From Parvibaculum sedimenti (GTDB lineage Bacteria > Pseudomonadota > Alphaproteobacteria > Parvibaculales > Parvibaculaceae), in NCBI RefSeq assembly GCF_009184905.1, contig NZ_WESC01000003.1:1-64000 (forward strand): a stretch of 64,000 bases of DNA, written 5' to 3'. A program made the position numbers and the translations under genes. This document shows, one piece after another, positions 1 to 64,000 of this stretch (position 1 is the stretch's first letter; each line of letters starts with the position of its first letter). The notes under the pieces are model-generated. The model searched no databases and had not been told where the DNA came from. It saw only the letters and a program-made list of their open reading frames with translations.

Positions 1-33
1 GATCTGCTCTTCCGTAAAACGCTGCCTCTTCAT
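1..33 (-). CDS. IS3-family transposase OrfA, N-terminal 11 codons (partial)
   Basis: The minus strand reads ATG at 33 and encodes MKRQRFTEEQI before the window ends. This is the very typical opening of IS3-family OrfA proteins, which carry the helix-turn-helix DNA-binding part of the transposase; OrfB would follow by -1 frameshifting. A GGGAGACGG ribosome-binding sequence sits just upstream of the ATG. Only eleven residues are visible, so the subgroup cannot be assigned. The assignment rests on the signature start and on the disrupted gene next to it. Confidence 0.7.
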   Translation of the reverse strand, partial: MKRQRFTEEQI

Positions 34-88
34 CGTCCGTCTCCCTTCCATAGGGCCGGACTCTAAATCCTTCTGGACGAAAATCTCA
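1..88 (-). mobile_element. IS3-family insertion sequence, left end only
   Basis: On the minus strand the first 88 bases read as the upstream end of an IS3-type element: a probable terminal TG (TGAGATTTTCG starting at 88), a short leader, a purine-rich ribosome site (GGGAGACGG) and then the start of an OrfA reading frame. The rest of the element lies outside the window to the left. The terminal base is inferred from where homology of the interrupted gene stops and from the TG start usual for IS3 termini. The other terminus and the target duplication cannot be seen. The element is inserted in the same orientation as the gene it breaks. Confidence 0.65.
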
Positions 89-365
89 GTGGCACGTCAA
101 CATTGCCATCGTCAAGGTTGACGTCGTTGTAGACATGCGCGGCCGTGGGCGCACTCGGATTGACCGGGCAGCCACCGTTTTCAGCGCTGATCTTCGTGCA
201 GCTCTGCTTGCTGGTGCGGATACCGACGCCCAGCGAAACCGTGGTGTCGATGGAGACATCCATCTCGCCAAATTTGAACCCTTCGGCGAATGCCGGCGCA
301 CAGGCGCCCGCCAGGCCGATCGTTCCGGCCATGACCAGAAGCGGTAAGCGCTTTATTTTACTCAT
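63..365 (-). pseudogene. DUF1302 family protein, truncated by IS insertion
   Basis: The frame starts at ATG 365 (GGGGAGAG ribosome site upstream; a GTG at 371 is also in frame but lies closer to the ribosome site) and encodes a signal peptide (MSKIKRLPLLV..., cleavage near AFA-EG) followed by the N-terminus of a DUF1302 protein: the KFGEMDVSIDTTVSLGVGIR segment and a DDGN motif near residue 85. DUF1302 proteins are usually around 600 residues and lie in the outer membrane/periplasm, often beside DUF1329 genes in lipid or steroid degraders. Here the frame runs into the IS end and stops after about 100 residues, with the last eight or so codons supplied by the IS. The gene is therefore almost certainly non-functional unless the IS is lost. 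Confidence 0.75.
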
Positions 366-1043
366 TAACACCTCTCCCCAGTTGACCGCCTCACATCAGA
401 GGCGATTTCAAATTCCTGTTTTTCTGGAGGGGCAGTTTCATCACGCGCCATCGCCCTTGCGCCATCGCATTGCAACGGCACATTTCTTTCAGGGCGCACA
501 TCTGCGTTCGCGCCCTTCAGGTCAGGGCGCGGCAGGGATGTCGCTTGTGATTTACGTCTCCTCCTCAGCGCGAGGCTCTGCCTGCGCTAGATAGACCACA
601 TGCTTCTACTTTTGAGTCGCTTATGTGATTTATCTTTAGATGTATTCCACCTAATTTATTTAATCCGTCAAGACGCTTTGAGCCAAATGCATCGACATCG
701 AGACTGATGGAATGAGCATCGTGTCCATAACAGCACAGAAAATAATTTCTGCTGCGTCTCCGGCGCCGATCAACGAACGATACTTTCTGAATTGTAGTTA
801 TATGAAACTTACGATGTTCGCGGTCGTTAAACACCCGTTAGACACACCGCCGCAATCGACGCAAATTGCTATTGTCCTCGCCTGAGGCTTGCCCAGTCAT
901 TTCATTTTCATCCGCATGAAGATAAATATCGATAAGCAATTCAGGTGGCTGGAGCGCGGGGTTCCAATCGGGGCGCTCGCCCCGCTCCTGTTCCATGCAT
1001 AATGAACCAATTTCAGCCTTGCGAACCGCTGCCGGAGCCCGCG
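366..1043. other. Non-coding stretch between the broken DUF1302 gene and the next operon
   Basis: No convincing gene was recognised here. The part from about 600 to 830 is distinctly AT-richer than the surrounding sequence. A small open frame on the minus strand (565-834) has arginine-rich, low-complexity content and no recognisable domain. A short hairpin-forming pair AGGGCGC (491-497) / GCGCCCT (510-516) is present, without a T-run. The stretch must hold the promoter of the DUF1302 gene and that of the hydroxyacid dehydrogenase operon. Confidence 0.5.
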
Positions 1044-2054
1044 ATGCCTCAAAAGCCTGCGACACTGCTGGCATTCGACCCAAAGGCCCATGCCGATTCA
1101 TTTTCGGATGCGCAAACCGCGCGGCTGAGGGAGCTCGTAACGCTCGTCGCGCCTGAGCCCGTGACCTCTTTCGACACGCCCGAAGCCCGCGCTCTTCTCG
1201 GCCGGACAGAAATCCTCCTCACTGGCTGGGGTGCTCCGCATCTCGGCAGCGCCGAACTCGCAGCATCCCCACACCTGCGTCTCGTCGCCCATCTGGCAGG
1301 TTCGGTGAAGCCGTTTCTCGATCCCTCCATCCAAAGCCGAGGCATCGTGGTCACTTCCGCGGCGGACGCCAACGCCATACCCGTCGCCGAATACACACTC
1401 GCCGCCATCATCTTCGCGAACAAGCATATATTCCGTCTAGGGAAGGAATATCGAAAGGCACGGCACGCCGAGGCGTGGACGAAGGTCACGCCCGGCCTCG
1501 GAAATTACCGCAAGACAATCGGCATTGTCGGCGCCTCGCGGGTTGGCCGGCGCGTCATCGCCCTGCTGAAGCCTTTCGATTTCGAAGTCCTGCTGGCCGA
1601 TCCTCTTATCGACAGTACACAAGCCTCGCGGCTCGGCGCGAAACTCGTCGCACTCGACACCCTGATGGCAGCAGCCGACGTGGTGAGCATCCATGCGCCA
1701 CTTCTGCCGGAAACCACCGGCATGATCGACAGCCGCCGCCTCGCCCTGATGAAAACAGGCTCAACACTTGTCAATACCGCGCGGGGCGCCATCGTCGATC
1801 AGGATGCGCTCATCGCAGAAACGCTGAGCGGCCGCATCGACGCCATTATCGACGTCACCGAGCCCGATGTGCTGCCCGCGAGCTCCCCCCTTTTCGACAT
1901 TCCCAATATCTTTCTGACGCCACATGTCGCAGGCTCTCTCGGCACGGAGACGCAGCGCATGACGGAACTGATCCTCGACGAGATCACTCGCTATATCGAA
2001 GGCCGCCCCCTGCAGCACACCGTCGCGCTGGCGGAACTGGAGCATCAGGCATGA
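1044..2054 (+). CDS. D-2-hydroxyacid dehydrogenase family protein
   Basis: NAD(P)-dependent oxidoreductase of the D-isomer 2-hydroxyacid dehydrogenase / phosphoglycerate dehydrogenase-like family (336 aa). The Rossmann dinucleotide motif appears as GIVGASRVGRRV near residue 155. The family catalytic triad is visible: Arg in NTARGAIVD, Glu in DVTEPDVLP and His in LTPHVAGS. The start at 1044 has GGAG about 8 nt upstream; an in-frame ATG at 1002 is possible. It is the first of three coupled genes: its stop overlaps the next start as ATGA. The partners (sugar isomerase and DUF2264) suggest oxidation or reduction of a sugar acid rather than serine synthesis. The substrate cannot be told from sequence. 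Confidence 0.85.
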   Translation: MPQKPATLLAFDPKAHADSFSDAQTARLRELVTLVAPEPVTSFDTPEARALLGRTEILLTGWGAPHLGSAELAASPHLRLVAHLAGSVKPFLDPSIQSRGIVVTSAADANAIPVAEYTLAAIIFANKHIFRLGKEYRKARHAEAWTKVTPGLGNYRKTIGIVGASRVGRRVIALLKPFDFEVLLADPLIDSTQASRLGAKLVALDTLMAAADVVSIHAPLLPETTGMIDSRRLALMKTGSTLVNTARGAIVDQDALIAETLSGRIDAIIDVTEPDVLPASSPLFDIPNIFLTPHVAGSLGTETQRMTELILDEITRYIEGRPLQHTVALAELEHQA

Positions 2055-2848
2055 GCGAGCTGCTGCCCGGCCTCTGCTCCGTCACCTTCCGTGCTCTCCC
2101 GCCGGACGCCGTGATCGCACTTGCCGCCGAATGCGGCCTTTCCGGCATCGAATGGGGCGCAGACATCCATGTGCCTCCGCATGATCGCGCGCTTGCCCGC
2201 TCCATTGCCGCACACTGCCGCGATGCGGATATCGCCATCGCATCCTATGGCTCCTATGTCGAAGCGGGAAACCACATCACGGGGCAGAACTTCGCCGATG
2301 TGCTGGAAGCGGCTCAGGCGCTCGGCGCCCCCAACATCCGCGTCTGGGGCGGGCAGCGAGGTCTCGCCTCCGCCGAAGCGAGCCTCGAAATGCGCAATGT
2401 TGCCGCCCACGCATTGCACGACATGGCCGCAAAGGCCGCAACGCTCGGCATCGCGCTTTCGCTCGAATTTCATCCACAAACGCTGAACGACGGAGCGAAG
2501 GCAGCGCTTGCCCTTCTCGCCGCCGCCCGACATTCGAATCTCCACACCTACTGGCAGCCGCGCCCCGGCATCGCGGCCGATGAGGCAGAGGCGGAACTCG
2601 CAGCTCTCGCGCCCCATCTATCGCATCTGCATGTCTTCTACTGGAAAGCCTCTGGCGAGCGGCTGCCGCTCGCGGATGGCGCCGATTTCTGGCGCCCCCT
2701 TCTGCGCCGCGTCCGCGCGATGCCGTCTCCGCATAGCCGTCCCCGCTACGCCCTGCTCGAATTCGTCTCCGGCGACGACCCGGATGCCTTGCGGCGCGAC
2801 GCACACACGCTCCGTAACTGGCTCGACGAAACGGCAACGCTTGAATGA
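2051..2848 (+). CDS. Sugar phosphate isomerase/epimerase (xylose isomerase-like TIM barrel)
   Basis: A 265-residue protein of the AP endonuclease 2 / xylose-isomerase-like TIM-barrel family. Features seen: opening segment LLPGLCSVTFR, GIEWGADIHV (strand 2 with a metal-site type Glu), SLEFHPQTLND with Glu and His, and a C-terminal ALLEFVSGDD strand. Family members isomerise or epimerise sugars and sugar acids using divalent metal. Translation is coupled on both sides by ATGA overlaps, with the dehydrogenase upstream and the DUF2264 gene downstream, so the three products are probably made together. No signal peptide, hence cytoplasmic. The exact substrate is unknown. Confidence 0.82.
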   Translation: MSELLPGLCSVTFRALPPDAVIALAAECGLSGIEWGADIHVPPHDRALARSIAAHCRDADIAIASYGSYVEAGNHITGQNFADVLEAAQALGAPNIRVWGGQRGLASAEASLEMRNVAAHALHDMAAKAATLGIALSLEFHPQTLNDGAKAALALLAAARHSNLHTYWQPRPGIAADEAEAELAALAPHLSHLHVFYWKASGERLPLADGADFWRPLLRRVRAMPSPHSRPRYALLEFVSGDDPDALRRDAHTLRNWLDETATLE

Positions 2849-4665
2849 TATCGACCTCGACCAATCCCCTCGCCGGCAATCCGCTCGCGACGCGCGACGA
2901 TGTTGCACGCGCCGCACTGGAACTTTTCAAGCCTCTCCTTGCCTGTTTCAGTCCCGGTCGCGCCCGTGTCCGCGTCGGTATCTCGCATGCAGTATTCGAT
3001 GCGACGGCGGCGGAGCTTGAAGGGTTCGCGCGGCCGCTCTGGGGGCTTGCGCCACTGGCCGCCGGTGGCTTCGATTTCCTCCATTGGGATCTGTACCGTG
3101 AAGGACTCGCCAATGGTGTCGACCCCGCTCATCCGGAATATTGGGAGGAGCCCAGAAATTGCGATCAGCGCCTCGTCGAAATGGCGGCCATCGGCTTTGC
3201 GCTCGCGCTGGTCCCCGAACACATCTGGTCGCCGTTGCCGGATGCTGCCAAGCACAATGTCGCGCGCTGGCTCCACCGCATCAACGAGGTCGGCATCGTC
3301 GACAACAACTGGCTGTTCTTCCGCGTCATCGTAAATCTCGGCTTGAAGCGCGTCGGCGCGCCTTGTAATCCGCAGGCCGTCGAGGCCGCGCTTGCCCGCC
3401 TCGACAGCTTCTATCTCGGCGATGGCTGGTATCGCGACGGCGCCGAAAATCAGGTCGATCACTACATCGCCTTTGCCTTCCACTTCTATGGGCTAATCTA
3501 CGCGAAGCTCTCCGGCGATGCGGGCCGGGCCGAAATCTTCCGTTCCCGCGCACGCCTCTTCGCTCATGACTATCGACGCTGGTTCGCAGCCGATGGGGCG
3601 GCGCTCCCCTTCGGCCGCAGCCTGACTTACCGCTTCGCGCCCGCCGGCTTCTGGGGCGCGCTTGCCTTTGCCGATGTCGAGGCGCTCCCCTGGGGCGAGG
3701 TCAAGGGCGTCTATCTGCGGCACCTGCGCTGGTGGTCGCACCGCGAAATCGCCGATGCGCGCGGCGCGCTCACCATTGGCTATGCCTATGACAATCCGAC
3801 GATGGGTGAGCAGTATAACTCACCCCAATCACCCTATTGGGCCATGAAGGCATTCCTTCCACTCGCCCTGCCCGCGTCGCACCCATTCTGGGCGACGGAA
3901 GAGGCCACGGCATCGCCGTCGCCCCACGCAGCGGCGCCACAGCGCCACCCCGGCATGATCATTGTCGAAGATTCCGCCCATGTCGTCGCGCTTTCCGGCG
4001 GGCAGACGGTGCCGGCGCATCGTGGTGCAGCCGCAAAATACGGCAAATTCGCCTATTCCTCACGCTTCGGCTTCAGCGTCGGCAGCCCCATGTCAAAACG
4101 CGCCGACATCATGCCGGACAACATGCTCACTCTCGCTCACCCGGATCGGCCCGACCGATATGCGATCCGCCGCGATGCCACTGTCGTTTCCATCGAGCCG
4201 GGCTTCATCCACACCGGCTGGACCCCGTGGGAAGCCGCTGCCTGGCGCCAATGGCGGAATGTCACCGTCGACACCTGGCTCATCACGACCGATCTACCCT
4301 GGGTGCTCCGCATACACCGCATAAAATCGCCCACGGCCCTTCTCTCTCGCGAAGGCGGCTTCTCGATCGACCGTACCGGCGGCGAGGAACTGCCCCAGCC
4401 CATCGAGCGGAACGCACTTGTCCGCAGCGCGGCAGGTCTGAGCGGCATTTGCGATCTGGAGGGTGGACGCAGAGCGCGCATCGGGGCACCGGCAGAACAA
4501 ACGAGCCTCATCTGGCCACGGACGCTCCTCCCCCTTCTCGAAGGCGAGCACGCGCCCGGCGAGTTCACGCTTGCAACCGCAATCTTTATTAGTACAGAGC
4601 CCGACGTGGAGCCGCGCTGGAGCGAGGTTCCTGCCCTGCCCGATGGCCCTTGGCTCGCCCTCTGA
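2845..4665 (+). CDS. DUF2264 domain-containing protein
   Basis: A 606-residue protein that looks like DUF2264 over most of its length: N-terminal TRDDVARAALELFKPLL, then WEEPRNCDQRLVEMAAIGFAL, the VDNNWLFFRV and QVDHYIAFAFHFYG segments and SPYWAMKAF around residue 330. DUF2264 proteins have an (alpha/alpha)6-barrel-like N-terminal part and are found in polysaccharide or uronate utilisation loci; the biochemical role is not firmly known to me. There is no signal peptide, so a cytoplasmic role on a small oligosaccharide or sugar acid is likely. It is the last gene of the coupled trio and ends 6 bp before the convergent histidine kinase gene. Confidence 0.8.
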   Translation: MISTSTNPLAGNPLATRDDVARAALELFKPLLACFSPGRARVRVGISHAVFDATAAELEGFARPLWGLAPLAAGGFDFLHWDLYREGLANGVDPAHPEYWEEPRNCDQRLVEMAAIGFALALVPEHIWSPLPDAAKHNVARWLHRINEVGIVDNNWLFFRVIVNLGLKRVGAPCNPQAVEAALARLDSFYLGDGWYRDGAENQVDHYIAFAFHFYGLIYAKLSGDAGRAEIFRSRARLFAHDYRRWFAADGAALPFGRSLTYRFAPAGFWGALAFADVEALPWGEVKGVYLRHLRWWSHREIADARGALTIGYAYDNPTMGEQYNSPQSPYWAMKAFLPLALPASHPFWATEEATASPSPHAAAPQRHPGMIIVEDSAHVVALSGGQTVPAHRGAAAKYGKFAYSSRFGFSVGSPMSKRADIMPDNMLTLAHPDRPDRYAIRRDATVVSIEPGFIHTGWTPWEAAAWRQWRNVTVDTWLITTDLPWVLRIHRIKSPTALLSREGGFSIDRTGGEELPQPIERNALVRSAAGLSGICDLEGGRRARIGAPAEQTSLIWPRTLLPLLEGEHAPGEFTLATAIFISTEPDVEPRWSEVPALPDGPWLAL

Positions 4666-4671
4666 CGCCGC

Positions 4672-6042
4672 TCAGGCAGTTCGCGAGAGCGGTACCACGG
4701 TCAGAGCGAAGGGAATCTCGAACCAGAAGCGCGCACCCTTGCCGGGCACCGCATGGGCGCCGATATCGCCGTGCATCAGGTTGACGAGCTTGGCGCTGAT
4801 CGCGAGCCCCAGCCCCGTGCCGCCATAGACCTTGGATATGTCGCCATCGGCCTGCACGAAGGGCTTGAAGAGGCGCTCGGCCACGTCGTCTGTGAAGCCG
4901 ATCCCGGTGTCCTCGACCTCAAAGCGAATGCGCAAGGCATCGTGTTGACGTGTAAGGACCATGCAGCGCAGATCGACCTGGCCACCCGAAGGTGTGAACT
5001 TGATCGCATTGGAAATGAGGTTGGTGAGCACCTGCCGCAGCTTGCCCTCATCGGCGAGCACAAACTCCTCTGGCAGGGCACTGTGGTCGACGTTGAGTTT
5101 TATGTTCTTTTCGCGCGCCATCGCCTGCCAGTAGAGCAGCGACTCGAACAGCGCGGAAAGTTCCGTCGGCCGTTCATCCAGCTCGATCTTGTCGGCCTCG
5201 ATTTTCGAGAACATCAACACATCGTTGAGAACAGTGAGCAGACCCACCGAAGCGTCGTGAATATACTGGCCATATTCGCGGGTCTTGGGCTCCTTGCTCA
5301 TCCGGGTGATGAGATCTGAAAATCCCATGATTGCATTCATGGGGGTGCGGATTTCATGGCTCATGGTGGCAAGGAAATCGGACTTGATACGGTTCGCTTC
5401 CTCGGCCCGCGCCTTTTCAAACACCGCCGTCTCGAAGGCCTCGTCGAGCTTTTTGGCGAGATCCTCTTCAGCCTGAAGCTGAGCAAAGGTCTCGAAATAT
5501 TTCTGCCGGTTGAACTGCATGATGATGACGGTCGTCCCCAGCAGAACGATGCAGAGAACGCCCGAAATCACGGTGAGCAAGCCCGCCTGCTGGGCTGCAA
5601 AGACGATCAGTGAAAAAGGCAGCGCGAGCGCGACATAGTTCGGCCACTGCCTCATCGTCGGAGCCCAGGAGCAATGCGTCATCAGGCTGGCGCCGAAGAC
5701 GATCGCCGTGACCACGAAATTTCGCGGTTCAGCCAGAATCCAGTTGTAGCCGGCGATTGTGTAGGTAGCGACGGCCGCGACATGGAAGAGTCCCGCGTCG
5801 CGCCAGCATCGTTCGGTATCGATGAAGACGATGTTCTTCTTGACCTTACGGCGCCAGATCATCGTGCCCGTGTCGAGCGCCACGGCGGCGAAGAACCAGC
5901 TTACTCCGCTGGAGAGCCCATTCGCCAGCATCGTCGTGACCGCGAGAGCCAGCGGGAACGAGCACCTGAACAAGTAAAGGCGATCTTCCAACGATATCCA
6001 GTAGAGAAGCACCTTGCGACGAATGTGCTCTTCAGAGGTCAT
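4672..6042 (-). CDS. Membrane-bound hybrid-less sensor histidine kinase
   Basis: A 456-residue sensor kinase. Residues 25-60 and 85-175 hold several hydrophobic segments (about five or six membrane passes) with little periplasmic domain. A coiled linker with AEEANRIKSDFLA leads to the HisKA dimerisation domain with phospho-acceptor His229 in MSHEIRTP. The HATPase domain shows the N box (LTNLISNAIKFTP), G1 (DTGIGF) and G2 (GGTGLGLAIS). There is no receiver domain and no response-regulator gene nearby, so it is an orphan kinase. The architecture resembles the PleC/DivJ-like kinases of alphaproteobacteria and matches the kinase at 20426. Its 5' leader contains two crossing 8-bp inverted repeats. 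Confidence 0.9.
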   Translation of the reverse strand: MTSEEHIRRKVLLYWISLEDRLYLFRCSFPLALAVTTMLANGLSSGVSWFFAAVALDTGTMIWRRKVKKNIVFIDTERCWRDAGLFHVAAVATYTIAGYNWILAEPRNFVVTAIVFGASLMTHCSWAPTMRQWPNYVALALPFSLIVFAAQQAGLLTVISGVLCIVLLGTTVIIMQFNRQKYFETFAQLQAEEDLAKKLDEAFETAVFEKARAEEANRIKSDFLATMSHEIRTPMNAIMGFSDLITRMSKEPKTREYGQYIHDASVGLLTVLNDVLMFSKIEADKIELDERPTELSALFESLLYWQAMAREKNIKLNVDHSALPEEFVLADEGKLRQVLTNLISNAIKFTPSGGQVDLRCMVLTRQHDALRIRFEVEDTGIGFTDDVAERLFKPFVQADGDISKVYGGTGLGLAISAKLVNLMHGDIGAHAVPGKGARFWFEIPFALTVVPLSRTA

Positions 6043-6052
6043 GCGCGCTACT

Positions 6053-6120
6053 CAGGTGAATATGAAATCCCCGTCCGACCCGACTCGGTCGATGAAAGTC
6101 ATTATTTCACCTGGGGATTT
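6053..6120. repeat. Two crossing 8-bp inverted repeats (pseudoknot topology)
   Basis: CAGGTGAA (6053-6060) pairs perfectly with TTCACCTG (6106-6113), and AAATCCCC (6065-6072) pairs perfectly with GGGGATTT (6113-6120). The pairs are interleaved, not nested. In the kinase transcript the order is A-B-A'-B', the layout of an H-type pseudoknot, with B' ending about 11 nt before the ATG at 6042. A smaller hairpin CGACC/GGTCG (6076-6080 / 6087-6091) lies between. In DNA it could equally be a composite operator. Function is inferred only from geometry. Confidence 0.45.
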
Positions 6121-6299
6121 AAGAGCTCCTTACCCAAATCGTTAAAACTGTCATGAGGACGCTTCCGGCAGCGTGCCGGCTCATGCATTTTCCCCGCAGC
6201 GGCGAAATCTCCTTCCCAACATCGTTAATGTTCCTTTACCAATGACTGTCAGGATGAACCTGCACAGACTATCCCCCGCCCCCGGAGCGCAGTCCAGGC

Positions 6300-8795
6300 A
6301 TGAAGGAAAAGGAACTCAGGCTCGCTCTCGTCTGCTACGGCGGAGTGTCTCTGGCCGTCTACATGTATGGCGTGTCGCGTGAGGTCCTGAAGCTCGTGCG
6401 CGCCTCGCGCGTCTATCACCGCGAACCGGACCATCAGCGCCGTCAGTCCGCGAGCTTCTCCGATCTCGAGCCCGGCAATGGTCGCGAATGCGACACTGAG
6501 GAGCTCTATTTCGAGTTGCTTCAAGCCATCGGCGGTACGCTCGAACTGCGCGTCTTCGTCGACACGATCGCGGGCGCATCCGCCGGCGGCATCAACGGCG
6601 TCCTCCTCGCCCGGGCTCTTGCCCACGACCTCTCGCTCGACCAGCACCGCAAGATGTGGCTTGAACAGGCCGACATCCTGTCGTTGATGGACGAGGAACA
6701 TATCGCCGGCAGATGGAGCAAGCTCTTCATGAAGCCGGTCTTCTGGGCGATCAACAATCGCTGGCTATCGCGATTTGCCCCCGATGCGGAGATGCGCCAG
6801 AAGCTTCTTCTCTTCACGCGCTCGCGTTGGTTCAAGCCGCCCTTTTCCGGTGAGTTGCTCACCAACATGCTGCTCGACGCCTGCCGCGCGATGGAAAAAG
6901 ACGCTGCGCCCGGCGGCACCCTGCTCCCCTTCGGTCACAAGCTGGAGCTTATCGTCTCCGTCACCGATTTCTACGGATACACGCAGAACATCCCGCTCCA
7001 CGATCCGCCCTCGATCCGCGAGCGCGAGCATCGCCATGTGCTGAAGTTCTATTATCTGCAGCATCCAGGCGGGCAGACCGACACGGATTTCGACAGCGAC
7101 CATGTGCCGGGCCTCATCTTTGCCGCGCGCGCGACGTCGTCCTTTCCCGGCGCCTTTCCGCCTGCCGAGATCGGCGAGATCGACCTCGTGCTCGAGAGAC
7201 GCGGCGAGGCATGGCCGACCCGCGCCGATTTTCTGAGCGGCAATTTCAAACCGCTCATCGCCTCGGGCGCCGATCCGGTGAAGACCTCCTTCATCGACGG
7301 CAGTGTGCTGAACAACAAGCCCTTCGGCGAGGCCATCGCCTCGCTGCGCGGTCGCCCCGCCTATCGTGAGGTCGATCGCCGCATCGTCTATATCGATCCC
7401 GATCCCGAAGGCGGCCACCTCGAAGCGGGCGGTATGCCCCCCGGCTTCTTCCACACGATCCGCGGTGCGCTGTCCGACATCCCGCGCAACCAGCCCGTGC
7501 GCGACGAACTTGAGTCAGTCCACGAATTTTCCGAGCGCGTCCGCCAATATCGCCGGATCGTCGCCGCGACGCGCCCGCATGTCGCCGAACGGGTGCGCGA
7601 ACTGGTCGAGAGCGGCCCGCAAATCGCGCCGAGCCCCCATGCGCTCGCCAATTGGCGCGACAAGGCGAACTCACAGTCCGCGGTCGAGGCGGGTTACGCC
7701 TATGACGGTTATATCCAACTCAAGGTAAGCTCGGTCCTCGACCGCCTCGCTACCTTCTTCATCGAAGTAAGCGGCAGCATGCCTCAGCCGAGCATGCGCC
7801 AGAAGCTCGCCCGCTCCATCGAGGAATGGGCGCACCAGCGCGATATCTTCCCGGTGCGCTGGACGCGCGTCGACGGGCAGATCGAAACGCCCACGGCAGC
7901 CACCTCATGGGTCCGCTTCCTGCGCGATTTCGACCTGAACTTCCGCGTCCGCCGGCTGCGCTTTGTCATCCGTCGGCTCAACGAGCTCTACGAGGAACAT
8001 GCGGGCGACACCGACAGCACCAATGCGCTCGATGATTTCAAGACGAGCCTCTATGAATGCCTCGAATTGCTCAACAGCCGTCCGGCGTCGCGCATTCGCA
8101 CGCCGGAGGTCATCGCGCTATGCGCCGAAATGCTGGCCGACGGCGCGCCGACGCCGGACGCCATCGACGCGCTCCTGCGGAAGGTCGGCCCCATGCTCGA
8201 TCTCGTCGGTGCCGATCACATCATCGACCAGACGATTTCCGTCATGTCGGGCAGCTATCTGCCCTATGCGGTCCGGCTCGAACTCATCCACGCCTTTGTA
8301 GGCTTCTCCTTCTTCGACGTGCTGACGCTGCCGCTCAATAAGTGGAACGATCTCGACGATGTCGACACGGTCCAGATCGACCGCATCAGCCCGGAAGACG
8401 CAAAAGCCATTCGCTCGGGCGGCGCGCGCGCCACGCTGATGGGCCGAGACCTCGGCCACTTCGCGGCCTTCTTCAGCCGCCGGGCGCGCGAAAACGATTA
8501 TCTCTGGGGCCGTCTCCATACCGCCGACCGGCTGGTCGACATCGTGGTCAGCGCGGCCGCCCCGAATGTCGCCGCTTCAGGCATCGACCTCCCGAAGCTC
8601 AAAGGCCGCCTCTTCCGCGCCATTCTCGCCGCCGAGAAGCCATATCTCAGCGCCGTGCCCGATCTCGTCCGCGATCTCGAACACGAAATCGCAACGCGCT
8701 TCAATATCGACATTGAGGACATCGCCGAGCGGCCGGGCGAACCGGCGGCGGAACCCGCTCAGGGAATGACGGAACTCGCGCCCGACCGCGCCTGA
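6300..8795 (+). CDS. Patatin-like phospholipase with DUF3376-type C-terminus
   Basis: An 831-residue patatin-like protein, much longer than simple patatins (about 300 aa). The oxyanion-hole glycines are in CYGGVSLAVYMYG near residue 14, the nucleophile Ser94 is in GASAGGING, and the catalytic Asp is in FIDGSVLNNKP near residue 332, giving the Ser-Asp dyad. The remaining 450 residues match the long bacterial patatin-like proteins that carry a DUF3376 region. Expected activity is lipid acyl hydrolase (phospholipase A) on membrane lipids. No signal peptide. Its last 37 bp overlap the 3' end of the convergent lipase gene. Confidence 0.88.
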   Translation: MKEKELRLALVCYGGVSLAVYMYGVSREVLKLVRASRVYHREPDHQRRQSASFSDLEPGNGRECDTEELYFELLQAIGGTLELRVFVDTIAGASAGGINGVLLARALAHDLSLDQHRKMWLEQADILSLMDEEHIAGRWSKLFMKPVFWAINNRWLSRFAPDAEMRQKLLLFTRSRWFKPPFSGELLTNMLLDACRAMEKDAAPGGTLLPFGHKLELIVSVTDFYGYTQNIPLHDPPSIREREHRHVLKFYYLQHPGGQTDTDFDSDHVPGLIFAARATSSFPGAFPPAEIGEIDLVLERRGEAWPTRADFLSGNFKPLIASGADPVKTSFIDGSVLNNKPFGEAIASLRGRPAYREVDRRIVYIDPDPEGGHLEAGGMPPGFFHTIRGALSDIPRNQPVRDELESVHEFSERVRQYRRIVAATRPHVAERVRELVESGPQIAPSPHALANWRDKANSQSAVEAGYAYDGYIQLKVSSVLDRLATFFIEVSGSMPQPSMRQKLARSIEEWAHQRDIFPVRWTRVDGQIETPTAATSWVRFLRDFDLNFRVRRLRFVIRRLNELYEEHAGDTDSTNALDDFKTSLYECLELLNSRPASRIRTPEVIALCAEMLADGAPTPDAIDALLRKVGPMLDLVGADHIIDQTISVMSGSYLPYAVRLELIHAFVGFSFFDVLTLPLNKWNDLDDVDTVQIDRISPEDAKAIRSGGARATLMGRDLGHFAAFFSRRARENDYLWGRLHTADRLVDIVVSAAAPNVAASGIDLPKLKGRLFRAILAAEKPYLSAVPDLVRDLEHEIATRFNIDIEDIAERPGEPAAEPAQGMTELAPDRA

Positions 8796-9799
8796 CGCGT
8801 TTCACTGGCGGACGCAATCTCCCCGCATGGCTTGAGATCGCCCGCGCCCGAGGCCAGCGGCGCGTCGTGATCGTCGATCCAGCCCGCGATATCCGTCCAC
8901 ACGACCTTCCGCTCCAGATCGCGCAGCAGCATGTGATAGCCATTGGTGTAGCAGGCGGCATTCACATCGACATGCGCCGCCTTCATTTCGGCGAGCGAAT
9001 GCGCGACCGGCAGTTCCGGCACGATCTGGTCATGCGCGCCATAGAGCAGCAGCACCGGCACATTGATGCGCGTCGCGGCCACCGCAGCCTCGTCCATCAG
9101 GTTGACGAGACCATAGATCGTTCCAACCTGCGTTTCCTTGATGACCAGAGGATCGCGGCCCAGCGCGCGCAACATCTCGATATTGTCCGATGGCCTGATA
9201 TTGAGCCCCCGCCCGGTCACCGTCATCTCCGGCACCATATGGGCGCTCGACCAGAGCACGACGTCGTAGAACGCGTTCATCTCCCGCCAGCCCCAGACGG
9301 CCGGCGCAGCGAGAATGACACCATCGACCTTGGGCGGGTTCGGCAGCGAGAAGGCGCGCATCACCACGCCGCCGCCCATGCTTTCGCCAAGCAGATAGAC
9401 CGGTACGTCGGGATGCTCTTTCCTGACCAGCGCCACCACGGCGTTGAGGTCGTCCGCCATCCGCGCATCGCCCGCCCAGAGCCCGCGTCCCGGCGCCTGC
9501 CCGAAGCCGCGCTGGTCATAGGCATAGACGCTGATCCCATGCTCCGGGAACCAGTGCCCCGGCATGTCGAAGGCGTTGGAATAATCGTTGAAGCCGTGAA
9601 CGCCGATGATGATCGCCTTCGGATTCGCCGCCGGCCAGACGCGCAAGGGCAGCCGCGCCCCATCCGAAGTCACGACATTCTGGCTCTCGATCCGCGGCGT
9701 ATAGACCGGGGTGCCCGTTGCCATCAGGCGCGGGGCGCAGCCGAAGGTCACGCCCAGAACGAGCGCCGATCCGAGCGCCACCCGCATTGCCTTGCGCAT
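8759..9799 (-). CDS. Alpha/beta hydrolase, lysophospholipase / monoacylglycerol-lipase type, probable lipoprotein
   Basis: A 346-residue hydrolase. The start at ATG 9799 gives a signal sequence MRKAMRVALGSALVLGV ending at a Cys (TFGC), so lipid attachment or export is likely although the lipobox is weak. The alpha/beta-hydrolase core shows IIGVHGFNDYS (oxyanion HG), the nucleophile elbow GESMGGG, and LLYGAHDQIVPELP with the acid residue; the catalytic His is probably in NGYHMLLRD. The layout matches PldB/monoglyceride lipase-like Hydrolase_4 proteins. It is the last gene of a minus-strand run (acyl-CoA dehydrogenase, UDG-like, lipase) with only 5 bp gaps. Its 3' end overlaps that of the patatin gene by 37 bp. 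Confidence 0.87.
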   Translation of the reverse strand: MRKAMRVALGSALVLGVTFGCAPRLMATGTPVYTPRIESQNVVTSDGARLPLRVWPAANPKAIIIGVHGFNDYSNAFDMPGHWFPEHGISVYAYDQRGFGQAPGRGLWAGDARMADDLNAVVALVRKEHPDVPVYLLGESMGGGVVMRAFSLPNPPKVDGVILAAPAVWGWREMNAFYDVVLWSSAHMVPEMTVTGRGLNIRPSDNIEMLRALGRDPLVIKETQVGTIYGLVNLMDEAAVAATRINVPVLLLYGAHDQIVPELPVAHSLAEMKAAHVDVNAACYTNGYHMLLRDLERKVVWTDIAGWIDDHDAPLASGAGDLKPCGEIASASETRQARSGASSVIP

Positions 9800-9804
9800 T
9801 TGCC

Positions 9805-10410
9805 TTATCCAATCAGCCGGCGCACGTCTCGTCGCAGCGCCGGAAGAACGTCCGTTTCGAACCATGGATGCTTCCTGATCCAGGCATTATTACGCCAGGA
9901 CGGATGTGGCAGAGGTATGGCGGACGGGAGATAATCGCGCCACGCTGCAACTGTTTCGGTCAAACTCGCCTTGCGCCTCGGGCCGAGGTGCCAGCTTTGG
10001 GCATATTGCCCGACAAGCAGCGTCAATTCTATCTGCGGCATGAGTTCGAAAAGCCGCGTCCGCCAGTGGCCCGCGCATTCGCGCCGTGGCGGCCGGTCGC
10101 CGCCCTTGGCGTCGAGCCCCGGAAAGCAGAAGCCCATGGGCACGATGGCGACGCGGGAGACGTCATAGAATTCCTCCGAACTCACGCCCATCCAGTCGCG
10201 CAGGCGGTCGCCGCTCGGATCTGTGAACGGCATGCCGGACGCGTGGACCCGCGTCCCCGGCGCCTGCCCCACAATGCAAAGCCGCGCCGTTTGCGACACG
10301 CGCAAAACCGGACGCGGCTCATGCGGAAGCGGTTTGCCCGCCGGCTCGTCGATGCAGAGCCGGCAGGCACGGATTTCCCTGGCGAGCTTGTCGAGCGCGC
10401 TCCGGCTCAT
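9805..10410 (-). CDS. Uracil-DNA glycosylase family protein
   Basis: A 201-residue protein of the uracil-DNA glycosylase superfamily (small UDG-like fold, as in families 4/5 and related proteins). The water-activating motif appears as IVGQAPGTRVHASGMPFTD, followed by a DYSRVAIVPMGFC-like strand (DVSRVAIVPMGFCFPG) and the C-terminal LPHPSWRNNAW motif carrying the conserved His. An N-terminal CRLC pair (ACRLC) is present, but the further Fe-S cysteines of family 4 are not obvious. The expected role is base excision or nucleic-acid base recognition in the cytoplasm. It sits 5 bp after an acyl-CoA dehydrogenase and 5 bp before a lipase, so it is co-transcribed with lipid genes. Confidence 0.85.
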   Translation of the reverse strand: MSRSALDKLAREIRACRLCIDEPAGKPLPHEPRPVLRVSQTARLCIVGQAPGTRVHASGMPFTDPSGDRLRDWMGVSSEEFYDVSRVAIVPMGFCFPGLDAKGGDRPPRRECAGHWRTRLFELMPQIELTLLVGQYAQSWHLGPRRKASLTETVAAWRDYLPSAIPLPHPSWRNNAWIRKHPWFETDVLPALRRDVRRLIG

Positions 10411-10415
10411 TCGCC

Positions 10416-11567
10416 TTACTGAACTTCCTTCAGCATGTTGCGCGCGATGATGACCTGCTGCACCTGGCTCGTGCCTTCATAGATGCGGAAGATGCGCACG
10501 TCGCGATAGAAGCGCTCGATGCCGTAATCGGCGACATAGCCAGCGCCACCAAAGATCTGCACCGCCCGGTCGGCGATGCGGCCGACGGCTTCGGAGCAGA
10601 AGAGCTTGGCGCAGGAGCTTTCGGTCGCCACATCCTCTCCTGCGTCGCGGCGCTTCGCGGCGTCGATCACCATGCAGCGGCCTGCATAATGCTCCATCTT
10701 CGAATCCGCCAGCATCGCCTGCACCAGCTGCAGATTGCCGATGGGCGCGCCGAACTGCTTGCGCTCGGCTGCATATTTCGTCGAGTCCTCGACGAGCCGC
10801 GAGGCCACGCCCATGCAGACAGCGGAAATGTGAAGGCGTCCGCGCTCAAGCACCTGCATCGCGGTCACGAAGCCCTTGCCTTCCGTCTCGCCGAGAAGGC
10901 AATCCGCCGGAATGCGGGTATTGTCGAAAATCACGTCGCAGATATGCGCGCCCTGCTGGCCCATCTTCTTTTCCGGCTTGCCGATGCTGATGCCCGGAAT
11001 GTCGCGCGGTATGACGAAGGCGGAAACACCCTTGGCGCCGGGCGTCTTGGGGTCGGTGCGCGCCATCAGCGTGAAGGCATGCGCCTTGTTCGCATTGGTG
11101 ATGAAACGCTTCGTGCCGTTGACGACATAATGGTCGCCGTCGCGGATCGCCGTCGTCTTGAGCGATGCCGCGTCCGAGCCCGCTTCCGGTTCCGTCAGCG
11201 CGAAGCTGATGATCACCTCGCCGCTCGCGATCTTGGGGAGCCAGTATTCCTTCTGGTCCTGGCGGCCATGCATGACGATGCCCTGGCTTCCGATGCCAAC
11301 ATTGGTGCCGATGACGGAGCGGAAGGCAGGCGAAGTGCGGCCCAGTTCGAACATGAGAAGGCATTCCTCCTCCATGTTGAGCCCGAGCCCGCCATATTCG
11401 ACCGGCACGGAGATGCCGAAGAGACCAAGCTCCTTCATTTCCTCGACGATCTCGGCGGGAACGGCATCGTTCTCGGACACCTGGTCCTCAATCGGCCGCA
11501 GCCGCTCGTCGACGAAGCGGCGGACGGAGGAGATCAGTTGTTCGCGTGTTTCGGCATCGAGGGCCAT
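10416..11567 (-). CDS. Acyl-CoA dehydrogenase
   Basis: A 383-residue FAD flavoprotein of the acyl-CoA dehydrogenase family, full length. The FAD/substrate signature ALTEPEAGSDAASLKT is followed by GTKRFITNANKA, and the C-terminus has RIYEGTSQVQQVIIARNML with the canonical catalytic Glu of short/medium-chain dehydrogenases. The start ATG at 11567 is preceded by CGGAGCGAAC; upstream in-frame codons lack family similarity. It catalyses alpha,beta-dehydrogenation of an acyl-CoA, passing electrons to ETF. It is the promoter-proximal gene of the run that continues into the UDG-like and lipase genes. Confidence 0.92.
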   Translation of the reverse strand: MALDAETREQLISSVRRFVDERLRPIEDQVSENDAVPAEIVEEMKELGLFGISVPVEYGGLGLNMEEECLLMFELGRTSPAFRSVIGTNVGIGSQGIVMHGRQDQKEYWLPKIASGEVIISFALTEPEAGSDAASLKTTAIRDGDHYVVNGTKRFITNANKAHAFTLMARTDPKTPGAKGVSAFVIPRDIPGISIGKPEKKMGQQGAHICDVIFDNTRIPADCLLGETEGKGFVTAMQVLERGRLHISAVCMGVASRLVEDSTKYAAERKQFGAPIGNLQLVQAMLADSKMEHYAGRCMVIDAAKRRDAGEDVATESSCAKLFCSEAVGRIADRAVQIFGGAGYVADYGIERFYRDVRIFRIYEGTSQVQQVIIARNMLKEVQ

Positions 11568-11772
11568 GTTCGCTCCGCTCTTATCTTCTGTGGGTTCGCA
11601 GGGGCGGAATTTAGCCGCTGAAGCCGAAAGATTCAAAGTCCCGCGAAAAAGGGGGAAATCAGGCCCCTTCCGCTGCGGAAATCGGCCGCCAGAGCCTATT
11701 GTTTCTTCGACGTCGTCATCCGACCTGCTATGAGACTGACGATGAAATTTTCGACCTGTTTCGAGGCCCTAA

Positions 11773-12213
11773 ATGAAAACTCCTCCTCCGCGTCTCGCCG
11801 ATTATGAAAGCTGGGATGGAACCGACCCCTTCGAGGATCGCGCCGGTCCCTTCTTCTTCCGCAAGCTGGAAACAGGCGAAGTGCGCTGCGCCTTCGAGGC
11901 GACGCCTGCCCACTGCAATGGCGGCGGCTTCCTTCATGGCGGCCTGTTGATGACCTTCGCCGATTTCTCGCTCTTCGCCATCGGCCGCGATGTGATCGGC
12001 GGCCACGCGGTCACCGTATCCTTCAATGCGGAATTCACCGCCGCCGGCCTCCCCGGCGATATCGTCGAAGCCCGCGGCGAGGTCATGAAGAATACCGGCA
12101 GCATGGTTTTCCTGCGCGGCCACGTCTACACCGCAACCGGTGAAGGCGAGCGCGTCCTCATGAACTTCAGCGGCATCGTGAAGCGCGTCAGGCAAAAGCC
12201 TGAGTCCCACTAG
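11773..12213 (+). CDS. PaaI-type hotdog thioesterase
   Basis: A 146-residue hotdog-fold protein. The family signature HGGLLMTFADFSLFAIG holds the HGG turn and the acidic residue (Asp) at the active site of PaaI-like acyl-CoA thioesterases. It probably hydrolyses an acyl- or aryl-CoA in the cytoplasm. It is transcribed divergently from the acyl-CoA dehydrogenase at 10416-11567, with 205 bp between them, and is followed after 26 bp by the luciferase-like oxidoreductase. A second thioesterase of the same type lies at 37945. Confidence 0.85.
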   Translation: MKTPPPRLADYESWDGTDPFEDRAGPFFFRKLETGEVRCAFEATPAHCNGGGFLHGGLLMTFADFSLFAIGRDVIGGHAVTVSFNAEFTAAGLPGDIVEARGEVMKNTGSMVFLRGHVYTATGEGERVLMNFSGIVKRVRQKPESH

Positions 12214-12239
12214 AGCGCAGCGACGGCGGAGCCCAAGCC

Positions 12240-13268
12240 ATGGTGACATTGAGCATCCTCGACCAGTCCCCGATCCGCCAGGGCGGCACCGCCGCCGAGG
12301 CCATGGCAAACACGCTCGACCTTGCGCGCCATGCGGAGCGTCTGGGCTACAGCCGCTATTGGCTCGCCGAGCACCACAATACCAGCTCCTTCGCGGGCTC
12401 CGCGCCGGAGATCATGATCGCCGCCGTCGCCGCCGCGACCGCCCACATCCGCGTCGGCTCGGCGGGCGTCATGCTGCCGCATTACAGTTCGCTGAAAGTG
12501 GCAGAGCTTTTCCGCGTTCTCGAAACGCTCTATCCGGGCCGCATCGATCTCGGCGTCGGCCGCGCGCCCGGCTCGGACCAGCGCACGGCCCGCGCCCTTC
12601 AGCCCGGCCCCAACGCCTACCCCATCGACGTCTTCCCGCAACAAGTCGAATTGCTGATCCAGTTCCTCGAAGACTCGAACGGGCAGTCGGGTGACGCGGG
12701 AGGATTCCCCGAAACCCACCCTTGGCGCGGCATCCATGCGACACCGCGCGGTCCCGGCATGCCGGAACTCTGGATGCTCGGTTCCGGCGGCGATGGCGCA
12801 ACCTACGCCGCCTCGTTCGGCATGCATTACTGCTTCGCGCATTTCATCAATCAGGATGCGGGCACGGGGCCTCTCGATCTCTATCGCAGCCAGTTCAAGC
12901 CCTCGCGCCATCTTTCATCGCCGCATGGCTCCATCGCCGTGTCGGTCACGGTCGGCGAGACGGAAGAGGACGCCCGGCGCATCGCCGCGCCGAGAAACCT
13001 CTGGGTGCTGCATCTCCTGCAGAACCGCGCCGGTGCCTTCCCCTCGGTCGAAGAGGCACTCGCCTATCAGTATTCGGACGATGAAAAGGTCATGCTGCGT
13101 GCCGTCGAACGCCGAGGCATCGTCGGCACGCCCGCGCAGGTGCGCGGACGGCTCCTTGCCATGGGCGAGGAATATGGCGTGGATGATTTCGTGATCCTCA
13201 CCATCACCTACGACCAGAAGGACCGCATCCGCTCCTACGAACTTCTGGCGGAATCCTTCGGGCTCTAG
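12240..13268 (+). CDS. LLM-class flavin-dependent oxidoreductase (bacterial luciferase-like)
   Basis: A 342-residue TIM-barrel flavin oxidoreductase of the luciferase-like monooxygenase family. Typical segments are LSILDQSPIRQG at the N-terminus, YWLAEHHNT near residue 42, VGSAGVMLPHYSSLKVAE and RIDLGVGRAPGSD. This set matches the MsnO8-like branch, whose substrates are mostly undefined. It would use reduced FMN (or F420 in some relatives) and oxygen. A ribosome site (GGCGGAGCCC) stands 7-8 nt before the ATG. It overlaps the convergent transporter gene by 4 bp, sharing a CTAG. Confidence 0.88.
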   Translation: MVTLSILDQSPIRQGGTAAEAMANTLDLARHAERLGYSRYWLAEHHNTSSFAGSAPEIMIAAVAAATAHIRVGSAGVMLPHYSSLKVAELFRVLETLYPGRIDLGVGRAPGSDQRTARALQPGPNAYPIDVFPQQVELLIQFLEDSNGQSGDAGGFPETHPWRGIHATPRGPGMPELWMLGSGGDGATYAASFGMHYCFAHFINQDAGTGPLDLYRSQFKPSRHLSSPHGSIAVSVTVGETEEDARRIAAPRNLWVLHLLQNRAGAFPSVEEALAYQYSDDEKVMLRAVERRGIVGTPAQVRGRLLAMGEEYGVDDFVILTITYDQKDRIRSYELLAESFGL

Positions 13269-14683
13269 TCCGCCGCCCGCACCCGGGCTCGTCGCGCCGT
13301 CCGCCGGTCGAGCGCAGCGCGCAGCCTTGCCTGCCGTTCATGCGTGATCGGGTAGTTCCAGATGATCGTCGTCGAGACAATCCACAAGGCCAATGGAACA
13401 AGGCAATACATGGCGGTCAGCGCGAAGTTCGCTCCCGCACTGTTCGCATGAGATTGCGGATCGAACCCGATCCAGGAAAGCACGGGCAACGCGATCCCCA
13501 CGCCTGCCGCTTCGAAGAACTTCCTCACCATCGCCAGAAAAGCGAAAAGAAATGCCGTGCGCTGCTCGCCACTCCTGATCGTGTCGAGATCGACAACATC
13601 GGCAAGGATCGACTGACCGAGAATGGGCGCGGCGCCGATAGAGAAGCCTTGTATCAGTGTGATGACCAACATAGCCGGAAACACCGCGCCGGGATAATTC
13701 GGCTTTACCCAGTAAATGATGAAGGGCACAAGCGCGAAGGCGGCAAGGCTCGCAAATCCTGCAACGCCAATGCCCTTGTGCTTGCCGATGCGTCCGCCGA
13801 TGCTGACCCAGAAGGGTGAGCCGACGACGCCCGCCGCGAAGAGCGCGAAAATCAGCACCGAGCTGCTGCTGCCCATCTGTGCCACATGCTCGAAGAAAAG
13901 CACGGCCACGCCCGCATTGATCGAACTGGCCAGCGCGCCAAGGATCACCGTCGCAAGGATCATGCGCAGCGGCCCGTTACGCATCGCCACGCGCACGCCC
14001 GCCGCAAAGGAGATCGGCACGCTGTGTCCCTTCACAGGTTCGCGAACCGAACGCAGCAATATGACGAGACAGATGGGCAGTAGTCCGGCCGTGAGCCAGC
14101 CCAGTGCCGCCATGGCCTGGCGCGACGCGGCGCTCGCCGCCGTTGCACCGCTGCCCGCCTGGCTTGCCACGATGGGAACCGTGATCGCGATCAGCAACCC
14201 GATCAGCAGGAAGATCTGGCGGCTGCCGGTGATGCGGTTGCGCTCGTGATAATCGTCGGAGATTTCCGCGCCCCATGCGCCATAGGGAATCTCGATCAGC
14301 GTGTAGCCGAGATAGATCGCGCATATCCAGACGAGCAGATAGAGGTTCGTCACCTGCCCCTGCGGTACGAAGAGCATGATCGCCGAGATCATCATGATGA
14401 TCACGCCGACGATGACCCAGGGCCGCCGTCTGCCCCAGCGCGTATGTGTGCGGTCGCTCCATCGGCCGATGAATGGATCGACGAAGACATCGCTCAGTCG
14501 CGCGAGCATCAAAATGACGCCGACCGCGCCGAGATCGAGGCCGAGCGTGCCGGAATAGAAAGGCGGAATATAGATCGCGAGCGGAAGCCCGATGACCGCC
14601 ATGGGCACGACAAGTTGCCCATAGGCGAAGAGCTCCCATTTGCCCAGCTTCGGCGTGCCGAGCTTGCGCTGGCTGTTATCCAT
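13265..14683 (-). CDS. MFS transporter, GPH (glycoside-pentoside-hexuronide:cation symporter) family
   Basis: A 472-residue membrane protein with about 12 hydrophobic segments. The GPH/MFS_2 hallmark is clear: ARLSDVFVDPFIGRWSDRTH (loop 2-3 with Asp and Arg), then TRWGRRRPWVIVG, and an IEIPYGAWGAEIS segment. These symporters bring in sugars, hexuronides or, in many proteobacteria, unidentified organic compounds with H+ or Na+. The gene stands alone on the minus strand. A candidate operator (TAGTAA-N7-TTACTA) lies 20-40 bp upstream of the start, suggesting control by a repressor not encoded next to it. Confidence 0.88.
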   Translation of the reverse strand: MDNSQRKLGTPKLGKWELFAYGQLVVPMAVIGLPLAIYIPPFYSGTLGLDLGAVGVILMLARLSDVFVDPFIGRWSDRTHTRWGRRRPWVIVGVIIMMISAIMLFVPQGQVTNLYLLVWICAIYLGYTLIEIPYGAWGAEISDDYHERNRITGSRQIFLLIGLLIAITVPIVASQAGSGATAASAASRQAMAALGWLTAGLLPICLVILLRSVREPVKGHSVPISFAAGVRVAMRNGPLRMILATVILGALASSINAGVAVLFFEHVAQMGSSSSVLIFALFAAGVVGSPFWVSIGGRIGKHKGIGVAGFASLAAFALVPFIIYWVKPNYPGAVFPAMLVITLIQGFSIGAAPILGQSILADVVDLDTIRSGEQRTAFLFAFLAMVRKFFEAAGVGIALPVLSWIGFDPQSHANSAGANFALTAMYCLVPLALWIVSTTIIWNYPITHERQARLRAALDRRTARRARVRAAD

Positions 14684-14703
14684 TGTTCCCGCCTCCCCGC
14701 AGG

Positions 14704-14724
14704 TTAGTAAACAAACGTTACTAT
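14704..14724. promoter_or_regulatory. Candidate operator, TAGTAA-N7-TTACTA inverted repeat
   Basis: Perfect 6-bp arms TAGTAA (14705-14710) and TTACTA (14718-14723) are separated by ACAAACG, between the transporter start (14683) and the end of the nucleoside transporter gene. The size and symmetry suit a TetR-family dimer. No regulator gene is adjacent, so the binding protein is unknown. Confidence 0.45.
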
Positions 14725-14764
14725 CCCGCCGGAAGCCACGGCAATGTATTTCGCGGGACGCGCT

Positions 14765-16024
14765 TCAGGTAATGAGGCCGATCACCGCGCCGGTCATCGA
14801 AGTCGCGAGCGTTCCAGACACGATGGCCCGCGTTCCGAGCGTCACGATATCCGAGCGCCGCGACGGCACCAGGGCCGTCAGCCCACCGATCAGAATGCCG
14901 ACGCTGCCGAGATTGGCGAAGCCGCAAAGCCCGTAGATCATGATGAGCGCCGAGCGCGGGCTGAGCGTCCCCTGGGGCAGATGCGCGAGATCGATATAGG
15001 CAATGAACTCGTTGAGGATCGTCTTTGTCCCCATGAGTTGTCCCGCTGTCTGCATTTCACTGGCCGGCACCCCCATCAGCCAGACGAGCGGCGAGAAGGC
15101 CCAGCCGAGCATGCGCTGCAAGGTGAGCGGCGCTCCCGCGACATCGGGAAAGGCGCCAAGGATGATGTTGACCAGCGCGACCAGCGCCACCATCACGACC
15201 AGCATGGCAAGAATGTTGAGCAGCAGATGGAGCCCGTCCACCGTGCCCCGCGTCACCGCATCCATGCTGCTCTCGTAATCGACCAGCGGCTCTTCTCCTG
15301 CGACACCTGTTCCCGCGAAGCCCGTCTCCTCCGGTACCATCACCCGCGCGATCGTAATGCCTGCGGGCAGCGAGATGAGCGAGGCGACGAGGATCTGCCC
15401 GAGCGCTCCGGGCACCACGGGTTCGAGCACGCTCGCATAGAGAACGAGGACCGTACCCGAAACGCTGGCGAGCCCCACCGTCATCATGATGAAGAGTTCC
15501 GCCCGCGTCAGCCTTTCGAGATAGGGCCGGATGAGCAGCGGCGCCTCTGCCATGCCGAGAAACATGGTCGAGGCGGAGGCAAGCCCCACCGCGCCGCCGA
15601 GCCCCATGCTCCTTTGCAGCAGGAAGGCGAAGCCGCGCGTCACCCAGCCAAGCACCCGCCAATGCCAGAGCAGCGCCGAAAGCGCCGACATGACGACCAC
15701 CAACGGCAACGCCTGAAAGCCGATGACGAAGGCGTTCGCCGGGTTTCTGATCTCGAACGGCGCCGGGCCGCCGCCCAGATAGCCGAAGACGAAGCCCGTC
15801 CCCGCCCGCGTCGCCTCGGTCAACGCATCAACCGCCCCATTGAGCGCGAGGAGCGCCGCTCGCGTCGCCGGCACCTTCAGAAGCAGAAGCGCGATTGCGA
15901 TCTGCAGAGCGATTCCAACGGCGACCTGGGTGACCGAAAAGGCCCGCTTGCGCTCGCTCAGGGCCCAGGCCGCGCACACGATGACCGCGAGCCCGAAGGC
16001 GCTTTGCAGGGACAGAAGAGACAT
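14765..16024 (-). CDS. Concentrative nucleoside transporter (CNT/NupC family)
   Basis: A 419-residue inner-membrane protein with 8-10 hydrophobic segments. The order of CNT domains is visible: N-terminal helices (LQSAFGLAVIVCAAWALSER), a gate region with VGLASASTMFLGMAEAPLLI, the TVGLASVSGTVLVLYASVL stretch, and the C-terminal YGLCGFANLGSVGILIGGL motif. CNT proteins import nucleosides with H+ or Na+. ATG at 16024 is preferred because GGAG lies 5-6 nt before it; a GTG two codons upstream would put the ribosome site too close. It is transcribed divergently from the SDR gene at 16253. Confidence 0.9.
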   Translation of the reverse strand: MSLLSLQSAFGLAVIVCAAWALSERKRAFSVTQVAVGIALQIAIALLLLKVPATRAALLALNGAVDALTEATRAGTGFVFGYLGGGPAPFEIRNPANAFVIGFQALPLVVVMSALSALLWHWRVLGWVTRGFAFLLQRSMGLGGAVGLASASTMFLGMAEAPLLIRPYLERLTRAELFIMMTVGLASVSGTVLVLYASVLEPVVPGALGQILVASLISLPAGITIARVMVPEETGFAGTGVAGEEPLVDYESSMDAVTRGTVDGLHLLLNILAMLVVMVALVALVNIILGAFPDVAGAPLTLQRMLGWAFSPLVWLMGVPASEMQTAGQLMGTKTILNEFIAYIDLAHLPQGTLSPRSALIMIYGLCGFANLGSVGILIGGLTALVPSRRSDIVTLGTRAIVSGTLATSMTGAVIGLIT

Positions 16025-16252
16025 CTTCACTCCAATAACGTTGTCCCTCGCGGGAATCGGTCAAGCTGGCCGGAATATAATGGCCTGCAGGGGGCCGGGG
16101 ATAAGTCTGACTGATGCCTGTTCATCCACGCAACAACGCCCTCCCTTGACCCCCTACCGGCCATCATGCACAAAGTCACCCCGAAACTGGCCCTACCCCA
16201 AGGGCACCAAAGGCCGCTTCAGGCGCGACACACCTAACGGGAGACTAGACCC

Positions 16253-17158
16253 ATGAGCATTCGTTTTGACGGCAAGGTCGCCATTGTCACCGGCGCCGGC
16301 GGTGGCCTCGGCCGCAGCCACGCCCTGGAACTCGCCCGTCGCGGCGCGAAGGTCGTCGTGAACGACCTCGGCGGCTCGCGCGACGGCTCCGGCGGCTCGT
16401 CGGACGCGGCCAACAAGGTCGTCGAGGAAATCAAGGCGCTCGGCGGCGAAGCCATCGCCAACGGCTCCAGCGTCACCGACGACGCGGGCGTCGCCCACAT
16501 GGTCAAGCAGACCATGGACACCTTCGGCCGCATCGACATCCTCATCAACAATGCCGGCATTCTTCGCGACAAGTCGTTCTCGAAGATGGAAATCGCCGAC
16601 TTCCAGCTCGTCGTCGACGTGCACCTCATGGGCACAGTGAAGCCGACCAAGGCCGTCTGGCAGATCATGCGCGATCAGGGCTATGGCCGCATCATGGTCA
16701 CGACCTCGTCGACCGGCCTCTATGGCAATTTCGGCCAGACCAACTACGGCGCGGCGAAGCTCGGCGTCGTCGGCTTCATCAACACGCTGAAGCTCGAAGG
16801 CCAGAAGGACAATATCCGCTGCAACGCGCTGGCCCCGGTCGCCTATACGCGCATGACCTCGGACCTGATGCCGCCGGAAGCTGAAAAGATGCTCTCGCCG
16901 GAATCGGTCACGCCTGGCGTGATGTTCCTCGTTTCGGAAGATGCCCCCACGGGCATGATCCTCTGCGCCGGCGCCGGCGTCTTCGCTGCCGCCCGCATGG
17001 AAGAGTCGGAAGGCGTCTTCCTCGGCGGCGACGACCTCTCCGCCGAGAAGGTTGCCGCGAACTGGGAGAAGATCTCCGACTTCTCGAACGCCGCGCCCTA
17101 CTTCATGGGCGGCGAGCAGACCGGCAAGTTCTTCAAGCTCGCCACCGGCGGCAAGTAA
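16253..17158 (+). CDS. SDR oxidoreductase, (3R)-hydroxyacyl-CoA dehydrogenase (MFE-2 type)
   Basis: A 301-residue short-chain dehydrogenase. The cofactor motif TGAGGGLGRSHALELARRGA and the insert VVVNDLGGSRDGSGGSS are the signature of the dehydrogenase part of peroxisomal multifunctional enzyme type 2. NNAG and the active-site Ser-Tyr-Lys (TSSTGLYG... NYGAAKLG) are intact. It would oxidise (3R)-hydroxyacyl-CoA with NAD+ in a beta-oxidation route, often for branched or steroid side chains. The MaoC hydratase and SCP2 domains fused in MFE-2 are absent. A strong terminator follows 24 bp after the stop. Confidence 0.9.
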   Translation: MSIRFDGKVAIVTGAGGGLGRSHALELARRGAKVVVNDLGGSRDGSGGSSDAANKVVEEIKALGGEAIANGSSVTDDAGVAHMVKQTMDTFGRIDILINNAGILRDKSFSKMEIADFQLVVDVHLMGTVKPTKAVWQIMRDQGYGRIMVTTSSTGLYGNFGQTNYGAAKLGVVGFINTLKLEGQKDNIRCNALAPVAYTRMTSDLMPPEAEKMLSPESVTPGVMFLVSEDAPTGMILCAGAGVFAAARMEESEGVFLGGDDLSAEKVAANWEKISDFSNAAPYFMGGEQTGKFFKLATGGK

Positions 17159-17181
17159 GAAATATCGTCTACGGACGAATT

Positions 17182-17208
17182 AAGGGGAGCCTGCGGGCTC
17201 CCCTTTTT
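17182..17208 (+). terminator. Rho-independent terminator of the SDR gene
   Basis: Stem GGGGAGCC (17184-17191) / GGCTCCCC (17196-17203) extended by AA/TT, a 4-nt loop, then a T-run to 17208. It lies 24 bp after the SDR stop. Confidence 0.9.
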
Positions 17209-17230
17209 GTTTGCCTTTCGTCCGACAGGA

Positions 17231-17315
17231 TTCGTCACCCCGGCCTTGAGCCGGGGTCCATCTTCGCGCGTGACGAGAAGGACGATGGATGCCGGATCAA
17301 GTCCGGCATGACGAA
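17231..17315. repeat. 85-bp intergenic palindromic element
   Basis: The element is bounded by TTCGTCA (17231-17237) and TGACGAA (17309-17315). Inside are two palindromic halves: CCCCGGCCTTGAGCCGGGG on the left and GCCGGATCAAGTCCGGC on the right, with GGTCCATC / GATGGATGCC between. This closely resembles the dispersed palindromic repeats that occur between genes in many alphaproteobacteria. It sits between convergent genes, in the 3' region of both. Other copies were not seen in this window. Confidence 0.75.
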
Positions 17316-17318
17316 GGG

Positions 17319-17822
17319 CTAACGCGACACTTGGTCCAGCGTCTTCTCCAGCCGCCAGACGGTGACCGGCTTTCGTCCTTCCATGTGGCCGAGATCGTGC
17401 GGCACGTCGCCGACGACTTCCCAGCCCTGCTTTTCGTAGAAGGCCCGCGCGCGGTCGTTCCCCGTGCGGCAGAAAAGCGTGATGCGCCCGAAACCCTCGT
17501 CCCGCAGCGCATCCTCTGCGGCGCCGATCACCAGCGCCGCGATGCCATGTCCATGAAAGGCGGGCATCACGAAGACCTGGCCGATACTATCGCCCTGCCA
17601 GCTTGCGAAGCCGACGACCTCGTCATCGACGACCGCCACGGCGCAATTCGGCAGAGCAGTTCCGATCCGCTCGTTGAAGAACTCGATCGGCCGCCGCGCG
17701 GCAACGTCGGGGTCGATCGCAGCATGGCTCGAATGCCATGCGTCGTGCCAAACGCGCGCGAGCGCCGGAATGTCTCCGGCGCTCGCTGGTCTTATCGTCA
17801 CATTGTCGGCAGCGGCGCTCAA
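17319..17822 (-). CDS. GNAT family N-acetyltransferase
   Basis: A 167-residue GNAT acyltransferase. The beta-strand 4 and pyrophosphate loop are seen as IGQVFVMPAFHGHGIAALVI (a Q/RxxGxG/A-like acetyl-CoA site), followed by LFCRTGNDRARAFYEKQGWE, the usual strand-5/helix-4 region. The substrate cannot be predicted. The start overlaps the stop of the acyl-CoA dehydrogenase as ATGA, so it is the last gene of a minus-strand operon (crotonase, small monooxygenase, dehydrogenase, GNAT). Confidence 0.88.
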   Translation of the reverse strand: MSAAADNVTIRPASAGDIPALARVWHDAWHSSHAAIDPDVAARRPIEFFNERIGTALPNCAVAVVDDEVVGFASWQGDSIGQVFVMPAFHGHGIAALVIGAAEDALRDEGFGRITLFCRTGNDRARAFYEKQGWEVVGDVPHDLGHMEGRKPVTVWRLEKTLDQVSR

Positions 17823-19027
17823 AGCCCGAGCACAGCCTTCGCCATGATGTTGCGCTGCACTTCGTTCGAGCCCGCATAGATCGAGGCCTTGCGGAGCGAG
17901 AAGTAGTACGGCGCCGTCGTGAAGGCGTTTTCCGGGCCGATCGAAGGCTCATTAGTCTCGATCATGCCATCCTCGACGAAGGGGATCGCGTAGCTGCCGA
18001 GAACCTCGACCGCGAGCTGCGACACTTCCTGCTGAATCTCCGTGCCACGGCACTTCAGAAGCGAGGACTCGGGGCCGACATTGCCGCCCGTCGAAAGCGC
18101 CGAGAAGATGCGAAGCTCGGTAAACTCCATCGCTGTGATCTGCGCTTCGAGATCGGCGGCGCGCGCCTGGAATGAAGGCTCGTCGGCGACCGCGCGGCCA
18201 TCGACGATCGTTTCCTTCGCACGCTTGCGCACCTTGTTCAGCGCGCGATAAAGGCCCGCCGAATAAGGATTGCCGCGCTCGAATTCGAGCAGATACTTCG
18301 CATAGGTCCAGCCCTTGTTCTCCTCGCCGATACGGTTCCCGATGGGAACCTTCACATCGGTGAAGAAGACCTGGTTCACTTCCTGATGCGGCGCAGGCGT
18401 ACCGTCGAGCAGTACCAGCGGCTCAACCTTCACACCCGGTGTCTTCATGTCGATCAGCAGGAAGGAAATGCCTTCCTGCGGCTTGCCCTCTTTCGATGTC
18501 CGCACGAGGCAGAATATCCAATCCGCCCACTGCGCCACCGAGGTCCAGATCTTGGAGCCGTTGACGAGATAATGGTCGCCCTTGTTTTCCGCCTTGGTCT
18601 GGAGCGAGGCGAGGTCGGAACCCGAACCCGGTTCCGAGTAGCCCTGACACCACAGAACATTCGTCGCGAGAATGTCCGGCAGGTACTTCGCCTTCTGCTC
18701 CGGCGTACCGAATTTCATGATGACGGGTGCCACCATGGTCGGGCCGAAGGGAACGGTGTGCGGAACGCCGGCGGCACCCATCTCCACGTCGAAGATATAC
18801 TTCTGCGATACGGTGAAGCCCGGCCCGCCATATTCCTTGGGCCAGTTCGGCGCGAGCCAACCCTTCTTCGCGAGCGACTTCTGCCACTTCACATGGCTCT
18901 CTTTGTCCATGTAGCCATGCTTCGAGCGCGCATGCTTGGCGCGCATCTCGGGCGTATAGGCCTCCGCGATGAAAGCGCGGACTTCCTGACGGAAGGCTTC
19001 GTCTTCCTTGCTGAACGACAGATCCAT
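17819..19027 (-). CDS. Acyl-CoA dehydrogenase (large-subunit type)
   Basis: A 402-residue acyl-CoA dehydrogenase. The segments KKGWLAPNWPKEYGGPGF, WCQGYSEPGSGSDLASLQT, GSKIWTSVAQWADWIFCLVR and the C-terminal SIYAGSNEVQRNIMAK place it with the large group that includes subunits of heteromeric dehydrogenases acting on bulky CoA esters. The C-terminal Glu of the IYEGT motif is not present; in this branch the base lies elsewhere in the sequence or the position is non-canonical. The start at ATG 19027 was chosen because the family N-terminus (MDLSFSKEDEAFRQEVR) begins there. It is 10 bp downstream of the small monooxygenase gene. Confidence 0.9.
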   Translation of the reverse strand: MDLSFSKEDEAFRQEVRAFIAEAYTPEMRAKHARSKHGYMDKESHVKWQKSLAKKGWLAPNWPKEYGGPGFTVSQKYIFDVEMGAAGVPHTVPFGPTMVAPVIMKFGTPEQKAKYLPDILATNVLWCQGYSEPGSGSDLASLQTKAENKGDHYLVNGSKIWTSVAQWADWIFCLVRTSKEGKPQEGISFLLIDMKTPGVKVEPLVLLDGTPAPHQEVNQVFFTDVKVPIGNRIGEENKGWTYAKYLLEFERGNPYSAGLYRALNKVRKRAKETIVDGRAVADEPSFQARAADLEAQITAMEFTELRIFSALSTGGNVGPESSLLKCRGTEIQQEVSQLAVEVLGSYAIPFVEDGMIETNEPSIGPENAFTTAPYYFSLRKASIYAGSNEVQRNIMAKAVLGL

Positions 19028-19037
19028 TGCAGTATCC

Positions 19038-19331
19038 TTATTCGACCTTGGAGACGATCTGGAGCGTCGGACGGCCCGCGAGAACCGCACCCAGCGCCGG
19101 ACCGGCCGCCTTGAAATGCTCGGACTGGCCGTGCTCCGCCATCGCCTGTTCGGAGGCATACTGCTCCATGACGATGTAGGTCGGCTCATCCTTCATCTTG
19201 AAGAAATCATATTGAAGGTTACCCGCCTCGTTGGCGCGGACCTTGGCGCGCAGATCGGAGAAGACCTTCTCGAATTCCGCTTCCTTGCCCGCCTGCACCT
19301 TGATGGTGGCAACAATGCCTACGACGCTCAT
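19038..19331 (-). CDS. Antibiotic biosynthesis monooxygenase (ABM) domain protein
   Basis: A 97-residue ferredoxin-like-fold protein of the ABM/YgiN type: GIVATIKVQAGKEAEFEKVF, YDFFKMKDEPTYIVMEQYAS and a helix with HGQSEHFKAAG. Members are dimeric quinol or small-molecule monooxygenases that usually need no cofactor, and some are stress-related. It lies between a crotonase gene and an acyl-CoA dehydrogenase gene, with 10 bp to the latter, which suggests a link to acyl-CoA or aromatic breakdown. The substrate is not known. Confidence 0.85.
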   Translation of the reverse strand: MSVVGIVATIKVQAGKEAEFEKVFSDLRAKVRANEAGNLQYDFFKMKDEPTYIVMEQYASEQAMAEHGQSEHFKAAGPALGAVLAGRPTLQIVSKVE

Positions 19332-19452
19332 TTACAGCTCCCTTATTGCATTTTTAATTGGTCGCGACTTTAGTGGCATTGGGGGGCCGCTTCAACGCCT
19401 CTGATACGCTGCGTCAAACCGCGCGAACGGCCCCCGGTTCATTTCTGAACAG

Positions 19453-20253
19453 CTATTCGCCCTTATAGACAGGCACGCGCTTGTCGAAGAAGGCGTCGAG
19501 CGCCTCCTTGTGGTCGGCGCTGTGATGGGCAATCGCCTGCATGGAAGCGGAAAGCTCCATGATGGCATCGAAGCTTGTCGTCATGCCGTGGCGCAGGAGC
19601 TGCTTCGTCATGCGGAGCACGTCGGGCGCCTGCACCGATATCTTGTTCGCGACCTCATGTGCACGCTGCATCAGCTCGGCCGAAGGAACAACCTCGGAGA
19701 CGAGACCCCATTCCTTTGCCATCTTCGCGTCGATGGTATCGCCGGTGTAGAGAAGCTCGGAGGCACGCGCCATGCCGATGATGCGCGGCAGGAGCCATGC
19801 CCCGCCATCGCCCGGGATCAGGCCGATCTTGAGAAAGGTCGCGCCGAAGATCGCAGAGTCCGCCGCAATGCGCGTATCACAAAGGCAGGCGACGTCATTT
19901 CCGAGTCCGATAGCCGGGCCGTTCACGGCAGCAATGACCGGCACTTCGATGCTCCAGACAGCGCGGACGATGCGGTGAATGCCGTTGCGGTAGCGCTCGC
20001 GGATATGCGTGCCGGGCCCGCCAAAGCCTTCGCCGCCCTCGCGCATCGCCTTGACGTTGCCGCCCGCGGAAAAGGCCTTGCCCGCGCCCGTCAGGATGAC
20101 ACAGCGCACATCGCGATCCGCATTGATGCGGGCCACGGCATTCGTGAAGTTCTCCGGATCATCGGCCGCGCCCAGCGGATTGCGGCTCTCCGGCCGGTTG
20201 ATGGTCAGCGTTACCACGTGACCCTTCTTCTCGAACAACAACGCTTCGCTCAT
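19453..20253 (-). CDS. Crotonase (enoyl-CoA hydratase/isomerase) family protein
   Basis: A 266-residue crotonase-fold protein. The CoA oxyanion hole appears in GAGKAFSAGGNVKAM and VNGPAIGLGNDVA. At the two positions where classical enoyl-CoA hydratase has its catalytic Glu pair (GGGCEL and GQPEIL in rat ECH), this protein has Asp (GLGNDV) and Phe (GATFLK), while an Asp occurs in IPGDGGAW. Simple hydratase activity is therefore doubtful; an isomerase, hydrolase or other crotonase reaction is possible. It heads the minus-strand operon running to the GNAT gene, after a 121-bp gap to the ABM gene. Confidence 0.87.
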   Translation of the reverse strand: MSEALLFEKKGHVVTLTINRPESRNPLGAADDPENFTNAVARINADRDVRCVILTGAGKAFSAGGNVKAMREGGEGFGGPGTHIRERYRNGIHRIVRAVWSIEVPVIAAVNGPAIGLGNDVACLCDTRIAADSAIFGATFLKIGLIPGDGGAWLLPRIIGMARASELLYTGDTIDAKMAKEWGLVSEVVPSAELMQRAHEVANKISVQAPDVLRMTKQLLRHGMTTSFDAIMELSASMQAIAHHSADHKEALDAFFDKRVPVYKGE

Positions 20254-20425
20254 CCGACGTCCTCCGCTGGTGCGGGATGCTTGCCCCGCAGCTTGTTTGG
20301 TCCACGACTTTCCCCAGGAAACGTCGCGTGAAAGCCTGCTTTAACCATTAGCTGGAAAGGCTTGTTAACAATTTTAGCCGACCCTTAGCTCAAACGGAAA
20401 GCGGGAGATTCCGCAGTCGAGCTGC

Positions 20426-22027
20426 ATGACGCGCAAGCTTTCCGTCATTGAGGGACGTTTGGGCATGGCATGGGAAGACGCGCCGCAAGGTGTCGGCCAA
20501 AAGAGGCGGCACACGGGCGATAGCACTTCCAGGGATGGGATCGGCACCCAATGGGGAGCCCTGATCTCAACCCTTGTGCGCGCTTGCCATTATCACCCTG
20601 CCCGCATTGCACCGGAGGCCCGCCTCACGCAGCTTCGGGCGCTTGCGGAACCGCAGATCAGCATTCCGCTCGTCCTTCCGCTCATGGTAGCCACCTTCGG
20701 CATGAGCCTCGGCGACGATGTGGCCTGGTGGAAAATCGGCGCCTGGCTTCTGGTCATGCTGTCGTTGCAGGCCGCGAACTACTTCAACGCCCGGGCCTTT
20801 CTGGCGACCCATGTCGAGCCCGATGAGGCGGAGCATTGGGCCCACCGCTTCGAGCTGCTGACGCTGGCTTTCAGCTCGGTGTTCGCATCGTCACTCTATT
20901 TCCTCTGGCCCGCCGCCCATGCCGATCACCAGACCAATCTCCTGGCCATAACGACCGTGGCGCTCGCGCCTCTGACGCTCATCTCGATCGTCTATTTCCC
21001 GGTGTTCTGCTGCACCGTGATGCCGATTGCCGCCGCGATCGCCCTGCGCTTCATCGCCTATGGCGAGGGCATCCACCTCACCTTCGTGGTTGCGCTCGGC
21101 CTTTTCCTCGCGCTGCTCGTCCATCTGGCGAAGATCGTCAACAACACCATGCTGCGCGCGGCCAATCTTCAGTCGGACAAGAATGCGCTCATCGAGCAGC
21201 TCTTCCGCGCCAAGCGCGAGTCGGACGCCGCCCGCGCCCGCGCCGAAGAGGCAAACCGTGCCAAGTCGAGCTTCCTCGCCAATATGAGCCATGAACTCAG
21301 GACGCCACTCAACGCCATCATCGGCTTTTCGGAAGTCATGGCGACGGAGATCTTCGGCGCCCATGCGAAACCCATCTACAAGGAATATTCGAACGACATC
21401 AACCAGTCGGGGCAGCACCTGCTCGGCCTCATCAACGACATTCTCGATCTCTCGCGCATCGAGGCGGGCCGCTTCGAGATCGTCGAAGAAGAAGTCGACA
21501 TCATCTATCTGGCCAGGGATTGCCGCCGCCTGCTCGATATCCGCGCCCAGGCCCAGCGCGTTAACGTGGTCGAGGAGTTCGACGACAACTTGCCGGTCCT
21601 GCGGGCCGACGCGCGCGCGATGCGCCAGACCTGGATCAACCTGCTGACCAATGCGATCAAGTTCTCTCCTCCCAACACGACGGTCAGGATGATCGCGCGG
21701 CTCGACCCGTCGGGCGATCTCCGCTTCGGCGTTCATGACGAAGGCCCCGGCATCGCGGGTTCCGAGATCGACAAGGTCATGGAAGCCTTCGCGCAAGGCG
21801 CGGCAGGCATAGCCCAGCCGGGCAAGGGCTCGGGCCTTGGGCTTTCCATCGTGAAGGGCCTGCTCGGCGCACATGGCGGCCGTTTCGAGCTGCGCAGCAC
21901 GCTCGGCCAGGGCACGCAGGCCGAGCGTGCTGCGCCAGCCGACGCCGCCGGAGCGCCGCGCCACCGCCTGATAGGGCGCGACTCTCAACCAGATCCTCAG
22001 ATTCGGAGCAAAAAGAAAAGGCCGTAA
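20426..22027 (+). CDS. Membrane-bound sensor histidine kinase, possibly frameshifted at the C-terminus
   Basis: A 533-residue orphan kinase. About six membrane segments lie between residues 78 and 235, then a coiled linker (AEEANRAKSSFLANM), HisKA with His289 in MSHELRTPLN, an N box (WINLLTNAIKFSPP), and G boxes DEGPGIAG and GKGSGLGLSI. It shares layout and linker with the kinase at 4672-6042 and has no receiver domain or partner nearby. The last 30 or so residues are odd. After LGQGT the frame is unlike the usual ending, and the stop lies inside a terminator stem. In the +1 frame the ending would be RQPTPPERRATA with a stop at 21971, a more natural place. An alternative start is ATG 20465. 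Confidence 0.85.
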   Translation: MTRKLSVIEGRLGMAWEDAPQGVGQKRRHTGDSTSRDGIGTQWGALISTLVRACHYHPARIAPEARLTQLRALAEPQISIPLVLPLMVATFGMSLGDDVAWWKIGAWLLVMLSLQAANYFNARAFLATHVEPDEAEHWAHRFELLTLAFSSVFASSLYFLWPAAHADHQTNLLAITTVALAPLTLISIVYFPVFCCTVMPIAAAIALRFIAYGEGIHLTFVVALGLFLALLVHLAKIVNNTMLRAANLQSDKNALIEQLFRAKRESDAARARAEEANRAKSSFLANMSHELRTPLNAIIGFSEVMATEIFGAHAKPIYKEYSNDINQSGQHLLGLINDILDLSRIEAGRFEIVEEEVDIIYLARDCRRLLDIRAQAQRVNVVEEFDDNLPVLRADARAMRQTWINLLTNAIKFSPPNTTVRMIARLDPSGDLRFGVHDEGPGIAGSEIDKVMEAFAQGAAGIAQPGKGSGLGLSIVKGLLGAHGGRFELRSTLGQGTQAERAAPADAAGAPRHRLIGRDSQPDPQIRSKKKRP

Positions 22028-22044
22028 CGTGAGTTACGGCCTTT
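22017..22044 (+). terminator. Rho-independent terminator between convergent genes
   Basis: Perfect 12-bp stem AAAGGCCGTAAC (22017-22028) / GTTACGGCCTTT (22033-22044) with GTGA loop. It has A-runs on one side and T-runs on the other, so it could act in both directions for the kinase and the acyl-CoA dehydrogenase. The stop of the kinase frame (22025-22027) lies inside its left arm. Confidence 0.85.
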
Positions 22045-22066
22045 CCCTTGAGTCAGACTCGAAGCT

Positions 22067-23197
22067 TCAAGCGGCAGTCGAGTAGCGCTTCAGCTGGTGG
22101 TCGACATTGCCGAACTGCGTGTCGATCATGGTGAGGCGCTTGAAATAGTGGCCGACATTCAGTTCGTCGGTCATGCCCATGCCACCATGGAGCTGCACGG
22201 CCTGCTGGCCGACGAAGCGACCGGCCTTGCCGATCTGAACCTTGGCGCCAGCGGCGGCCTTGGTGCGCTCGGCTTCGTTCTCATCAAGCTTCAGATTGAC
22301 CATGTAAGTCATGGAAACCGACTGCTCATAGGCCATGAACATGTCGACCATGCGGTGCTGGAGAACCTGGAACTTGCCGATCGGCACACCGAACTGCTTG
22401 CGCGTCTTGCAGTACTCGACGGTCGCCTTGTTGAGCTCGCCCATGCAGCCGACAGCTTCGGCGGAGAGAGCGGCGATCGCCTGATCGGTGATCTTCTCGA
22501 CGAGCGGCAAGCCCTTGCCTTCCGCGCCGATCAGCGCGTCGGCGCCGACCTTGATGTTCTCGAAGGTGATCTCCGAGGCGCGGCGGCCATCGACCGTCGG
22601 GTAGTCGCGGGTCGAGACGCCGGGGGCGTTCTTGTCGACGATGAAGATCGAGACGCCATCACGATCGCGCTGGCCGCCCGAGGTGCGCGCGGTGACGATC
22701 AGCTTCTGCGCCCAGGGAGCACCGAGAACGACAGCCTTGTAGCCGTTGATCGTGTAGCCCTCGCCATCCTTCTTCGCCGTCGTGGCGAGGTCGGCAAGGT
22801 TGTAGCGGCCCTGCGGCTCGGCATAGGCGAAGGCCCAGACCGTCTCGCCGCCGATGATGCCGGGGATGTGGGCTTCCTGCTGCGCCGGCGAGCCGCCTTC
22901 GCGAAGGAAACCGCCCGCGAGCACGACCGTCTCGACAAAGGGTTCGACCACGAGGTGACGGCCGAACTCTTCCATCAGGATCATGGTTTCGATGCTGCCG
23001 CCGCCGAGGCCGCCCAGCTCTTCGGAGAAGGGCGCGGCGAGCAAGCCCAGTTCGGCGAACTGCTGCCACATCGGCTGGCTCCAGCCCTCGGCCGACTTCA
23101 CGATCTTGCGACGCGTGTCGAAGTCGTACTTGTCGCCAAGCAGGCTCTGCACCGTATTGCGGAGCAGGGTCTGCTCCTCAGTGAACGAAAAATCCAT
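22067..23197 (-). CDS. Acyl-CoA dehydrogenase, non-canonical small-subunit type
   Basis: A 376-residue dehydrogenase-fold protein starting MDFSFTEEQTLLRNTVQSLL. Typical segments include AFAYAEPQGRYNL (a diverged ALTEP-type signature), GYKAVVLGAPWAQKLIVTAR, CKTRKQFGVPIGKFQVLQHR and QLHGGMGMTDE. The C-terminus (RLTMIDTQFGNVDHQLKRY) lacks the canonical IYEGT-type Glu. This form pairs with a larger dehydrogenase to give alpha2beta2 enzymes for bulky CoA esters such as steroid side chains, as known for mycobacterial FadE pairs. The larger partner is the gene 51 bp upstream. Heteromer formation here is inference from family and gene order. Confidence 0.88.
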   Translation of the reverse strand: MDFSFTEEQTLLRNTVQSLLGDKYDFDTRRKIVKSAEGWSQPMWQQFAELGLLAAPFSEELGGLGGGSIETMILMEEFGRHLVVEPFVETVVLAGGFLREGGSPAQQEAHIPGIIGGETVWAFAYAEPQGRYNLADLATTAKKDGEGYTINGYKAVVLGAPWAQKLIVTARTSGGQRDRDGVSIFIVDKNAPGVSTRDYPTVDGRRASEITFENIKVGADALIGAEGKGLPLVEKITDQAIAALSAEAVGCMGELNKATVEYCKTRKQFGVPIGKFQVLQHRMVDMFMAYEQSVSMTYMVNLKLDENEAERTKAAAGAKVQIGKAGRFVGQQAVQLHGGMGMTDELNVGHYFKRLTMIDTQFGNVDHQLKRYSTAA

Positions 23198-23248
23198 GTC
23201 CTTGCCCTTCCCGTTAAGTCTGGTTTCTATGCGGCGCTTGCGACCTCC

Positions 23249-24439
23249 TTAAAGGCCGAGCACCATTTTTGCGATGATGTTGTGCTGAATTTCGTTCGAT
23301 CCGCCATAGATCGAAGTCTTGCGCATGTTGAAATAGTTCTGCGCGGAGCCGTTCGAGTAATCAGGCCCGGCGACGAACTCGTTGCCCGTGAGATCGCCCG
23401 TCGGCACGTTGACGTGGCCGTAATTGCCGACGGCCTCGAGCGTGAGTTCGGTGATGCGCTGCTGGATCTCGGTGCCCTTGATCTTGAGGATAGAGGCTTC
23501 CGGTCCCGGACCTGCCCCCTTGCTTTCAGCGGCCAGCGTGCGCAATTCCGTCACTTCGAGCGCGGTAAGATCGATTTCGAGTTCGGCAACCTTGCGTGAG
23601 AACTCATCGGTCTTGAGAAGCGGCGAACCGTCGACGAGTTCGGCGGTCGCGATGGACTTCAGACGCTCGATCGCCTTCTTGGAGCGCGAAACGCCCGCGA
23701 TGCCCGAACGCTCATTGCCGAGCAGGAACTTCGCATAGGTCCAGCCCTTGTTTTCCTCACCGATGAGGTTTTCGGCCGGCACCTTCACGTCTTCGAGGAA
23801 GACTTCGTTCACTTCATGCGCCCCGTCCATCGTGATGATGGGACGAACGGTGATGCCCGGCGTCTTCATGTCGATGAGAAGGAAGGAGATGCCCTCCTGC
23901 GCCTTGGCGTTCGCGTCCGTGCGGACAAGGCAGAACATCCAGTCGGCATATTGCGCGAGCGTCGTCCAGATCTTGTGACCGTTGACAACATAGTGGTCGC
24001 CTTCGCGCACGGCGCGGGTCTTGAGGCCGGCAAGGTCCGAACCGGCGCCCGGCTCCGAATAGCCCTGGCACCACCAGACATCGGCAGAGAGAATTCCCGG
24101 CAGGAAGCGCTTCTTCTGCTCTTCATTGCCGAAGGTGTAGATGACCGGCCCGACCATGGCGAGGCCGAAGGGGAGAAGCGCCTGCGTCTCGGCGCGCGCG
24201 TTCTCTTCATTCCAGATGTAGCGCTGCGTCGTCGTCCAGCCCGTGCCGCCATATTCCACCGGCCAGTGCGGGACAACCCAACCCTTCTTGTAGAGGATGC
24301 GATGCCAGGTGAGGATTTCCTCCTTGGTCATCTCGCCGCGGGTCCGGCGCGACTTCAGGTCCTTCGGATAGTTCTCGGCAATGAAGGTGCGGACTTCATC
24401 GCGAAACGCGAGGTCCTGCGGCGAGAAACTCATATCCAT
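23249..24439 (-). CDS. Acyl-CoA dehydrogenase, large-subunit type
   Basis: A 396-residue dehydrogenase with the same signature set as the one at 17819: KKGWVVPHWPVEYGGTGW, WCQGYSEPGAGSDLAGLKT, GHKIWTTLAQYADWMFCLVR and the C-terminal SIYGGSNEIQHNIIAKMVL. ATG 24439 is preceded by AGGAGG at a 9-nt distance, so the start is well supported. It is the promoter-proximal gene of a two-gene operon with the small-type dehydrogenase. The two probably form one heteromeric flavoenzyme. Electrons would go to ETF. The substrate is unknown, but the branch is often linked to steroid or isoprenoid acyl-CoAs. Confidence 0.9.
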   Translation of the reverse strand: MDMSFSPQDLAFRDEVRTFIAENYPKDLKSRRTRGEMTKEEILTWHRILYKKGWVVPHWPVEYGGTGWTTTQRYIWNEENARAETQALLPFGLAMVGPVIYTFGNEEQKKRFLPGILSADVWWCQGYSEPGAGSDLAGLKTRAVREGDHYVVNGHKIWTTLAQYADWMFCLVRTDANAKAQEGISFLLIDMKTPGITVRPIITMDGAHEVNEVFLEDVKVPAENLIGEENKGWTYAKFLLGNERSGIAGVSRSKKAIERLKSIATAELVDGSPLLKTDEFSRKVAELEIDLTALEVTELRTLAAESKGAGPGPEASILKIKGTEIQQRITELTLEAVGNYGHVNVPTGDLTGNEFVAGPDYSNGSAQNYFNMRKTSIYGGSNEIQHNIIAKMVLGL

Positions 24440-24672
24440 CGAAACGTCCTCCTGTTCGGCGGCAAACGGAACCAGTGCTTCCGCATAACTGCCGACTTTT
24501 ACGCGCGAAAGGGCCGGCGCGATCAAGACGCCCGGCCACTTATTTTGGCCGTGATATTAGCGGCCCTCCGGCTCGTTGCAAGGCCGGCGGCTGTGCGCGG
24601 GGAAACGGGGTCCTGTGCGCAAACTCCCCGCCTGCCCCTGCGGCAGGTTGCTCTGGAAGCAACGAATCGGGC

Positions 24673-25656
24673 TCAGTCGAGTCCTGCCTGCGTCCGGGTC
24701 GCCATGCCCGAATGGGCGGCGGCGGCCGATTTGACGAGACTGATGGCCAAGGCCGCGCCCGTACCATCCTCAAGCGCCAGCCCAAGGTCGAGCAGCGGCT
24801 CCTTGCCCAGCGCTTCGAGCAATATGTCATGCGCAACCGAACCCGAGCGATGCGCGGCGAGACAATGATCGAGCGAGCCCTTGTCCTGCCGGTGGAGAAC
24901 GGCCGCCGCCGTGCTGGCGACAAAACCGTCGAGCAGCACCGGAATCCGCTGGTAGCGGGCGGCAAGGATCGCGCCCGCAATGGCGGCAAGCTCGCGCCCG
25001 CCCAGGCGGCGAAGCGCCTCCAGCGGATCGCGAAGCGCGGTCCCGTGAAAGGCGAGCGCCTCTTCCACCACGGCCTGCTCGCGCGGATCGGACGTCCAGT
25101 CGGATGCCTCGCCACCGAATAGCGCCGCTGCAAGGGCCGCAGCCACCGCGCCATTGCCGACGCCGGCCGCACCCACACAGAGAAGATCGGCCCCGCCCGC
25201 AATCGCTTCCATGCCGAAGGCCATGGTCGCGGCGCAGGCCTGCTCGGAAAGCGCATCGGCGCCCGTGATGTCCGGCACCGGCATGTCGAGCGCGAGGTCG
25301 AAGACCTTCAGCCCCGCATTGGCCGCCAGCGCGAACTGGTTCACCGCTGCACCGCCCGCCGCGAAAAGCTCGACCATCTGGCGGGTCCGTGCCTGCGGCA
25401 GATCGGAAACGCGCGACGCCACCTGATGATTGGCGGCGAAAATCGCGACCAGAGGCCGCTCGACGGCGGGCTTCGGATTGGCCTGCCAACGGGCGAGCCA
25501 GACCGCGATTTCCTCGAGCCGGCCGAGGCCACCCACATCGACCAGCTCGCCCGCATGGGCGGCGGCGGTGACGGTCGCCACATCATCCCCGGCGGGAAGC
25601 CCCGCGATCAGGTCGCGAATATCGTCGAAAGGCAGGCCAGAGGGCGGACGGGTCAT
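24673..25656 (-). CDS. cobT: Nicotinate-nucleotide--dimethylbenzimidazole phosphoribosyltransferase
   Basis: CobT makes alpha-ribazole phosphate for the lower ligand of cobalamin. The 327-residue protein shows the family features in order: VAIFAANHQVASR near residue 73, GGAAVNQFA, MAFGMEAIAGGADLLCVGAAGVGNGA, LRRLGGRELAAIAGAILAA, LLDGFVAS and the C-terminal LALEDGTGAAL. In the last motif, Asp occupies the place of the catalytic Glu of the usual GEGTGAAL sequence. ATG 25656 is the likely start, as the family N-terminus begins shortly after. It is slightly shorter than the common 340-350 residues. It is transcribed divergently from the DUF1289 gene. Confidence 0.92.
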   Translation of the reverse strand: MTRPPSGLPFDDIRDLIAGLPAGDDVATVTAAAHAGELVDVGGLGRLEEIAVWLARWQANPKPAVERPLVAIFAANHQVASRVSDLPQARTRQMVELFAAGGAAVNQFALAANAGLKVFDLALDMPVPDITGADALSEQACAATMAFGMEAIAGGADLLCVGAAGVGNGAVAAALAAALFGGEASDWTSDPREQAVVEEALAFHGTALRDPLEALRRLGGRELAAIAGAILAARYQRIPVLLDGFVASTAAAVLHRQDKGSLDHCLAAHRSGSVAHDILLEALGKEPLLDLGLALEDGTGAALAISLVKSAAAAHSGMATRTQAGLD

Positions 25657-25727
25657 TATATTTGTCTCGGAATTGGGAGGTGCCTTCCTATACCCTGCCC
25701 CGGACCGCGATAGAACCCGGAAATGAC

Positions 25728-25916
25728 GTGAACGCCCAGCCACCGATCTCAACCCCCTGCATCAATGTCTGCGCGATCGACGCCAGAAGCGGACTTTGCA
25801 CCGGCTGCGCCCGCTCGCTGGAGGAGATCGCCCGCTGGTCGCGCCTGACCGAAAGAGAGCGGCGCGCCGTCATGGAAACCCTGCCCGCCCGCCTCGCCGC
25901 GATGCTGGCCAAATGA
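25728..25916 (+). CDS. DUF1289 family protein (Cys-rich)
   Basis: A small protein of about 62 residues when read from GTG 25728 (an in-frame ATG at 25662 would add 22 residues of unlikely sequence). It has the DUF1289 pattern PCINVCAIDARSGLCTGCAR with four cysteines, followed by LEEIARWSRLTERERRAVM. The cysteines could bind a metal or Fe-S cluster. DUF1289 proteins are widespread in proteobacteria and have no established function known to me. The stop overlaps the start of the POT transporter as ATGA, so the two are translated together. Confidence 0.85.
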   Translation: MNAQPPISTPCINVCAIDARSGLCTGCARSLEEIARWSRLTERERRAVMETLPARLAAMLAK

Positions 25917-27265
25917 CAGCGCGGAGCCCCGACCTCTTCGGCCAGCCAAGGGGCCTCGCCTTCCTCTTCGGCACGGAGATGTGGGAGCGCTTCTCCTATT
26001 ACGGTATGCGCGCCCTGCTGACCCTCTATATGGTCAAATATCTGCTGCTGCCGGAAAACCGCGACCGCGTGCTCGGCCTCGACGCGCTGCGCGGCATCTT
26101 CGAGAGCGTCTTCGGCCCGCTCGACGCGCAGCCCTTCGCCTCGCAGATCTACGGCTCCTATACGGCGCTCGTCTATCTCACGCCCGTTCTCGGCGGATAC
26201 ATCGCCGACCGCTGGCTCGGCCATCGCCGCACGGTCATCATCGGCGCGCTGCTGATGGCGCTCGGCCATTTCATGATGGCCGTCGAGCATCTGTTTCTCT
26301 TCGCGCTGCTGGCGCTCATTCTCGGCAATGGCGCGTTCAAGCCCAATATTTCCAGCCAGGTCGGCACGCTTTACGCCCCCGGCGACGCACGGCGCGACCG
26401 CGCCTATTCGATCTTCTATGTCGGCATTAATCTCGGCGCCTTCCTCGCACCGCTTGTCTGCGGAACTCTGGGTGAGCGCATCGGCTGGCATTACGGCTTC
26501 GCCGCGGCGGGCATCGGCATGTTGATCGCCATCGCGATCTACCATTTCGGTGCGCCGGACCTCCCTGCCGAGATGCCGCGCGCGGCAACGGCGGCGCCCC
26601 GGGCGCCGCTCACCCGCGACGACTGGCGCTCCATCGGGTCGCTGGGGCTTCTCTGCGTTTTCGTCGCCTTCTTCTGGGCGACCTATGAACAGCAGGGAAA
26701 CACCATCGCTCTGTGGGCGGACGGATATACCGACCGCGCCGTCAACCTTCTCGTCTGGCGGGGTGAAGTGCCGACGACATGGTTCCAGTCGTTGAACCCT
26801 TTCATGATCTTCGCCTTCACGCCCTTCGTCGTCGCGCTCTGGGCGCGGCAGTCGCGGCGCGGCACGGAGCCGTCGACCCTCGTCAAGATGTCGCTCGGCT
26901 GCCTCGGCGTCGCGCTCGGCAATCTCATCATGGTCGCCGCCGCCTATGAAGCAGGCGCGACAGGCAAGGCCAGCCCCTTCTGGCTCTTCGCCTATTTCGC
27001 CATCGTCACCATGGGCGAACTCTATCTCTCGCCGACAGGTCTCTCCTTCGTCTCGAAGATCGCCCCTGCCTCGCTTCTCTCGATGCTGATGGGGGTCTGG
27101 TTGCTGACCAACTTCGCAGGTAACTTCCTCGCCGGCTGGCTCGGCAGCTTCTGGAGCGGGATGGACAAGGGCGCGTTTTTCCTGATGATCGCAGGAATCG
27201 CGGGCGCGGCGAGCGTGGCGATCTTTGTTTTTGATCGTGTATTAAGGCCTCGCTCCTTGCTTTAA
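25913..27265 (+). CDS. POT/PTR family proton-dependent oligopeptide transporter
   Basis: A 450-residue inner-membrane transporter with 12 or more hydrophobic segments. The POT proton-coupling motif ExxER is seen in GTEMWERFSYYGMRALL at the N-terminus, and the PTR2 signature region in GGYIADRWLGHRRTVIIG and GNGAFKPNISSQVG. It imports di- or tripeptides with protons. The start overlaps the DUF1289 stop (ATGA). It is the last typical-composition gene before the AT-rich accessory island. Confidence 0.9.
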   Translation: MTARSPDLFGQPRGLAFLFGTEMWERFSYYGMRALLTLYMVKYLLLPENRDRVLGLDALRGIFESVFGPLDAQPFASQIYGSYTALVYLTPVLGGYIADRWLGHRRTVIIGALLMALGHFMMAVEHLFLFALLALILGNGAFKPNISSQVGTLYAPGDARRDRAYSIFYVGINLGAFLAPLVCGTLGERIGWHYGFAAAGIGMLIAIAIYHFGAPDLPAEMPRAATAAPRAPLTRDDWRSIGSLGLLCVFVAFFWATYEQQGNTIALWADGYTDRAVNLLVWRGEVPTTWFQSLNPFMIFAFTPFVVALWARQSRRGTEPSTLVKMSLGCLGVALGNLIMVAAAYEAGATGKASPFWLFAYFAIVTMGELYLSPTGLSFVSKIAPASLLSMLMGVWLLTNFAGNFLAGWLGSFWSGMDKGAFFLMIAGIAGAASVAIFVFDRVLRPRSLL

Positions 27266-27361
27266 AGAGCTCGTTGAACAGACATCTACACCGACCAAGG
27301 TAATATTATATCTCACCGAGGGCGTCGCAGTCACTGAAGTTCAGATGCAAGATTCGAAAAG

Positions 27362-27390
27362 TTGGGTTAGAATTTATCGTACGATTTAAT
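27362..27390 (+). promoter_or_regulatory. Candidate sigma-70-type promoter of the accessory island
   Basis: TTGGGT (27362-27367), a 17-nt spacer and TTTAAT (27385-27390), 23 bp before the ATG at 27414. The spacing and AT-rich setting fit a housekeeping promoter; no experimental or comparative support. Confidence 0.4.
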
Positions 27391-27413
27391 TCATATGAAC
27401 GGTCCGGCTCCCA

Positions 27414-28244
27414 ATGGCCAAAAAACAATCCTCATCGAATCGATTACCTAATGCTCCGTTGGCAGAAGTTGTGTTCGAGCTACGATGGGCGCTACAGAGT
27501 GACTCCACCACGCCTCTCACATTACAAAATGATCCAGGCTTAATACCGCTACTCGATGCGTTTACAAAAAACGCAAAGAAACTCGGTTTCGCATCATCTA
27601 AACAGCTAGTTTCCCCATTACAGACCGCCCCCTATGGAGTAGTGCGCCGCTATTATAAAGACGACAGCAAACCGTTCCCCTTGCTGCAGATCGGTCCCGG
27701 CATATTTGCCTGCAACGATGCGTCACAATACGAGTGGACTTCTTATAAGACCCTTATCACCAAAGGTCTCACGTCGCTATTTTCCTCATATCCGAAGCTC
27801 GGATTTTTTCCACTAGCTCCGATATTTCTAGAGCTTCGCTACGTTGACGTGTTCGACAGGTCTCTCTTCGGAAAAGCTGCCCTTTTCGATTTTCTACAAA
27901 AAGGTACTTCTCTCAAATTAGATCTTCCACCAATGCTCTCGGAGCGTAGCACTTTTGGCGGTGACGCGGATGGTCGCCTTTTATTTCGCAGAGACCTGAA
28001 AGGATGGAAGGACACCATCTTTAGCTTCGATATCGGATCAGCGACGAATAACGGAAATCAGGAACAAATAGTTCGGCTAGAGACAAAAGTCACAACTGGT
28101 CAAAGTGGTATATTGGCGCTGAAAACTCCTGCACCATTTATCAAAAATGTCGAAAAGTGGCTCGACTTCGCCCATGGAATTACGAGTCCATTTTTCAAAC
28201 AACTCATCCTGCCAACGACTATGGCCAAATTCTCAGTGGATTAA
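27414..28244 (+). CDS. TIGR04255 family protein of unknown function
   Basis: A 276-residue protein with the N-terminal LPNAPLAEVVFELRWALQ that marks the sporadically distributed TIGR04255 family. It continues with PYGVVRRYYKDDSKPFPLLQIGPGIFACND, a YEWTSYKTLI segment, a LELRYVDVFD strand, and a C-terminal WLDFAHGITSPFFKQLI helix of the same family. No signal peptide, membrane segment or known catalytic motif is seen. Base composition is far from the neighbours (24 of 60 G/C at 27541-27600 against 40 of 60 at 26881-26940), indicating transfer. It is followed 6 bp later by a second unknown gene and then a third. Function is unknown; a role in mobile-element conflict is conceivable only by context. 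Confidence 0.82.
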   Translation: MAKKQSSSNRLPNAPLAEVVFELRWALQSDSTTPLTLQNDPGLIPLLDAFTKNAKKLGFASSKQLVSPLQTAPYGVVRRYYKDDSKPFPLLQIGPGIFACNDASQYEWTSYKTLITKGLTSLFSSYPKLGFFPLAPIFLELRYVDVFDRSLFGKAALFDFLQKGTSLKLDLPPMLSERSTFGGDADGRLLFRRDLKGWKDTIFSFDIGSATNNGNQEQIVRLETKVTTGQSGILALKTPAPFIKNVEKWLDFAHGITSPFFKQLILPTTMAKFSVD

Positions 28245-28250
28245 TTAGGC

Positions 28251-28811
28251 ATGGATACAACCGACATATCGCCGATTGATTGGGACATCGGCGACGAGAT
28301 CAGTTCGACCAAACATCGGCTTTCGGTGATTCATGCCGAGGGTGCAGCCAAACACCTCCCCAGGCACCCCGATGCGGCGGACGACGATCTAAATCCATCC
28401 ACCGATACGATGCCCCAACCTCTGCTGACAAACTGGGGGCGCCTTGGTCGCGCCAGTATAAGTATCGCGATGTATGAGAGTCTTGTCCGCATCGCGATGT
28501 ATACAGATGGATGGCACGGGCCAGGTTCGTTGGGACTTCGCTCATCATCCCTGAAACGATTTATTGAGTTCTGGTCTCTGGTTCGAAACGACGCCGCCGA
28601 GCCAGAAATTAGCCTCTCCTCGGACGGCTCTCTTCACACGGAATGGTATAAATCGGCCCGCCAGCGGCTTGATCTTCGTTTTGCCGATCAGTCCGTTTTT
28701 TTTGGGTTATTTAGTAACAATACCATTTTAGAAGGCGCCGATAGCGTCGATACGGTAGCTCAAATTTTGCGCTTACATCGCGCTGCCCCCCTACGATGGA
28801 AAGCCAAGTGA
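28251..28811 (+). CDS. Hypothetical protein of the accessory island (GWHG / DGSLHTEW motifs)
   Basis: A 186-residue protein I cannot assign to a named family. The first 60 residues are acidic and look disordered. After that comes a helix (SISIAMYESLVRIAMY), the block YTDGWHGPGSLGLRSSSLKR, a helix, and PEISLSSDGSLHTEWYKSAR then a strand pair (LDLRFADQSVFFGLF). The GWxG and DGSLxxEW blocks look like conserved motifs of a small alpha/beta domain; this is my reading of the sequence, not a search. It lies 6 bp after the TIGR04255 gene and overlaps the third gene, so the three form an operon. AT-rich codon use like its neighbours. Confidence 0.75.
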   Translation: MDTTDISPIDWDIGDEISSTKHRLSVIHAEGAAKHLPRHPDAADDDLNPSTDTMPQPLLTNWGRLGRASISIAMYESLVRIAMYTDGWHGPGSLGLRSSSLKRFIEFWSLVRNDAAEPEISLSSDGSLHTEWYKSARQRLDLRFADQSVFFGLFSNNTILEGADSVDTVAQILRLHRAAPLRWKAK

Positions 28812-29299
28812 ATACACCAACATTCTCGGGCAAAAAACAGCTCGTACGATATATCGACAAAGTACACCGCCTCAAAAACAGAAGGCCTGCAGTCGCAGCA
28901 TTTTTACCGGATCCTCCAAGTGCCGATCCATCAAATGACCACCTTTCGGTTAACTCTCTTGAAATAGAGAAGATTGACGAGATTGCAACTTATCACCGGT
29001 GGAAGTGGCAAAATGAAGAAGGCCAGGTGGCCTTGGCGGTACACAAGGTGCATCAATACAGTGACGCTGCAAAAAAAAGTGGTGTCGAGCTGAGTTACGA
29101 CAAGCATCAAGCTATCTGGTTTTTTTCCGGATCGAAAAAAGAACCGGAAATGGCATACAGACATCGCCCGGTTAAAGCTCACAATAACCCATATGCCTCC
29201 CCCTCCCACTGCGGGGTTGAGTTCTCGCGAGTACTTAAAGAGCACCGCGCATCACAGTTCGCGCGAAGAATGACCACTCAAAAGTTTCACCTCAAGTAA
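28796..29299 (+). CDS. Hypothetical protein of the accessory island, third gene
   Basis: A 167-residue basic protein. It starts at ATG 28796 inside the previous gene, or at GTG 28808 which overlaps that gene's TGA as GTGA; the second is the more usual coupling. Features: an N-terminal basic helix (RYIDKVHRLKNRRP), a DHLSVNSLEIEKIDEIATY block, a histidine-containing central part (VALAVHKVHQYSDAAKKSG) and a C-terminal VKAHNNPYASPSHCGVEF segment with His and Cys. No domain is recognised. It is the last gene of the AT-rich island. It might be a nucleic-acid-binding or effector partner of the two genes before it, but nothing in the sequence proves that. Confidence 0.72.
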   Translation: MESQVNTPTFSGKKQLVRYIDKVHRLKNRRPAVAAFLPDPPSADPSNDHLSVNSLEIEKIDEIATYHRWKWQNEEGQVALAVHKVHQYSDAAKKSGVELSYDKHQAIWFFSGSKKEPEMAYRHRPVKAHNNPYASPSHCGVEFSRVLKEHRASQFARRMTTQKFHLK

Positions 29300-29588
29300 G
29301 TCGCTACCCAGCAGTATGCGCGAACCAATACCTATGGGGCGCTCGGCGAGAAGGCCGTGTTCGCACCTCGTTTCCACAATATATTCAGGTCGAACGCCTA
29401 TCGCGTCCGACAAATGACATACCAGTTTTAACGTTTCTCGCCGTCGGACAAGGTTTTGTCCACTCAAGGCAATTTTGATGGGTGACCTCGATAGGATAGC
29501 ATCTCACGTAGCGAGAAAGTTTCTTTGTCCCACCTGTAAATAATGGCGAGCGCGGCAAATGAATGCTGCGCCCGTTTGTTCTTCCGCA
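29300..29588. other. Right flank of the accessory island, no gene recognised
   Basis: This 289-bp stretch has intermediate composition. A 71-codon minus-strand frame (29252-29467) reads smoothly but overlaps the third island gene and matches no family I know. It could be a gene remnant. No tRNA, att-like direct repeat or transposase was seen, so how the island was acquired is not evident. Confidence 0.4.
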
Positions 29589-30152
29589 TCACTCCGCCCG
29601 CTTGCGGCCGGTGAACATGGCTCGCACCAGGTTTTCCTTGTGCTCGGCGCTGGCGACGAAGACACCGGCGATGTGGAGGCCGACGAGGATCAGCGCGAGG
29701 TTGGCGAGTGCTTCATGCACTTCCTCGACCCATTCGATGCCCCAGAAGGCATCGGTCGTCATCATGATACCGGTGCCGCAAAGCGCGGCGAGCATGGCGA
29801 GAAGCGCCATCACCATCGCGCCGCCTGCCGGGTTGTGGCCGATGTAACGCTTCGCGCGGAACAGGACCGTATCGAAGAGATAACGGATCACCGTCGAGGG
29901 CCGGTAGATGAAGTCGGAGAAGCGCGCATGCGTGCTGCCGACAAGGCCCCAGACAAGGCGGATGCCGACAAGTCCGGCGATCGTGTAGCCCGCGATCTCG
30001 TGAACGCTCTGAAGCTCGTCACCCGTGGCCCAGGCGGTCGCGAAAGCGATCACCAGCGACCAGTGGAAGATGCGCACCAGCGGGTCCCAGACGCGGACGG
30101 TGGCCGGCCGCATTTCGCGGCCGGCATCCAAAGTCTCGAGCGCGGGAGACAT
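29589..30152 (-). CDS. Cytochrome b561 / Ni-Fe-hydrogenase-type b cytochrome
   Basis: A 187-residue integral membrane b-type cytochrome with four hydrophobic segments. Candidate haem ligands are the His residues in RIFHWSLVI (segment 1), LQSVHEIAGYTIAG (segment 2) and EVHEALANLALILVGLHIAG (segment 4). Relatives carry electrons between quinones and periplasmic partners. The start overlaps by one base the stop of the periplasmic PepSY gene, so both are in one minus-strand operon, divergent from the PepSY/two-component genes. The pairing suggests a redox step sensed and adjusted by that regulatory system. Confidence 0.88.
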   Translation of the reverse strand: MSPALETLDAGREMRPATVRVWDPLVRIFHWSLVIAFATAWATGDELQSVHEIAGYTIAGLVGIRLVWGLVGSTHARFSDFIYRPSTVIRYLFDTVLFRAKRYIGHNPAGGAMVMALLAMLAALCGTGIMMTTDAFWGIEWVEEVHEALANLALILVGLHIAGVFVASAEHKENLVRAMFTGRKRAE

Positions 30153-30439
30153 TAGTCGTCTTCCTTGCCGTTGACGCGCTCGCCGGTGACCGGGTTGAAG
30201 TAGAGTTCGGCCTTGGCGCCGTTCTTGTCGACCACATAGAGCTCGTAGCAGCCGTCTTCGGCCTTCACGCGGCGGACCTCATAGCCAAGCGCGGTGCCCT
30301 TCGCCTTGATGGCGTCTTCGCTGAGCCACTGTTCGCGCGGCGCATTGCCACAGCTCGCTTTGCCCTCTTCCTCGGCGAAGGCGGGAACAGCCGCGCCCAT
30401 GGCGAGGACGACGGCGGACAATTGAAGCATCTTACGCAT
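30152..30439 (-). CDS. Periplasmic PepSY domain protein
   Basis: A 95-residue exported protein: signal peptide MRKMLQLSAVVLAMGAAVPAFA then a single PepSY domain with WLSEDAIKAKGTALGYEVRRV and YELYVVDKNGAKAELYFNPV. The pair of Cys residues (ASCGNAP and DGCYELY) could form a disulphide. PepSY domains often inhibit or bind partners and accompany cytochromes and two-component systems. It leads the operon with the b561 cytochrome. It faces another PepSY gene across a 128-bp divergent promoter region (30440-30567). Confidence 0.87.
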   Translation of the reverse strand: MRKMLQLSAVVLAMGAAVPAFAEEEGKASCGNAPREQWLSEDAIKAKGTALGYEVRRVKAEDGCYELYVVDKNGAKAELYFNPVTGERVNGKEDD

Positions 30440-30567
30440 TGTGAAACTCTCCTGTTGAACGGGATCGCTCCGATCCCCGACGAATGCGACCCTAGCGGAG
30501 TGGCACTGACAGAGAGCTGAGTGCCCCTGTCAGCGAATTGTCAGCTGCCGGATGCGATCCTGACGCA

Positions 30568-30921
30568 ATGACCGAACGGCGAATGAAATGGCGAGAACTC
30601 GTGGCGGCGCTTGCGTTGGCAGCACCGCTCTGCGCCCTTGTGCCGCAGGCGATGGCCGGGGAATCGACCGCCCGCGAAAACATTGAGGAACACGACCATG
30701 ATCGCGCCCGCCACGCGCGCGAACGCGGCGAGATCAAGTCGCTCGAAGAAATCATGCCGATGGTCTCGCGCGAGGCGCCGGGCGAAGTGTCCCACATCGA
30801 ACTCGAACGCGATGACGGTCTCTGGGTCTACGAATTCCGGATCATCGACGGCAAAGGCCATCTTGAGGAAATCAAGGTCGATGCCGCGACAGGCCGCATC
30901 ATCGAGCGGGAGAGCGAGTGA
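30568..30921 (+). CDS. Exported PepSY domain protein
   Basis: A 117-residue protein from ATG 30568 (ATG 30583 is possible): signal peptide-like WRELVAALALAAPLCALVPQAMA, a His/Arg-rich linker (EEHDHDRARHARERGE) and a PepSY domain (IKSLEEIMPMV, GEVSHIELERDDGLWVYEF, IIDGKGHLEEIKVDAATG). The His-rich linker could bind metal; that is inference. The stop overlaps the response-regulator start as TGATG, so the three genes PepSY-regulator-kinase are translated together. It is probably a periplasmic modulator of the kinase. Confidence 0.83.
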   Translation: MTERRMKWRELVAALALAAPLCALVPQAMAGESTARENIEEHDHDRARHARERGEIKSLEEIMPMVSREAPGEVSHIELERDDGLWVYEFRIIDGKGHLEEIKVDAATGRIIERESE

Positions 30922-31586
30922 TGCGCGTTCTTCTGGTCGAGGATGAGGACAGGATCGCCGCCGATGTCGCCACGGCGCTGACGGCGGCGGGCTTCACCGT
31001 CGAGCGCGAGGCTGATGGCGAGGAGGCCTGGTTTCGTGGCGATACGGAAGAATTCGACGCGGTGGTGCTCGACCTCGGACTGCCCGGCATGGACGGGCTT
31101 GCCGTGCTGAAACGCTGGCGCGATGCGGGGCGGCGCTTTCCCGTTCTCGTGCTCACTGCGCGCGGGCGCTGGGCCGAGCGCGTGGAGGGCATCGACGCGG
31201 GCGCCGACGACTATCTGCCCAAGCCCTTCCAGATGGAGGAGCTGATCGCGCGGTTGCGGGCGCTGATCCGCCGCGCTGCCGGACAGGCCTCCTCCATCCT
31301 CGTCAACGGCACGGTCCGTCTCGACACGCGGCGCATGGAAGTCACCGTGAATGGCGTGCCGGTGAACCTTTCGCCGCAGGAATATCGCCTCCTCTCCTAT
31401 CTCATGCATCATGCCGGCCGCGTCGTATCGCAACTCGAACTGACGGAGCATCTCTACGCGCAGGATTTCGAGCGCGAGTCGAACGCCATCGAAGTCATGG
31501 TGGGCCGGGTGCGGCGGAAGCTTGGCGTCGATCTGATCGAGACCCGGCGCGGCTTCGGCTACATGGTTGCGGAGGCCGCACCATGA
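30921..31586 (+). CDS. OmpR/PhoP-type response regulator
   Basis: A 221-residue response regulator. The receiver domain has the acidic pair in VEDEDR, phospho-acceptor Asp about 51 in VVLDLGLPGMDG, and Lys in LPKPF. The C-terminal winged helix (about residues 125-218) shows LSPQEYRLLSYLMHHAGRVV and the recognition helix region SNAIEVMVGRVRRKL with RRGFGYM. ATG 30921 overlaps the PepSY stop; GTG 30918 is also in frame. The kinase start overlaps its stop (ATGA). Likely targets are the divergent PepSY/cytochrome b561 promoter and its own. Confidence 0.93.
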   Translation: MRVLLVEDEDRIAADVATALTAAGFTVEREADGEEAWFRGDTEEFDAVVLDLGLPGMDGLAVLKRWRDAGRRFPVLVLTARGRWAERVEGIDAGADDYLPKPFQMEELIARLRALIRRAAGQASSILVNGTVRLDTRRMEVTVNGVPVNLSPQEYRLLSYLMHHAGRVVSQLELTEHLYAQDFERESNAIEVMVGRVRRKLGVDLIETRRGFGYMVAEAAP

Positions 31587-32959
31587 AGCTGCGCTCGCTG
31601 CGCCTGCGCCTTCTCTTCATGGCACTCGTTGCGAATGCGCTGGCGCTGGCGATTTCCGGTGTCGGACTCGTCTATCTCTTCGAGCGCCATGTCGAACAGC
31701 GCATCGACAGCGAACTTGAAACCTATCTGAACCAACTCGCGGGCCTCGTCACCTTCGCGCCCGATGGCACGGCGACCATCTCGACACCCTTGTCTGATCC
31801 GCGCTTCGACCAGCCGTTGAGCGGCCTTTATTGGCAGGTCGGCGATGACGCGCGCGGCACTCTGCTGCGCTCCCGTTCTCTCTGGGACACGACGCTGGCG
31901 CTCCCCCGCGACACGCTCGGCAACGGCGCGGTTCATCGACATGAATTGGCGGGGCCCGGAAAGGCACAGCTCATCGTTCGCGAACGGTCGATCACCTATC
32001 GAACGGGCGGCGACAACCGGACGCTCCGCATCGCCGTTGGCATCGACGCTTCCGAGGCGCGAACGGCAGCGCGCGCCTTCGCAGGCGATCTCATTCCTTC
32101 GCTCATTTTGCTCGGTGCCGTGCTTCTTGGCGCCGCCTGGGCGCAGGTGCAGCTCGGCCTTCGCCCACTGGAGGAAATCCGGCGCGGCGTCGGCGCCATA
32201 CGCTCCGGCATTCGCCGTCGCCTGCCCCATGATTTCCCCGAAGAAGTGATGCCGCTTGCGGAAGAGGTGAACAATTTGCTCGACGCGCAGGAAAAGGCCA
32301 TCGAGCAGGCCCGCGCCAGCGCGGGCGACCTCGCCCATGGCCTCAAGACGCCGCTCACGGCCCTCGCCGCTGACGCCCGGGCGTTGCGCGAACGCGGCGA
32401 CGCGGAAACTGCGCGAAACATCGAGGACATAGCCGAGGCGATGCACCGCCACATTGAGCGAGCACTCACCAAAGCCCGCCTGAGAGGCAGCCAGCGCACT
32501 GCAACACCGGTCGCGCCTTTGGCAGAACGCCTCATTCAGACCATTCGCAAGACGCCGCTCGGCAGCGCCTTGCAGTGGGAAAACGAGATTGCTCCGCATG
32601 TATCGGCAGCGATCGACCCGGACGATCTCGCGGAACTGCTCGGCAATATCATCGAAAATGCAGCCAAATGGGCGCGGACCAGGGTGTGCCTCTCTTCCAT
32701 CGCACGGGACGGCATAGTGACCGTGGTGATCGACGATGACGGCCCCGGCATTCCTGAAGCCTCTCGCCATGCCGTGCTCGAACGCGGCGTGCGCCTCGAC
32801 CAGACGAAATCAGGAAGCGGCCTTGGCCTCGCCATCGTCGGCGACATCGTCGAAGCCTATGGCGGCGAGCTGACGCTGGAAGAGAGTCCGCTCGGCGGGT
32901 TGCGCGTGGGCGTGAAACTGCCTTCCGCTAGAAGAGCGCCGCATACTCAACCACATTGA
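31583..32959 (+). CDS. PhoQ-like sensor histidine kinase
   Basis: A 458-residue kinase. An N-terminal membrane helix (residues 10-34), a periplasmic domain of about 135 residues, a second helix (about 171-190), a HAMP-like linker, and HisKA with His252 in DLAHGLKTPLTAL. The HATPase domain has N box NIIENAAKWA, DDDGPGIPE and SGSGLGLAIV. It is the cognate sensor of the preceding regulator, with an ATGA overlap. The periplasmic part could meet the PepSY protein. The final 32 bp overlap the convergent membrane protein gene, and the last ten residues (RRAPHTQPH) extend past the usual kinase end. Confidence 0.92.
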   Translation: MKLRSLRLRLLFMALVANALALAISGVGLVYLFERHVEQRIDSELETYLNQLAGLVTFAPDGTATISTPLSDPRFDQPLSGLYWQVGDDARGTLLRSRSLWDTTLALPRDTLGNGAVHRHELAGPGKAQLIVRERSITYRTGGDNRTLRIAVGIDASEARTAARAFAGDLIPSLILLGAVLLGAAWAQVQLGLRPLEEIRRGVGAIRSGIRRRLPHDFPEEVMPLAEEVNNLLDAQEKAIEQARASAGDLAHGLKTPLTALAADARALRERGDAETARNIEDIAEAMHRHIERALTKARLRGSQRTATPVAPLAERLIQTIRKTPLGSALQWENEIAPHVSAAIDPDDLAELLGNIIENAAKWARTRVCLSSIARDGIVTVVIDDDGPGIPEASRHAVLERGVRLDQTKSGSGLGLAIVGDIVEAYGGELTLEESPLGGLRVGVKLPSARRAPHTQPH

Positions 32960-34172
32960 GCGCGTGGCGCGACTGGAAGACATAGCCTCTCGCGCGCAAG
33001 GCTTTTTCTATGCCGGGCATGTGTTCCGCGCCCCACGGAATGACGACCGTCGCGCATCCTCCCGCATTCTTGTCGAACGTGGAAATCAGCTTCGCGTTGC
33101 GCTTGTCGATGAGTTCGACATAGATAGCGCTCACATCCTTGTCAGTGTAGCGGTCGCTCATCGACTGGATGCGACGCCAGGCCACCCAGATCGAGGGAGC
33201 GCTGTAGAGTTCACCGACCTCGCGGAGAAAATCGACGGTCTTGGCTGAGAAATCGGAGATGTCGATATCTGCGCGGATCACATTCGACACCTGCGGCACA
33301 GCGGCATCGGCCGCAGGTTTTTGAGCGGTCTCGCCCGCCTTCTTCGCCATCCATTCGGCCTGAATGCCCGACTGTTCGGCAAGACCAAGCGCGCCAGCGA
33401 TATGATTGTAGGAAAACTTGCCCTTGAGCAGCCCCTTCTCGTCGCTCACCCCTTCGACCAATACCAGCGCATCGGAAGGAAAGCTCGCGAAGAGATCGCG
33501 GTAGAAGCGACCTTCGCCGATATGGATCATGCCGATGAGACGGACCGTCTTTCCATCTTTCGTGAAAACCGACTCGTGCGCTTCGATACCTTTCGACGTG
33601 AAGTCGATATAGCCGCCCGTGTGCTCTTCAACTGCGGATGCGACGAGCTTTGCGCCGACGATCGGCATCGCGACCAGCAGCCCAAGGAACACGACGCCCA
33701 GCGCAATGAATGTGCGGCGAACGAGGTGCGTCTTCACGGGAAGATCGGTGGCGCGAAGCAGGAAACGTCCGCTCAGCTTCCTGACCTGATAGAGAGCCAA
33801 CGCGGCGAGGGCTATCTGGATGAAGTCGAGCGGCAGACTCGAAAGCGGCTGCCCTGCCGTCGCGGCGAGCGGCCAGCCCCAGAGATTGGCCCAAAAGGCG
33901 TAGACGGCAGGCAGAACGAATATGCGCTTCGGCACCTGCGGCACGAAGACGAGGATCAGCGCGACAAAGACCGCGAACGCGAGAACAATGGCCGCAACGA
34001 TTTCGCGCAGGAGCGTGAGGCCATGAAAGGCTCCCAAACCCATCGACAGGTCGTCGAGCGTCGAGAGAACGCCATCGGCGGCGAATGCGAGCAGCCATGC
34101 GCTTACAAAAGGCGCGACACCGCCAAGAAAGCGGCTGCGGCGCGTCGGGGCCTCGCTTGTCACGTCGCTCAT
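32928..34172 (-). CDS. Multi-pass membrane protein with TraB/GumN-like domain
   Basis: A 414-residue protein. The first half has about five hydrophobic segments (residues 15-190, including LREIVAAIVLAFAVFVALIL and TFIALGVVFLGLLVAMPIVG). The second half reads like a TraB/GumN-type domain: KTVRLIGMIHIGEGRFYRDL with a His after the strand, SDALVLVEGVSD, and a C-terminal VVIPWGAEHMPGIEKALRARGY. In that superfamily the conserved His/Glu residues suggest metal-dependent hydrolysis, but many members are uncharacterised. The fusion to an N-terminal membrane bundle is unusual. It is convergent with, and overlaps, the kinase gene. Confidence 0.72.
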   Translation of the reverse strand: MSDVTSEAPTRRSRFLGGVAPFVSAWLLAFAADGVLSTLDDLSMGLGAFHGLTLLREIVAAIVLAFAVFVALILVFVPQVPKRIFVLPAVYAFWANLWGWPLAATAGQPLSSLPLDFIQIALAALALYQVRKLSGRFLLRATDLPVKTHLVRRTFIALGVVFLGLLVAMPIVGAKLVASAVEEHTGGYIDFTSKGIEAHESVFTKDGKTVRLIGMIHIGEGRFYRDLFASFPSDALVLVEGVSDEKGLLKGKFSYNHIAGALGLAEQSGIQAEWMAKKAGETAQKPAADAAVPQVSNVIRADIDISDFSAKTVDFLREVGELYSAPSIWVAWRRIQSMSDRYTDKDVSAIYVELIDKRNAKLISTFDKNAGGCATVVIPWGAEHMPGIEKALRARGYVFQSRHALNVVEYAALF

Positions 34173-34239
34173 CCGCCAGTCCTTTCGATGGTCGGCGGAG
34201 AAGCTAGCAGAGCGGCGGGCTGGCGATCCAGTAGGCTGA

Positions 34240-34458
34240 TCAGGCCTTCTTCAGGAACTCGGTCCGCAGGACGAGGCCCTTCACCTTTTCGGCATTGCAC
34301 TCGATCAGGTCTTCGTCGCCGGTGAGGCGGATATTCTTGATCACCGTGCCGCGCTTCAGCGTGACGGAAGTGCCCTTCACCTTCAGGTCCTTGATAACCA
34401 TGACGGAATCGCCGTCGCTGAGCTGCGTGCCGTTGCTGTCTTTGACGATGAGTGTCAT
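34240..34458 (-). CDS. PhnA domain protein (YjdM-like C-terminal domain only)
   Basis: A 72-residue protein matching the C-terminal SH3-like PhnA domain: VKDSNGTQLSDGDSVMVIKD, LKVKGTSVTLKRGTVIKNIR and LVLRTEFLKK. In E. coli the homologue (about 110 aa) also has an N-terminal zinc ribbon, missing here; the domain-only form is common in alphaproteobacteria. Despite the old name it is not a proven phosphonate enzyme. ATG 34458 was chosen because the domain begins exactly there. Confidence 0.88.
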   Translation of the reverse strand: MTLIVKDSNGTQLSDGDSVMVIKDLKVKGTSVTLKRGTVIKNIRLTGDEDLIECNAEKVKGLVLRTEFLKKA

Positions 34459-34540
34459 GGGCCTTGTCCGCTTGGAGGAATGGAATCCCTCTTTAGGGGG
34501 CGGGAGCCCAAATCGCAAGCGGGCGGTTTGAAGCAGCGCT

Positions 34541-35422
34541 TTAGACGGCGTCGCGCGTCGCGCGCGTCTCCAGCGGATCGCGCTTCAGGACGCGGCCTTC
34601 GAGCGCGCCGAGCCAATCGAGCCCTTCGCGCAGCCGCACGACCTCGCCGATAACGATAATGGCAGGCGCCTTGAAGCCCGTGCGCTCGACATCGACGGCG
34701 GCGGTGGCCAGCGTCGTCTCGAGCACTTCCTGATCCTTCAGCGTCGCATTGCGGACGAGCGCGACGGGTTCATGCGCCGTCCGGCCATTGGCGATCAGAA
34801 GCTCGGCGATGCGCGGCAGATGCGACAGCGCCATGTAAAGCACGATGACGGGTGAGCCCTTGGCGATTGACGGCCAGTCGAGATGTTCCGGCAGGTCCCC
34901 GCCCGCCATATGGCCGGTGATGAAGGTCACGGCGTGGTTGACATCGCGGTGCGTCACCGGAATGCCCGCATAGCCGAGCCCGCCGATGCCCGCCGTGACA
35001 CCCGGCACGACGCGGAATGGAATGCCCGCATCGACCAGCGCCAGCGCCTCTTCGCCGCCACGCCCGAAGACGAAGGGATCGCCGCCCTTGAGCCGCAGCA
35101 CACGCTTGCCCTGCCTGGCCAGCTCGACAAGGCGGGCAGAAATGTCGCGCTGCTTCGGACTGGGCTTGCCGCCGCGCTTGCCGGAATATTCAAGCTTCGC
35201 GCGGGGGCTAGCGAGGCCAAGCATGGTCTCGTCCACCAGCGCGTCATAAACGATGACATCGGCCTGATTGAGCGCGTTGACGGCATGAAGCGTCAGCAGG
35301 CCCGGATCGCCCGGTCCCGCACCGACGAGCCAGACCCAACCTGGCTCGAAAGCAGGCAAGCCGAGGCGCGCGGAAACATTCTCCGCGATCCGTCCACCCA
35401 GCTTTACGACCTTGTCGCTCAT
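34541..35422 (-). CDS. cobA: Uroporphyrinogen-III C-methyltransferase (SUMT)
   Basis: A 293-residue SAM-dependent tetrapyrrole methyltransferase that makes precorrin-2 from uroporphyrinogen III, for sirohaem or cobalamin. Motifs: VWLVGAGPGDPGLLTLHAV (SAM loop), RLKGGDPFVFGRGGEE, VVPGVTAGIGGLGYAGIPVT and ITGHMAGGD. It is a stand-alone enzyme without the CysG oxidase/chelatase part. With cysNC/cysD at 55965-58777 and cobT at 24673 in the window, it could feed sulfite reductase sirohaem, B12, or both. A promoter-like pair lies immediately upstream. Confidence 0.93.
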   Translation of the reverse strand: MSDKVVKLGGRIAENVSARLGLPAFEPGWVWLVGAGPGDPGLLTLHAVNALNQADVIVYDALVDETMLGLASPRAKLEYSGKRGGKPSPKQRDISARLVELARQGKRVLRLKGGDPFVFGRGGEEALALVDAGIPFRVVPGVTAGIGGLGYAGIPVTHRDVNHAVTFITGHMAGGDLPEHLDWPSIAKGSPVIVLYMALSHLPRIAELLIANGRTAHEPVALVRNATLKDQEVLETTLATAAVDVERTGFKAPAIIVIGEVVRLREGLDWLGALEGRVLKRDPLETRATRDAV

Positions 35423-35426
35423 TTCA

Positions 35427-35454
35427 CCAATATGAATTGTTATTTATTCGTCAA
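35427..35454 (-). promoter_or_regulatory. Promoter-like sequence directly at the cobA start
   Basis: On the minus strand TTGACG (35454-35449), a 16-nt spacer and TATTGG (35432-35427) lie so close to ATG 35422 that transcription would start at or near the first codon. That would give a leaderless mRNA. Weak -10 match; the whole stretch 35423-35460 is AT-rich. Confidence 0.3.
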
Positions 35455-35578
35455 GCGCACGATAAGATGTAAATAGCTGTTGGCAATCGCAAGATCAAGA
35501 GCGCCCCCTATTCGCGGGGACGACTCCCTATGAAAAACTTTCACACCTTGGTCACGCCTTCAAATTAGGCTTTTCGCC

Positions 35579-36286
35579 ATGAGAGACAATCGATGGACAT
35601 GGGCGGCGCTGGTTCTGCTCGCTGTGGTGGCCCTGCTCTTTTTCCTGAACAGCCGCTTTCCGGGCGTACTGGCGGATGAAGACCGGAAGATGCGCCTCAT
35701 CTATGGCCTCACCTGGCTCACGCTGATCCTCGGCAGCGTCATCGTCGGCTGGCGGGGGCCTGCTGGCCTCGCTCTGAAGCAAGCGCTGGCCTGGCTTGCC
35801 ATCGCGCTCATTCTCGTCGTCACCTATTCCTACCGCGAGGATTTCATGGACCTCGGCGGAACGCTGGCCCAGCGCGCCATGGGCGAGCTGGTGCCGAGCC
35901 AGCCGGTGGAAACGGCGCCGGGCGTCGTCTACCTCGCGCGCGACCTCTCCGGTCATTTCGCCGCCGACGCGCTGGTCAACGGTACCCATGTCCATTTCAT
36001 GGTCGATACCGGCGCGACCGACGTCGCGCTGACGGCGTCGGACGCGGAACGGCTTGGCTTCGATCTCTCGAAACTCGCCTATACGGTTCCCTACAGCACG
36101 GCCAACGGCACGATCATGGCCGCGCGGGTGACGCTCGACGAGATCGACATTGCGGGCATCAAGGTGCGCAATGTGAAAGCCTCAGTGTCGCGCGACGGGC
36201 TCGGGCAGTCGCTTCTCGGCATGAGTTTCCTCAACGAGCTGCGCGGCTTTGAATTTCAGGGGAACCGGCTCGTCCTCCGCGAGTAA
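35579..36286 (+). CDS. Retropepsin-like aspartic protease, TIGR02281 type
   Basis: A 235-residue membrane-anchored protein. There are three hydrophobic segments in the first 85 residues (WTWAALVLLAVVALLFFL, LTWLTLILGSVIVGW, ALAWLAIALILVV). The rest is a clan AA aspartic protease domain with the active-site triplet in FMVDTGATDVALTASDAERLG and the LLGMSFLNEL segment. As in retropepsins, a dimer would supply the two Asp residues. Such proteins are common in alphaproteobacteria with no well-defined substrate. It is a monocistronic gene divergent from cobA. Confidence 0.9.
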   Translation: MRDNRWTWAALVLLAVVALLFFLNSRFPGVLADEDRKMRLIYGLTWLTLILGSVIVGWRGPAGLALKQALAWLAIALILVVTYSYREDFMDLGGTLAQRAMGELVPSQPVETAPGVVYLARDLSGHFAADALVNGTHVHFMVDTGATDVALTASDAERLGFDLSKLAYTVPYSTANGTIMAARVTLDEIDIAGIKVRNVKASVSRDGLGQSLLGMSFLNELRGFEFQGNRLVLRE

Positions 36287-36420
36287 TGAAAGAGAACAAT
36301 TAAAACGCGGGGACGCCACGCCGCCCCCGGCTTTGCCACAAACAAAACAAAATCCGCGCCCAAACAAGTGTTCCGATCGTCTATAACGATCGGTAAGAAT
36401 GCGACATCAAGGAGAGAGGG

Positions 36421-37920
36421 ATGTTTCCCAAACCGCGCGCCGACCTGAAGCCCAATACCTATGAATTCGAGACGCAGCCGCTCGTCTCGCCCTCCGGCTT
36501 CCGCGAATATGATGCGCGCTGGCTCTATCCCGAGCAGATCAACCTCAATGGCGTGCAGGCGCTCGGCCTCGGCCTCGGTACGCTGTTCCACGAAATGGGT
36601 GTGCGGCCCGCGGTGGCCGTCGGTCAGGACTATCGGTCCTATTCGGTCTCGATCAAGCAAGCCCTCATCATCGGCCTGATGCGCGCTGGCTGCGAAGTTC
36701 ACGACATCGGCCTCGCGCTGTCGCCCGTGGCCTATTTCTCGCAATTCGCGCTCGATGTGCCCTGCGTCGCCATGGTAACGGCCAGCCACAATGAAAATGG
36801 CTGGACCGGCGTGAAGATGGGCGCACAGCGTCCGCTGACCTTCGGTCCCGACGAAATGGGCCGCGTGAAGGAGATCGTTCTCTCCGGCGCCTTCAAGGAA
36901 CGCGAGGGCGGCAAGTACATTCAAGTGACGGATATGGCCGAGCGCTATATCGCGGACCTGACCAACCGTCCGAAGATCACGCGCAAGCTCCGCGTCGTCG
37001 CCGCCTGCGGTAACGGCACTGCAGGCCATTTCGCCCCCAGGGTTCTCGAAGGGATCGGAGTGGAAGTGATCCCGCTCGACTGCACGCTCGACTACACCTT
37101 CCCGCATTACAATCCGAACCCGGAAGATATGGAAATGCTCCATGCTCTTCGCGACAAGGTGCTATCGGAAGGTGCCGATGTCGGACTCGGCTTCGATGGC
37201 GATGGCGACCGTTGCGGCGTGGTGGACAATACGGGCGAGGAAATCTTCGCCGACAAGGTGGGCGTCATGCTTGCCCGCGATCTTTCCTCGCGCTTTCCCA
37301 ATGCTCAATTCGTCGTGGACGTGAAGTCGACCGGCCTTTTCCTCACCGATCCGGTGCTGATCGCCAATGGCGCGAAGACCGACTACTGGAAGACCGGTCA
37401 CTCCTACATCAAGCGCCGCGCGCATGAACTCAACGCGCTGGTCGGCTTCGAGAAGTCCGGCCACTATTTCTTCAATCCGCCGATTGGTCGTGGCTATGAC
37501 GACGGCCTCGTTTCGGCCATCGCCATCTGCGACATGCTCGACCGCAATCCGGGAAAGAAGATGTCCGAACTGCGCGAGGCCCTGCCCAAGACCTGGGGCT
37601 CGCCCACCATGTCGCCCTTCTGCCCCGACGAAGTGAAATATGAAGTCGTCGAGCGCATGGTGAAGCTCTTCACCGACATGAAGGCCAAGGGCGAAACGAT
37701 GCTCGGCCAGAAGATTCGCGATCTCGTGACCGTGAACGGCGTTCGTGTCGTGCTGGAGGACGGCACCTGGGGTCTCGTCCGCGCCTCGTCGAACAAGCCC
37801 GGCCTCGTCGTCGTCGTGGAAAGCCCGACATCTGAAGCAAATATGCGCGGCATGTTCGCCGAAGTGGACAAGCGGCTCTCCGCCAATCCGGAAGTGGGCG
37901 AATACGACCAGAAGATCTGA
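36421..37920 (+). CDS. Phosphomannomutase/phosphoglucomutase
   Basis: A 499-residue alpha-D-phosphohexomutase of the AlgC/ManB type, interconverting hexose 6- and 1-phosphates and so feeding GDP-mannose or LPS/exopolysaccharide precursors. The phosphoserine loop is in VTASHNENGWTGVKMG, the metal-binding loop is GFDGDGDRCGVVD, and the sugar-binding GFEKSGHYFF and C-terminal phosphate loop (VRASSNKPGLVVVVES) are intact. It is somewhat longer than the usual 450-470 residues, with an N-terminal extension of about 25. A GGAGAGAGG ribosome site precedes the ATG. It is followed 24 bp later by a thioesterase gene. Confidence 0.92.
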   Translation: MFPKPRADLKPNTYEFETQPLVSPSGFREYDARWLYPEQINLNGVQALGLGLGTLFHEMGVRPAVAVGQDYRSYSVSIKQALIIGLMRAGCEVHDIGLALSPVAYFSQFALDVPCVAMVTASHNENGWTGVKMGAQRPLTFGPDEMGRVKEIVLSGAFKEREGGKYIQVTDMAERYIADLTNRPKITRKLRVVAACGNGTAGHFAPRVLEGIGVEVIPLDCTLDYTFPHYNPNPEDMEMLHALRDKVLSEGADVGLGFDGDGDRCGVVDNTGEEIFADKVGVMLARDLSSRFPNAQFVVDVKSTGLFLTDPVLIANGAKTDYWKTGHSYIKRRAHELNALVGFEKSGHYFFNPPIGRGYDDGLVSAIAICDMLDRNPGKKMSELREALPKTWGSPTMSPFCPDEVKYEVVERMVKLFTDMKAKGETMLGQKIRDLVTVNGVRVVLEDGTWGLVRASSNKPGLVVVVESPTSEANMRGMFAEVDKRLSANPEVGEYDQKI

Positions 37921-37944
37921 ACAGTCTCCGGGGGGAGAAGAGAC

Positions 37945-38370
37945 ATGACAATCGACATACCCACGGGCTTCACGCCCGTGGGCGCATTCTCGGGCACCGA
38001 AAATTTCGAAAGCCTCGTAGGCCCGCTCTATCAGCGGCAAGACGCACCGGCCAGCATTGCCACCTGGGGCTTTCGCGCAGAGCGCCGGCATTGCAATCCG
38101 TTCGGTGTCGTCCATGGCGGCATGCTGACGACTTTTGCCGACACGATGATGGGAAGCCTCGTCTTCCATGCGATCGAAGGCGCGCCCTGCGCTACGATTA
38201 CCCTCACCATGGACTTTATCGGCGCCGGCCGCGAAGGCGACTGGATCGAGGGCCGCGCGGAATTGCTCCGTCAGGGGCGCTCCGTCTGCTTCCTGCGATC
38301 CGAACTCCGGGCCAATGAAAAGATCATCCTCAACGCGAGCGGCGCCTGGGCCATCATCGGCTCACGCTGA
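37945..38370 (+). CDS. PaaI-type hotdog thioesterase
   Basis: A 141-residue hotdog-fold protein with the signature VVHGGMLTTFADTMMGSLVF and a C-terminal FLRSELRANEKIILNASGAW strand. It resembles the thioesterase at 11773 in length and motif, so they may be distant paralogues. It likely hydrolyses an acyl-CoA. It is probably co-transcribed with the hexomutase (24-bp gap, GGGGGGAG ribosome site). The last 9 bp overlap the convergent dusA gene. Confidence 0.86.
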   Translation: MTIDIPTGFTPVGAFSGTENFESLVGPLYQRQDAPASIATWGFRAERRHCNPFGVVHGGMLTTFADTMMGSLVFHAIEGAPCATITLTMDFIGAGREGDWIEGRAELLRQGRSVCFLRSELRANEKIILNASGAWAIIGSR

Positions 38371-39378
38371 GACGAGCGCCTCGCGCGGCACCAGCGCCAT
38401 CGCATCGCGAATGACCTGCGCGCCCGCGCCATGCTTCGGCGCATTCTCCGAAATATAGCGGCGGAAAGCCCGCGCGCCCGGTGCACCGTGGAAGAGCCCG
38501 AGAATGTGGCGCGACATGGCGTGGAGATGAATGCCGCGCGCAAGCTGCTCCTCGACATAAGGCAGGAATGCCTCCAGCACTTCATGCGGTGTCAGTGGCG
38601 CCTCCGTCTCGCCATAGAAGCGCCGGTCGACATCGGCCAGCACATAGGGCGTCTGGTAGGCGGCACGGCCAAGCATCGCGCCATCGACATGGTCGAGATG
38701 CGCGGCTGCCTCATCGAGCGTCTGGATGCCGCCATTGATGATGATTTCCAGGCTGGGCATGTCGCGCTTCAACTGATAGGCGCGGTCATATTCGAGCGGA
38801 GGAATGTCGCGGTTCTCGCGTGGGCTCAGCCCTTCGAGCCATGCTTTCCGCGCATGAACGATCAGCGTCTTGCATCCCTCGTCACTCACCATCCGCGCGA
38901 GCGTCGGCAGCGCCACGGCCGGGTCCTGATCGTCGACGCCGATGCGGCATTTGACCGTGACCGGTATTGAGACCGCCTTCCGCATCGCCGCGACGCATTC
39001 CGCGACAAGCTCAGGTTCGCGCATGAGACAGGCGCCGAAGCGTCCGGACTGCACGCGGTCCGACGGGCAGCCGACATTGAGGTTCACCTCGTCATAGCCA
39101 TAGCCCTCGGCGATCCGCGCGGACTCTGCGAGATCGGCGGGTTCTGAACCGCCAAGCTGAACCGCAACCGGATGCTCGCTCGCATCGAAGCCGAGGAGAT
39201 GGTCGCGGTCGCCATGAATGACCGCACCCGTCGTCACCATCTCGGTATAGAGCAGCGTGCGACGCGTGATGAGACGCAGAAAGTACCGGTCGTGCCGGTC
39301 CGTCCAGTCCATCATGGGCGCAACGGAGATGCGATGGTTCGGCATATTCATGGCCGGAACATCGCCGGAACGATCCAT
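38362..39378 (-). CDS. dusA: tRNA-dihydrouridine synthase A
   Basis: DusA reduces U20/U20a in the tRNA D-loop with FMN and NADPH. The 338-residue protein shows HRISVAPMMDWTDRHDRYFLRL (FMN site), VAVQLGGSEP, EVNLNVGCPSDRVQSGRFGA with the catalytic Cys, VKCRIGVDD, LIVHARKAWLEGLSPRENR and GGIQTLDEAAAHL. The MDWTDRH and LEGLSPxENR segments are specific for DusA against DusB/C. Start codons at 39378, 39351 and 39345 are all possible and none has a clear ribosome site; the longest is given. Confidence 0.93.
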   Translation of the reverse strand: MDRSGDVPAMNMPNHRISVAPMMDWTDRHDRYFLRLITRRTLLYTEMVTTGAVIHGDRDHLLGFDASEHPVAVQLGGSEPADLAESARIAEGYGYDEVNLNVGCPSDRVQSGRFGACLMREPELVAECVAAMRKAVSIPVTVKCRIGVDDQDPAVALPTLARMVSDEGCKTLIVHARKAWLEGLSPRENRDIPPLEYDRAYQLKRDMPSLEIIINGGIQTLDEAAAHLDHVDGAMLGRAAYQTPYVLADVDRRFYGETEAPLTPHEVLEAFLPYVEEQLARGIHLHAMSRHILGLFHGAPGARAFRRYISENAPKHGAGAQVIRDAMALVPREALVSA

Positions 39379-39401
39379 TTAATCAAGCAGGCCGGGAACG
39401 C

Positions 39402-39899
39402 TCACTCAGCCGCCTGCACCTTTTCCGTCAGGTGGCGCAACACGCGCAGGAAGGCGGCGATGTCGGACGGCGGCAGGCCAGCCACCCATTTCTTTTCGAG
39501 CACATGCTGCGCACGGAACGCCCGCGCGATGAGCTTTTCGCCCACGGGCGTCAAATGCACGGAGACCTGACGGCGATCTTCGCTTGAGCGCCGCCTCTCG
39601 ACATAGCCCCTGCCCTCCATCGTGTTGAGCACGCTGGAGACCGTTGGCGCGGTGGTGAAAAGCATGCGCGATAGCGCACCCGTGTTCATCGGACCGCAAA
39701 TCCACAGGCAAAAGAGCATGCGGAACCCTGCCCAGGTCAGTCCCTGCGGCCGGTGGACCTGCTGTTCCAGCACCACTTCTGCCCGCATGGCGCCCAGCAC
39801 CATGCCCACGATGACGCTGTTCGCGGCGACGTCGACGCCGGGCCCTTCCTGCCGGAAGCGCTCTCTCAACAGGATTTCGAATTCTTCCGGCGTGAACAC
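39402..39899 (-). CDS. MarR family transcriptional regulator (HpaR-like position)
   Basis: A 165-residue MarR-type winged-helix repressor. The DNA-binding part reads MNTGALSRMLFTTAPTVSSV then VLNTMEGRGYVERRRSSEDRR (wing), followed by VSVHLTPVGEKLI. GTG 39899 is preferred because AAGGAGG sits 9 nt upstream. It is divergent from the first hpaB-like gene with 134 bp between. A perfect ATGTGA-GG-TCACAT palindrome lies in that gap and is its most likely operator. In enteric bacteria HpaR, also a MarR protein, controls the homoprotocatechuate genes, so the same job is probable here. Confidence 0.87.
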   Translation of the reverse strand: MFTPEEFEILLRERFRQEGPGVDVAANSVIVGMVLGAMRAEVVLEQQVHRPQGLTWAGFRMLFCLWICGPMNTGALSRMLFTTAPTVSSVLNTMEGRGYVERRRSSEDRRQVSVHLTPVGEKLIARAFRAQHVLEKKWVAGLPPSDIAAFLRVLRHLTEKVQAAE

Positions 39900-39920
39900 C
39901 GAACAGCCTCCTTGCAAAAC

Positions 39921-39940
39921 TGACTACGCTCAGACATTAT
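39921..39940. promoter_or_regulatory. Weak copy of the cluster motif (TGACTACGCTCAG)
   Basis: The 13-bp core TGACTACGCTCAG (39921-39933) differs by one base from the right part of the site at 46452-46464 (TGACTACACTCAG) but lacks the TCATTTATGA left half. It lies between the MarR gene and the first hpaB-like gene. It may be a half-site for the TetR regulator of the cluster. Confidence 0.35.
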
Positions 39941-39942
39941 TC

Positions 39943-39956
39943 ATGTGAGGTCACAT
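39943..39956. promoter_or_regulatory. Palindrome ATGTGA-GG-TCACAT, candidate MarR operator
   Basis: Perfect 6-bp arms with a 2-bp centre in the 134-bp divergent region between the MarR gene (start 39899) and the first hpaB-like gene (start 40034). Its size and symmetry fit a MarR dimer. The 2-bp spacer does not fit the Crp spacing (6 bp). Confidence 0.5.
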
Positions 39957-40033
39957 CATTTGGCTTCACACAATAGGCCCCAAGGGCCGCCAGAACCATA
40001 GGGAGCCCGCCCGACAGGGCTTGGGAGGAAACG

Positions 40034-41482
40034 ATGACGGCACGTACTGGTCAACAGTATCTCGACGGCTTGCGCGACGACCGCACCGTCTGGCTCGGCA
40101 ATGAGAAAGTGGACATCATGAGCCATCCGGCCTTCGCCGGGTCGCTCAAGGGCATGGCCGCCTATTTCGACTGGCAGAATACCCACGCCGAGGACTGCCT
40201 CGTCCCCGACCCCGAAACCGGCAAGCCGATGAGCGCGAGCCTGATCGTGCCCCGCAACGCAGAAGACCTTCAGCGTCGCCACAAGGCCTTCGACCGCTTC
40301 GCCCGCTACTCGGTCGGCATGCTCGGCCGCACGCCGGACTATGTGAACGTGACGCTGGCAGGCTTCGTCGCGCGCAACGACATTTTCGAATCAAAGGGCG
40401 ACAAGACCTATTCCGACCGGCTCCGCCGCTTCTATCGCGAAGTCGTCGAAGGCGATCTCTCCCTCACCCATACGATCATCCATCCCGTCGTCGACAAGTC
40501 GCTGCCCGATACGCAGGGCGTCAACGGCGAATGCGCGCTGAAAGTCGTGCGCCGCACCAAGGACAGCATCGTGGTGCGCGGCGCGAAGATCCTTGCGACG
40601 CTTGGGCCCTTCGCCGACGAACTCTTCGTCTATCCCGGCGTACCGCAGCCGCCGAGCGTCAATCCGGACACGCTGCTCGCCTTCTCCATCCCGATGAATA
40701 CCAAGGGCCTCATCACGCTCTGCCGCGACCATTACGGCGTCAACTCATCGGCGGGCGACCATCCCTTCTCGTCGCGCTTCGACGAACAGGACGCCTTCAT
40801 GATCTTCGACGACGTCGAGATCCCGAATGAGCGCGTTTTCATCGACGGCGATCTCGACGTCTATAACGGGTTGATGCGTCACGGCTGGGCGGCCAACATC
40901 ATGCAGCAGACCTGCATCCGTGCCGCCGTGAAGCTCGAATTCGCTTATGAGCTTTGCACACGCATGGCGCAGGCGACCAATGCGGACAAGCGCCCTGACA
41001 CGGCCGCCCTTCTCGGCGAGATCTGGGCCTATTCGCAGCTCACTCGTTCGGCGATCGCGGCAGCGGAAGCCGGAGCCCATGACTGGGGCAATGGCGCCTT
41101 CTTCCCCGACGACCGGCCCTTCCGCGCCACCCGCGCCATGATGCCGGGCTGGATGGTGAAGGCGAACGATGCCATCAAGACGATCGGCTCGCACAACCTG
41201 CTCGCCACGCCGTCGCTCGACGCCATCGACAATCCGGAAATCGGCCACCTCATCAAGACCTACATGCCGGGTTCGAACGGCATGAGCGCGCGAGAAAGGG
41301 CCAAGCTCTTCCGCACGGCGTGGGACTTCGCGGGCTCCGCTCTCGGTGGCCGCGTCGAACTCTACGAACGCTTCTATCTTGCGAGCGCCCCGCGCAACTT
41401 CGCGCTGGACCACATGTTCGCCCAGATGGAGCGCGAATGGACGGAAGTGCCCGCCATGCTCAAGGCCATCGGCGTGGATTGA
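40034..41482 (+). CDS. 4-hydroxyphenylacetate 3-monooxygenase-type oxygenase (HpaB family), copy 1
   Basis: A 482-residue FADH2-dependent aromatic hydroxylase of the HpaB/PvcC family with an acyl-CoA-dehydrogenase-like fold. Signature regions: TGQQYLDGLRDDRTVWLGNE, SVGMLGRTPDYVNVTLAGF, SLTHTIIHPVVDKS, VVRGAKILATLGPFADELFVYPG, PFSSRFDEQDAFMIFDDVEIPNERVF. It hydroxylates a phenol to a catechol using reduced flavin from a separate reductase (HpaC), not found in this window. It is divergent from the MarR gene and ends at a strong terminator. A paralogue lies at 44864-46345. Confidence 0.9.
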   Translation: MTARTGQQYLDGLRDDRTVWLGNEKVDIMSHPAFAGSLKGMAAYFDWQNTHAEDCLVPDPETGKPMSASLIVPRNAEDLQRRHKAFDRFARYSVGMLGRTPDYVNVTLAGFVARNDIFESKGDKTYSDRLRRFYREVVEGDLSLTHTIIHPVVDKSLPDTQGVNGECALKVVRRTKDSIVVRGAKILATLGPFADELFVYPGVPQPPSVNPDTLLAFSIPMNTKGLITLCRDHYGVNSSAGDHPFSSRFDEQDAFMIFDDVEIPNERVFIDGDLDVYNGLMRHGWAANIMQQTCIRAAVKLEFAYELCTRMAQATNADKRPDTAALLGEIWAYSQLTRSAIAAAEAGAHDWGNGAFFPDDRPFRATRAMMPGWMVKANDAIKTIGSHNLLATPSLDAIDNPEIGHLIKTYMPGSNGMSARERAKLFRTAWDFAGSALGGRVELYERFYLASAPRNFALDHMFAQMEREWTEVPAMLKAIGVD

Positions 41483-41503
41483 TCGGCGAGACATTGCCAA
41501 AAG

Positions 41504-41538
41504 AAAAGCCCGGCAATCAAAAGATTGCCGGGCTTTTT
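41504..41538. terminator. Bidirectional Rho-independent terminator
   Basis: Stem GCCCGGCAATC (41508-41518) / GATTGCCGGGC (41523-41533) with an AAAA loop, flanked by an A-run (41504-41507) and a T-run (41534-41538). It separates the convergent hpaB-like gene and the FAH-family gene. Confidence 0.92.
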
Positions 41539-41553
41539 ACGTTTCGCTACCGC

Positions 41554-42384
41554 TCAGAACTGTCCGAGCGCGACGCGACGGACCGCGTCGGTATCCGTCG
41601 GCTGATGCCCGACATTGTGCAGCGGCGCGGGCACTTCCTGCACCGTGTTCGTGACCTTGCCGATATTCGTCACCTCGACCTCGACCACGTCACCGATATT
41701 CATCGGACGTGAATTGGCCGGCGTGCCGGTGAGCACGATGTCTCCCGGCAGGAAGGTGATGTGACGTGAGAGATCGGCGAAGATGTAGTCGATCGGAAAG
41801 GTCATCTCGCTGACCGGGCCGTCCTGCACGACCTTGCCGTTGATATAGGTGCGCACCGTCTGCTCCCGAATATCGACGCCGCGCACGATGCCGGGGCCCA
41901 CAGGACAGAATCCGTCATGGCCTTTCACACGCAGCATGGAGCCCGCATCGGTATCGCGGAAGTCCTGTGCGCCGACATCGTTTGCGGCGGCGAAGCCCGC
42001 GAGATGATCCCACACATCCTCGCGCGCGACATTGCGCATGGGCTTGCCGACGATGGCCGCGATCTCGCCTTCATAGTTGAGATACTGGCAATCGGCCGGC
42101 CGGTTGAGGAAACCGCGATGCGAATTGAGCGCGGTGAGCGGCTTCTGGAAATAGGTCGGCGTGACGAGCGGCGGTGCCTTGAATTCGACGCGACGTGAAT
42201 CGTAGTTCAGATGAATGCAGATGATCTTGGTCGGATCGCAGGGCGGCAGATAGGTCGCATCGGCATCGGCCACCGTACGCCCGTCGCCAAGGCGCAGCAG
42301 GTCGCCCTCTGGCCGCACCCATTTCGGCGTGCCCTCATGCAGGATGCGGCGCCACTCTTCTCTCTTGCCGGTCAGAACAGACAT
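41554..42384 (-). CDS. Fumarylacetoacetate hydrolase family protein (HpaG-like isomerase/decarboxylase)
   Basis: A 276-residue FAH-fold protein. The metal and substrate loop is seen in QYLNYEGEIAAIVGKPMRNV (Glu), GFAAANDVGAQDFRDTDAG, RVKGHDGFCPVGPGIV and LPGDIVLTGTPANSRPMNIGDVVEVEV. The family in this context converts 5-oxo-pent-3-ene-1,2,5-tricarboxylate and isomerises 2-hydroxyhepta-2,4-dienedioate. E. coli HpaG is a fusion of two such halves; this is a single unit. ATG 42384 has GAGG 6 nt upstream. It is the last gene of a four-gene minus-strand operon (hpaB-like 2, ALDH, dioxygenase, FAH). Confidence 0.88.
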   Translation of the reverse strand: MSVLTGKREEWRRILHEGTPKWVRPEGDLLRLGDGRTVADADATYLPPCDPTKIICIHLNYDSRRVEFKAPPLVTPTYFQKPLTALNSHRGFLNRPADCQYLNYEGEIAAIVGKPMRNVAREDVWDHLAGFAAANDVGAQDFRDTDAGSMLRVKGHDGFCPVGPGIVRGVDIREQTVRTYINGKVVQDGPVSEMTFPIDYIFADLSRHITFLPGDIVLTGTPANSRPMNIGDVVEVEVTNIGKVTNTVQEVPAPLHNVGHQPTDTDAVRRVALGQF

Positions 42385-42489
42385 GGAAGTCCTCATTATT
42401 GGACGAAGAAAAATGCCGGAAAGCGACGCGATGCGCTTCCCGGCCGCCCGCCACGGCGTGACATGACGGGCAGTCAAGAACGAAAGCGG

Positions 42490-43392
42490 TCAGGCCGTTT
42501 CCATGATGCCTGTGACCACGCCGGCCACCGGATCATGCCCATATGTATCCGCCTGGTAATATTCCGACTGATGCGTCGCATTGCGCGCACCCCAGCCGAT
42601 TTCGCACATCCACCCAGACGGGTTGATGAAGTAGAAGGAATACATGTGGTCGTTGGCATGGCGTCCCGGCGCGATGGCAACGGGATGTCCGGCGCGGCGC
42701 ACGAGGTCGTAGGTCAGGCCCACATCGTCGAGATTATCCACCTCGAGCATGAGATGGTTGATGCGCTTCTCACCGGGCGGGCCGAAGGCCAGCGTGTGGT
42801 CACGATCATTGCAGTGCAGGAACATCAAATCGATGGGCCGGGGAAGTCCCGGAATCGGAATACGGTATTCGATGCCACCGCGCATACCGAGAAGCTTGTA
42901 GAACTCGTAGGTTTTCTCGAAGCCGACCGTCTCGCGCTGGATCAGGTGACCAAGGCCGCCAACGCCCGTCTTGAAGCGCCCATGCATCCGACGGCCCGGA
43001 TAAAATGGCTTGTCGGCCTGCACATGCGGCCCGTGGAAGATCTCGATCGGAAAACCGCTCGCGTCATTGAGAAACATGACTTCAAGCACATGACGCTTGT
43101 CAGCCTCTTCCGGCGATCCGACGCGAACCTTCACGCCGGCATCCGTGAGCTGCTTCGTCATGGCACGGAATTCTTCTACGCCCGCAACGCGGAATCCCAG
43201 CGTCGTAAGATCATCCGAGCCGTCTTCTTCAAGAAGGATACGGTGATGCCAATTGTCCATGCGCAGATAGCTGCGCCCGGGCTCGCCCTCATCAGCGACC
43301 TCAAGGCCGAGGATCTGCGACGCGAAATCCTTCCATTGCGCGAGGCTCTTGACCCCGAGCGTCAGATATCCAAGTTCCGTGATCTGAACCAC
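42490..43392 (-). CDS. Type I extradiol (VOC-fold) catechol dioxygenase
   Basis: A 300-residue two-domain VOC protein starting at GTG 43392 (GGGAG 7-8 nt upstream). N-terminal domain: TELGYLTLGVKSLAQWKDF. The C-terminal catalytic domain keeps the Fe(II) ligands: His in GGLGHLIQRE, His in RINHLMLEVD and Glu in WMCEIGWG, matching BphC-type 2-His-1-Glu sites. It would cleave homoprotocatechuate or a related catechol next to the diol. Enteric HpaD belongs to the unrelated LigB-type family, so the step is here performed by the other dioxygenase class, as in some Gram-positive enzymes. It lies 11 bp after the aldehyde dehydrogenase gene. Confidence 0.9.
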   Translation of the reverse strand: MVQITELGYLTLGVKSLAQWKDFASQILGLEVADEGEPGRSYLRMDNWHHRILLEEDGSDDLTTLGFRVAGVEEFRAMTKQLTDAGVKVRVGSPEEADKRHVLEVMFLNDASGFPIEIFHGPHVQADKPFYPGRRMHGRFKTGVGGLGHLIQRETVGFEKTYEFYKLLGMRGGIEYRIPIPGLPRPIDLMFLHCNDRDHTLAFGPPGEKRINHLMLEVDNLDDVGLTYDLVRRAGHPVAIAPGRHANDHMYSFYFINPSGWMCEIGWGARNATHQSEYYQADTYGHDPVAGVVTGIMETA

Positions 43393-43403
43393 GTTGATCT
43401 CCC

Positions 43404-44864
43404 TCAGGCAAACGATCCCTTGCGGACCGAAATGTTTTTGATGTCGCTGTAGAAGTCGAAGCTCCAGCTCCCGCCTTCGCGGCCGATACCGGAGTCGCGC
43501 GAACCGCCGAAAGGTGCCGCAAGATCGCGGACAAAGAAGCAGTTCACCCAAAGCGTGCCAGCGACGACCTTCGACGCGATGTTCATGGCACGGGCTTCAT
43601 TGCGGCTGAAAAGTGTGCCCGCAAGGCCGTAGCGCGTGTTGTTCGCGGTCTCGACCACCTCGTCATCAGACGAAAAGGTCTGCCAGGTCAACACGGGCCC
43701 GAAGACTTCGCGCTGCGCGATTTCAAGCTCCGGACTCACATGCGCGAAAAGCGTCGGCTGGAAATAGAGCTCGCCTAAATTTGCGCGGCTGCCGCCCCAG
43801 AGCGGCACCGCACCATCCTTCTTCGCGCGTTCGACGAAACCCGCGACGCGCTCGAAATGCTCGGGATGAATGAGCGGCCCGACGCGCGTGTCCTTGTCGC
43901 GCGGATCGCCCACGACCATGTGACTTGCGGCGCTGCGCACCTTTTCGAGGAAGGGCTCCTCGATCGATTTCTCGACCAGAATGCGCGTACCGGCGAGGCA
44001 AACCTGACCTGCATTCATGTATTGGCCCGCAACGGTCTGGGCAGCCGCGTCGAGATCGGCGTCCGCGCAAACGATGAAGGGCGACTTGCCACCAAGCTCC
44101 GAGCTCATCGGCGTGATCGAACGCGCCGCCGCCTGGCCGATGATCTTGGCCGTATCGGTCGAGCCGGTGAAGCTGATCCGGTCGAGGTCCGGATGATTTA
44201 CCAGCGCGTCGCCAGCGACTTCACCAATGCCCTGCACGACATTGAGGACCCCTGCGGGGATGCCTGCTGCATGAGCGATGTCCGCCATCAGCGAGCAGGT
44301 GAGCGGCGCCCACTCCGGCGGTTTCACGACGATCGTATTACCGGCGGCAAGCGCCGGGCCGACCTTCCACGTGGTGAGCATCAGCGGCGCGTTCCACGGG
44401 GTGATGAGCGCCGCCACGCCGGAGGGATCGTATTTCACATGATTGATGACTTCGGCACCTTCGATCGAATGGCCTTCGAGCGTCAGCGCCCAGTCTGCGA
44501 AAAACTCGATGTTCTGCGCCGCGCGCGGCACAACCCTGTGCTGGTTGCCGAGAAGCAGCGAGCCATTGTCCATGGTCTCGACAGCCGCAAGTTCGGCCGC
44601 ACGCGCCCTGATGCCTTCAGCGAAGCGCTTGAGGTACGGAAGCCTGCCCTTGGGACCAAGCGCCGCCCATGCGGGGAAGGCCTTGCGAGCAGCGGCCACC
44701 GCCTCGTCCACCTCGGCCTTGCCCGCCGCCGCGACATCGGCCAGATGCGAACCGTCGACCGGCGAGAAATTCGCGAACCGCTCCTTCGACGAGACGCGCC
44801 GTCCGTTGATCCAATGATCGGTCGAGACCTCGACGCCCGCGACCTTCGCTACATTTCCACTCAT
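43404..44864 (-). CDS. hpaE: 5-carboxymethyl-2-hydroxymuconate semialdehyde dehydrogenase (HpaE-type ALDH)
   Basis: A 486-residue NAD-dependent aldehyde dehydrogenase. Motifs: WNAPLMLTTWKVGPALAAGN (cofactor), ELGGKSPFIV with the general-base Glu, NAGQVCLAGTRILVEKSIEE with the catalytic Cys, and EVFGPVLTWQTFSSDDE. Within this family, GQVCLAGTRI is typical of HpaE/hydroxymuconic semialdehyde enzymes. The position between the hpaB-like gene and the ring-cleavage dioxygenase fits oxidation of the ring-cleavage semialdehyde. Its ATG overlaps the upstream stop as TGATG. Confidence 0.9.
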   Translation of the reverse strand: MSGNVAKVAGVEVSTDHWINGRRVSSKERFANFSPVDGSHLADVAAAGKAEVDEAVAAARKAFPAWAALGPKGRLPYLKRFAEGIRARAAELAAVETMDNGSLLLGNQHRVVPRAAQNIEFFADWALTLEGHSIEGAEVINHVKYDPSGVAALITPWNAPLMLTTWKVGPALAAGNTIVVKPPEWAPLTCSLMADIAHAAGIPAGVLNVVQGIGEVAGDALVNHPDLDRISFTGSTDTAKIIGQAAARSITPMSSELGGKSPFIVCADADLDAAAQTVAGQYMNAGQVCLAGTRILVEKSIEEPFLEKVRSAASHMVVGDPRDKDTRVGPLIHPEHFERVAGFVERAKKDGAVPLWGGSRANLGELYFQPTLFAHVSPELEIAQREVFGPVLTWQTFSSDDEVVETANNTRYGLAGTLFSRNEARAMNIASKVVAGTLWVNCFFVRDLAAPFGGSRDSGIGREGGSWSFDFYSDIKNISVRKGSFA

Positions 44865-46345
44865 CAAACAGTCTCCACCACAGGCATTGCCTTTTTCTGC
44901 GAGATGTCGCTGCCTTCGTTCAGGAAGCGATCGACGAGGCGGTCTGCGCGTGCGCGTTCCGCCAGAAGTTGCGCCAGCTGCTGATTGCGCGCGCCGGACG
45001 CGAGATAGAAGCGCTCATACTGTTCGCCGCGGCTCGCCAGCGCGCTCCCCACAAAATCCCATGCGAGGCGGAAGACGCGAGCGCGTTGCTCCGCCGTCAC
45101 ATCACCCGCTCCGCGCATGAACTGGTCGATGAGCGGACGGAGCTTCGGATCCGCAAGCTGCGCCTCCGTCGGCGCAGCGAGCAGGTTGTGCGAACCGAGA
45201 AGGCGGATGATCTCGTTCACGCGCGGGAACCAGGTCGGCAGCGTGGCGCGGAGCGCAACGAGCGGCGCTCCTTGCGGGAACCAGACGCCATTGCCGAATT
45301 CATGCGCGTTTTCTTCCGCCGACTGGATGCAGGAGCGGGCGAATTCCGAAAAGGTCCATATCTCACCGAGCATCTGCATGGCAGGCGGTTGCAGGCCGTT
45401 GATCGCCTCGCACATGCGCGTGCCGAGACCCCAGGCGAATTCCAGCTTGGTCTGCGCCCTGATCATGGTCTGCTGCATGACGTTCGGGTACCAGCCGGTG
45501 GTCATCACTTGATTGTAGACCGGGAGGTTGCAGTTGATGTGAAGGCGGTCCCAGGGCACTTCCACATCGTCGAAGATCACGAAGGCGTCCTGTTCATCGA
45601 AGCGCGAGGACAGCGGATGGTCGTGCAGATTGCGCGAACCGGCGCAGCTGTCGCGACAAATGAACTTGAGCCCCGGCGTCGACATGGGGATGCAGAAGGC
45701 GAGCGCATAATCGTCCGCGCCGGGTGGCAGCGGCGCGGCGGGATAGACGGCCAGTTCATCGGCAAAGGGCGCGAGCGTCGCCAGAATGCGCGCGCCGCGC
45801 ACCACGATACCATGCTCGGTTTCGCCAACCTTGTGTAGCGCGACGTCATTGCCAGGCTTGGGCGCATCGCCCTGCGCCTTGTCGATAGTTGGCTGAATGA
45901 TCGTATGGGTGAGCGAAATGTCGTTGCGGCGCAGGAACTTCTGATAGTTGACGAGATTCTCCGCACCCTGCTCGTTGCCATTCGCGCCCCATTCGTCGGC
46001 GCGGCCCGCGAAGCCCGCATAGGTCACGTTCATGTAGTCCGGCGAGCGGCCCATAATGCCGACCGTATATTCGGCAATACGCGTCAGCCCCTTGTGGCGA
46101 CGAAGAATGTCCTCCTTCGAACGCGGGATCATGTGGCTGACATTGATCGCTTCGCCCGTTTCCGGGTCAGCCATCAGACAGTCATCTGCGAACTGATGCT
46201 GAAGGTCGAACACGCCGGCAAGGCCTTGGGCCGCGCCGGCAAAGGCCGGATGCTCGGTGATGTCCTCAACCTTGTCTGCGCCGATCCAGATATCGCGCGG
46301 GCCCTTGAGCCCCTGCAAAAACTGCTTCCCCGTACGAGCCGGCAT
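44864..46345 (-). CDS. 4-hydroxyphenylacetate 3-monooxygenase-type oxygenase (HpaB family), copy 2
   Basis: A 493-residue second HpaB-family flavin-dependent hydroxylase: TGKQFLQGLKGPRDIWIGAD, YTVGIMGRSPDYMNVTYAGF, VVRGARILATLAPFADELAVYP, LSSRFDEQDAFVIFDDVEVPWDRLH and a C-terminal ASRGEQYERFYLASGARN. It differs clearly from copy 1 (for example FAGRADEWGANGNEQG in the middle), so the two probably have different substrates or steps. ATG 46345 has GGGAGG 6 nt upstream. It leads the four-gene minus-strand operon. The TetR-type operator candidate at 46445 lies in its promoter region. Confidence 0.9.
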   Translation of the reverse strand: MPARTGKQFLQGLKGPRDIWIGADKVEDITEHPAFAGAAQGLAGVFDLQHQFADDCLMADPETGEAINVSHMIPRSKEDILRRHKGLTRIAEYTVGIMGRSPDYMNVTYAGFAGRADEWGANGNEQGAENLVNYQKFLRRNDISLTHTIIQPTIDKAQGDAPKPGNDVALHKVGETEHGIVVRGARILATLAPFADELAVYPAAPLPPGADDYALAFCIPMSTPGLKFICRDSCAGSRNLHDHPLSSRFDEQDAFVIFDDVEVPWDRLHINCNLPVYNQVMTTGWYPNVMQQTMIRAQTKLEFAWGLGTRMCEAINGLQPPAMQMLGEIWTFSEFARSCIQSAEENAHEFGNGVWFPQGAPLVALRATLPTWFPRVNEIIRLLGSHNLLAAPTEAQLADPKLRPLIDQFMRGAGDVTAEQRARVFRLAWDFVGSALASRGEQYERFYLASGARNQQLAQLLAERARADRLVDRFLNEGSDISQKKAMPVVETV

Positions 46346-46444
46346 GTGGTCCTCCCTGAGCGTTTCCAATCGCTGACCGTTTGCCGCTTTCTCTGCGTCG
46401 ACGCCCTCCCAGACGTCGCCGCGACGCGGCTGTTGTGACGGTTC

Positions 46445-46464
46445 TCATTTATGACTACACTCAG
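46445..46464. promoter_or_regulatory. Candidate TetR operator, site A
   Basis: TCATTTATGA-CT-ACACTCAG. It agrees with the site at 47298 in 18 of 20 positions. The left half TCAT-TT-ATGA is itself palindromic. It lies in the divergent region between the hpaB copy 2 operon (start 46345) and the TetR gene (start 46587), suited to autorepression and control of the operon. Confidence 0.65.
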
Positions 46465-46586
46465 ATTATAGACTGCGAACCGCCTGTCAAGTGAGGCGAG
46501 CGGCCCACGACCGGGCGCATTGACAATGCCGGTTCAACCGACATGGTGTGCTTGATGAATCTGTCTGTACGGAGAGGCGGCGAACA

Positions 46587-47264
46587 GTGGTGGAGCGTAA
46601 GGAAAAGCGGACTTCAGTTGCGCACGCGGGTGCGGAGAATAAGCACGAATCCGCGCCCACCGGACGGCGGGAGCGGAACAAGCAGGAGAAGCTCGCCCGA
46701 ATCGTCGAGGCCGCCAAGGAGCTCTTCGGCACCAAGGGATTCGCCGAGACGACCACGCAGGAAATCGCCGAGAAGGCCGATATCGGAACGGGTACCCTCT
46801 TCCTCTATGCGAAGTCGAAGGAAGACCTGCTCGTCATGGTCTTCAAGGACGAGATGATCGCGACCTCGCAAGCCGCCTTCGGGAAGCAGCCCGCAGGGTC
46901 GAGTCTGATCGATCAGCTCATGCATGTCTTCGACACGATGATCGTCTATCACGCCCAAGACCTGGACCTCGCCAAGGCCCTCATCAGGGAGATCACGGTG
47001 CCGCCAGAGAATTCCTCCCGGCGATCCGATCTCCAGGCGTTGATGCAAGTCATCTATGGCGGGATCGCGGATCTCGTCATCGCGGGCCAAAAGACCGGTA
47101 AGCTGCGTCAGGACATCGATCCACTGCTCGTGGCAGAAAGCTTCTTTGCCATCTACTACATAGGCCTTCTCGGCTGGTTGGGTGGCCTCGCCACCAGGAG
47201 GCAGTTCATCAACCGGCTGCGCCCACGGCTCGAATGCGCCATTGAGGGAATCGTCGCTCATTAG
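46587..47264 (+). CDS. TetR family transcriptional regulator of the aromatic cluster
   Basis: A 225-residue TetR repressor read from GTG 46587 (GGAG 12 nt upstream; other in-frame starts exist upstream to 46548). The helix-turn-helix is in FAETTTQEIAEKADIGTGTL with FLYAKSKEDLL closing it. The C-terminal ligand-binding helices (FDTMIVYHAQDLDLAKALIRE...) have no recognised ligand. Its gene lies between two near-identical 20-bp sites, one before the divergent hpaB copy 2 operon and one before hpaI-hpaH, so it probably represses both and itself. The inducer is likely the aromatic acid or a CoA/ring-cleavage product. Confidence 0.87.
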   Translation: MVERKEKRTSVAHAGAENKHESAPTGRRERNKQEKLARIVEAAKELFGTKGFAETTTQEIAEKADIGTGTLFLYAKSKEDLLVMVFKDEMIATSQAAFGKQPAGSSLIDQLMHVFDTMIVYHAQDLDLAKALIREITVPPENSSRRSDLQALMQVIYGGIADLVIAGQKTGKLRQDIDPLLVAESFFAIYYIGLLGWLGGLATRRQFINRLRPRLECAIEGIVAH

Positions 47265-47297
47265 GCGACACCCACCTCACCGACATATTGACTTTCA

Positions 47298-47317
47298 TCA
47301 TTTATGATGACACTCAG
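47298..47317. promoter_or_regulatory. Candidate TetR operator, site B
   Basis: TCATTTATGA-TG-ACACTCAG, 47 bp before the hpaI start. It overlaps a perfect TCATCA-TTTA-TGATGA palindrome (47295-47310). It differs from site A only in the two central bases. Confidence 0.65.
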
Positions 47318-47364
47318 TTATGAAACGCTCCGCGGCTTCACGCGGACGACTGGGGAGGTTTGTC

Positions 47365-48132
47365 ATGGCTGCTGCCTTGAAGGCCCGCTGGCGCGCGGGA
47401 GAAGTAACGCTTGGCGCCTGGTGCATGATGCCCGGCGCGCTCTCCGCCGAGGCTTTGGCGCGTAACGGCTTCGATTGGGTGCTCATCGACATGCAGCATG
47501 GCTGCATGGACTACGAGACGGTGCTTTCCATGATCCGCGCCATCGATCTCACATCCGCCATCCCGATCGTCCGTGTGCCCTGGAACGATCCGGGCATCAT
47601 CGGCCGCGTTCTCGACGCGGGCGCGCTTGGCGTCGTCATTCCGATGATCCAGACGGTCGAAGACGCCAGGAAAGCCGTCGATGCCTGCCTCTATCCGCCC
47701 ATGGGCCGCCGCAGCTTCGGCCCGGTTCGCGTTGGAATGCGCGATGGTCCCGGCTATTTCATGGAGGCCAATTCCCGCGTCGCCGTCATCCCGATGATCG
47801 AGACTGCTGAAGCGCTCGCCGCCGTCGAGGAAATCGCGGCGGTGCCGGGCGTCGATGCGCTGTTCGTTGGTCCATTCGACCTTTCGGTCGCACTCGGCCT
47901 TCCGCCGGGGGACAATGACGGCAAGCCCGCATTCGATGCCGCCATCGGCAAGGTAGCCGCCGCCGCGAAGAAGGCAGGCGTCGCAACCGCTGTGCTTTCC
48001 AATTCGAAGGTTGCGCCGCTCCGCATTACGCAAGGCTTCCAGATGATTTCCGTCACCACGGATATCGCCGCCCTCACCATGGCCACCCGCATGGATCTCG
48101 AAACGGTCCGCGCCGCCGCGAAAGGAAACTGA
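47365..48132 (+). CDS. hpaI: 4-hydroxy-2-oxoheptanedioate aldolase family protein
   Basis: A 255-residue class II pyruvate aldolase (HpcH/HpaI family) that splits 4-hydroxy-2-oxoheptanedioate to pyruvate and succinate semialdehyde. Motifs: [47 protein letters not shown] (Arg and metal site region), [13 protein letters not shown] and [22 protein letters not shown] 47365 with GGGGAGG 7 nt upstream is the likely start. An in-frame ATG at 47320 overlaps the operator region and lacks family similarity. It is followed after 1 bp by hpaH. Confidence 0.92.
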
Positions 48133-48133
48133 C

Positions 48134-48931
48134 ATGCTCGACCAAGCGACGCGCAGCAAGATCGTCGATGACCTTTTCCGCGTTTACGAGACGCGCCAGC
48201 CTATCCGTCTTCTCACCAAGACCTATCCGGGCATTACGGTGGAAGACTCCTATCGCATTCAGGAGGAATTCGTCGCGCGGCAGGTTAAGGCCGGTGCGCG
48301 CATCAAGGGCTACAAGGTGGGACTTACCTCGAAGCCCATGCAGGAAATGGCCGGATCGACCGAGCCCGATTTCAGCGCCATGACCGACGATCTCTTCATT
48401 CCGGAAGACACGCCGATCCCGGCCTCGCGCTTTTTCGCGCCGATGATCGAAATCGAAATCGCCTTTGTGATGAAACACGCGCTGAAGGGGCCTGGCATCC
48501 TGCCGGTTGACGTGATCCGCGCGACGGACTTCGTTCTGCCCGCCATTGAGATCGTCGATTTCCGCCTCGCACGCGAGCCGGGAATGAACCTCATCGACAC
48601 GGTGGCGGATCTCGCCGCCTGCGGCGCGGTCGTGCTCGGTGCCAATCCGCGCCCGCTTGAAACCATTGACGTTCGCCGCGTGAAAGGTTCGATCATCAAC
48701 AATGGCAAGGTCGAGCAGGAAGGCCTGGCCTCCGCCGTTCTGGGTAATCCGGTGACCTCGGTCGCCTGGCTCGCAAACAAGCTCGGCGAGTTCGGCGTCA
48801 CCTTCGAGCCCGGTCATGTGATCCTCACCGGCTCCTTCGTCCGCGCCTTCCCCGTCAAGGCAGGCGACGACGTCATCGCCCGCTTCGATCATGGACTTGG
48901 CGATGTGATGACGAGCTTCGTCGCGGACTAG
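48134..48931 (+). CDS. hpaH: 2-oxo-hept-3-ene-1,7-dioate hydratase
   Basis: A 265-residue hydratase of the HpaH/MhpD group (FAH-like fold), adding water to 2-oxohept-3-enedioate ahead of the aldolase. Motifs: YRIQEEFVARQVKAGARIKGYKVGLTSKPMQ, FFAPMIEIEIAFVMKHALKGPG with the metal-binding Glu pair, LPAIEIVDFR and EPGHVILTGSFVRAFPVKAGD. The start is 1 bp after the hpaI stop, so the pair is one operon under site B. It is convergent with the PolX gene, 5 bp apart. Confidence 0.93.
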   Translation: MLDQATRSKIVDDLFRVYETRQPIRLLTKTYPGITVEDSYRIQEEFVARQVKAGARIKGYKVGLTSKPMQEMAGSTEPDFSAMTDDLFIPEDTPIPASRFFAPMIEIEIAFVMKHALKGPGILPVDVIRATDFVLPAIEIVDFRLAREPGMNLIDTVADLAACGAVVLGANPRPLETIDVRRVKGSIINNGKVEQEGLASAVLGNPVTSVAWLANKLGEFGVTFEPGHVILTGSFVRAFPVKAGDDVIARFDHGLGDVMTSFVAD

Positions 48932-48936
48932 GCCAC

Positions 48937-50664
48937 CTAGCGCATCGTGCGGGCGAGAAGCGGCCGCAGCGCCTTGAGAGAGCGCGTGTTCAGCACGTCG
49001 TTCTTTTCAAGCCAGCCGCGCCTCGCCTGCGCCACACCGAAGCGCAGGTTCGCAAGATCCTGTGCCCGGTGCGAATCTGTGCCGATGCTGAGCAGCACCC
49101 CCTCCTCCTTCGCCAGACGGCAGTGAATATCCGTCAGGTCCAGCCGGTCCGGATGGGCGTTCAATTCGAGAAAGCAACCGCGCTCCTTCGCCGCGCGAAT
49201 GATCCTCGGCATATCGACATCATAGGGTTCGCGCTCTTCGATGAGCCTGCCGGTCGGATGCGCCAGAACGGTGAAATGCGGATGCTCCAAGGCGCGGAGA
49301 ATCCGCTCGGTCTGTTTCGCCCGCGAAAGGCCGAACTGGCTATGCACCGCGCCGGTCACGAAATCGAGATGGCCGAGCACTTCGTCGGGCAGATCGAGCG
49401 CTCCGTCTTCGAGAATGTCGACCTCGATACCCTTGAGCAGCGTGATACCGGACTTTTCGGCATTGATGCGGTCGATCGCCTCGCCCTGCCTCATCAGCCG
49501 CCTGGGATCGAGCCCGTGCGTCATCGCGAGATGACGTGAGTGATCGGTGATAGCAAGATATTCGAGACCAAGCGCCCGGGCCGCCTCCGCCATTTCGGCG
49601 AGCGTTTCATGGCCGTCCGTCGCATTCGTATGTGCGTGGAGGTCACCGCGCAGATCCGCAAGCTCAATGAGGTGTGGAAGCGTTCCCGCTGCCGCCGCCT
49701 CGATCTCCCCACGATTCTCGCGAAGCTCGGGCTCGATATAGGGCAGATCGACGGCGCCGTAGACCTCTTTTTCCGTTCTCCCGGCTATGCGCTTCTGGCC
49801 ACGAAAGACGCCATACTCATTGATCTTCAGCCCGCGCTTCTGGCCGATCCTGCGGATAGCAATGTTGTGAGCCTTGCTGCCCGTAAAATAATGGAGGGCC
49901 GCACCATAGCTCTCTGGCAGCACGACACGCAGATCGACCTGAAGACCTGACTTCAGGGCGACGGTCGCCCGCGTGGAGCCGGCCGCCATGACCCTCCCGA
50001 CTTCTTCATATGCAGTAAACCGCGCCACCACCGGCTCGCCCTTTGGCGCCGTGGCCAGAATGTCGATATCTCCAACTGTCTCCCGGCAACGGCGATAGCT
50101 GCCCGCGACGATAAGTTGGTCTATGCCGGCTGCGCCACGCAGCCAGTCGAGCAAGGGCTCCACATAGCCTTCGGCAAGTGCAAGCTTCAGCCGCGCCGGC
50201 GCTTTGCTACGCGCCTCGACAGCATGAAGGAGCTTCGTCTCGCTCGCGGCCCCAAAGCTGGGCAATGCGCGAACCCGCCCATCCAGCAAAGCGCGATGCA
50301 ACTGTTCGACATTGTGGAGGTCGAGTTCCTCACAGAGAACGCGCACACGCTTCGGCCCGAGACCCGGAAGTTTCAGCAACTCGGTCGCGACGGCGGGAAT
50401 ATCCTTCCGTAAGCGATCAAGCAGCGGCAAATGACCGGACTTCGCGAGCGTCGCGATCTTCTCGGCAAGGTCATCGCCTATGCCTGGAAGCTCAGCCAGA
50501 TCGTCGCCGCGCTGAAGCATGACGGAGACTTCCGTGCCGAGGCCACGAATGACGCGGGACGCATTTCGATAAGCGCGCACGCGAAAGGGATTGGCATTCT
50601 GCAGCTCAAGAAGATCGGCGACATCGTCCAGCGCTTGCGCGATATCGGGATTGTGAGTGGGCAT
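48937..50664 (-). CDS. polX: DNA polymerase/3'-5' exonuclease PolX (PHP domain)
   Basis: A 575-residue bacterial family X polymerase. Domain order: helix-hairpin-helix repeats (LAELPGIGDDLAEKIATL, LLKLPGLGPKRVRVL), the nucleotidyltransferase palm with GSYRRCRETVGDIDIL and LQVDLRVV supplying acidic residues, and a C-terminal PHP domain (GDLHAHTNATDGHETL, ITDHSRHLAMTHGLD, GIEVDILEDGALD, LNAHPDRLD, IGTDSHRAQDL). It works in base-excision and gap repair with its own 3'-5' exonuclease or phosphatase-like PHP site. ATG 50664 starts the family N-terminus (MPTHNPDIAQALDDVADLLE). Confidence 0.92.
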   Translation of the reverse strand: MPTHNPDIAQALDDVADLLELQNANPFRVRAYRNASRVIRGLGTEVSVMLQRGDDLAELPGIGDDLAEKIATLAKSGHLPLLDRLRKDIPAVATELLKLPGLGPKRVRVLCEELDLHNVEQLHRALLDGRVRALPSFGAASETKLLHAVEARSKAPARLKLALAEGYVEPLLDWLRGAAGIDQLIVAGSYRRCRETVGDIDILATAPKGEPVVARFTAYEEVGRVMAAGSTRATVALKSGLQVDLRVVLPESYGAALHYFTGSKAHNIAIRRIGQKRGLKINEYGVFRGQKRIAGRTEKEVYGAVDLPYIEPELRENRGEIEAAAAGTLPHLIELADLRGDLHAHTNATDGHETLAEMAEAARALGLEYLAITDHSRHLAMTHGLDPRRLMRQGEAIDRINAEKSGITLLKGIEVDILEDGALDLPDEVLGHLDFVTGAVHSQFGLSRAKQTERILRALEHPHFTVLAHPTGRLIEEREPYDVDMPRIIRAAKERGCFLELNAHPDRLDLTDIHCRLAKEEGVLLSIGTDSHRAQDLANLRFGVAQARRGWLEKNDVLNTRSLKALRPLLARTMR

Positions 50665-50826
50665 GAGCGGCGACCAAGATCGGAGCGGAATGGCCCTTGG
50701 AAGCATCGCAACCGAAATGTGGGCGCGCGACATTGACCTGCATCAACGTGTGCGGGAATGGTGGCCGCGCGGACGGACATCCGCTCTATGGCAGGCCGCA
50801 GGTTGCGGCTGAACGCTACGACGCGC

Positions 50827-51864
50827 TCAGGCCGCCGAATATTCCCGGCGCAAATCCCTGAAGGAGATGAGCTGACGGCGCTTTTCGTCCCAAAGCGCGA
50901 GGCTCACGCATTTAAAGCTTTGCAGCAGCGTCACGCGACCGACACCGCGCAGTTCCGGATGGTCGCGCAGCACTTCCGGCAAGCGATAATAGGGAATGCG
51001 GCTCGACAGGTGATGCACATGATGCACGCCGATATTGGCCGAAAACCAGCGCAACACAGGCGGCAGCTCGTAATAGGAACTGCCATGCAGCGCGGCGTCC
51101 TGCACGCTCCAGCTATCGCTCTTCGACCATTGTGTCGCTTCGAACTGGTGTTGGATGAAGAAGAGCCAGACGCCCGCCGTCGCGCCGAGAAGCACGACCG
51201 GGAGATGGATGGCGAGGAACGGCCAGAAGCCCATGGCCCAGATCATCAGGCCCGCCGCTGCCGCAACGGCAAGATTGGTCGACATGGCGCTTAACCAGGG
51301 CCGCCAGCCCTTGCTCATGAAGCCGAGCGGCACGCGGCTCTGCACCAGGAAGAGATACATCGGCCCAATGCCGAACATGACCACGGGGTGCCGATAGAAG
51401 CGGTAGCGAAGGCGGCCCCAACGCGAGCGCGCAAGATATTCCTCAACTGTCAGCGTATCCACATCGCCAATGCCACGCCGGTCTAGATTTCCGGCCGTCG
51501 CGTGATGAATGGCGTGGCTGCGCTTCCAGTGATCATAGGGGGTCAGCGTCAGCACACTGATGATACGCCCGACCCAGTCGTTTCCCGTCCGGTTCGGCAG
51601 GAAGGCGCCGTGGCCGCAATCATGCTGAATGAGGAACAGACGAACCAGAAACCCGGCCGCAGGCAGCATCAGAAGCGCGTAGAGCCAGATATAGCCGCGA
51701 TAGAAGGCGAGCGCCATCAAGGCCCAGGCGATGACGAAGGGCACGGCCGTGACCGCAAGTTCGAAGATTCCGCGCCCGGTATTCGCATCACGATAATGAT
51801 TGAGCAGACGCGCCAAGCGGCCCGCATCAAGGCGCGGGGCCGCGCGTTCATCCTGCGCCGTCAT
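50827..51864 (-). CDS. Fatty acid desaturase family protein
   Basis: A 345-residue membrane di-iron desaturase. The three histidine boxes are HDCGHGAFLP (HxxxH-type), HAIHHATAGN (HxxHH) and HVHHLSSRIPYY (HxxHH-type). About four membrane segments are visible (FVIAWALMALAFYRGYIWLY, MGFWPFLAIHLPVVLLG). It inserts a double bond in membrane acyl chains or acyl-lipids with reduced ferredoxin or similar donors. It is a single gene; a 162-bp gap without recognised features (50665-50826) separates it from polX. Confidence 0.9.
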   Translation of the reverse strand: MTAQDERAAPRLDAGRLARLLNHYRDANTGRGIFELAVTAVPFVIAWALMALAFYRGYIWLYALLMLPAAGFLVRLFLIQHDCGHGAFLPNRTGNDWVGRIISVLTLTPYDHWKRSHAIHHATAGNLDRRGIGDVDTLTVEEYLARSRWGRLRYRFYRHPVVMFGIGPMYLFLVQSRVPLGFMSKGWRPWLSAMSTNLAVAAAAGLMIWAMGFWPFLAIHLPVVLLGATAGVWLFFIQHQFEATQWSKSDSWSVQDAALHGSSYYELPPVLRWFSANIGVHHVHHLSSRIPYYRLPEVLRDHPELRGVGRVTLLQSFKCVSLALWDEKRRQLISFRDLRREYSAA

Positions 51865-52193
51865 GGTCGCATCTCCTGTTCACGCGCCTCATGACGCGCA
51901 TTGTCGAGCGGTACGCAGCCGACGACAGGTATCTGGAACCCGCGCAGTTCAGCCCGCGCCGGTGTCGGAAGCATGCGCCATCGATGTGGATCGTGCTGGA
52001 ACATAAACGCGACTTGAAACAAGTGCCCGATTTTTGCGGCGGAAGAAAGGTCTATCGCGTCGCACCTGCGGGACTGGCGGAAAACCGCCATTTTATTGCG
52101 TTTGAGGCCAGCGGGCCGAAGCGCTTTTTGCGTGAAAACGGACCGAAGTAGGGCTGCGAGGGCACAGCCGCCAGAGCCGCGCCCTCCCCATTC
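51865..52193. other. 329-bp stretch without a supported gene
   Basis: It lies upstream of the desaturase and downstream of the alcohol dehydrogenase (both on the minus strand). Open frames on both strands (51891-52151 plus; 51861-52091 minus) overlap each other and have no recognisable motif, so neither is called. The desaturase promoter must be here. Confidence 0.4.
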
Positions 52194-53297
52194 TCAAGCA
52201 CCGGTGAGCAGCACGACCTTGACGCAATCGCCGTGATGCTGGTCCGCGATCGCCTTGTTGATGTCGGCGAGCGGATAGGTGCGGATAAGCTTGTCGAAGG
52301 GAAGCCGTCCCGCCTTGTAAAGTTCGACCATCTCCGGGATGAAGACATCCGGATCGCTGTCGCCTTCGATGATGCCTTTGATCGTATGGCCGAAGGTGAT
52401 GACAGTCGAAAGATCGCCAGGAACCGGTGTGCCGGGCGGGCAGACGCCAACAATGCCGAAGACGCCATGCGAGCCGAGGCAATTCATGGTCGCATTCACC
52501 ACAGCGGGAATGCCGGTCGTGTCGAAAGCATAATCGACGCCGAGCGGCAGGATTTCCTTCACCGCCGCGACAAGATCGGGCGAGGCCTTCGGATCTATGG
52601 TGTGTGTCGCGCCGAGTTCGATCGCTATTTTGCGACGAGCCTCATGCGGTTCGAGCACGATGATGGTGCCGCAGCCCTGCACCACGGCCCCCATGACGGC
52701 GCTGAGGCCCACGGCGCCGCCGCCAAGGATCAGCACCGACGACCCCTTCTCGCAGGCGAGCGAACGAATGATTCCACCCGCGCCCGTCTGCACGCCGCAG
52801 CCGAGCGGACCGACGAGTTCCAGCGGCACACCTTCCGGCACCTTCACCACATTGCGCTCATAGGTCAGGCAATAGGTCGCGAAAGAGGACTGGCCGAAGA
52901 AGTTGCTCGACACATCCTCCCCGCCCTTGTGCAGCGCCTTGGTGCCGTCCGGGCGCATGCCGATGTAGTTCAGCATCGGCATGGTCCGGCAATAGGCAGG
53001 CTGACCCTTCTGGCAGCGGTCGCATTCGCCGCAGGAGCGGAAGGTGATGGCAACGCGGTCACCCGCCTTCACCTTGGAGACATTGGCCCCGACTTTCTCG
53101 ACGATGCCCGAGCCCTCATGCCCGAGCACTGCGGGAAGACCGAGAAGCCCCGCCGCCTTGAAAACGAGGTCGGTGTGGCAAAGCCCGACGCCTACAACGC
53201 GAACGAGAATCTCGTCGGCACGCGGGTCGTCGATCTCGACTTCCTCGATGCTGAAATCGGCATCGGCGGCGCGCGCCACCGCGGCGGTTATCTTCAT
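52194..53297 (-). CDS. Zinc-dependent alcohol dehydrogenase (class III / aryl-alcohol type MDR)
   Basis: A 367-residue medium-chain dehydrogenase. Catalytic zinc site: GLCHTDLVF (Cys) and LGHEGSGIVEKVG (His-Glu), with CGVQTGAGG further on. Structural zinc lobe: CGECDRCQKGQPAYC, four cysteines. Rossmann motif: ILGGGAVGLSAVMGA. This is the long class III/aryl-alcohol branch that uses NAD+. The gene starts 23 bp after the P450 stop in the same operon, so it probably oxidises the alcohol that the P450 makes. Confidence 0.9.
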   Translation of the reverse strand: MKITAAVARAADADFSIEEVEIDDPRADEILVRVVGVGLCHTDLVFKAAGLLGLPAVLGHEGSGIVEKVGANVSKVKAGDRVAITFRSCGECDRCQKGQPAYCRTMPMLNYIGMRPDGTKALHKGGEDVSSNFFGQSSFATYCLTYERNVVKVPEGVPLELVGPLGCGVQTGAGGIIRSLACEKGSSVLILGGGAVGLSAVMGAVVQGCGTIIVLEPHEARRKIAIELGATHTIDPKASPDLVAAVKEILPLGVDYAFDTTGIPAVVNATMNCLGSHGVFGIVGVCPPGTPVPGDLSTVITFGHTIKGIIEGDSDPDVFIPEMVELYKAGRLPFDKLIRTYPLADINKAIADQHHGDCVKVVLLTGA

Positions 53298-53320
53298 CTT
53301 CTCTCTCCCTGTCGCTTTTC

Positions 53321-54646
53321 TTACGCGAAGCGGTAGCGAACCGGCATGGACTTGAGCCCACTGACGAAATTCGCCCGCGTGTTTTTCGGTTCGCCCGCCA
53401 GCTCGATGTGCTTCAGGCGCGGCAGAAGCTCGTTGTAGAGCGCCTTGATTTCCATGCGCGCCAGATGCATGCCGAGGCAGAGGTGAACGCCATAACCAAA
53501 GGCGATCTGGCGGTTCGGCGTGCGGTCCACCTTGAACTTGAAGGGCTCGCCGAAGACCTCCTCGTCGCGGTTTCCGCTCGGATAATGGAGGCAGAGGCCA
53601 TCGCCCGCCTTGATGGTCTTTCCGCGCAGCGTGTAGTCCTCCATCGCGGTGCGCATGAAGTGCTTTACCGGCGTCACCCAGCGGATCGACTCCTCGACTG
53701 CACCCGGCAACAGCGAGAGATCGCCCTTGAGCTTCGCCATCTGGTCGGGGTTCTTGATGAGTTGAAGCAGTCCGCCCGACGTCACCGAACTCGTCGTGTC
53801 GTGGCCCGCCGTCGCGACGATGACGTAGTAGCTCATCGCTTCGCGGTCGCCGATGAGTTGGCCGTCGATCATGCCGTTGGCGATGACGCTGGCCACATCG
53901 TCCTTCGGGTTCTTGCGGCGATCCGCCGTGATCGCGCCAAAATAGTCGAACAGCGCCTGGGCCGTCGCCGCGAGATCGACGCTCTGGCCGCGCTCGCCAC
54001 TGAAGACGACGGTATCGTCATCGCCCTTGTGGTCGGTTGCGGCGGTCACATCGGGATCGCCGGGGCCGAAGATCTCCTGAGTCATCTTCAGCATGAAGGG
54101 TTCATCTTCCTTCGGCACGCCGAGAAGCTGCATGATGACGCGTAGGGGATACCAGAGCGCGACCTCCTTCACGAAGTCGCATTCGCTGCCAAGGTCCTGC
54201 ATGCGGTCGACATGATCCTTCGCAAGCCCCGCGATCCGCTCTTCGAGCTTCTTGAGGTTCGGCGGCATGAACCAGCTCTGCGTCAGGTTCCTGAGCTTGT
54301 AATGAATCGGATCGTCGAGATCGACCAGTGTGCGGAAAAGATGCGTATCGCCCACGGTGGCCTTCAGCCATTCCTCGCCCTCGACGGGCGAGAGATAGGT
54401 GCGCAAGCGGTTCACGAACTTGTCGCTCTGGCGCTCGATCTCCTGAATGTCGGCATGCTTGGTGATCGACCAGAAGGGCCGGAAGCCGCGTGGCTTCATC
54501 AGCCTTACGGGGTCTTCCTTGCGGAGCGTCGTGAAGAGCGCATGGATCTCGTCTTCATCGGCATAGAGCTCCGGGTTGACGACCTGATCATCGATGGTAT
54601 CCCGCGTGTAGCCGGGAAATGCGGCGCTTGCTTCTGCTGTGCTCAT
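53321..54646 (-). CDS. Cytochrome P450
   Basis: A 441-residue soluble class I bacterial P450. The oxygen-activating I-helix is ATAGHDTTSS, the K-helix ExxR is EESIRW, and the haem-binding loop is FGYGVHLCLGMHLARME with the thiolate Cys. The ending (NFVSGLKSMPVRYRF) is like P450s acting on terpenoid or steroid-type substrates rather than the CYP153 alkane hydroxylases, whose loop differs; this is a judgement from motif shape. It needs ferredoxin and reductase, not seen nearby. A zinc alcohol dehydrogenase follows 23 bp later. The 285-bp region before it (54647-54931) has no gene. Confidence 0.92.
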   Translation of the reverse strand: MSTAEASAAFPGYTRDTIDDQVVNPELYADEDEIHALFTTLRKEDPVRLMKPRGFRPFWSITKHADIQEIERQSDKFVNRLRTYLSPVEGEEWLKATVGDTHLFRTLVDLDDPIHYKLRNLTQSWFMPPNLKKLEERIAGLAKDHVDRMQDLGSECDFVKEVALWYPLRVIMQLLGVPKEDEPFMLKMTQEIFGPGDPDVTAATDHKGDDDTVVFSGERGQSVDLAATAQALFDYFGAITADRRKNPKDDVASVIANGMIDGQLIGDREAMSYYVIVATAGHDTTSSVTSGGLLQLIKNPDQMAKLKGDLSLLPGAVEESIRWVTPVKHFMRTAMEDYTLRGKTIKAGDGLCLHYPSGNRDEEVFGEPFKFKVDRTPNRQIAFGYGVHLCLGMHLARMEIKALYNELLPRLKHIELAGEPKNTRANFVSGLKSMPVRYRFA

Positions 54647-54931
54647 ATGTTCCTCCTCCTGCCGCAGATCTCAGCGGCCCAATGCCTTGGGGCATCTTTG
54701 CTCTAAGCCGGCCTCCCAGCCGGATTGCCGCATAGATTAGCCAGACGGCGGCGCAGGACCAGCCGATTCAGCGCTCCCGGCGACTGCCGCTTTGACCCGG
54801 TCCTAAAGATGGCCCTGACGCTGCGTCCACGGGACGGCGCGCCAAACCTTTTTGAGCGTTCGAAGAATGAACTTAAGGTAGGAATCAGAACGCGGTGACA
54901 TACCGCCAGGAAAACGACGAGGAGCATAATT

Positions 54932-55909
54932 ATGAAGACGCGCATCACCGAACTTTTCGGGATCAAGCACCCGATCATCCAGGGGGGCATGCATTTCGTC
55001 GGGCTCGCGGAAATGGCGTCCGCCGTGTCGAATGCCGGTGGACTCGGCATCATCACCGGTCTGACGCAGCAGACGCCCGAATTGCTGGCGAAGGAAATCG
55101 CGCGCTGTCGCGAGATGACCGACAAGCCCTTCGGCGTGAACCTCACCTTCCTGCCGGGCTTCGCCAACCCGCCCTATCCCGAATATATTGATGCGATCAT
55201 TCAGGGCGGCGTGAAGGCGGTGGAAACGGCGGGCCGCAGTCCCGAGCAATACATGCCGCAGCTCAAGGCGGCCGGCATCAAGGTCATCCACAAATGCACC
55301 TCGGTGCGCCACTCGCTGAAGGCCGAGAAGATCGGATGCGACGCGGTTAGCGTCGACGGCTTCGAATGCGGCGGCCATCCGGGCGAAGACGATGTGCCGA
55401 ACATGATCCTGCTGCCGCGCGCTGCGGAAGAGCTGAAGATTCCCTTCGTCGCTTCGGGCGGCATGGCCGATGCGCGCAGCCTCGTTGCGGCGCTGGCGCT
55501 CGGTGCCGAAGGCATGAACATGGGCACGCGCTTCATCGCGACCAGGGAAGCGCCCGTGCATGAGAATGTGAAGAAGGCGATCGTCGCCGCTTCCGAACTC
55601 GATACGCGCCTCATCATGCGAAATCTCCGTAACACCGAGCGCGTTCTCACCAATGCGGCAGTCGAAAAGATCGTCGCTATCGAGCATGCCAAGGGCGAAG
55701 GCCTCGGCATTGAGGATATTCGCGAGCTGGTCGGCGGCGTCTATCCGCGCGTCATGCAGAAGGGCGACATGGACGCGGGCGCCTGGAGCTGCGGCATGGT
55801 CGCCGGCCTCATCCACGACATTCCGACTGTGAAGGAACTGATCGATCGGATCATGAGCGAGGCGACCGTGATCATCCGCAAGCGCCTCGAGGGTTTCCTC
55901 GACGCCTGA
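54932..55909 (+). CDS. Nitronate monooxygenase (NPD family, 2-nitropropane dioxygenase-like)
   Basis: A 325-residue FMN TIM-barrel enzyme. Motifs: FGIKHPIIQGGMHFVG, SNAGGLGIITGLTQ, PFGVNLTFLP, DAVSVDGFECGGHPGEDDV and VASGGMADARSLVAALALGA with NMGTRFIATREAPVHE. It oxidises alkyl nitronates with FMN and oxygen; some relatives are enoyl-reductase-like. The conserved His in GFECGGHPG is present. It is a monocistronic gene with a strong terminator 15 bp after the stop. Confidence 0.9.
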   Translation: MKTRITELFGIKHPIIQGGMHFVGLAEMASAVSNAGGLGIITGLTQQTPELLAKEIARCREMTDKPFGVNLTFLPGFANPPYPEYIDAIIQGGVKAVETAGRSPEQYMPQLKAAGIKVIHKCTSVRHSLKAEKIGCDAVSVDGFECGGHPGEDDVPNMILLPRAAEELKIPFVASGGMADARSLVAALALGAEGMNMGTRFIATREAPVHENVKKAIVAASELDTRLIMRNLRNTERVLTNAAVEKIVAIEHAKGEGLGIEDIRELVGGVYPRVMQKGDMDAGAWSCGMVAGLIHDIPTVKELIDRIMSEATVIIRKRLEGFLDA

Positions 55910-55924
55910 TAAATACGCATTGTT

Positions 55925-55965
55925 TTGCGGCTCGCATTCGGGTGAATGCGAGCCGCAATCTTTTT
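55925..55965. terminator. Rho-independent terminator
   Basis: Perfect 15-bp stem TTGCGGCTCGCATTC (55925-55939) / GAATGCGAGCCGCAA (55944-55958), loop GGGT, then TCTTTTT. It separates the convergent nitronate monooxygenase and cysNC genes and probably serves the former. Confidence 0.92.
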
Positions 55966-57869
55966 CAGACGATGACGCCGCGCGAGCGCAGCAACGCGAT
56001 CACTTCTTCCGCCAGCAGCTCGACCGACTTTGTGCCGGATTCGAGCCTGATCTCGGGGTTCTCCGGTGGCTCATAAGGCGAGTCGATGCCGGTAAAATTC
56101 TTGATCTGCCCGGCCCGCGCCTTTTTGTAAAGGCCCTTCGGGTCGCGGCTTTCGGCGATGGCGAGCGGGGTGTCGCAGAATACCTCGATGAACTCTCCCT
56201 CCTCCACCAGTTCGCGCGCCATGCGGCGCTCCGCGCGGAACGGCGAGATGAAGGAAACGAGCACAATCAGACCCGCATCGATCATCAGCTTCGAGACTTC
56301 CGCGACGCGGCGGATATTCTCCACGCGATCGGCTTCGGTGAAACCGAGATCGCGGTTGAGACCGTGACGCACATTGTCGCCGTCGAGCATGTAGGTGTGG
56401 CGACCCTGCGCGAGCAGGTATTTCTCGACAATGTTCGCGATGGTCGACTTGCCCGCGCCTGAAAGACCGGTGAACCAGAGGATGACCGGCTTCTGGCCCT
56501 TGAGGTTTGCGCGCGCAGCCTTGTTCACGTCGAGCGCCTGCAAGTGAATGTTCGTCGCGCGACGAAGGCCGAACATGATCATGCCAGCGCCAACCGTCGC
56601 ATTGCTCAGGCGGTCGATGATGATGAAGGCGCCCGTTTCGCGATTGGCCGTGTAGGCATCGAAACCGACAGGCTGCGACAGCGAGAAGTTGCATACGGCG
56701 ACCTCATTGAGCCCGAGTTCCTTCGCCGCCAGATGGTCAAGCGTGTTGACGTCGATCTTGTGCTTGATCTCCGTCACCTGCGCCGTCACCGTCCTGGTGC
56801 CGATCTTGACGAGATAGGGACGGCCCGGCAGCAGATGATCCTCATGCATCCAGATCACATGTGCCGCGAACTGGTCCGCCACTTCAGGCTGGTCGGTAGC
56901 GGCAACGAGAAGATCGCCGCGCGAAATATCGATCTCGTCGGCAAGCGTCAGCGTCACCGCATCGCCTGCGCCCGCGACATCCAGATCGCCGTCCGCCGTG
57001 ACAATGCGCGCGACCGTGCTCGTCCTGCCCGATGCGGCAACGACGATGCGATCGCCGGGACGCACCGTGCCGCTCGCAATGGTGCCCGAGAAACCGCGGA
57101 AATCGAGATTGGGCCGGTTGACCCACTGCACCGCCATGCGGAAAGGCTTCGCAAGCTGCTCGTCTTCCACCTCGACCGTTTCGAGATGGTCGAGAAGCGT
57201 GGGTCCCTTGTACCAAGGTGTGCGCTCCGAACGTGCAATAACGTTATCGCCGAAACGCGCAGAAAGCGGGATCGCGACGATTTGCTTGAAACCGAAATTG
57301 CGCGCGAACTCCGCGAAGTCGTCGCGGATCTTCTCGAAGATGTCCTGTGAATAATCGACAAGGTCGATCTTGTTCACGGCAACAACGACATGGCGAATGC
57401 CGAGCAGCGAGGCGATGAAGGCATGACGGCGCGTCTGCGTCAGGATGCCCTTGCGCGCATCGACGAGCAGAATGGCGAGATCGGCGGTCGATGCGCCGGT
57501 CGCCATGTTGCGCGTATATTGCTCGTGCCCCGGCGTGTCGGCGACGATGAACTTGCGCTTGTCGGTCGTGAAGAAGCGATAGGCGACATCGATGGTAATG
57601 CCCTGCTCACGCTCGGCCTCGAGGCCATCGACCAGCAGCGCGAAGTCGATATCTTCGCCCACCGTGCCATGCTTCTTGCTGTCGCGTTCCAGCGTTGCAA
57701 GCTGGTCGTCGAAGAGAAGTTTCGTGTCATAGAGAAGACGGCCGATCAGCGTCGACTTGCCGTCATCCACGGAGCCGCAGGTCAGGAAGCGCAGCAGGGT
57801 CTTGTTTTCCTGCTGGGCAAGGTACGCGATCAGATCCTGCGCGGAGAGATTTTCAGCGGCCTCACTCAT
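55965..57869 (-). CDS. cysNC: Bifunctional sulfate adenylyltransferase subunit 1 / adenylylsulfate kinase
   Basis: A 634-residue fusion. Residues 25-450 are CysN, an EF-Tu-like GTPase: P-loop [34 protein letters not shown] and [10 protein letters not shown]. The C-terminal 190 residues are APS kinase: [40 protein letters not shown] and [15 protein letters not shown]. With CysD it makes APS driven by GTP, then phosphorylates it to PAPS. The start overlaps the cysD stop by one base. It is the last gene of the cysQ-cysD-cysNC operon. Confidence 0.95.
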
Positions 57870-58777
57870 CAGAAATACCCCTCGCGCTTCTTCTTCTCCA
57901 TCGAGCCGGCCTCGTCATGGTCGATGAGGCGGCCCGAACGCTCCGACGTCCGCGCGACCAGCATTTCGCGCACGATCTCGGGCAGCGTTGCGGCGTCGCT
58001 TTCGATGGCAGCCGTCAGCGGATAGCAGCCCAGCGTGCGGAAGCGCACGAGTCTTTCCTGCGGAACCTCGCCGGGCTCCAGAGGCAGGCGCTCGTCATCA
58101 ACCATGATGAGCTGGCCCCCACGCTCGACCACGGGGCGCATTGCCGCGTAGTAGAGCGGAACGATCGGAATGTCCTCGAGCATGATATATTGCCAGATGT
58201 CGAGCTCGGTCCAGTTCGAGATCGGGAAGACGCGGATCGACTCGCCCGGCGCGACGCGCGTGTTGTAGATGTTCCAGAGTTCCGGGCGCTGCTTCTTCGG
58301 ATCCCAGCCATGATTGGCGGTACGGAACGAAAAGATACGCTCCTTTGCGCGCGACTTTTCCTCGTCGCGGCGCGCGCCGCCGAAAGCGGCGTCGAAGCCG
58401 TATTTCGTCAGCGCCTGCTTCAGCGCATCCGTCTTCATCACATTCGTGTAGTAGGACGAGCCGTGATCGAACGGATTGATGTTTTGCGCGAGCCCATCCT
58501 GGTTCGTATGAACGATGAGGTTGAAGCCCAGGCGCTTCGCCGTCTCGTCACGAAAGCGGATCATCTCGCGGAACTTCCATGTCGTGTCGACATGCATCAG
58601 CGGGAAAGGCGGCGGCGCGGGATAAAATGCTTTCGCGGCGAGGTGCAGCATGACCGAGCTGTCCTTGCCGATCGAATAGAGCATCACCGGATTGCGGAAC
58701 TCGGACGCAACCTCGCGGATGATGTGAATGCTCTCATCCTCCAACCTTTTCAGATGAGACTTCCGATCGGGAGACAT
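57869..58777 (-). CDS. cysD: Sulfate adenylyltransferase subunit 2
   Basis: A 302-residue PP-loop ATPase forming APS with CysN. Motifs: [35 protein letters not shown] (PP loop SxGKDSSV), [34 protein letters not shown] and [15 protein letters not shown] 58777 has GAGG about 8 nt upstream and gives the usual length. An in-frame ATG at 58801 overlapping the cysQ stop (TAATG) is the alternative. Gap to cysQ is 23 bp. Confidence 0.95.
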
Positions 58778-58800
58778 TGCAGATACCTCGTCTACGCGCA

Positions 58801-59613
58801 TTATTCGGTTACGTCGGCAAAGGGGTCGAAGTTGCCTGCGGCGACAAACCACGGGTTTGCAAAATCGACATCCTCCGCCTGATTGCGCTTGCCATAGGCA
58901 AGCGGTTTGCCGTCCATCGTCATTACGCCGCCAGCCGCCGCGCGGAGAACCGCATCGCCTGCCGCCGTATCCCATTCCATCGTCCGGCCGAGCCGGGGGT
59001 AAAGATCGGCTTCGCCCGCTGCGAGCTTGCAGAATTTCAGCGACGATCCGGCGGAGACGAAATCGGCGACGGAGAATTTCTCGACGAAGGCTTTCGTCTC
59101 GTCGGTGAGATGCGAGCGGCTGGCGAGCACGCTGATGCCGGAACGGGGGCAAGGACGCACGGCAATCTTCCGCCACGGGCCGACGACGCCGTTCTCGACC
59201 TTGGCCGCGCGCGCGCCCTGGCCCTCGCCGCCTGCATAGATGTCGCCAATGGCCGGTGCGTAGACGACGCCGAGCACCGGACGGCCATTCTCGATCAGCG
59301 CGATATTGACCGTGAACTCGCCGTTGCGGTTGATGAACTCCTTGGTGCCATCGAGCGGATCGACCAGAAAGAAGCGGCTGCCCGTTGCAGGGCATTTGCC
59401 GGCGGCGACCGACTCCTCGGCGACCACCGGAATACCCGGCGCGACCCGGGCAAGCTCGGCAAGGATCACCACTTCGGCGGCCTCGTCGGCGGCGGTGACG
59501 GGCGAACCGTCCCCCTTGGTCACGACCGAAGCGGCATCGAGCCGCTCATAGATCGGCATGATCGCGGCACCAGCCTTGAGCGCTATGGCAATGAGTTCGT
59601 CGAGCATCTGCAT
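58801..59613 (-). CDS. cysQ: 3'(2'),5'-bisphosphate nucleotidase
   Basis: A 270-residue inositol-monophosphatase-fold enzyme removing PAP, the by-product of PAPS use. Metal-binding motifs: [26 protein letters not shown] and [17 protein letters not shown]-type ending ([10 protein letters not shown]). A GGCGGGAAGA ribosome site supports ATG 59613. It heads the sulfate activation operon. The 139 bp upstream are strongly AT-rich, with a TATAAT box at 59651-59646 on the minus strand but no good -35, which suggests an activator-dependent promoter. Confidence 0.92.
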
Positions 59614-59752
59614 TCTTCCCGCCAAGCGGGCCTTATTTACAGTAAATTATAGTTATTAATCGCGGTACCCATCTTATTGGTTGTTAAATAGGATATTTGA
59701 GCCCCGACGCAAAGCCCCATTTGCGGAGAAAGAGCGGGTAACGCCCTGCCTC

Positions 59753-61324
59753 TCACCAGGGAACGTGGAGAACCTCGACATTCGGCAGCCCGGCGATGCG
59801 GATACCCAGGTCTCTGGCGAGACGCCCGAAGCCCTCAGTCTCGATCAGATACTCATAAGGCGCTTCGGGAAAACGAAGTCCGCCACGGTGCAGTGCCGCA
59901 TCGACGAGGAGCATCGTTCCCCCCACCGAGTCGAGCGGTACCACCTCGCTATGCCTCAGATCGTCGAGAAATAGCCTGCGGCCGCGGTTCGCAGGCGGCA
60001 TGTAAAGCCCGTCGTTCAGATCGCGGTAATAGGCGTGATCGCGGTCGGCATTGACCGTGATGAATGTGTTTTGGTCGAAACTGGGCCCGCCATGGTGCTT
60101 CACACAATGAGGTGCGGCGATGCGCGCACCAGTCGCCTTCAGCTTCGATACGATATCGGAGGGATATTTCCAGACATCGGCATCGATCCACAACACCCAA
60201 TCATCCGATGCGTCGATGCCACAATCGATCAAATGATTGCGAACCTTTGCAATGCCGCTGCGGCGCTCTCGCTGAACAGCATTCTTCCAACGCTCCGCAT
60301 GGACAAAGCGCGTGCCGACCGTTTTGCGCAGCAGGATCACGTCGCGATATTTCGAGCGCATCGGAGCAACGAGCGCATTCAGACGCTCCCAGCTTTCATC
60401 GACGCTGTCTCCTTCGCAGAACACGAGCTTGATCCTTTCGGCGGGAATATCGAGCCGCGATATTTGCGCGAGACACGGCTCGATATGCTCGGCGGCGTCG
60501 CGAAGCGGAATGAGAATCGCAAGATTTTCGCCGGTGGATGGAGAGGCAGCAACGGCCGCCTGATCGACCGATGCGCGGGCGCGAACCGGATCCAGAAATT
60601 CACCGCGCGTCATCAAATGGCGCAGGCGCCGAAATTCCCGCTTCAGCATATTTGCGGCCGACCGCTTGCGCGACTTCTTCAACCAGCTTCCGGCCCAGTA
60701 ATGGCGCGCGATGCGTTCCGTGCCCTTGTCACCGTCAGGTTCATTCCCGTGCCGGTCCCGACCGTTGAACAGAGACGATGGCGCAACGCATATCCTGGAA
60801 GGCTCCGGAAACGAGAGCTGCGCGGCGGTCAGCAGACAGGGGCCGGTCGCATCGATAACATTGCGAGCATGGGAATTCTTCCGCATCAGTTCGAGAACAT
60901 GCAACCAGAATGGATGACCGGCAGGACTCGCCATGATCCCGTTGAAAACGAGATATGGAAGTCCGCGCTGGCTCGCAATCGGATGCCAATGCGTCGATGG
61001 CTCGAGGCTCAGCACAACACGCCTCTCCGCCGCAAGCGCATCGAGGGTGCCGAGGCATTCGGTGTCGATATCCGCGTAGAGTCCGCCGAAGTGATGCAGC
61101 AGCATGTAGCGCCCCACATCCGCGCGCATCACGCCCGACGGAAGAGAACAATAGATCTCCAGAAAATCGGGATATTGCGCGGCTACGAACTCGAGCAGGC
61201 GACGGTCGGACCATACCTGCCTTTCCCACCCGGGATTGATCTCTGTCCAAGTTCTGCACCACGCCCGGAACTGCTCGGGAATGATGTCCGTTTTCCAGGT
61301 CTGATGGATGATGCGGGGGATCAA
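59753..61324 (-). CDS. Fused glycosyltransferase: Och1-like (DXD sugar transferase) plus Anp1-like domain
   Basis: A 523-residue protein, read from TTG 61324 (GGAG 8 nt upstream). N-terminal part (residues 1-225): IPRIIHQTWKTDIIPEQF and MRADVGRYMLLHHFGGLYAD then DIDTE (DXD about 85-87), the pattern of the Gly_transf_sug/OCH1 family. C-terminal part (about 267-523): LAILIPLRDAAEHIEPCL, LVFCEGDSVDESWERL, RERRSGIAKVRNHLI, DDWVLWIDADVWKYPSDIV and PSFDQNTF, which matches the Anp1 (GT62, yeast mannan polymerase II) pattern including WIDADV. Each half should be a separate nucleotide-sugar transferase. It follows a GT4-like gene after 13 bp. It is probably part of a surface polysaccharide or glycosylation locus. 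Confidence 0.82.
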   Translation of the reverse strand: MIPRIIHQTWKTDIIPEQFRAWCRTWTEINPGWERQVWSDRRLLEFVAAQYPDFLEIYCSLPSGVMRADVGRYMLLHHFGGLYADIDTECLGTLDALAAERRVVLSLEPSTHWHPIASQRGLPYLVFNGIMASPAGHPFWLHVLELMRKNSHARNVIDATGPCLLTAAQLSFPEPSRICVAPSSLFNGRDRHGNEPDGDKGTERIARHYWAGSWLKKSRKRSAANMLKREFRRLRHLMTRGEFLDPVRARASVDQAAVAASPSTGENLAILIPLRDAAEHIEPCLAQISRLDIPAERIKLVFCEGDSVDESWERLNALVAPMRSKYRDVILLRKTVGTRFVHAERWKNAVQRERRSGIAKVRNHLIDCGIDASDDWVLWIDADVWKYPSDIVSKLKATGARIAAPHCVKHHGGPSFDQNTFITVNADRDHAYYRDLNDGLYMPPANRGRRLFLDDLRHSEVVPLDSVGGTMLLVDAALHRGGLRFPEAPYEYLIETEGFGRLARDLGIRIAGLPNVEVLHVPW

Positions 61325-61337
61325 GCAAGGTCTCCGG

Positions 61338-62459
61338 CTAGAGCATGTGGTGCGCGAGGAACAGCGCATGGCCTTCGGCGGCGACTCTCTCCCGCAACGC
61401 CCGATCCTCGATCAGGCGACGGCAAGCATCGACAAATTCCTCGGTCGTGTCGGCAACCAGAGCGTGGCACCCCGGGATGACGCCGAGCCCCCGGACGGCA
61501 TGACTCGTCGCCACGACGGCCCGCCGATAGAACCACGCCTCCAGAATCTTGATCTTCGTGCCGCTTCCGCCCCGCAGAGGCGCAATGGCGATTGTCGCTT
61601 CCCGGTAGAGATCACGCAGATCAGGGACATATCCCCTCCAGTCGAGTTCCGACTCGATCAGGCGTGCGCCTATGCGCTCGGGCGCGTCGCCGGCAACAGT
61701 AACGGTGACGCCGGGCAAGCTCCGCGCGAGACGCGGCTGAATGTCTTTCATCAGCCAGTCGGCTGCGTCGCGGTTGGGCAGATAGCCGAGCGTACCGACG
61801 AACAGGATGGAAGGACGACCGTTCGGCGGGCAATCGGCCAGCGGACAGCCAGGACCGGCGATCCGGCTTGGAGTGGCGCGCACCCTTCCCGGTTCCGATC
61901 TAGCCCCCAACGCCGCAGCGTCGTTCGGCGCGGAAATATGCACCACCGGAAATTTCTCCAGCGCCCATCGTTCGCGCTTGCGATAGAACAACCCGCCGAC
62001 GACAAACTGTGCGGCCCGCCAGAGCGACCCGCTGCGCAGCGAGAGTTTCGCGCTACTGAAGCAGCGAGCCGACTCCCAGTCGTCGAGATCGATCTCGACG
62101 CGATCGAGCCAGGGTGTTGGAAGCCCCTCAAGCGCCGGGGCAACGCCAAGACGGAAAACGAAAACTCTATCTGGAATGCTGGCAGGAAAAGCTGTGCAGG
62201 CCTGCCTGATCGCGGCCAGATCAGGCATGCTCCAGCCAATCGCCTTTTTCCATTTCGGGCGCCGAATACCCGGCGGAACGATTGCCAATCTACCGGGCAG
62301 CTTGTTAGACGCAGGAGCTATATCTCCAGAGCCGATCACAAGAGTGACGAGATCGCCCGCTCGCGAGAGTTCGTGCGCCCACATCCATGCGCGCCGCGCA
62401 AGGCCGTTGCCCCTGGCGTCGGGAACGATCGGAGAAATCAGCAAGGACCATCCACTCAT
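61338..62459 (-). CDS. GT4-type glycosyltransferase (Glycos_transf_1_4 domain)
   Basis: A 373-residue GT-B glycosyltransferase. N-terminal domain: LLISPIVPDARGNGLARRAWMWAHEL (acceptor-side Rossmann). C-terminal domain: ILFVGTLGYLPNRDAADWL, VTVAGDAPERI, GYVPDLRDLYREATIAIAPL and GGSGTKIKILEAWFYRRAVV, the nucleotide-sugar site with the usual Glu. ATG 62459 starts the domain; an upstream in-frame start would add nine residues. It lies 13 bp before the fused transferase, with which it is co-transcribed. Sugar and acceptor are unknown. Confidence 0.88.
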   Translation of the reverse strand: MSGWSLLISPIVPDARGNGLARRAWMWAHELSRAGDLVTLVIGSGDIAPASNKLPGRLAIVPPGIRRPKWKKAIGWSMPDLAAIRQACTAFPASIPDRVFVFRLGVAPALEGLPTPWLDRVEIDLDDWESARCFSSAKLSLRSGSLWRAAQFVVGGLFYRKRERWALEKFPVVHISAPNDAAALGARSEPGRVRATPSRIAGPGCPLADCPPNGRPSILFVGTLGYLPNRDAADWLMKDIQPRLARSLPGVTVTVAGDAPERIGARLIESELDWRGYVPDLRDLYREATIAIAPLRGGSGTKIKILEAWFYRRAVVATSHAVRGLGVIPGCHALVADTTEEFVDACRRLIEDRALRERVAAEGHALFLAHHML

Positions 62460-62561
62460 GTTGCTTTGGAGTCTCGCACAACTCAAAGCAAAAGGCAGCC
62501 TTCAAAGCTTCTCATCATCCCGGCGCGGGCCAAGGCGCGACGCCTCGCGGCCACGCGACAG

Positions 62562-64000
62562 TCAGCCTACCACCCTGTATTCCGCAAAGTCCGGGTGGCG
62601 CATCTGCCACCAATATTTCGCGGTGAAGCTCGACCAGTTGTTGGTGACCTTGCCGTCGGCGGTCTTGTACCAGCTCGAGCAGCCGGCAGCCCAGACGGTC
62701 GACTGCATGTCCTCTTGCAGGTCGCGGTTGAAGGCGTCTTCCGCCTCCTTTTTCACGTCGATATAGCGCACCTTCGGATTCCTGAGCGCGCCTAAGCACT
62801 GCATGATGTAGTTCACCTGGCACTCGATCATGAAGATGATGGAGTTGTGACCGAGATTGGTGTTGGGCCCATAAAGCATGAAGAAATTCGGGAAGCCCGC
62901 AATCGCGACGCCGCGATGCGCCTCCGCGCCATTCGCCCAGGCCGTATTGAGATCGACATTGTTGCGCCCGACAACCTTCATCGGCGCGAGGAAAGTCGTC
63001 GTCACGAAGCCGGTCGAATAGATGATGACATCGGTCGGATGGGACACGCCGTCCCTGGTCACGATGGCGTCAGATGTCACCTTCTCGACATGGCTGGTGC
63101 AGACATCGACATTCTCCCGCGCCATGGTCGGGAACCAGTCATTCGACAGAAGGATGCGCTTGCAGCCCGCCGGATAATCGGGCGTGAGCTTCGCGCGCAG
63201 CTCCGGATCCTTGATATGGGCTTCAAGTTCCTTCAGCGACGCCTTTTCGAAAAGCTTGCCGAAGAAGCTGCCCCGGACGAAAGCAAGATAGTTGAGTTCG
63301 AGGCGCAGATAAATCTGCAGGCGATGCAGCTTCACCAGCCAGGGAAAACGACGGAACATCCGCTGCTCGAAATCCGTATAGGGACGGTCCGCCTTCGGCA
63401 CTATCCAGTTCGCCGAGCGCTGGAAGACGGTGAGCTTCTTTGCCTTGGGCGCGATCTGCGGCACGAACTGGATGGCGCTGGCACCATTGCCGATGACGGC
63501 AACATTCTTGCCCTGAAGATCGACGCTCTGGTCCCAGCGCGCCGAATGGAACGCCTTGCCCGCGAAGGATTCGATGCCGGGCAGATCTGGCGTGAACGGG
63601 CGGTTGAGCTGCCCGGTTCCAGAGACGACCACATTCGCCGTGATCTCTTCGCCCGCCCTGGTGCGGATGCGCCAGAGACCGGCAGCCTCGTCGAAACGCG
63701 CCTCATCGACCTCGGTATTGAAACGGATGAACGGGCGCAGGCCGTACTTCCGCGTCACATGCTTCATGTAATCGAGGATCTCAGGCTGGAGGGCGAACTT
63801 GCGCGACCAGTTGACCTTGGGCTCGAACGAGAAGGAATAGAGATGCGAGGGCACGTCGCAGCCAGAGCCGGGATAAGTGTTGTCGCGCCAGGTCCCGCCG
63901 ATCTCGTCTTCCTTCTCCAGCATCACGAAGGAGTCGATGCCCACACGCCGAAGCTGGACGGCCATGCAAAGCCCGCCCATGCCGGTGCCGAAAATGGCGA
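62562..64000 (-). CDS. Flavin-containing monooxygenase, Baeyer-Villiger type (5' part outside window)
   Basis: At least 479 residues of an FAD/NADPH class B monooxygenase; the first codons lie beyond 64000. The FAD GxGxxG (AIFGTGMGGLCMA) is cut by the window edge. Then come GGTWRDNTYPGSGCDVPSHLY, the fingerprint FAGKAFHSARWD (FxGxxxHxxxW), the NADPH loop VAVIGNGASAIQFVPQI and the C-terminal TGF / YGPNTNLGHNSIIFMIE region. These enzymes insert oxygen next to a ketone, often in terpenoid, steroid or alkanone breakdown. It is on the same strand as the glycosyltransferases, 102 bp upstream. Confidence 0.9.
   Translation of the reverse strand, partial: AIFGTGMGGLCMAVQLRRVGIDSFVMLEKEDEIGGTWRDNTYPGSGCDVPSHLYSFSFEPKVNWSRKFALQPEILDYMKHVTRKYGLRPFIRFNTEVDEARFDEAAGLWRIRTRAGEEITANVVVSGTGQLNRPFTPDLPGIESFAGKAFHSARWDQSVDLQGKNVAVIGNGASAIQFVPQIAPKAKKLTVFQRSANWIVPKADRPYTDFEQRMFRRFPWLVKLHRLQIYLRLELNYLAFVRGSFFGKLFEKASLKELEAHIKDPELRAKLTPDYPAGCKRILLSNDWFPTMARENVDVCTSHVEKVTSDAIVTRDGVSHPTDVIIYSTGFVTTTFLAPMKVVGRNNVDLNTAWANGAEAHRGVAIAGFPNFFMLYGPNTNLGHNSIIFMIECQVNYIMQCLGALRNPKVRYIDVKKEAEDAFNRDLQEDMQSTVWAAGCSSWYKTADGKVTNNWSSFTAKYWWQMRHPDFAEYRVVG

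Follow-up and report, generated by a model that had tools for sequence, protein, structure and literature searches.

PDC-M32, a predicted phage defence candidate of PADLOC, is already known as a prediction, and PADLOC hits to both of its genes are tabulated for a Sinorhizobium meliloti prophage (PMC12429752). It resembles a three-gene operon (A-B-C) of Parvibaculum sedimenti described here: the B family is homologous to the C-terminal domain of PDC-M32A and the C family to PDC-M32B, with the two genes adjacent and in the same order, whereas in PDC-M32A a different N-terminal part, about 255 aa long, precedes the B-like domain within one protein, and a separate A gene is missing. Type II toxin-antitoxin systems (PemK/MazF) likewise have small overlapping genes, and PemK is itself the third gene, above the Pfam cut-off, in two operons headed by an A gene (L044 and, from the other set of loci, L095); in A-B-C, however, the leading gene encodes a third, larger protein of the TIGR04255 family, behind which both the second protein and the effector can be exchanged. 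ADP-ribosyltransferase (ART)-type toxins are found in DarTG and RES-Xre. Operons headed by A pair a shared first protein with exchangeable small effectors, and copies of the operon occur in unrelated bacteria and in phages, several of them next to known anti-phage genes. In the literature searched (preprints and most subscription journals lie outside its coverage), TIGR04255 is not named in the main texts, and neither a TIGR04255-led modular system nor an ART-like C was found in print.

The A-B-C island

The window, a stretch of 64,000 nucleotides of the P. sedimenti genome, contains the following features.

27266-29558, no strand: AT-rich island holding A-B-C, with a POT-type transporter gene on one side and a cytochrome b561-type gene on the other (flank names assigned by eye)
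27414-28244, + strand: gene A, 276 aa; TIGR04255 family, shared first gene of the operons, proposed sensor/regulator
28251-28811, + strand: gene B, 186 aa; GW(D/H)G...DG.i..eW domain, proposed neutraliser/adaptor of C
28488-28712, + strand: GW domain of B, residues 80-154; aligns to PDC-M32A 264-340
28796-29299, + strand: gene C, 167 aa; predicted ART-like (KptA/Tpt1-like) fold, proposed effector
28847-28849, + strand: C residue R18, in the first predicted strand (15-20)
28946-28951, + strand: C residues S51-V52, LSV motif, in predicted strand 50-54
29207-29209, + strand: C residue H138, at the start of predicted strand 138-141

As the preliminary description of this DNA stated, the three + strand reading frames are tightly linked, with a 6-bp gap between A and B followed by an overlap of B and C, which measures 16 bp. 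Its G+C counts (24/60 at 27541-27600 and 40/60 at 26881-26940) are exact, and the foreign composition that it proposed is evident on a larger scale: positions 27266-29300 have 48.3% G+C, against a mean of 62.3% (sd 1.6%, minimum 57.6%) in other 2035-bp windows, and the island at 27266-29558 has 48.6%, against 63.8% (25913-27265) and 64.3% (29560-31586) in its flanks. The GC3 values of A, B and C are 0.46, 0.55 and 0.49, compared with 0.83, 0.82 and 0.73 in three neighbouring genes. The promoter of its own that had been suggested for the operon was not recovered, as a sigma-70-like consensus scan of 27200-29620 found no + strand site upstream of A and no excess of sites in that interval (3 versus a shuffle mean of 2.6).

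The island looks like an accessory insertion. At E ≤ 1e-60, the left neighbour gene has a match in 8 of 27 genomes of the genus (the window's own among them), and a comparison of flanks with relatives shows that in five of these loci (L141-L145) the sequence that follows, up to 1.5 kb, differs and A-B-C is absent. No mobile-element border is recognisable at the island, and no defence or prophage neighbours are seen at the window's own site.

Distribution of TIGR04255 and recurrence of the operon

A is assigned to TIGR04255 by its match to the NCBIfam profile (2e-14, 54 bits, cut-off 30), which lies above the curated cut-off and runs over nearly the full length, from residues 10-273 to profile positions 1-251 of 252. 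The predicted structure of A is confident (pLDDT 89.5, pTM 0.89). In an even sample of genomes of the phylum, TIGR04255 has 33 matches in 30 of 398 genomes, so the family is sporadic, as had been supposed, yet not rare. Among 41 genomes (its own, 24 of the same genus and 16 of the same class), the window's A matched its own gene alone in a search that reaches close relatives only and overlooked a divergent second TIGR04255 gene on contig C39 of the same genome.

The coupling of A, B and C that had been predicted from one locus recurs in unrelated genomes. At E ≤ 0.01, a search with B of 385 genomes of the class matched six: apart from the window's own, there is one clear relative (L003, 2.6e-13) that keeps the A-B-C order, and there are four weak matches (8.4e-4 to 0.0077). 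The single plasmid record matched by A in tblastn is a prophage on a Pantoea plasmid, where three genes in a row separate the lysis genes from terminase; phage records and E. coli genomes were searched too and yielded no match. A profile-guided scan yielded 36 genome loci and 11 viral loci, with record titles that include Proteobacteria, Bacteroidetes, Marinimicrobia and Microbacterium. By script, at least two further reading frames follow A in tight succession in 40 of these 47 loci, a count that includes L088, for which the script took a wrong A frame and the correct one was read separately. Several loci are duplicates (L073 is L003; L094 is L064, also L111; L104 is L065; L078 is L108; L109 and L110 are one sequence seen twice; L112, L113 and L115 are near-identical). 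In L072, L085, L107 and L116, close to a contig end, little or no sequence is left beyond A or B, and L105 yielded no A frame. L074 and L104 fall outside the script's spacing/overlap rule; on reading, both show C, and L074 also shows B.

Partner exchange behind A

We read the neighbourhoods of the 32 phylum-sample TIGR04255 matches besides the window and built B and C profiles from the window and the scan loci. At E ≤ 0.01, these profiles matched reading frames directly behind A in 12 of the 32 loci and nowhere else there; L048 was matched for C only, and L064 and L065 duplicate training loci, leaving 10 of 30 as independent. The profile of the QGD/CD family (type III C) matched in five other loci. 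With the window included, reading gives the following operon types.

Type I, like the window: 15/33 (L058 and L059 by eye only)
Type II, HTH-like B: 6/33
Type III, QGD/CD family: 5/33
Type IV, HEPN-like: 2/33 (label by eye)
Type V, cysteine-hydrolase-like: 2/33 (label by eye)
PemK: 1/33
Without type: the remaining 2/33

In a quick maximum-likelihood tree of 66 A proteins, types are clustered (10 changes versus a shuffled mean of 27.0), and starred branches force at least four changes for each of types I and III, the stars being less trustworthy where rows are long, as five are. Both PemK operons are nested among type III, and the window's A groups with L072-L075 (support 100).

The GWHG and DGSLHTEW blocks noted earlier in B are present, and an alignment of 23 B proteins defines the GW(D/H)G...DG.i..eW domain. 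B of the window and L071 match the other type I B proteins with a profile probability of 96.3; neither B nor C has a Pfam or NCBIfam family above cut-off.

Third genes of the other types were also recorded. Those of type III form an unnamed broad family with conserved QG and CD motifs (L080, L081, L086, L087, L091, L097, L099, L101 and L109; L043, L046, L054, L057 and L060), and the two sets match each other with a profile probability of 98.9. By eye, small third genes in L062 (1853-2230 of the reverse complement) and L068:1575-1946 are HEPN-like, and those of L079:6384-7313, L084:6353-7219, L040 and L041, which carry a G(F/L)TCA motif as well as a His near the beginning, are cysteine-hydrolase-like, L084 and L041 being without a Pfam match. 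In a Desulfocapsa MAG, the third gene (L083:1878-2345) resembles by eye a retropepsin-type aspartyl protease (DTGA motif; Pfam 0.14, sub-threshold). In L053:3367-3790, C is frameshifted and A and B are open, so the presumed effector is lost and its partner kept.

Predicted fold of protein C

Protein C is predicted to adopt an ART-like (KptA/Tpt1-like) fold with an R-S-H motif. Among 24 C proteins, R18 is conserved in 22, S51 in 24, V52 in 22 and H138 in 24, and R, S and H fall on or at the start of predicted strands 15-20, 50-54 and 138-141, which we take to correspond to the motif-carrying strands of ADP-ribosyltransferases. The DHLSVN block and SHC tail that had been singled out in C are both present, and the tail His is conserved, but the tail Cys is not (SHS in L074). 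The preliminary description had seen no toxin motif in the sequence; the predicted fold offers a candidate effector activity.

The closest structural matches of C are RNA 2'-phosphotransferases, not toxins. A full KptA/Tpt1 assignment was rejected, as the alignment starts at KptA residue about 85 and the N-terminal part of KptA has no counterpart in C; at E ≤ 10, Pfam returns PqqF_C_3 alone (0.036, below cut-off). Unlike the ADP-ribosyltransferases of the R-S-E class, which was likewise rejected for C, the invariant third motif residue is His, and there is no Glu among the invariant or nearly invariant columns. Because C of the window and L071 match the other type I C proteins with a profile probability of 35.8 only, gene position, the R/LSV/H motif and a four-member subclade count for as much as the profile in assigning the window's C.

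Relationship to PDC-M32

At E ≤ 0.1, the PDC-M32A model (PDLC04575) is matched by 14 of 23 type I B proteins (best 3e-9), and the PDC-M32B model (PDLC04579) by 3 of 24 C proteins (best 4.4e-4). The window's B alone matches PDC-M32A at E 0.021 over profile positions 264-340 of 375, and its C has no match to PDC-M32B. Profile comparison gives probabilities of 94.1 for the B family against the C-terminal domain of PDC-M32A and 92.7 for the C family against PDC-M32B-like proteins (14.3 for the window's C subclade alone), with 4.2 or less for seven off-target pairs. The full PDC-M32A architecture was rejected for B, since its 186 aa align to 264-340 only and the N-terminal part is absent; that part has no significant likeness to TIGR04255 when compared with the A profile (probability 4.2).

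At E ≤ 0.001, 13 of 200 genomes of the phylum have a match to the PDC-M32A model, and five of the matches cover most of its length. A C match lies beside the PDC-M32A-type gene in 8 of 11 neighbourhoods (L133 at E 0.0092); L132, L137 and L138 have none, L137 having a C-like gene by eye. In L129, a PDC-M32-type B-C pair stands between HsdM and HsdS genes, with a type I methyltransferase, a specificity subunit and PDC-S35 as neighbours by PADLOC; by eye, L131 and L133 are similar and L132 is not. The B-like domain occurs with other front parts or alone in L134, L135, L137 and L139. A C search of 398 genomes, which overlooked C of L039, L048, L051 and L053 and in which 3 of 12 matches are training sequences, found C at 12 places in 11 genomes: at nine it lies behind TIGR04255, and the other three are PDC-M32-type loci; C is paired with B in 12 of 12, with no orphan among them. 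In L134 and L135, C directly follows the B-like GW domain without TIGR04255, and in L135 TPR-like repeats (by eye) precede the domain.

Genomic neighbourhoods

Several relatives lie in defence or prophage neighbourhoods, judged from a raw count with no background rate. In loci picked by eye, genes directly beside operons headed by A encode BrxHI (L081), a type I methyltransferase (L093), PDC-S49 (L082) and an HmaB/DUF1156-like methyltransferase (L044). A PADLOC survey of 103 flanking proteins from 31 of the 32 phylum-sampled loci, again as raw matches with no background rate, includes among the matches listed (25 of 155 families) HEC-01A/B, a retron-type reverse transcriptase, PDC-S01 (L039), PDC-S13, a type I specificity subunit, viperin and AbiEi; the listed families have one protein each, and most matches are not traceable to a locus. 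A terminase-like gene lies directly downstream in L078/L108, and integrase-like genes (by eye) adjoin L117 and L118. Near a type II operon, the product of L045:10850-11827 is a radical-SAM protein similar to prokaryotic viperin; the PADLOC flank matches include pVip, which was assigned to this frame by eye.

Proposed module and alternative explanations

The signature of an accessory conflict or defence module, noted in the preliminary description, is borne out by recurrence, the lack of a match to A in the related genomes searched, defence and phage neighbours, and the homology of the B and C families to PDC-M32. C is predicted to be ART-like, and A-B-C is therefore probably a toxin-based defence module. 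On balance, we favour a conflict module of three parts, toxin-antitoxin-like and gained by horizontal transfer, that most likely acts against phages via abortive infection. Operon anatomy, cassette exchange and context are results; roles and chemistry are what we infer. A would sense an infection cue, presumably triggered by phage, and release C; B, which is genetically linked to C, may through its GW domain restrain C or couple it to A; and C, as the putative effector, would consume NAD+ or modify cellular nucleic acid or protein, killing or arresting the cell by NAD+-dependent chemistry.

The alternative nearest to this view gives C a part in RNA repair, in a defence or stress module where C would bind or process nucleotides or RNA ends (Tpt1-like repair of phage-damaged RNA) with A and B as partners. 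The structural matches to RNA 2'-phosphotransferases rather than toxins and the conserved S and H, yet no R-S-E triad, speak for it, and the defence context fits equally, whereas PemK toxins at the C position in two other operons and HEPN-like and protease-like third genes (by eye) elsewhere fit killing better; with the N-terminal counterpart of KptA also missing, we regard RNA repair as unlikely. It is similarly improbable that the genes form a selfish toxin-antitoxin (addiction) operon which keeps mobile elements stable and has no role directed specifically against phages. Such an operon would explain why the genes overlap tightly, occur sporadically and have prophage and integrase-like neighbours and PemK partners, but less readily three genes with a conserved first protein, the proximity of some relatives to BREX, restriction-modification, retron and viperin genes, or the B-C pair adjoining type I restriction-modification genes in L129. 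Co-occurrence as a housekeeping operon of ordinary accessory genes with a metabolic role is already disfavoured by distribution and very improbable: vertical housekeeping inheritance, which the preliminary description had named as the contrary case, is at odds with the window's A being unmatched in the other 40 of 41 related genomes, as are the partner exchange behind A and the defence and phage neighbours of relatives.

Going beyond the conflict module itself, and more tentatively, TIGR04255 may define an undescribed large class of tripartite immune systems, in which a sensor-like leader with a beta-saddle fold is combined with a neutraliser and effector swapped as a cassette (R-S-H ART-like, PemK RNase, HEPN-like, cysteine- or aspartyl-protease-like, or a new QGD/CD cysteine family), the B-C cassette also occurring in type I restriction-modification loci as PDC-M32. 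If so, one family name would become a modular immune system with swappable effectors, the predicted candidate PDC-M32 would be explained as a relative, and an unusual ART-like effector with a His motif would be added.

The second, divergent TIGR04255-B-C operon of the same genome (G000:C39 about 27991-29615; L056:5096-6795, - strand), found with the family profile, has its own B and C and adjoins an integrase-like reading frame (by eye).
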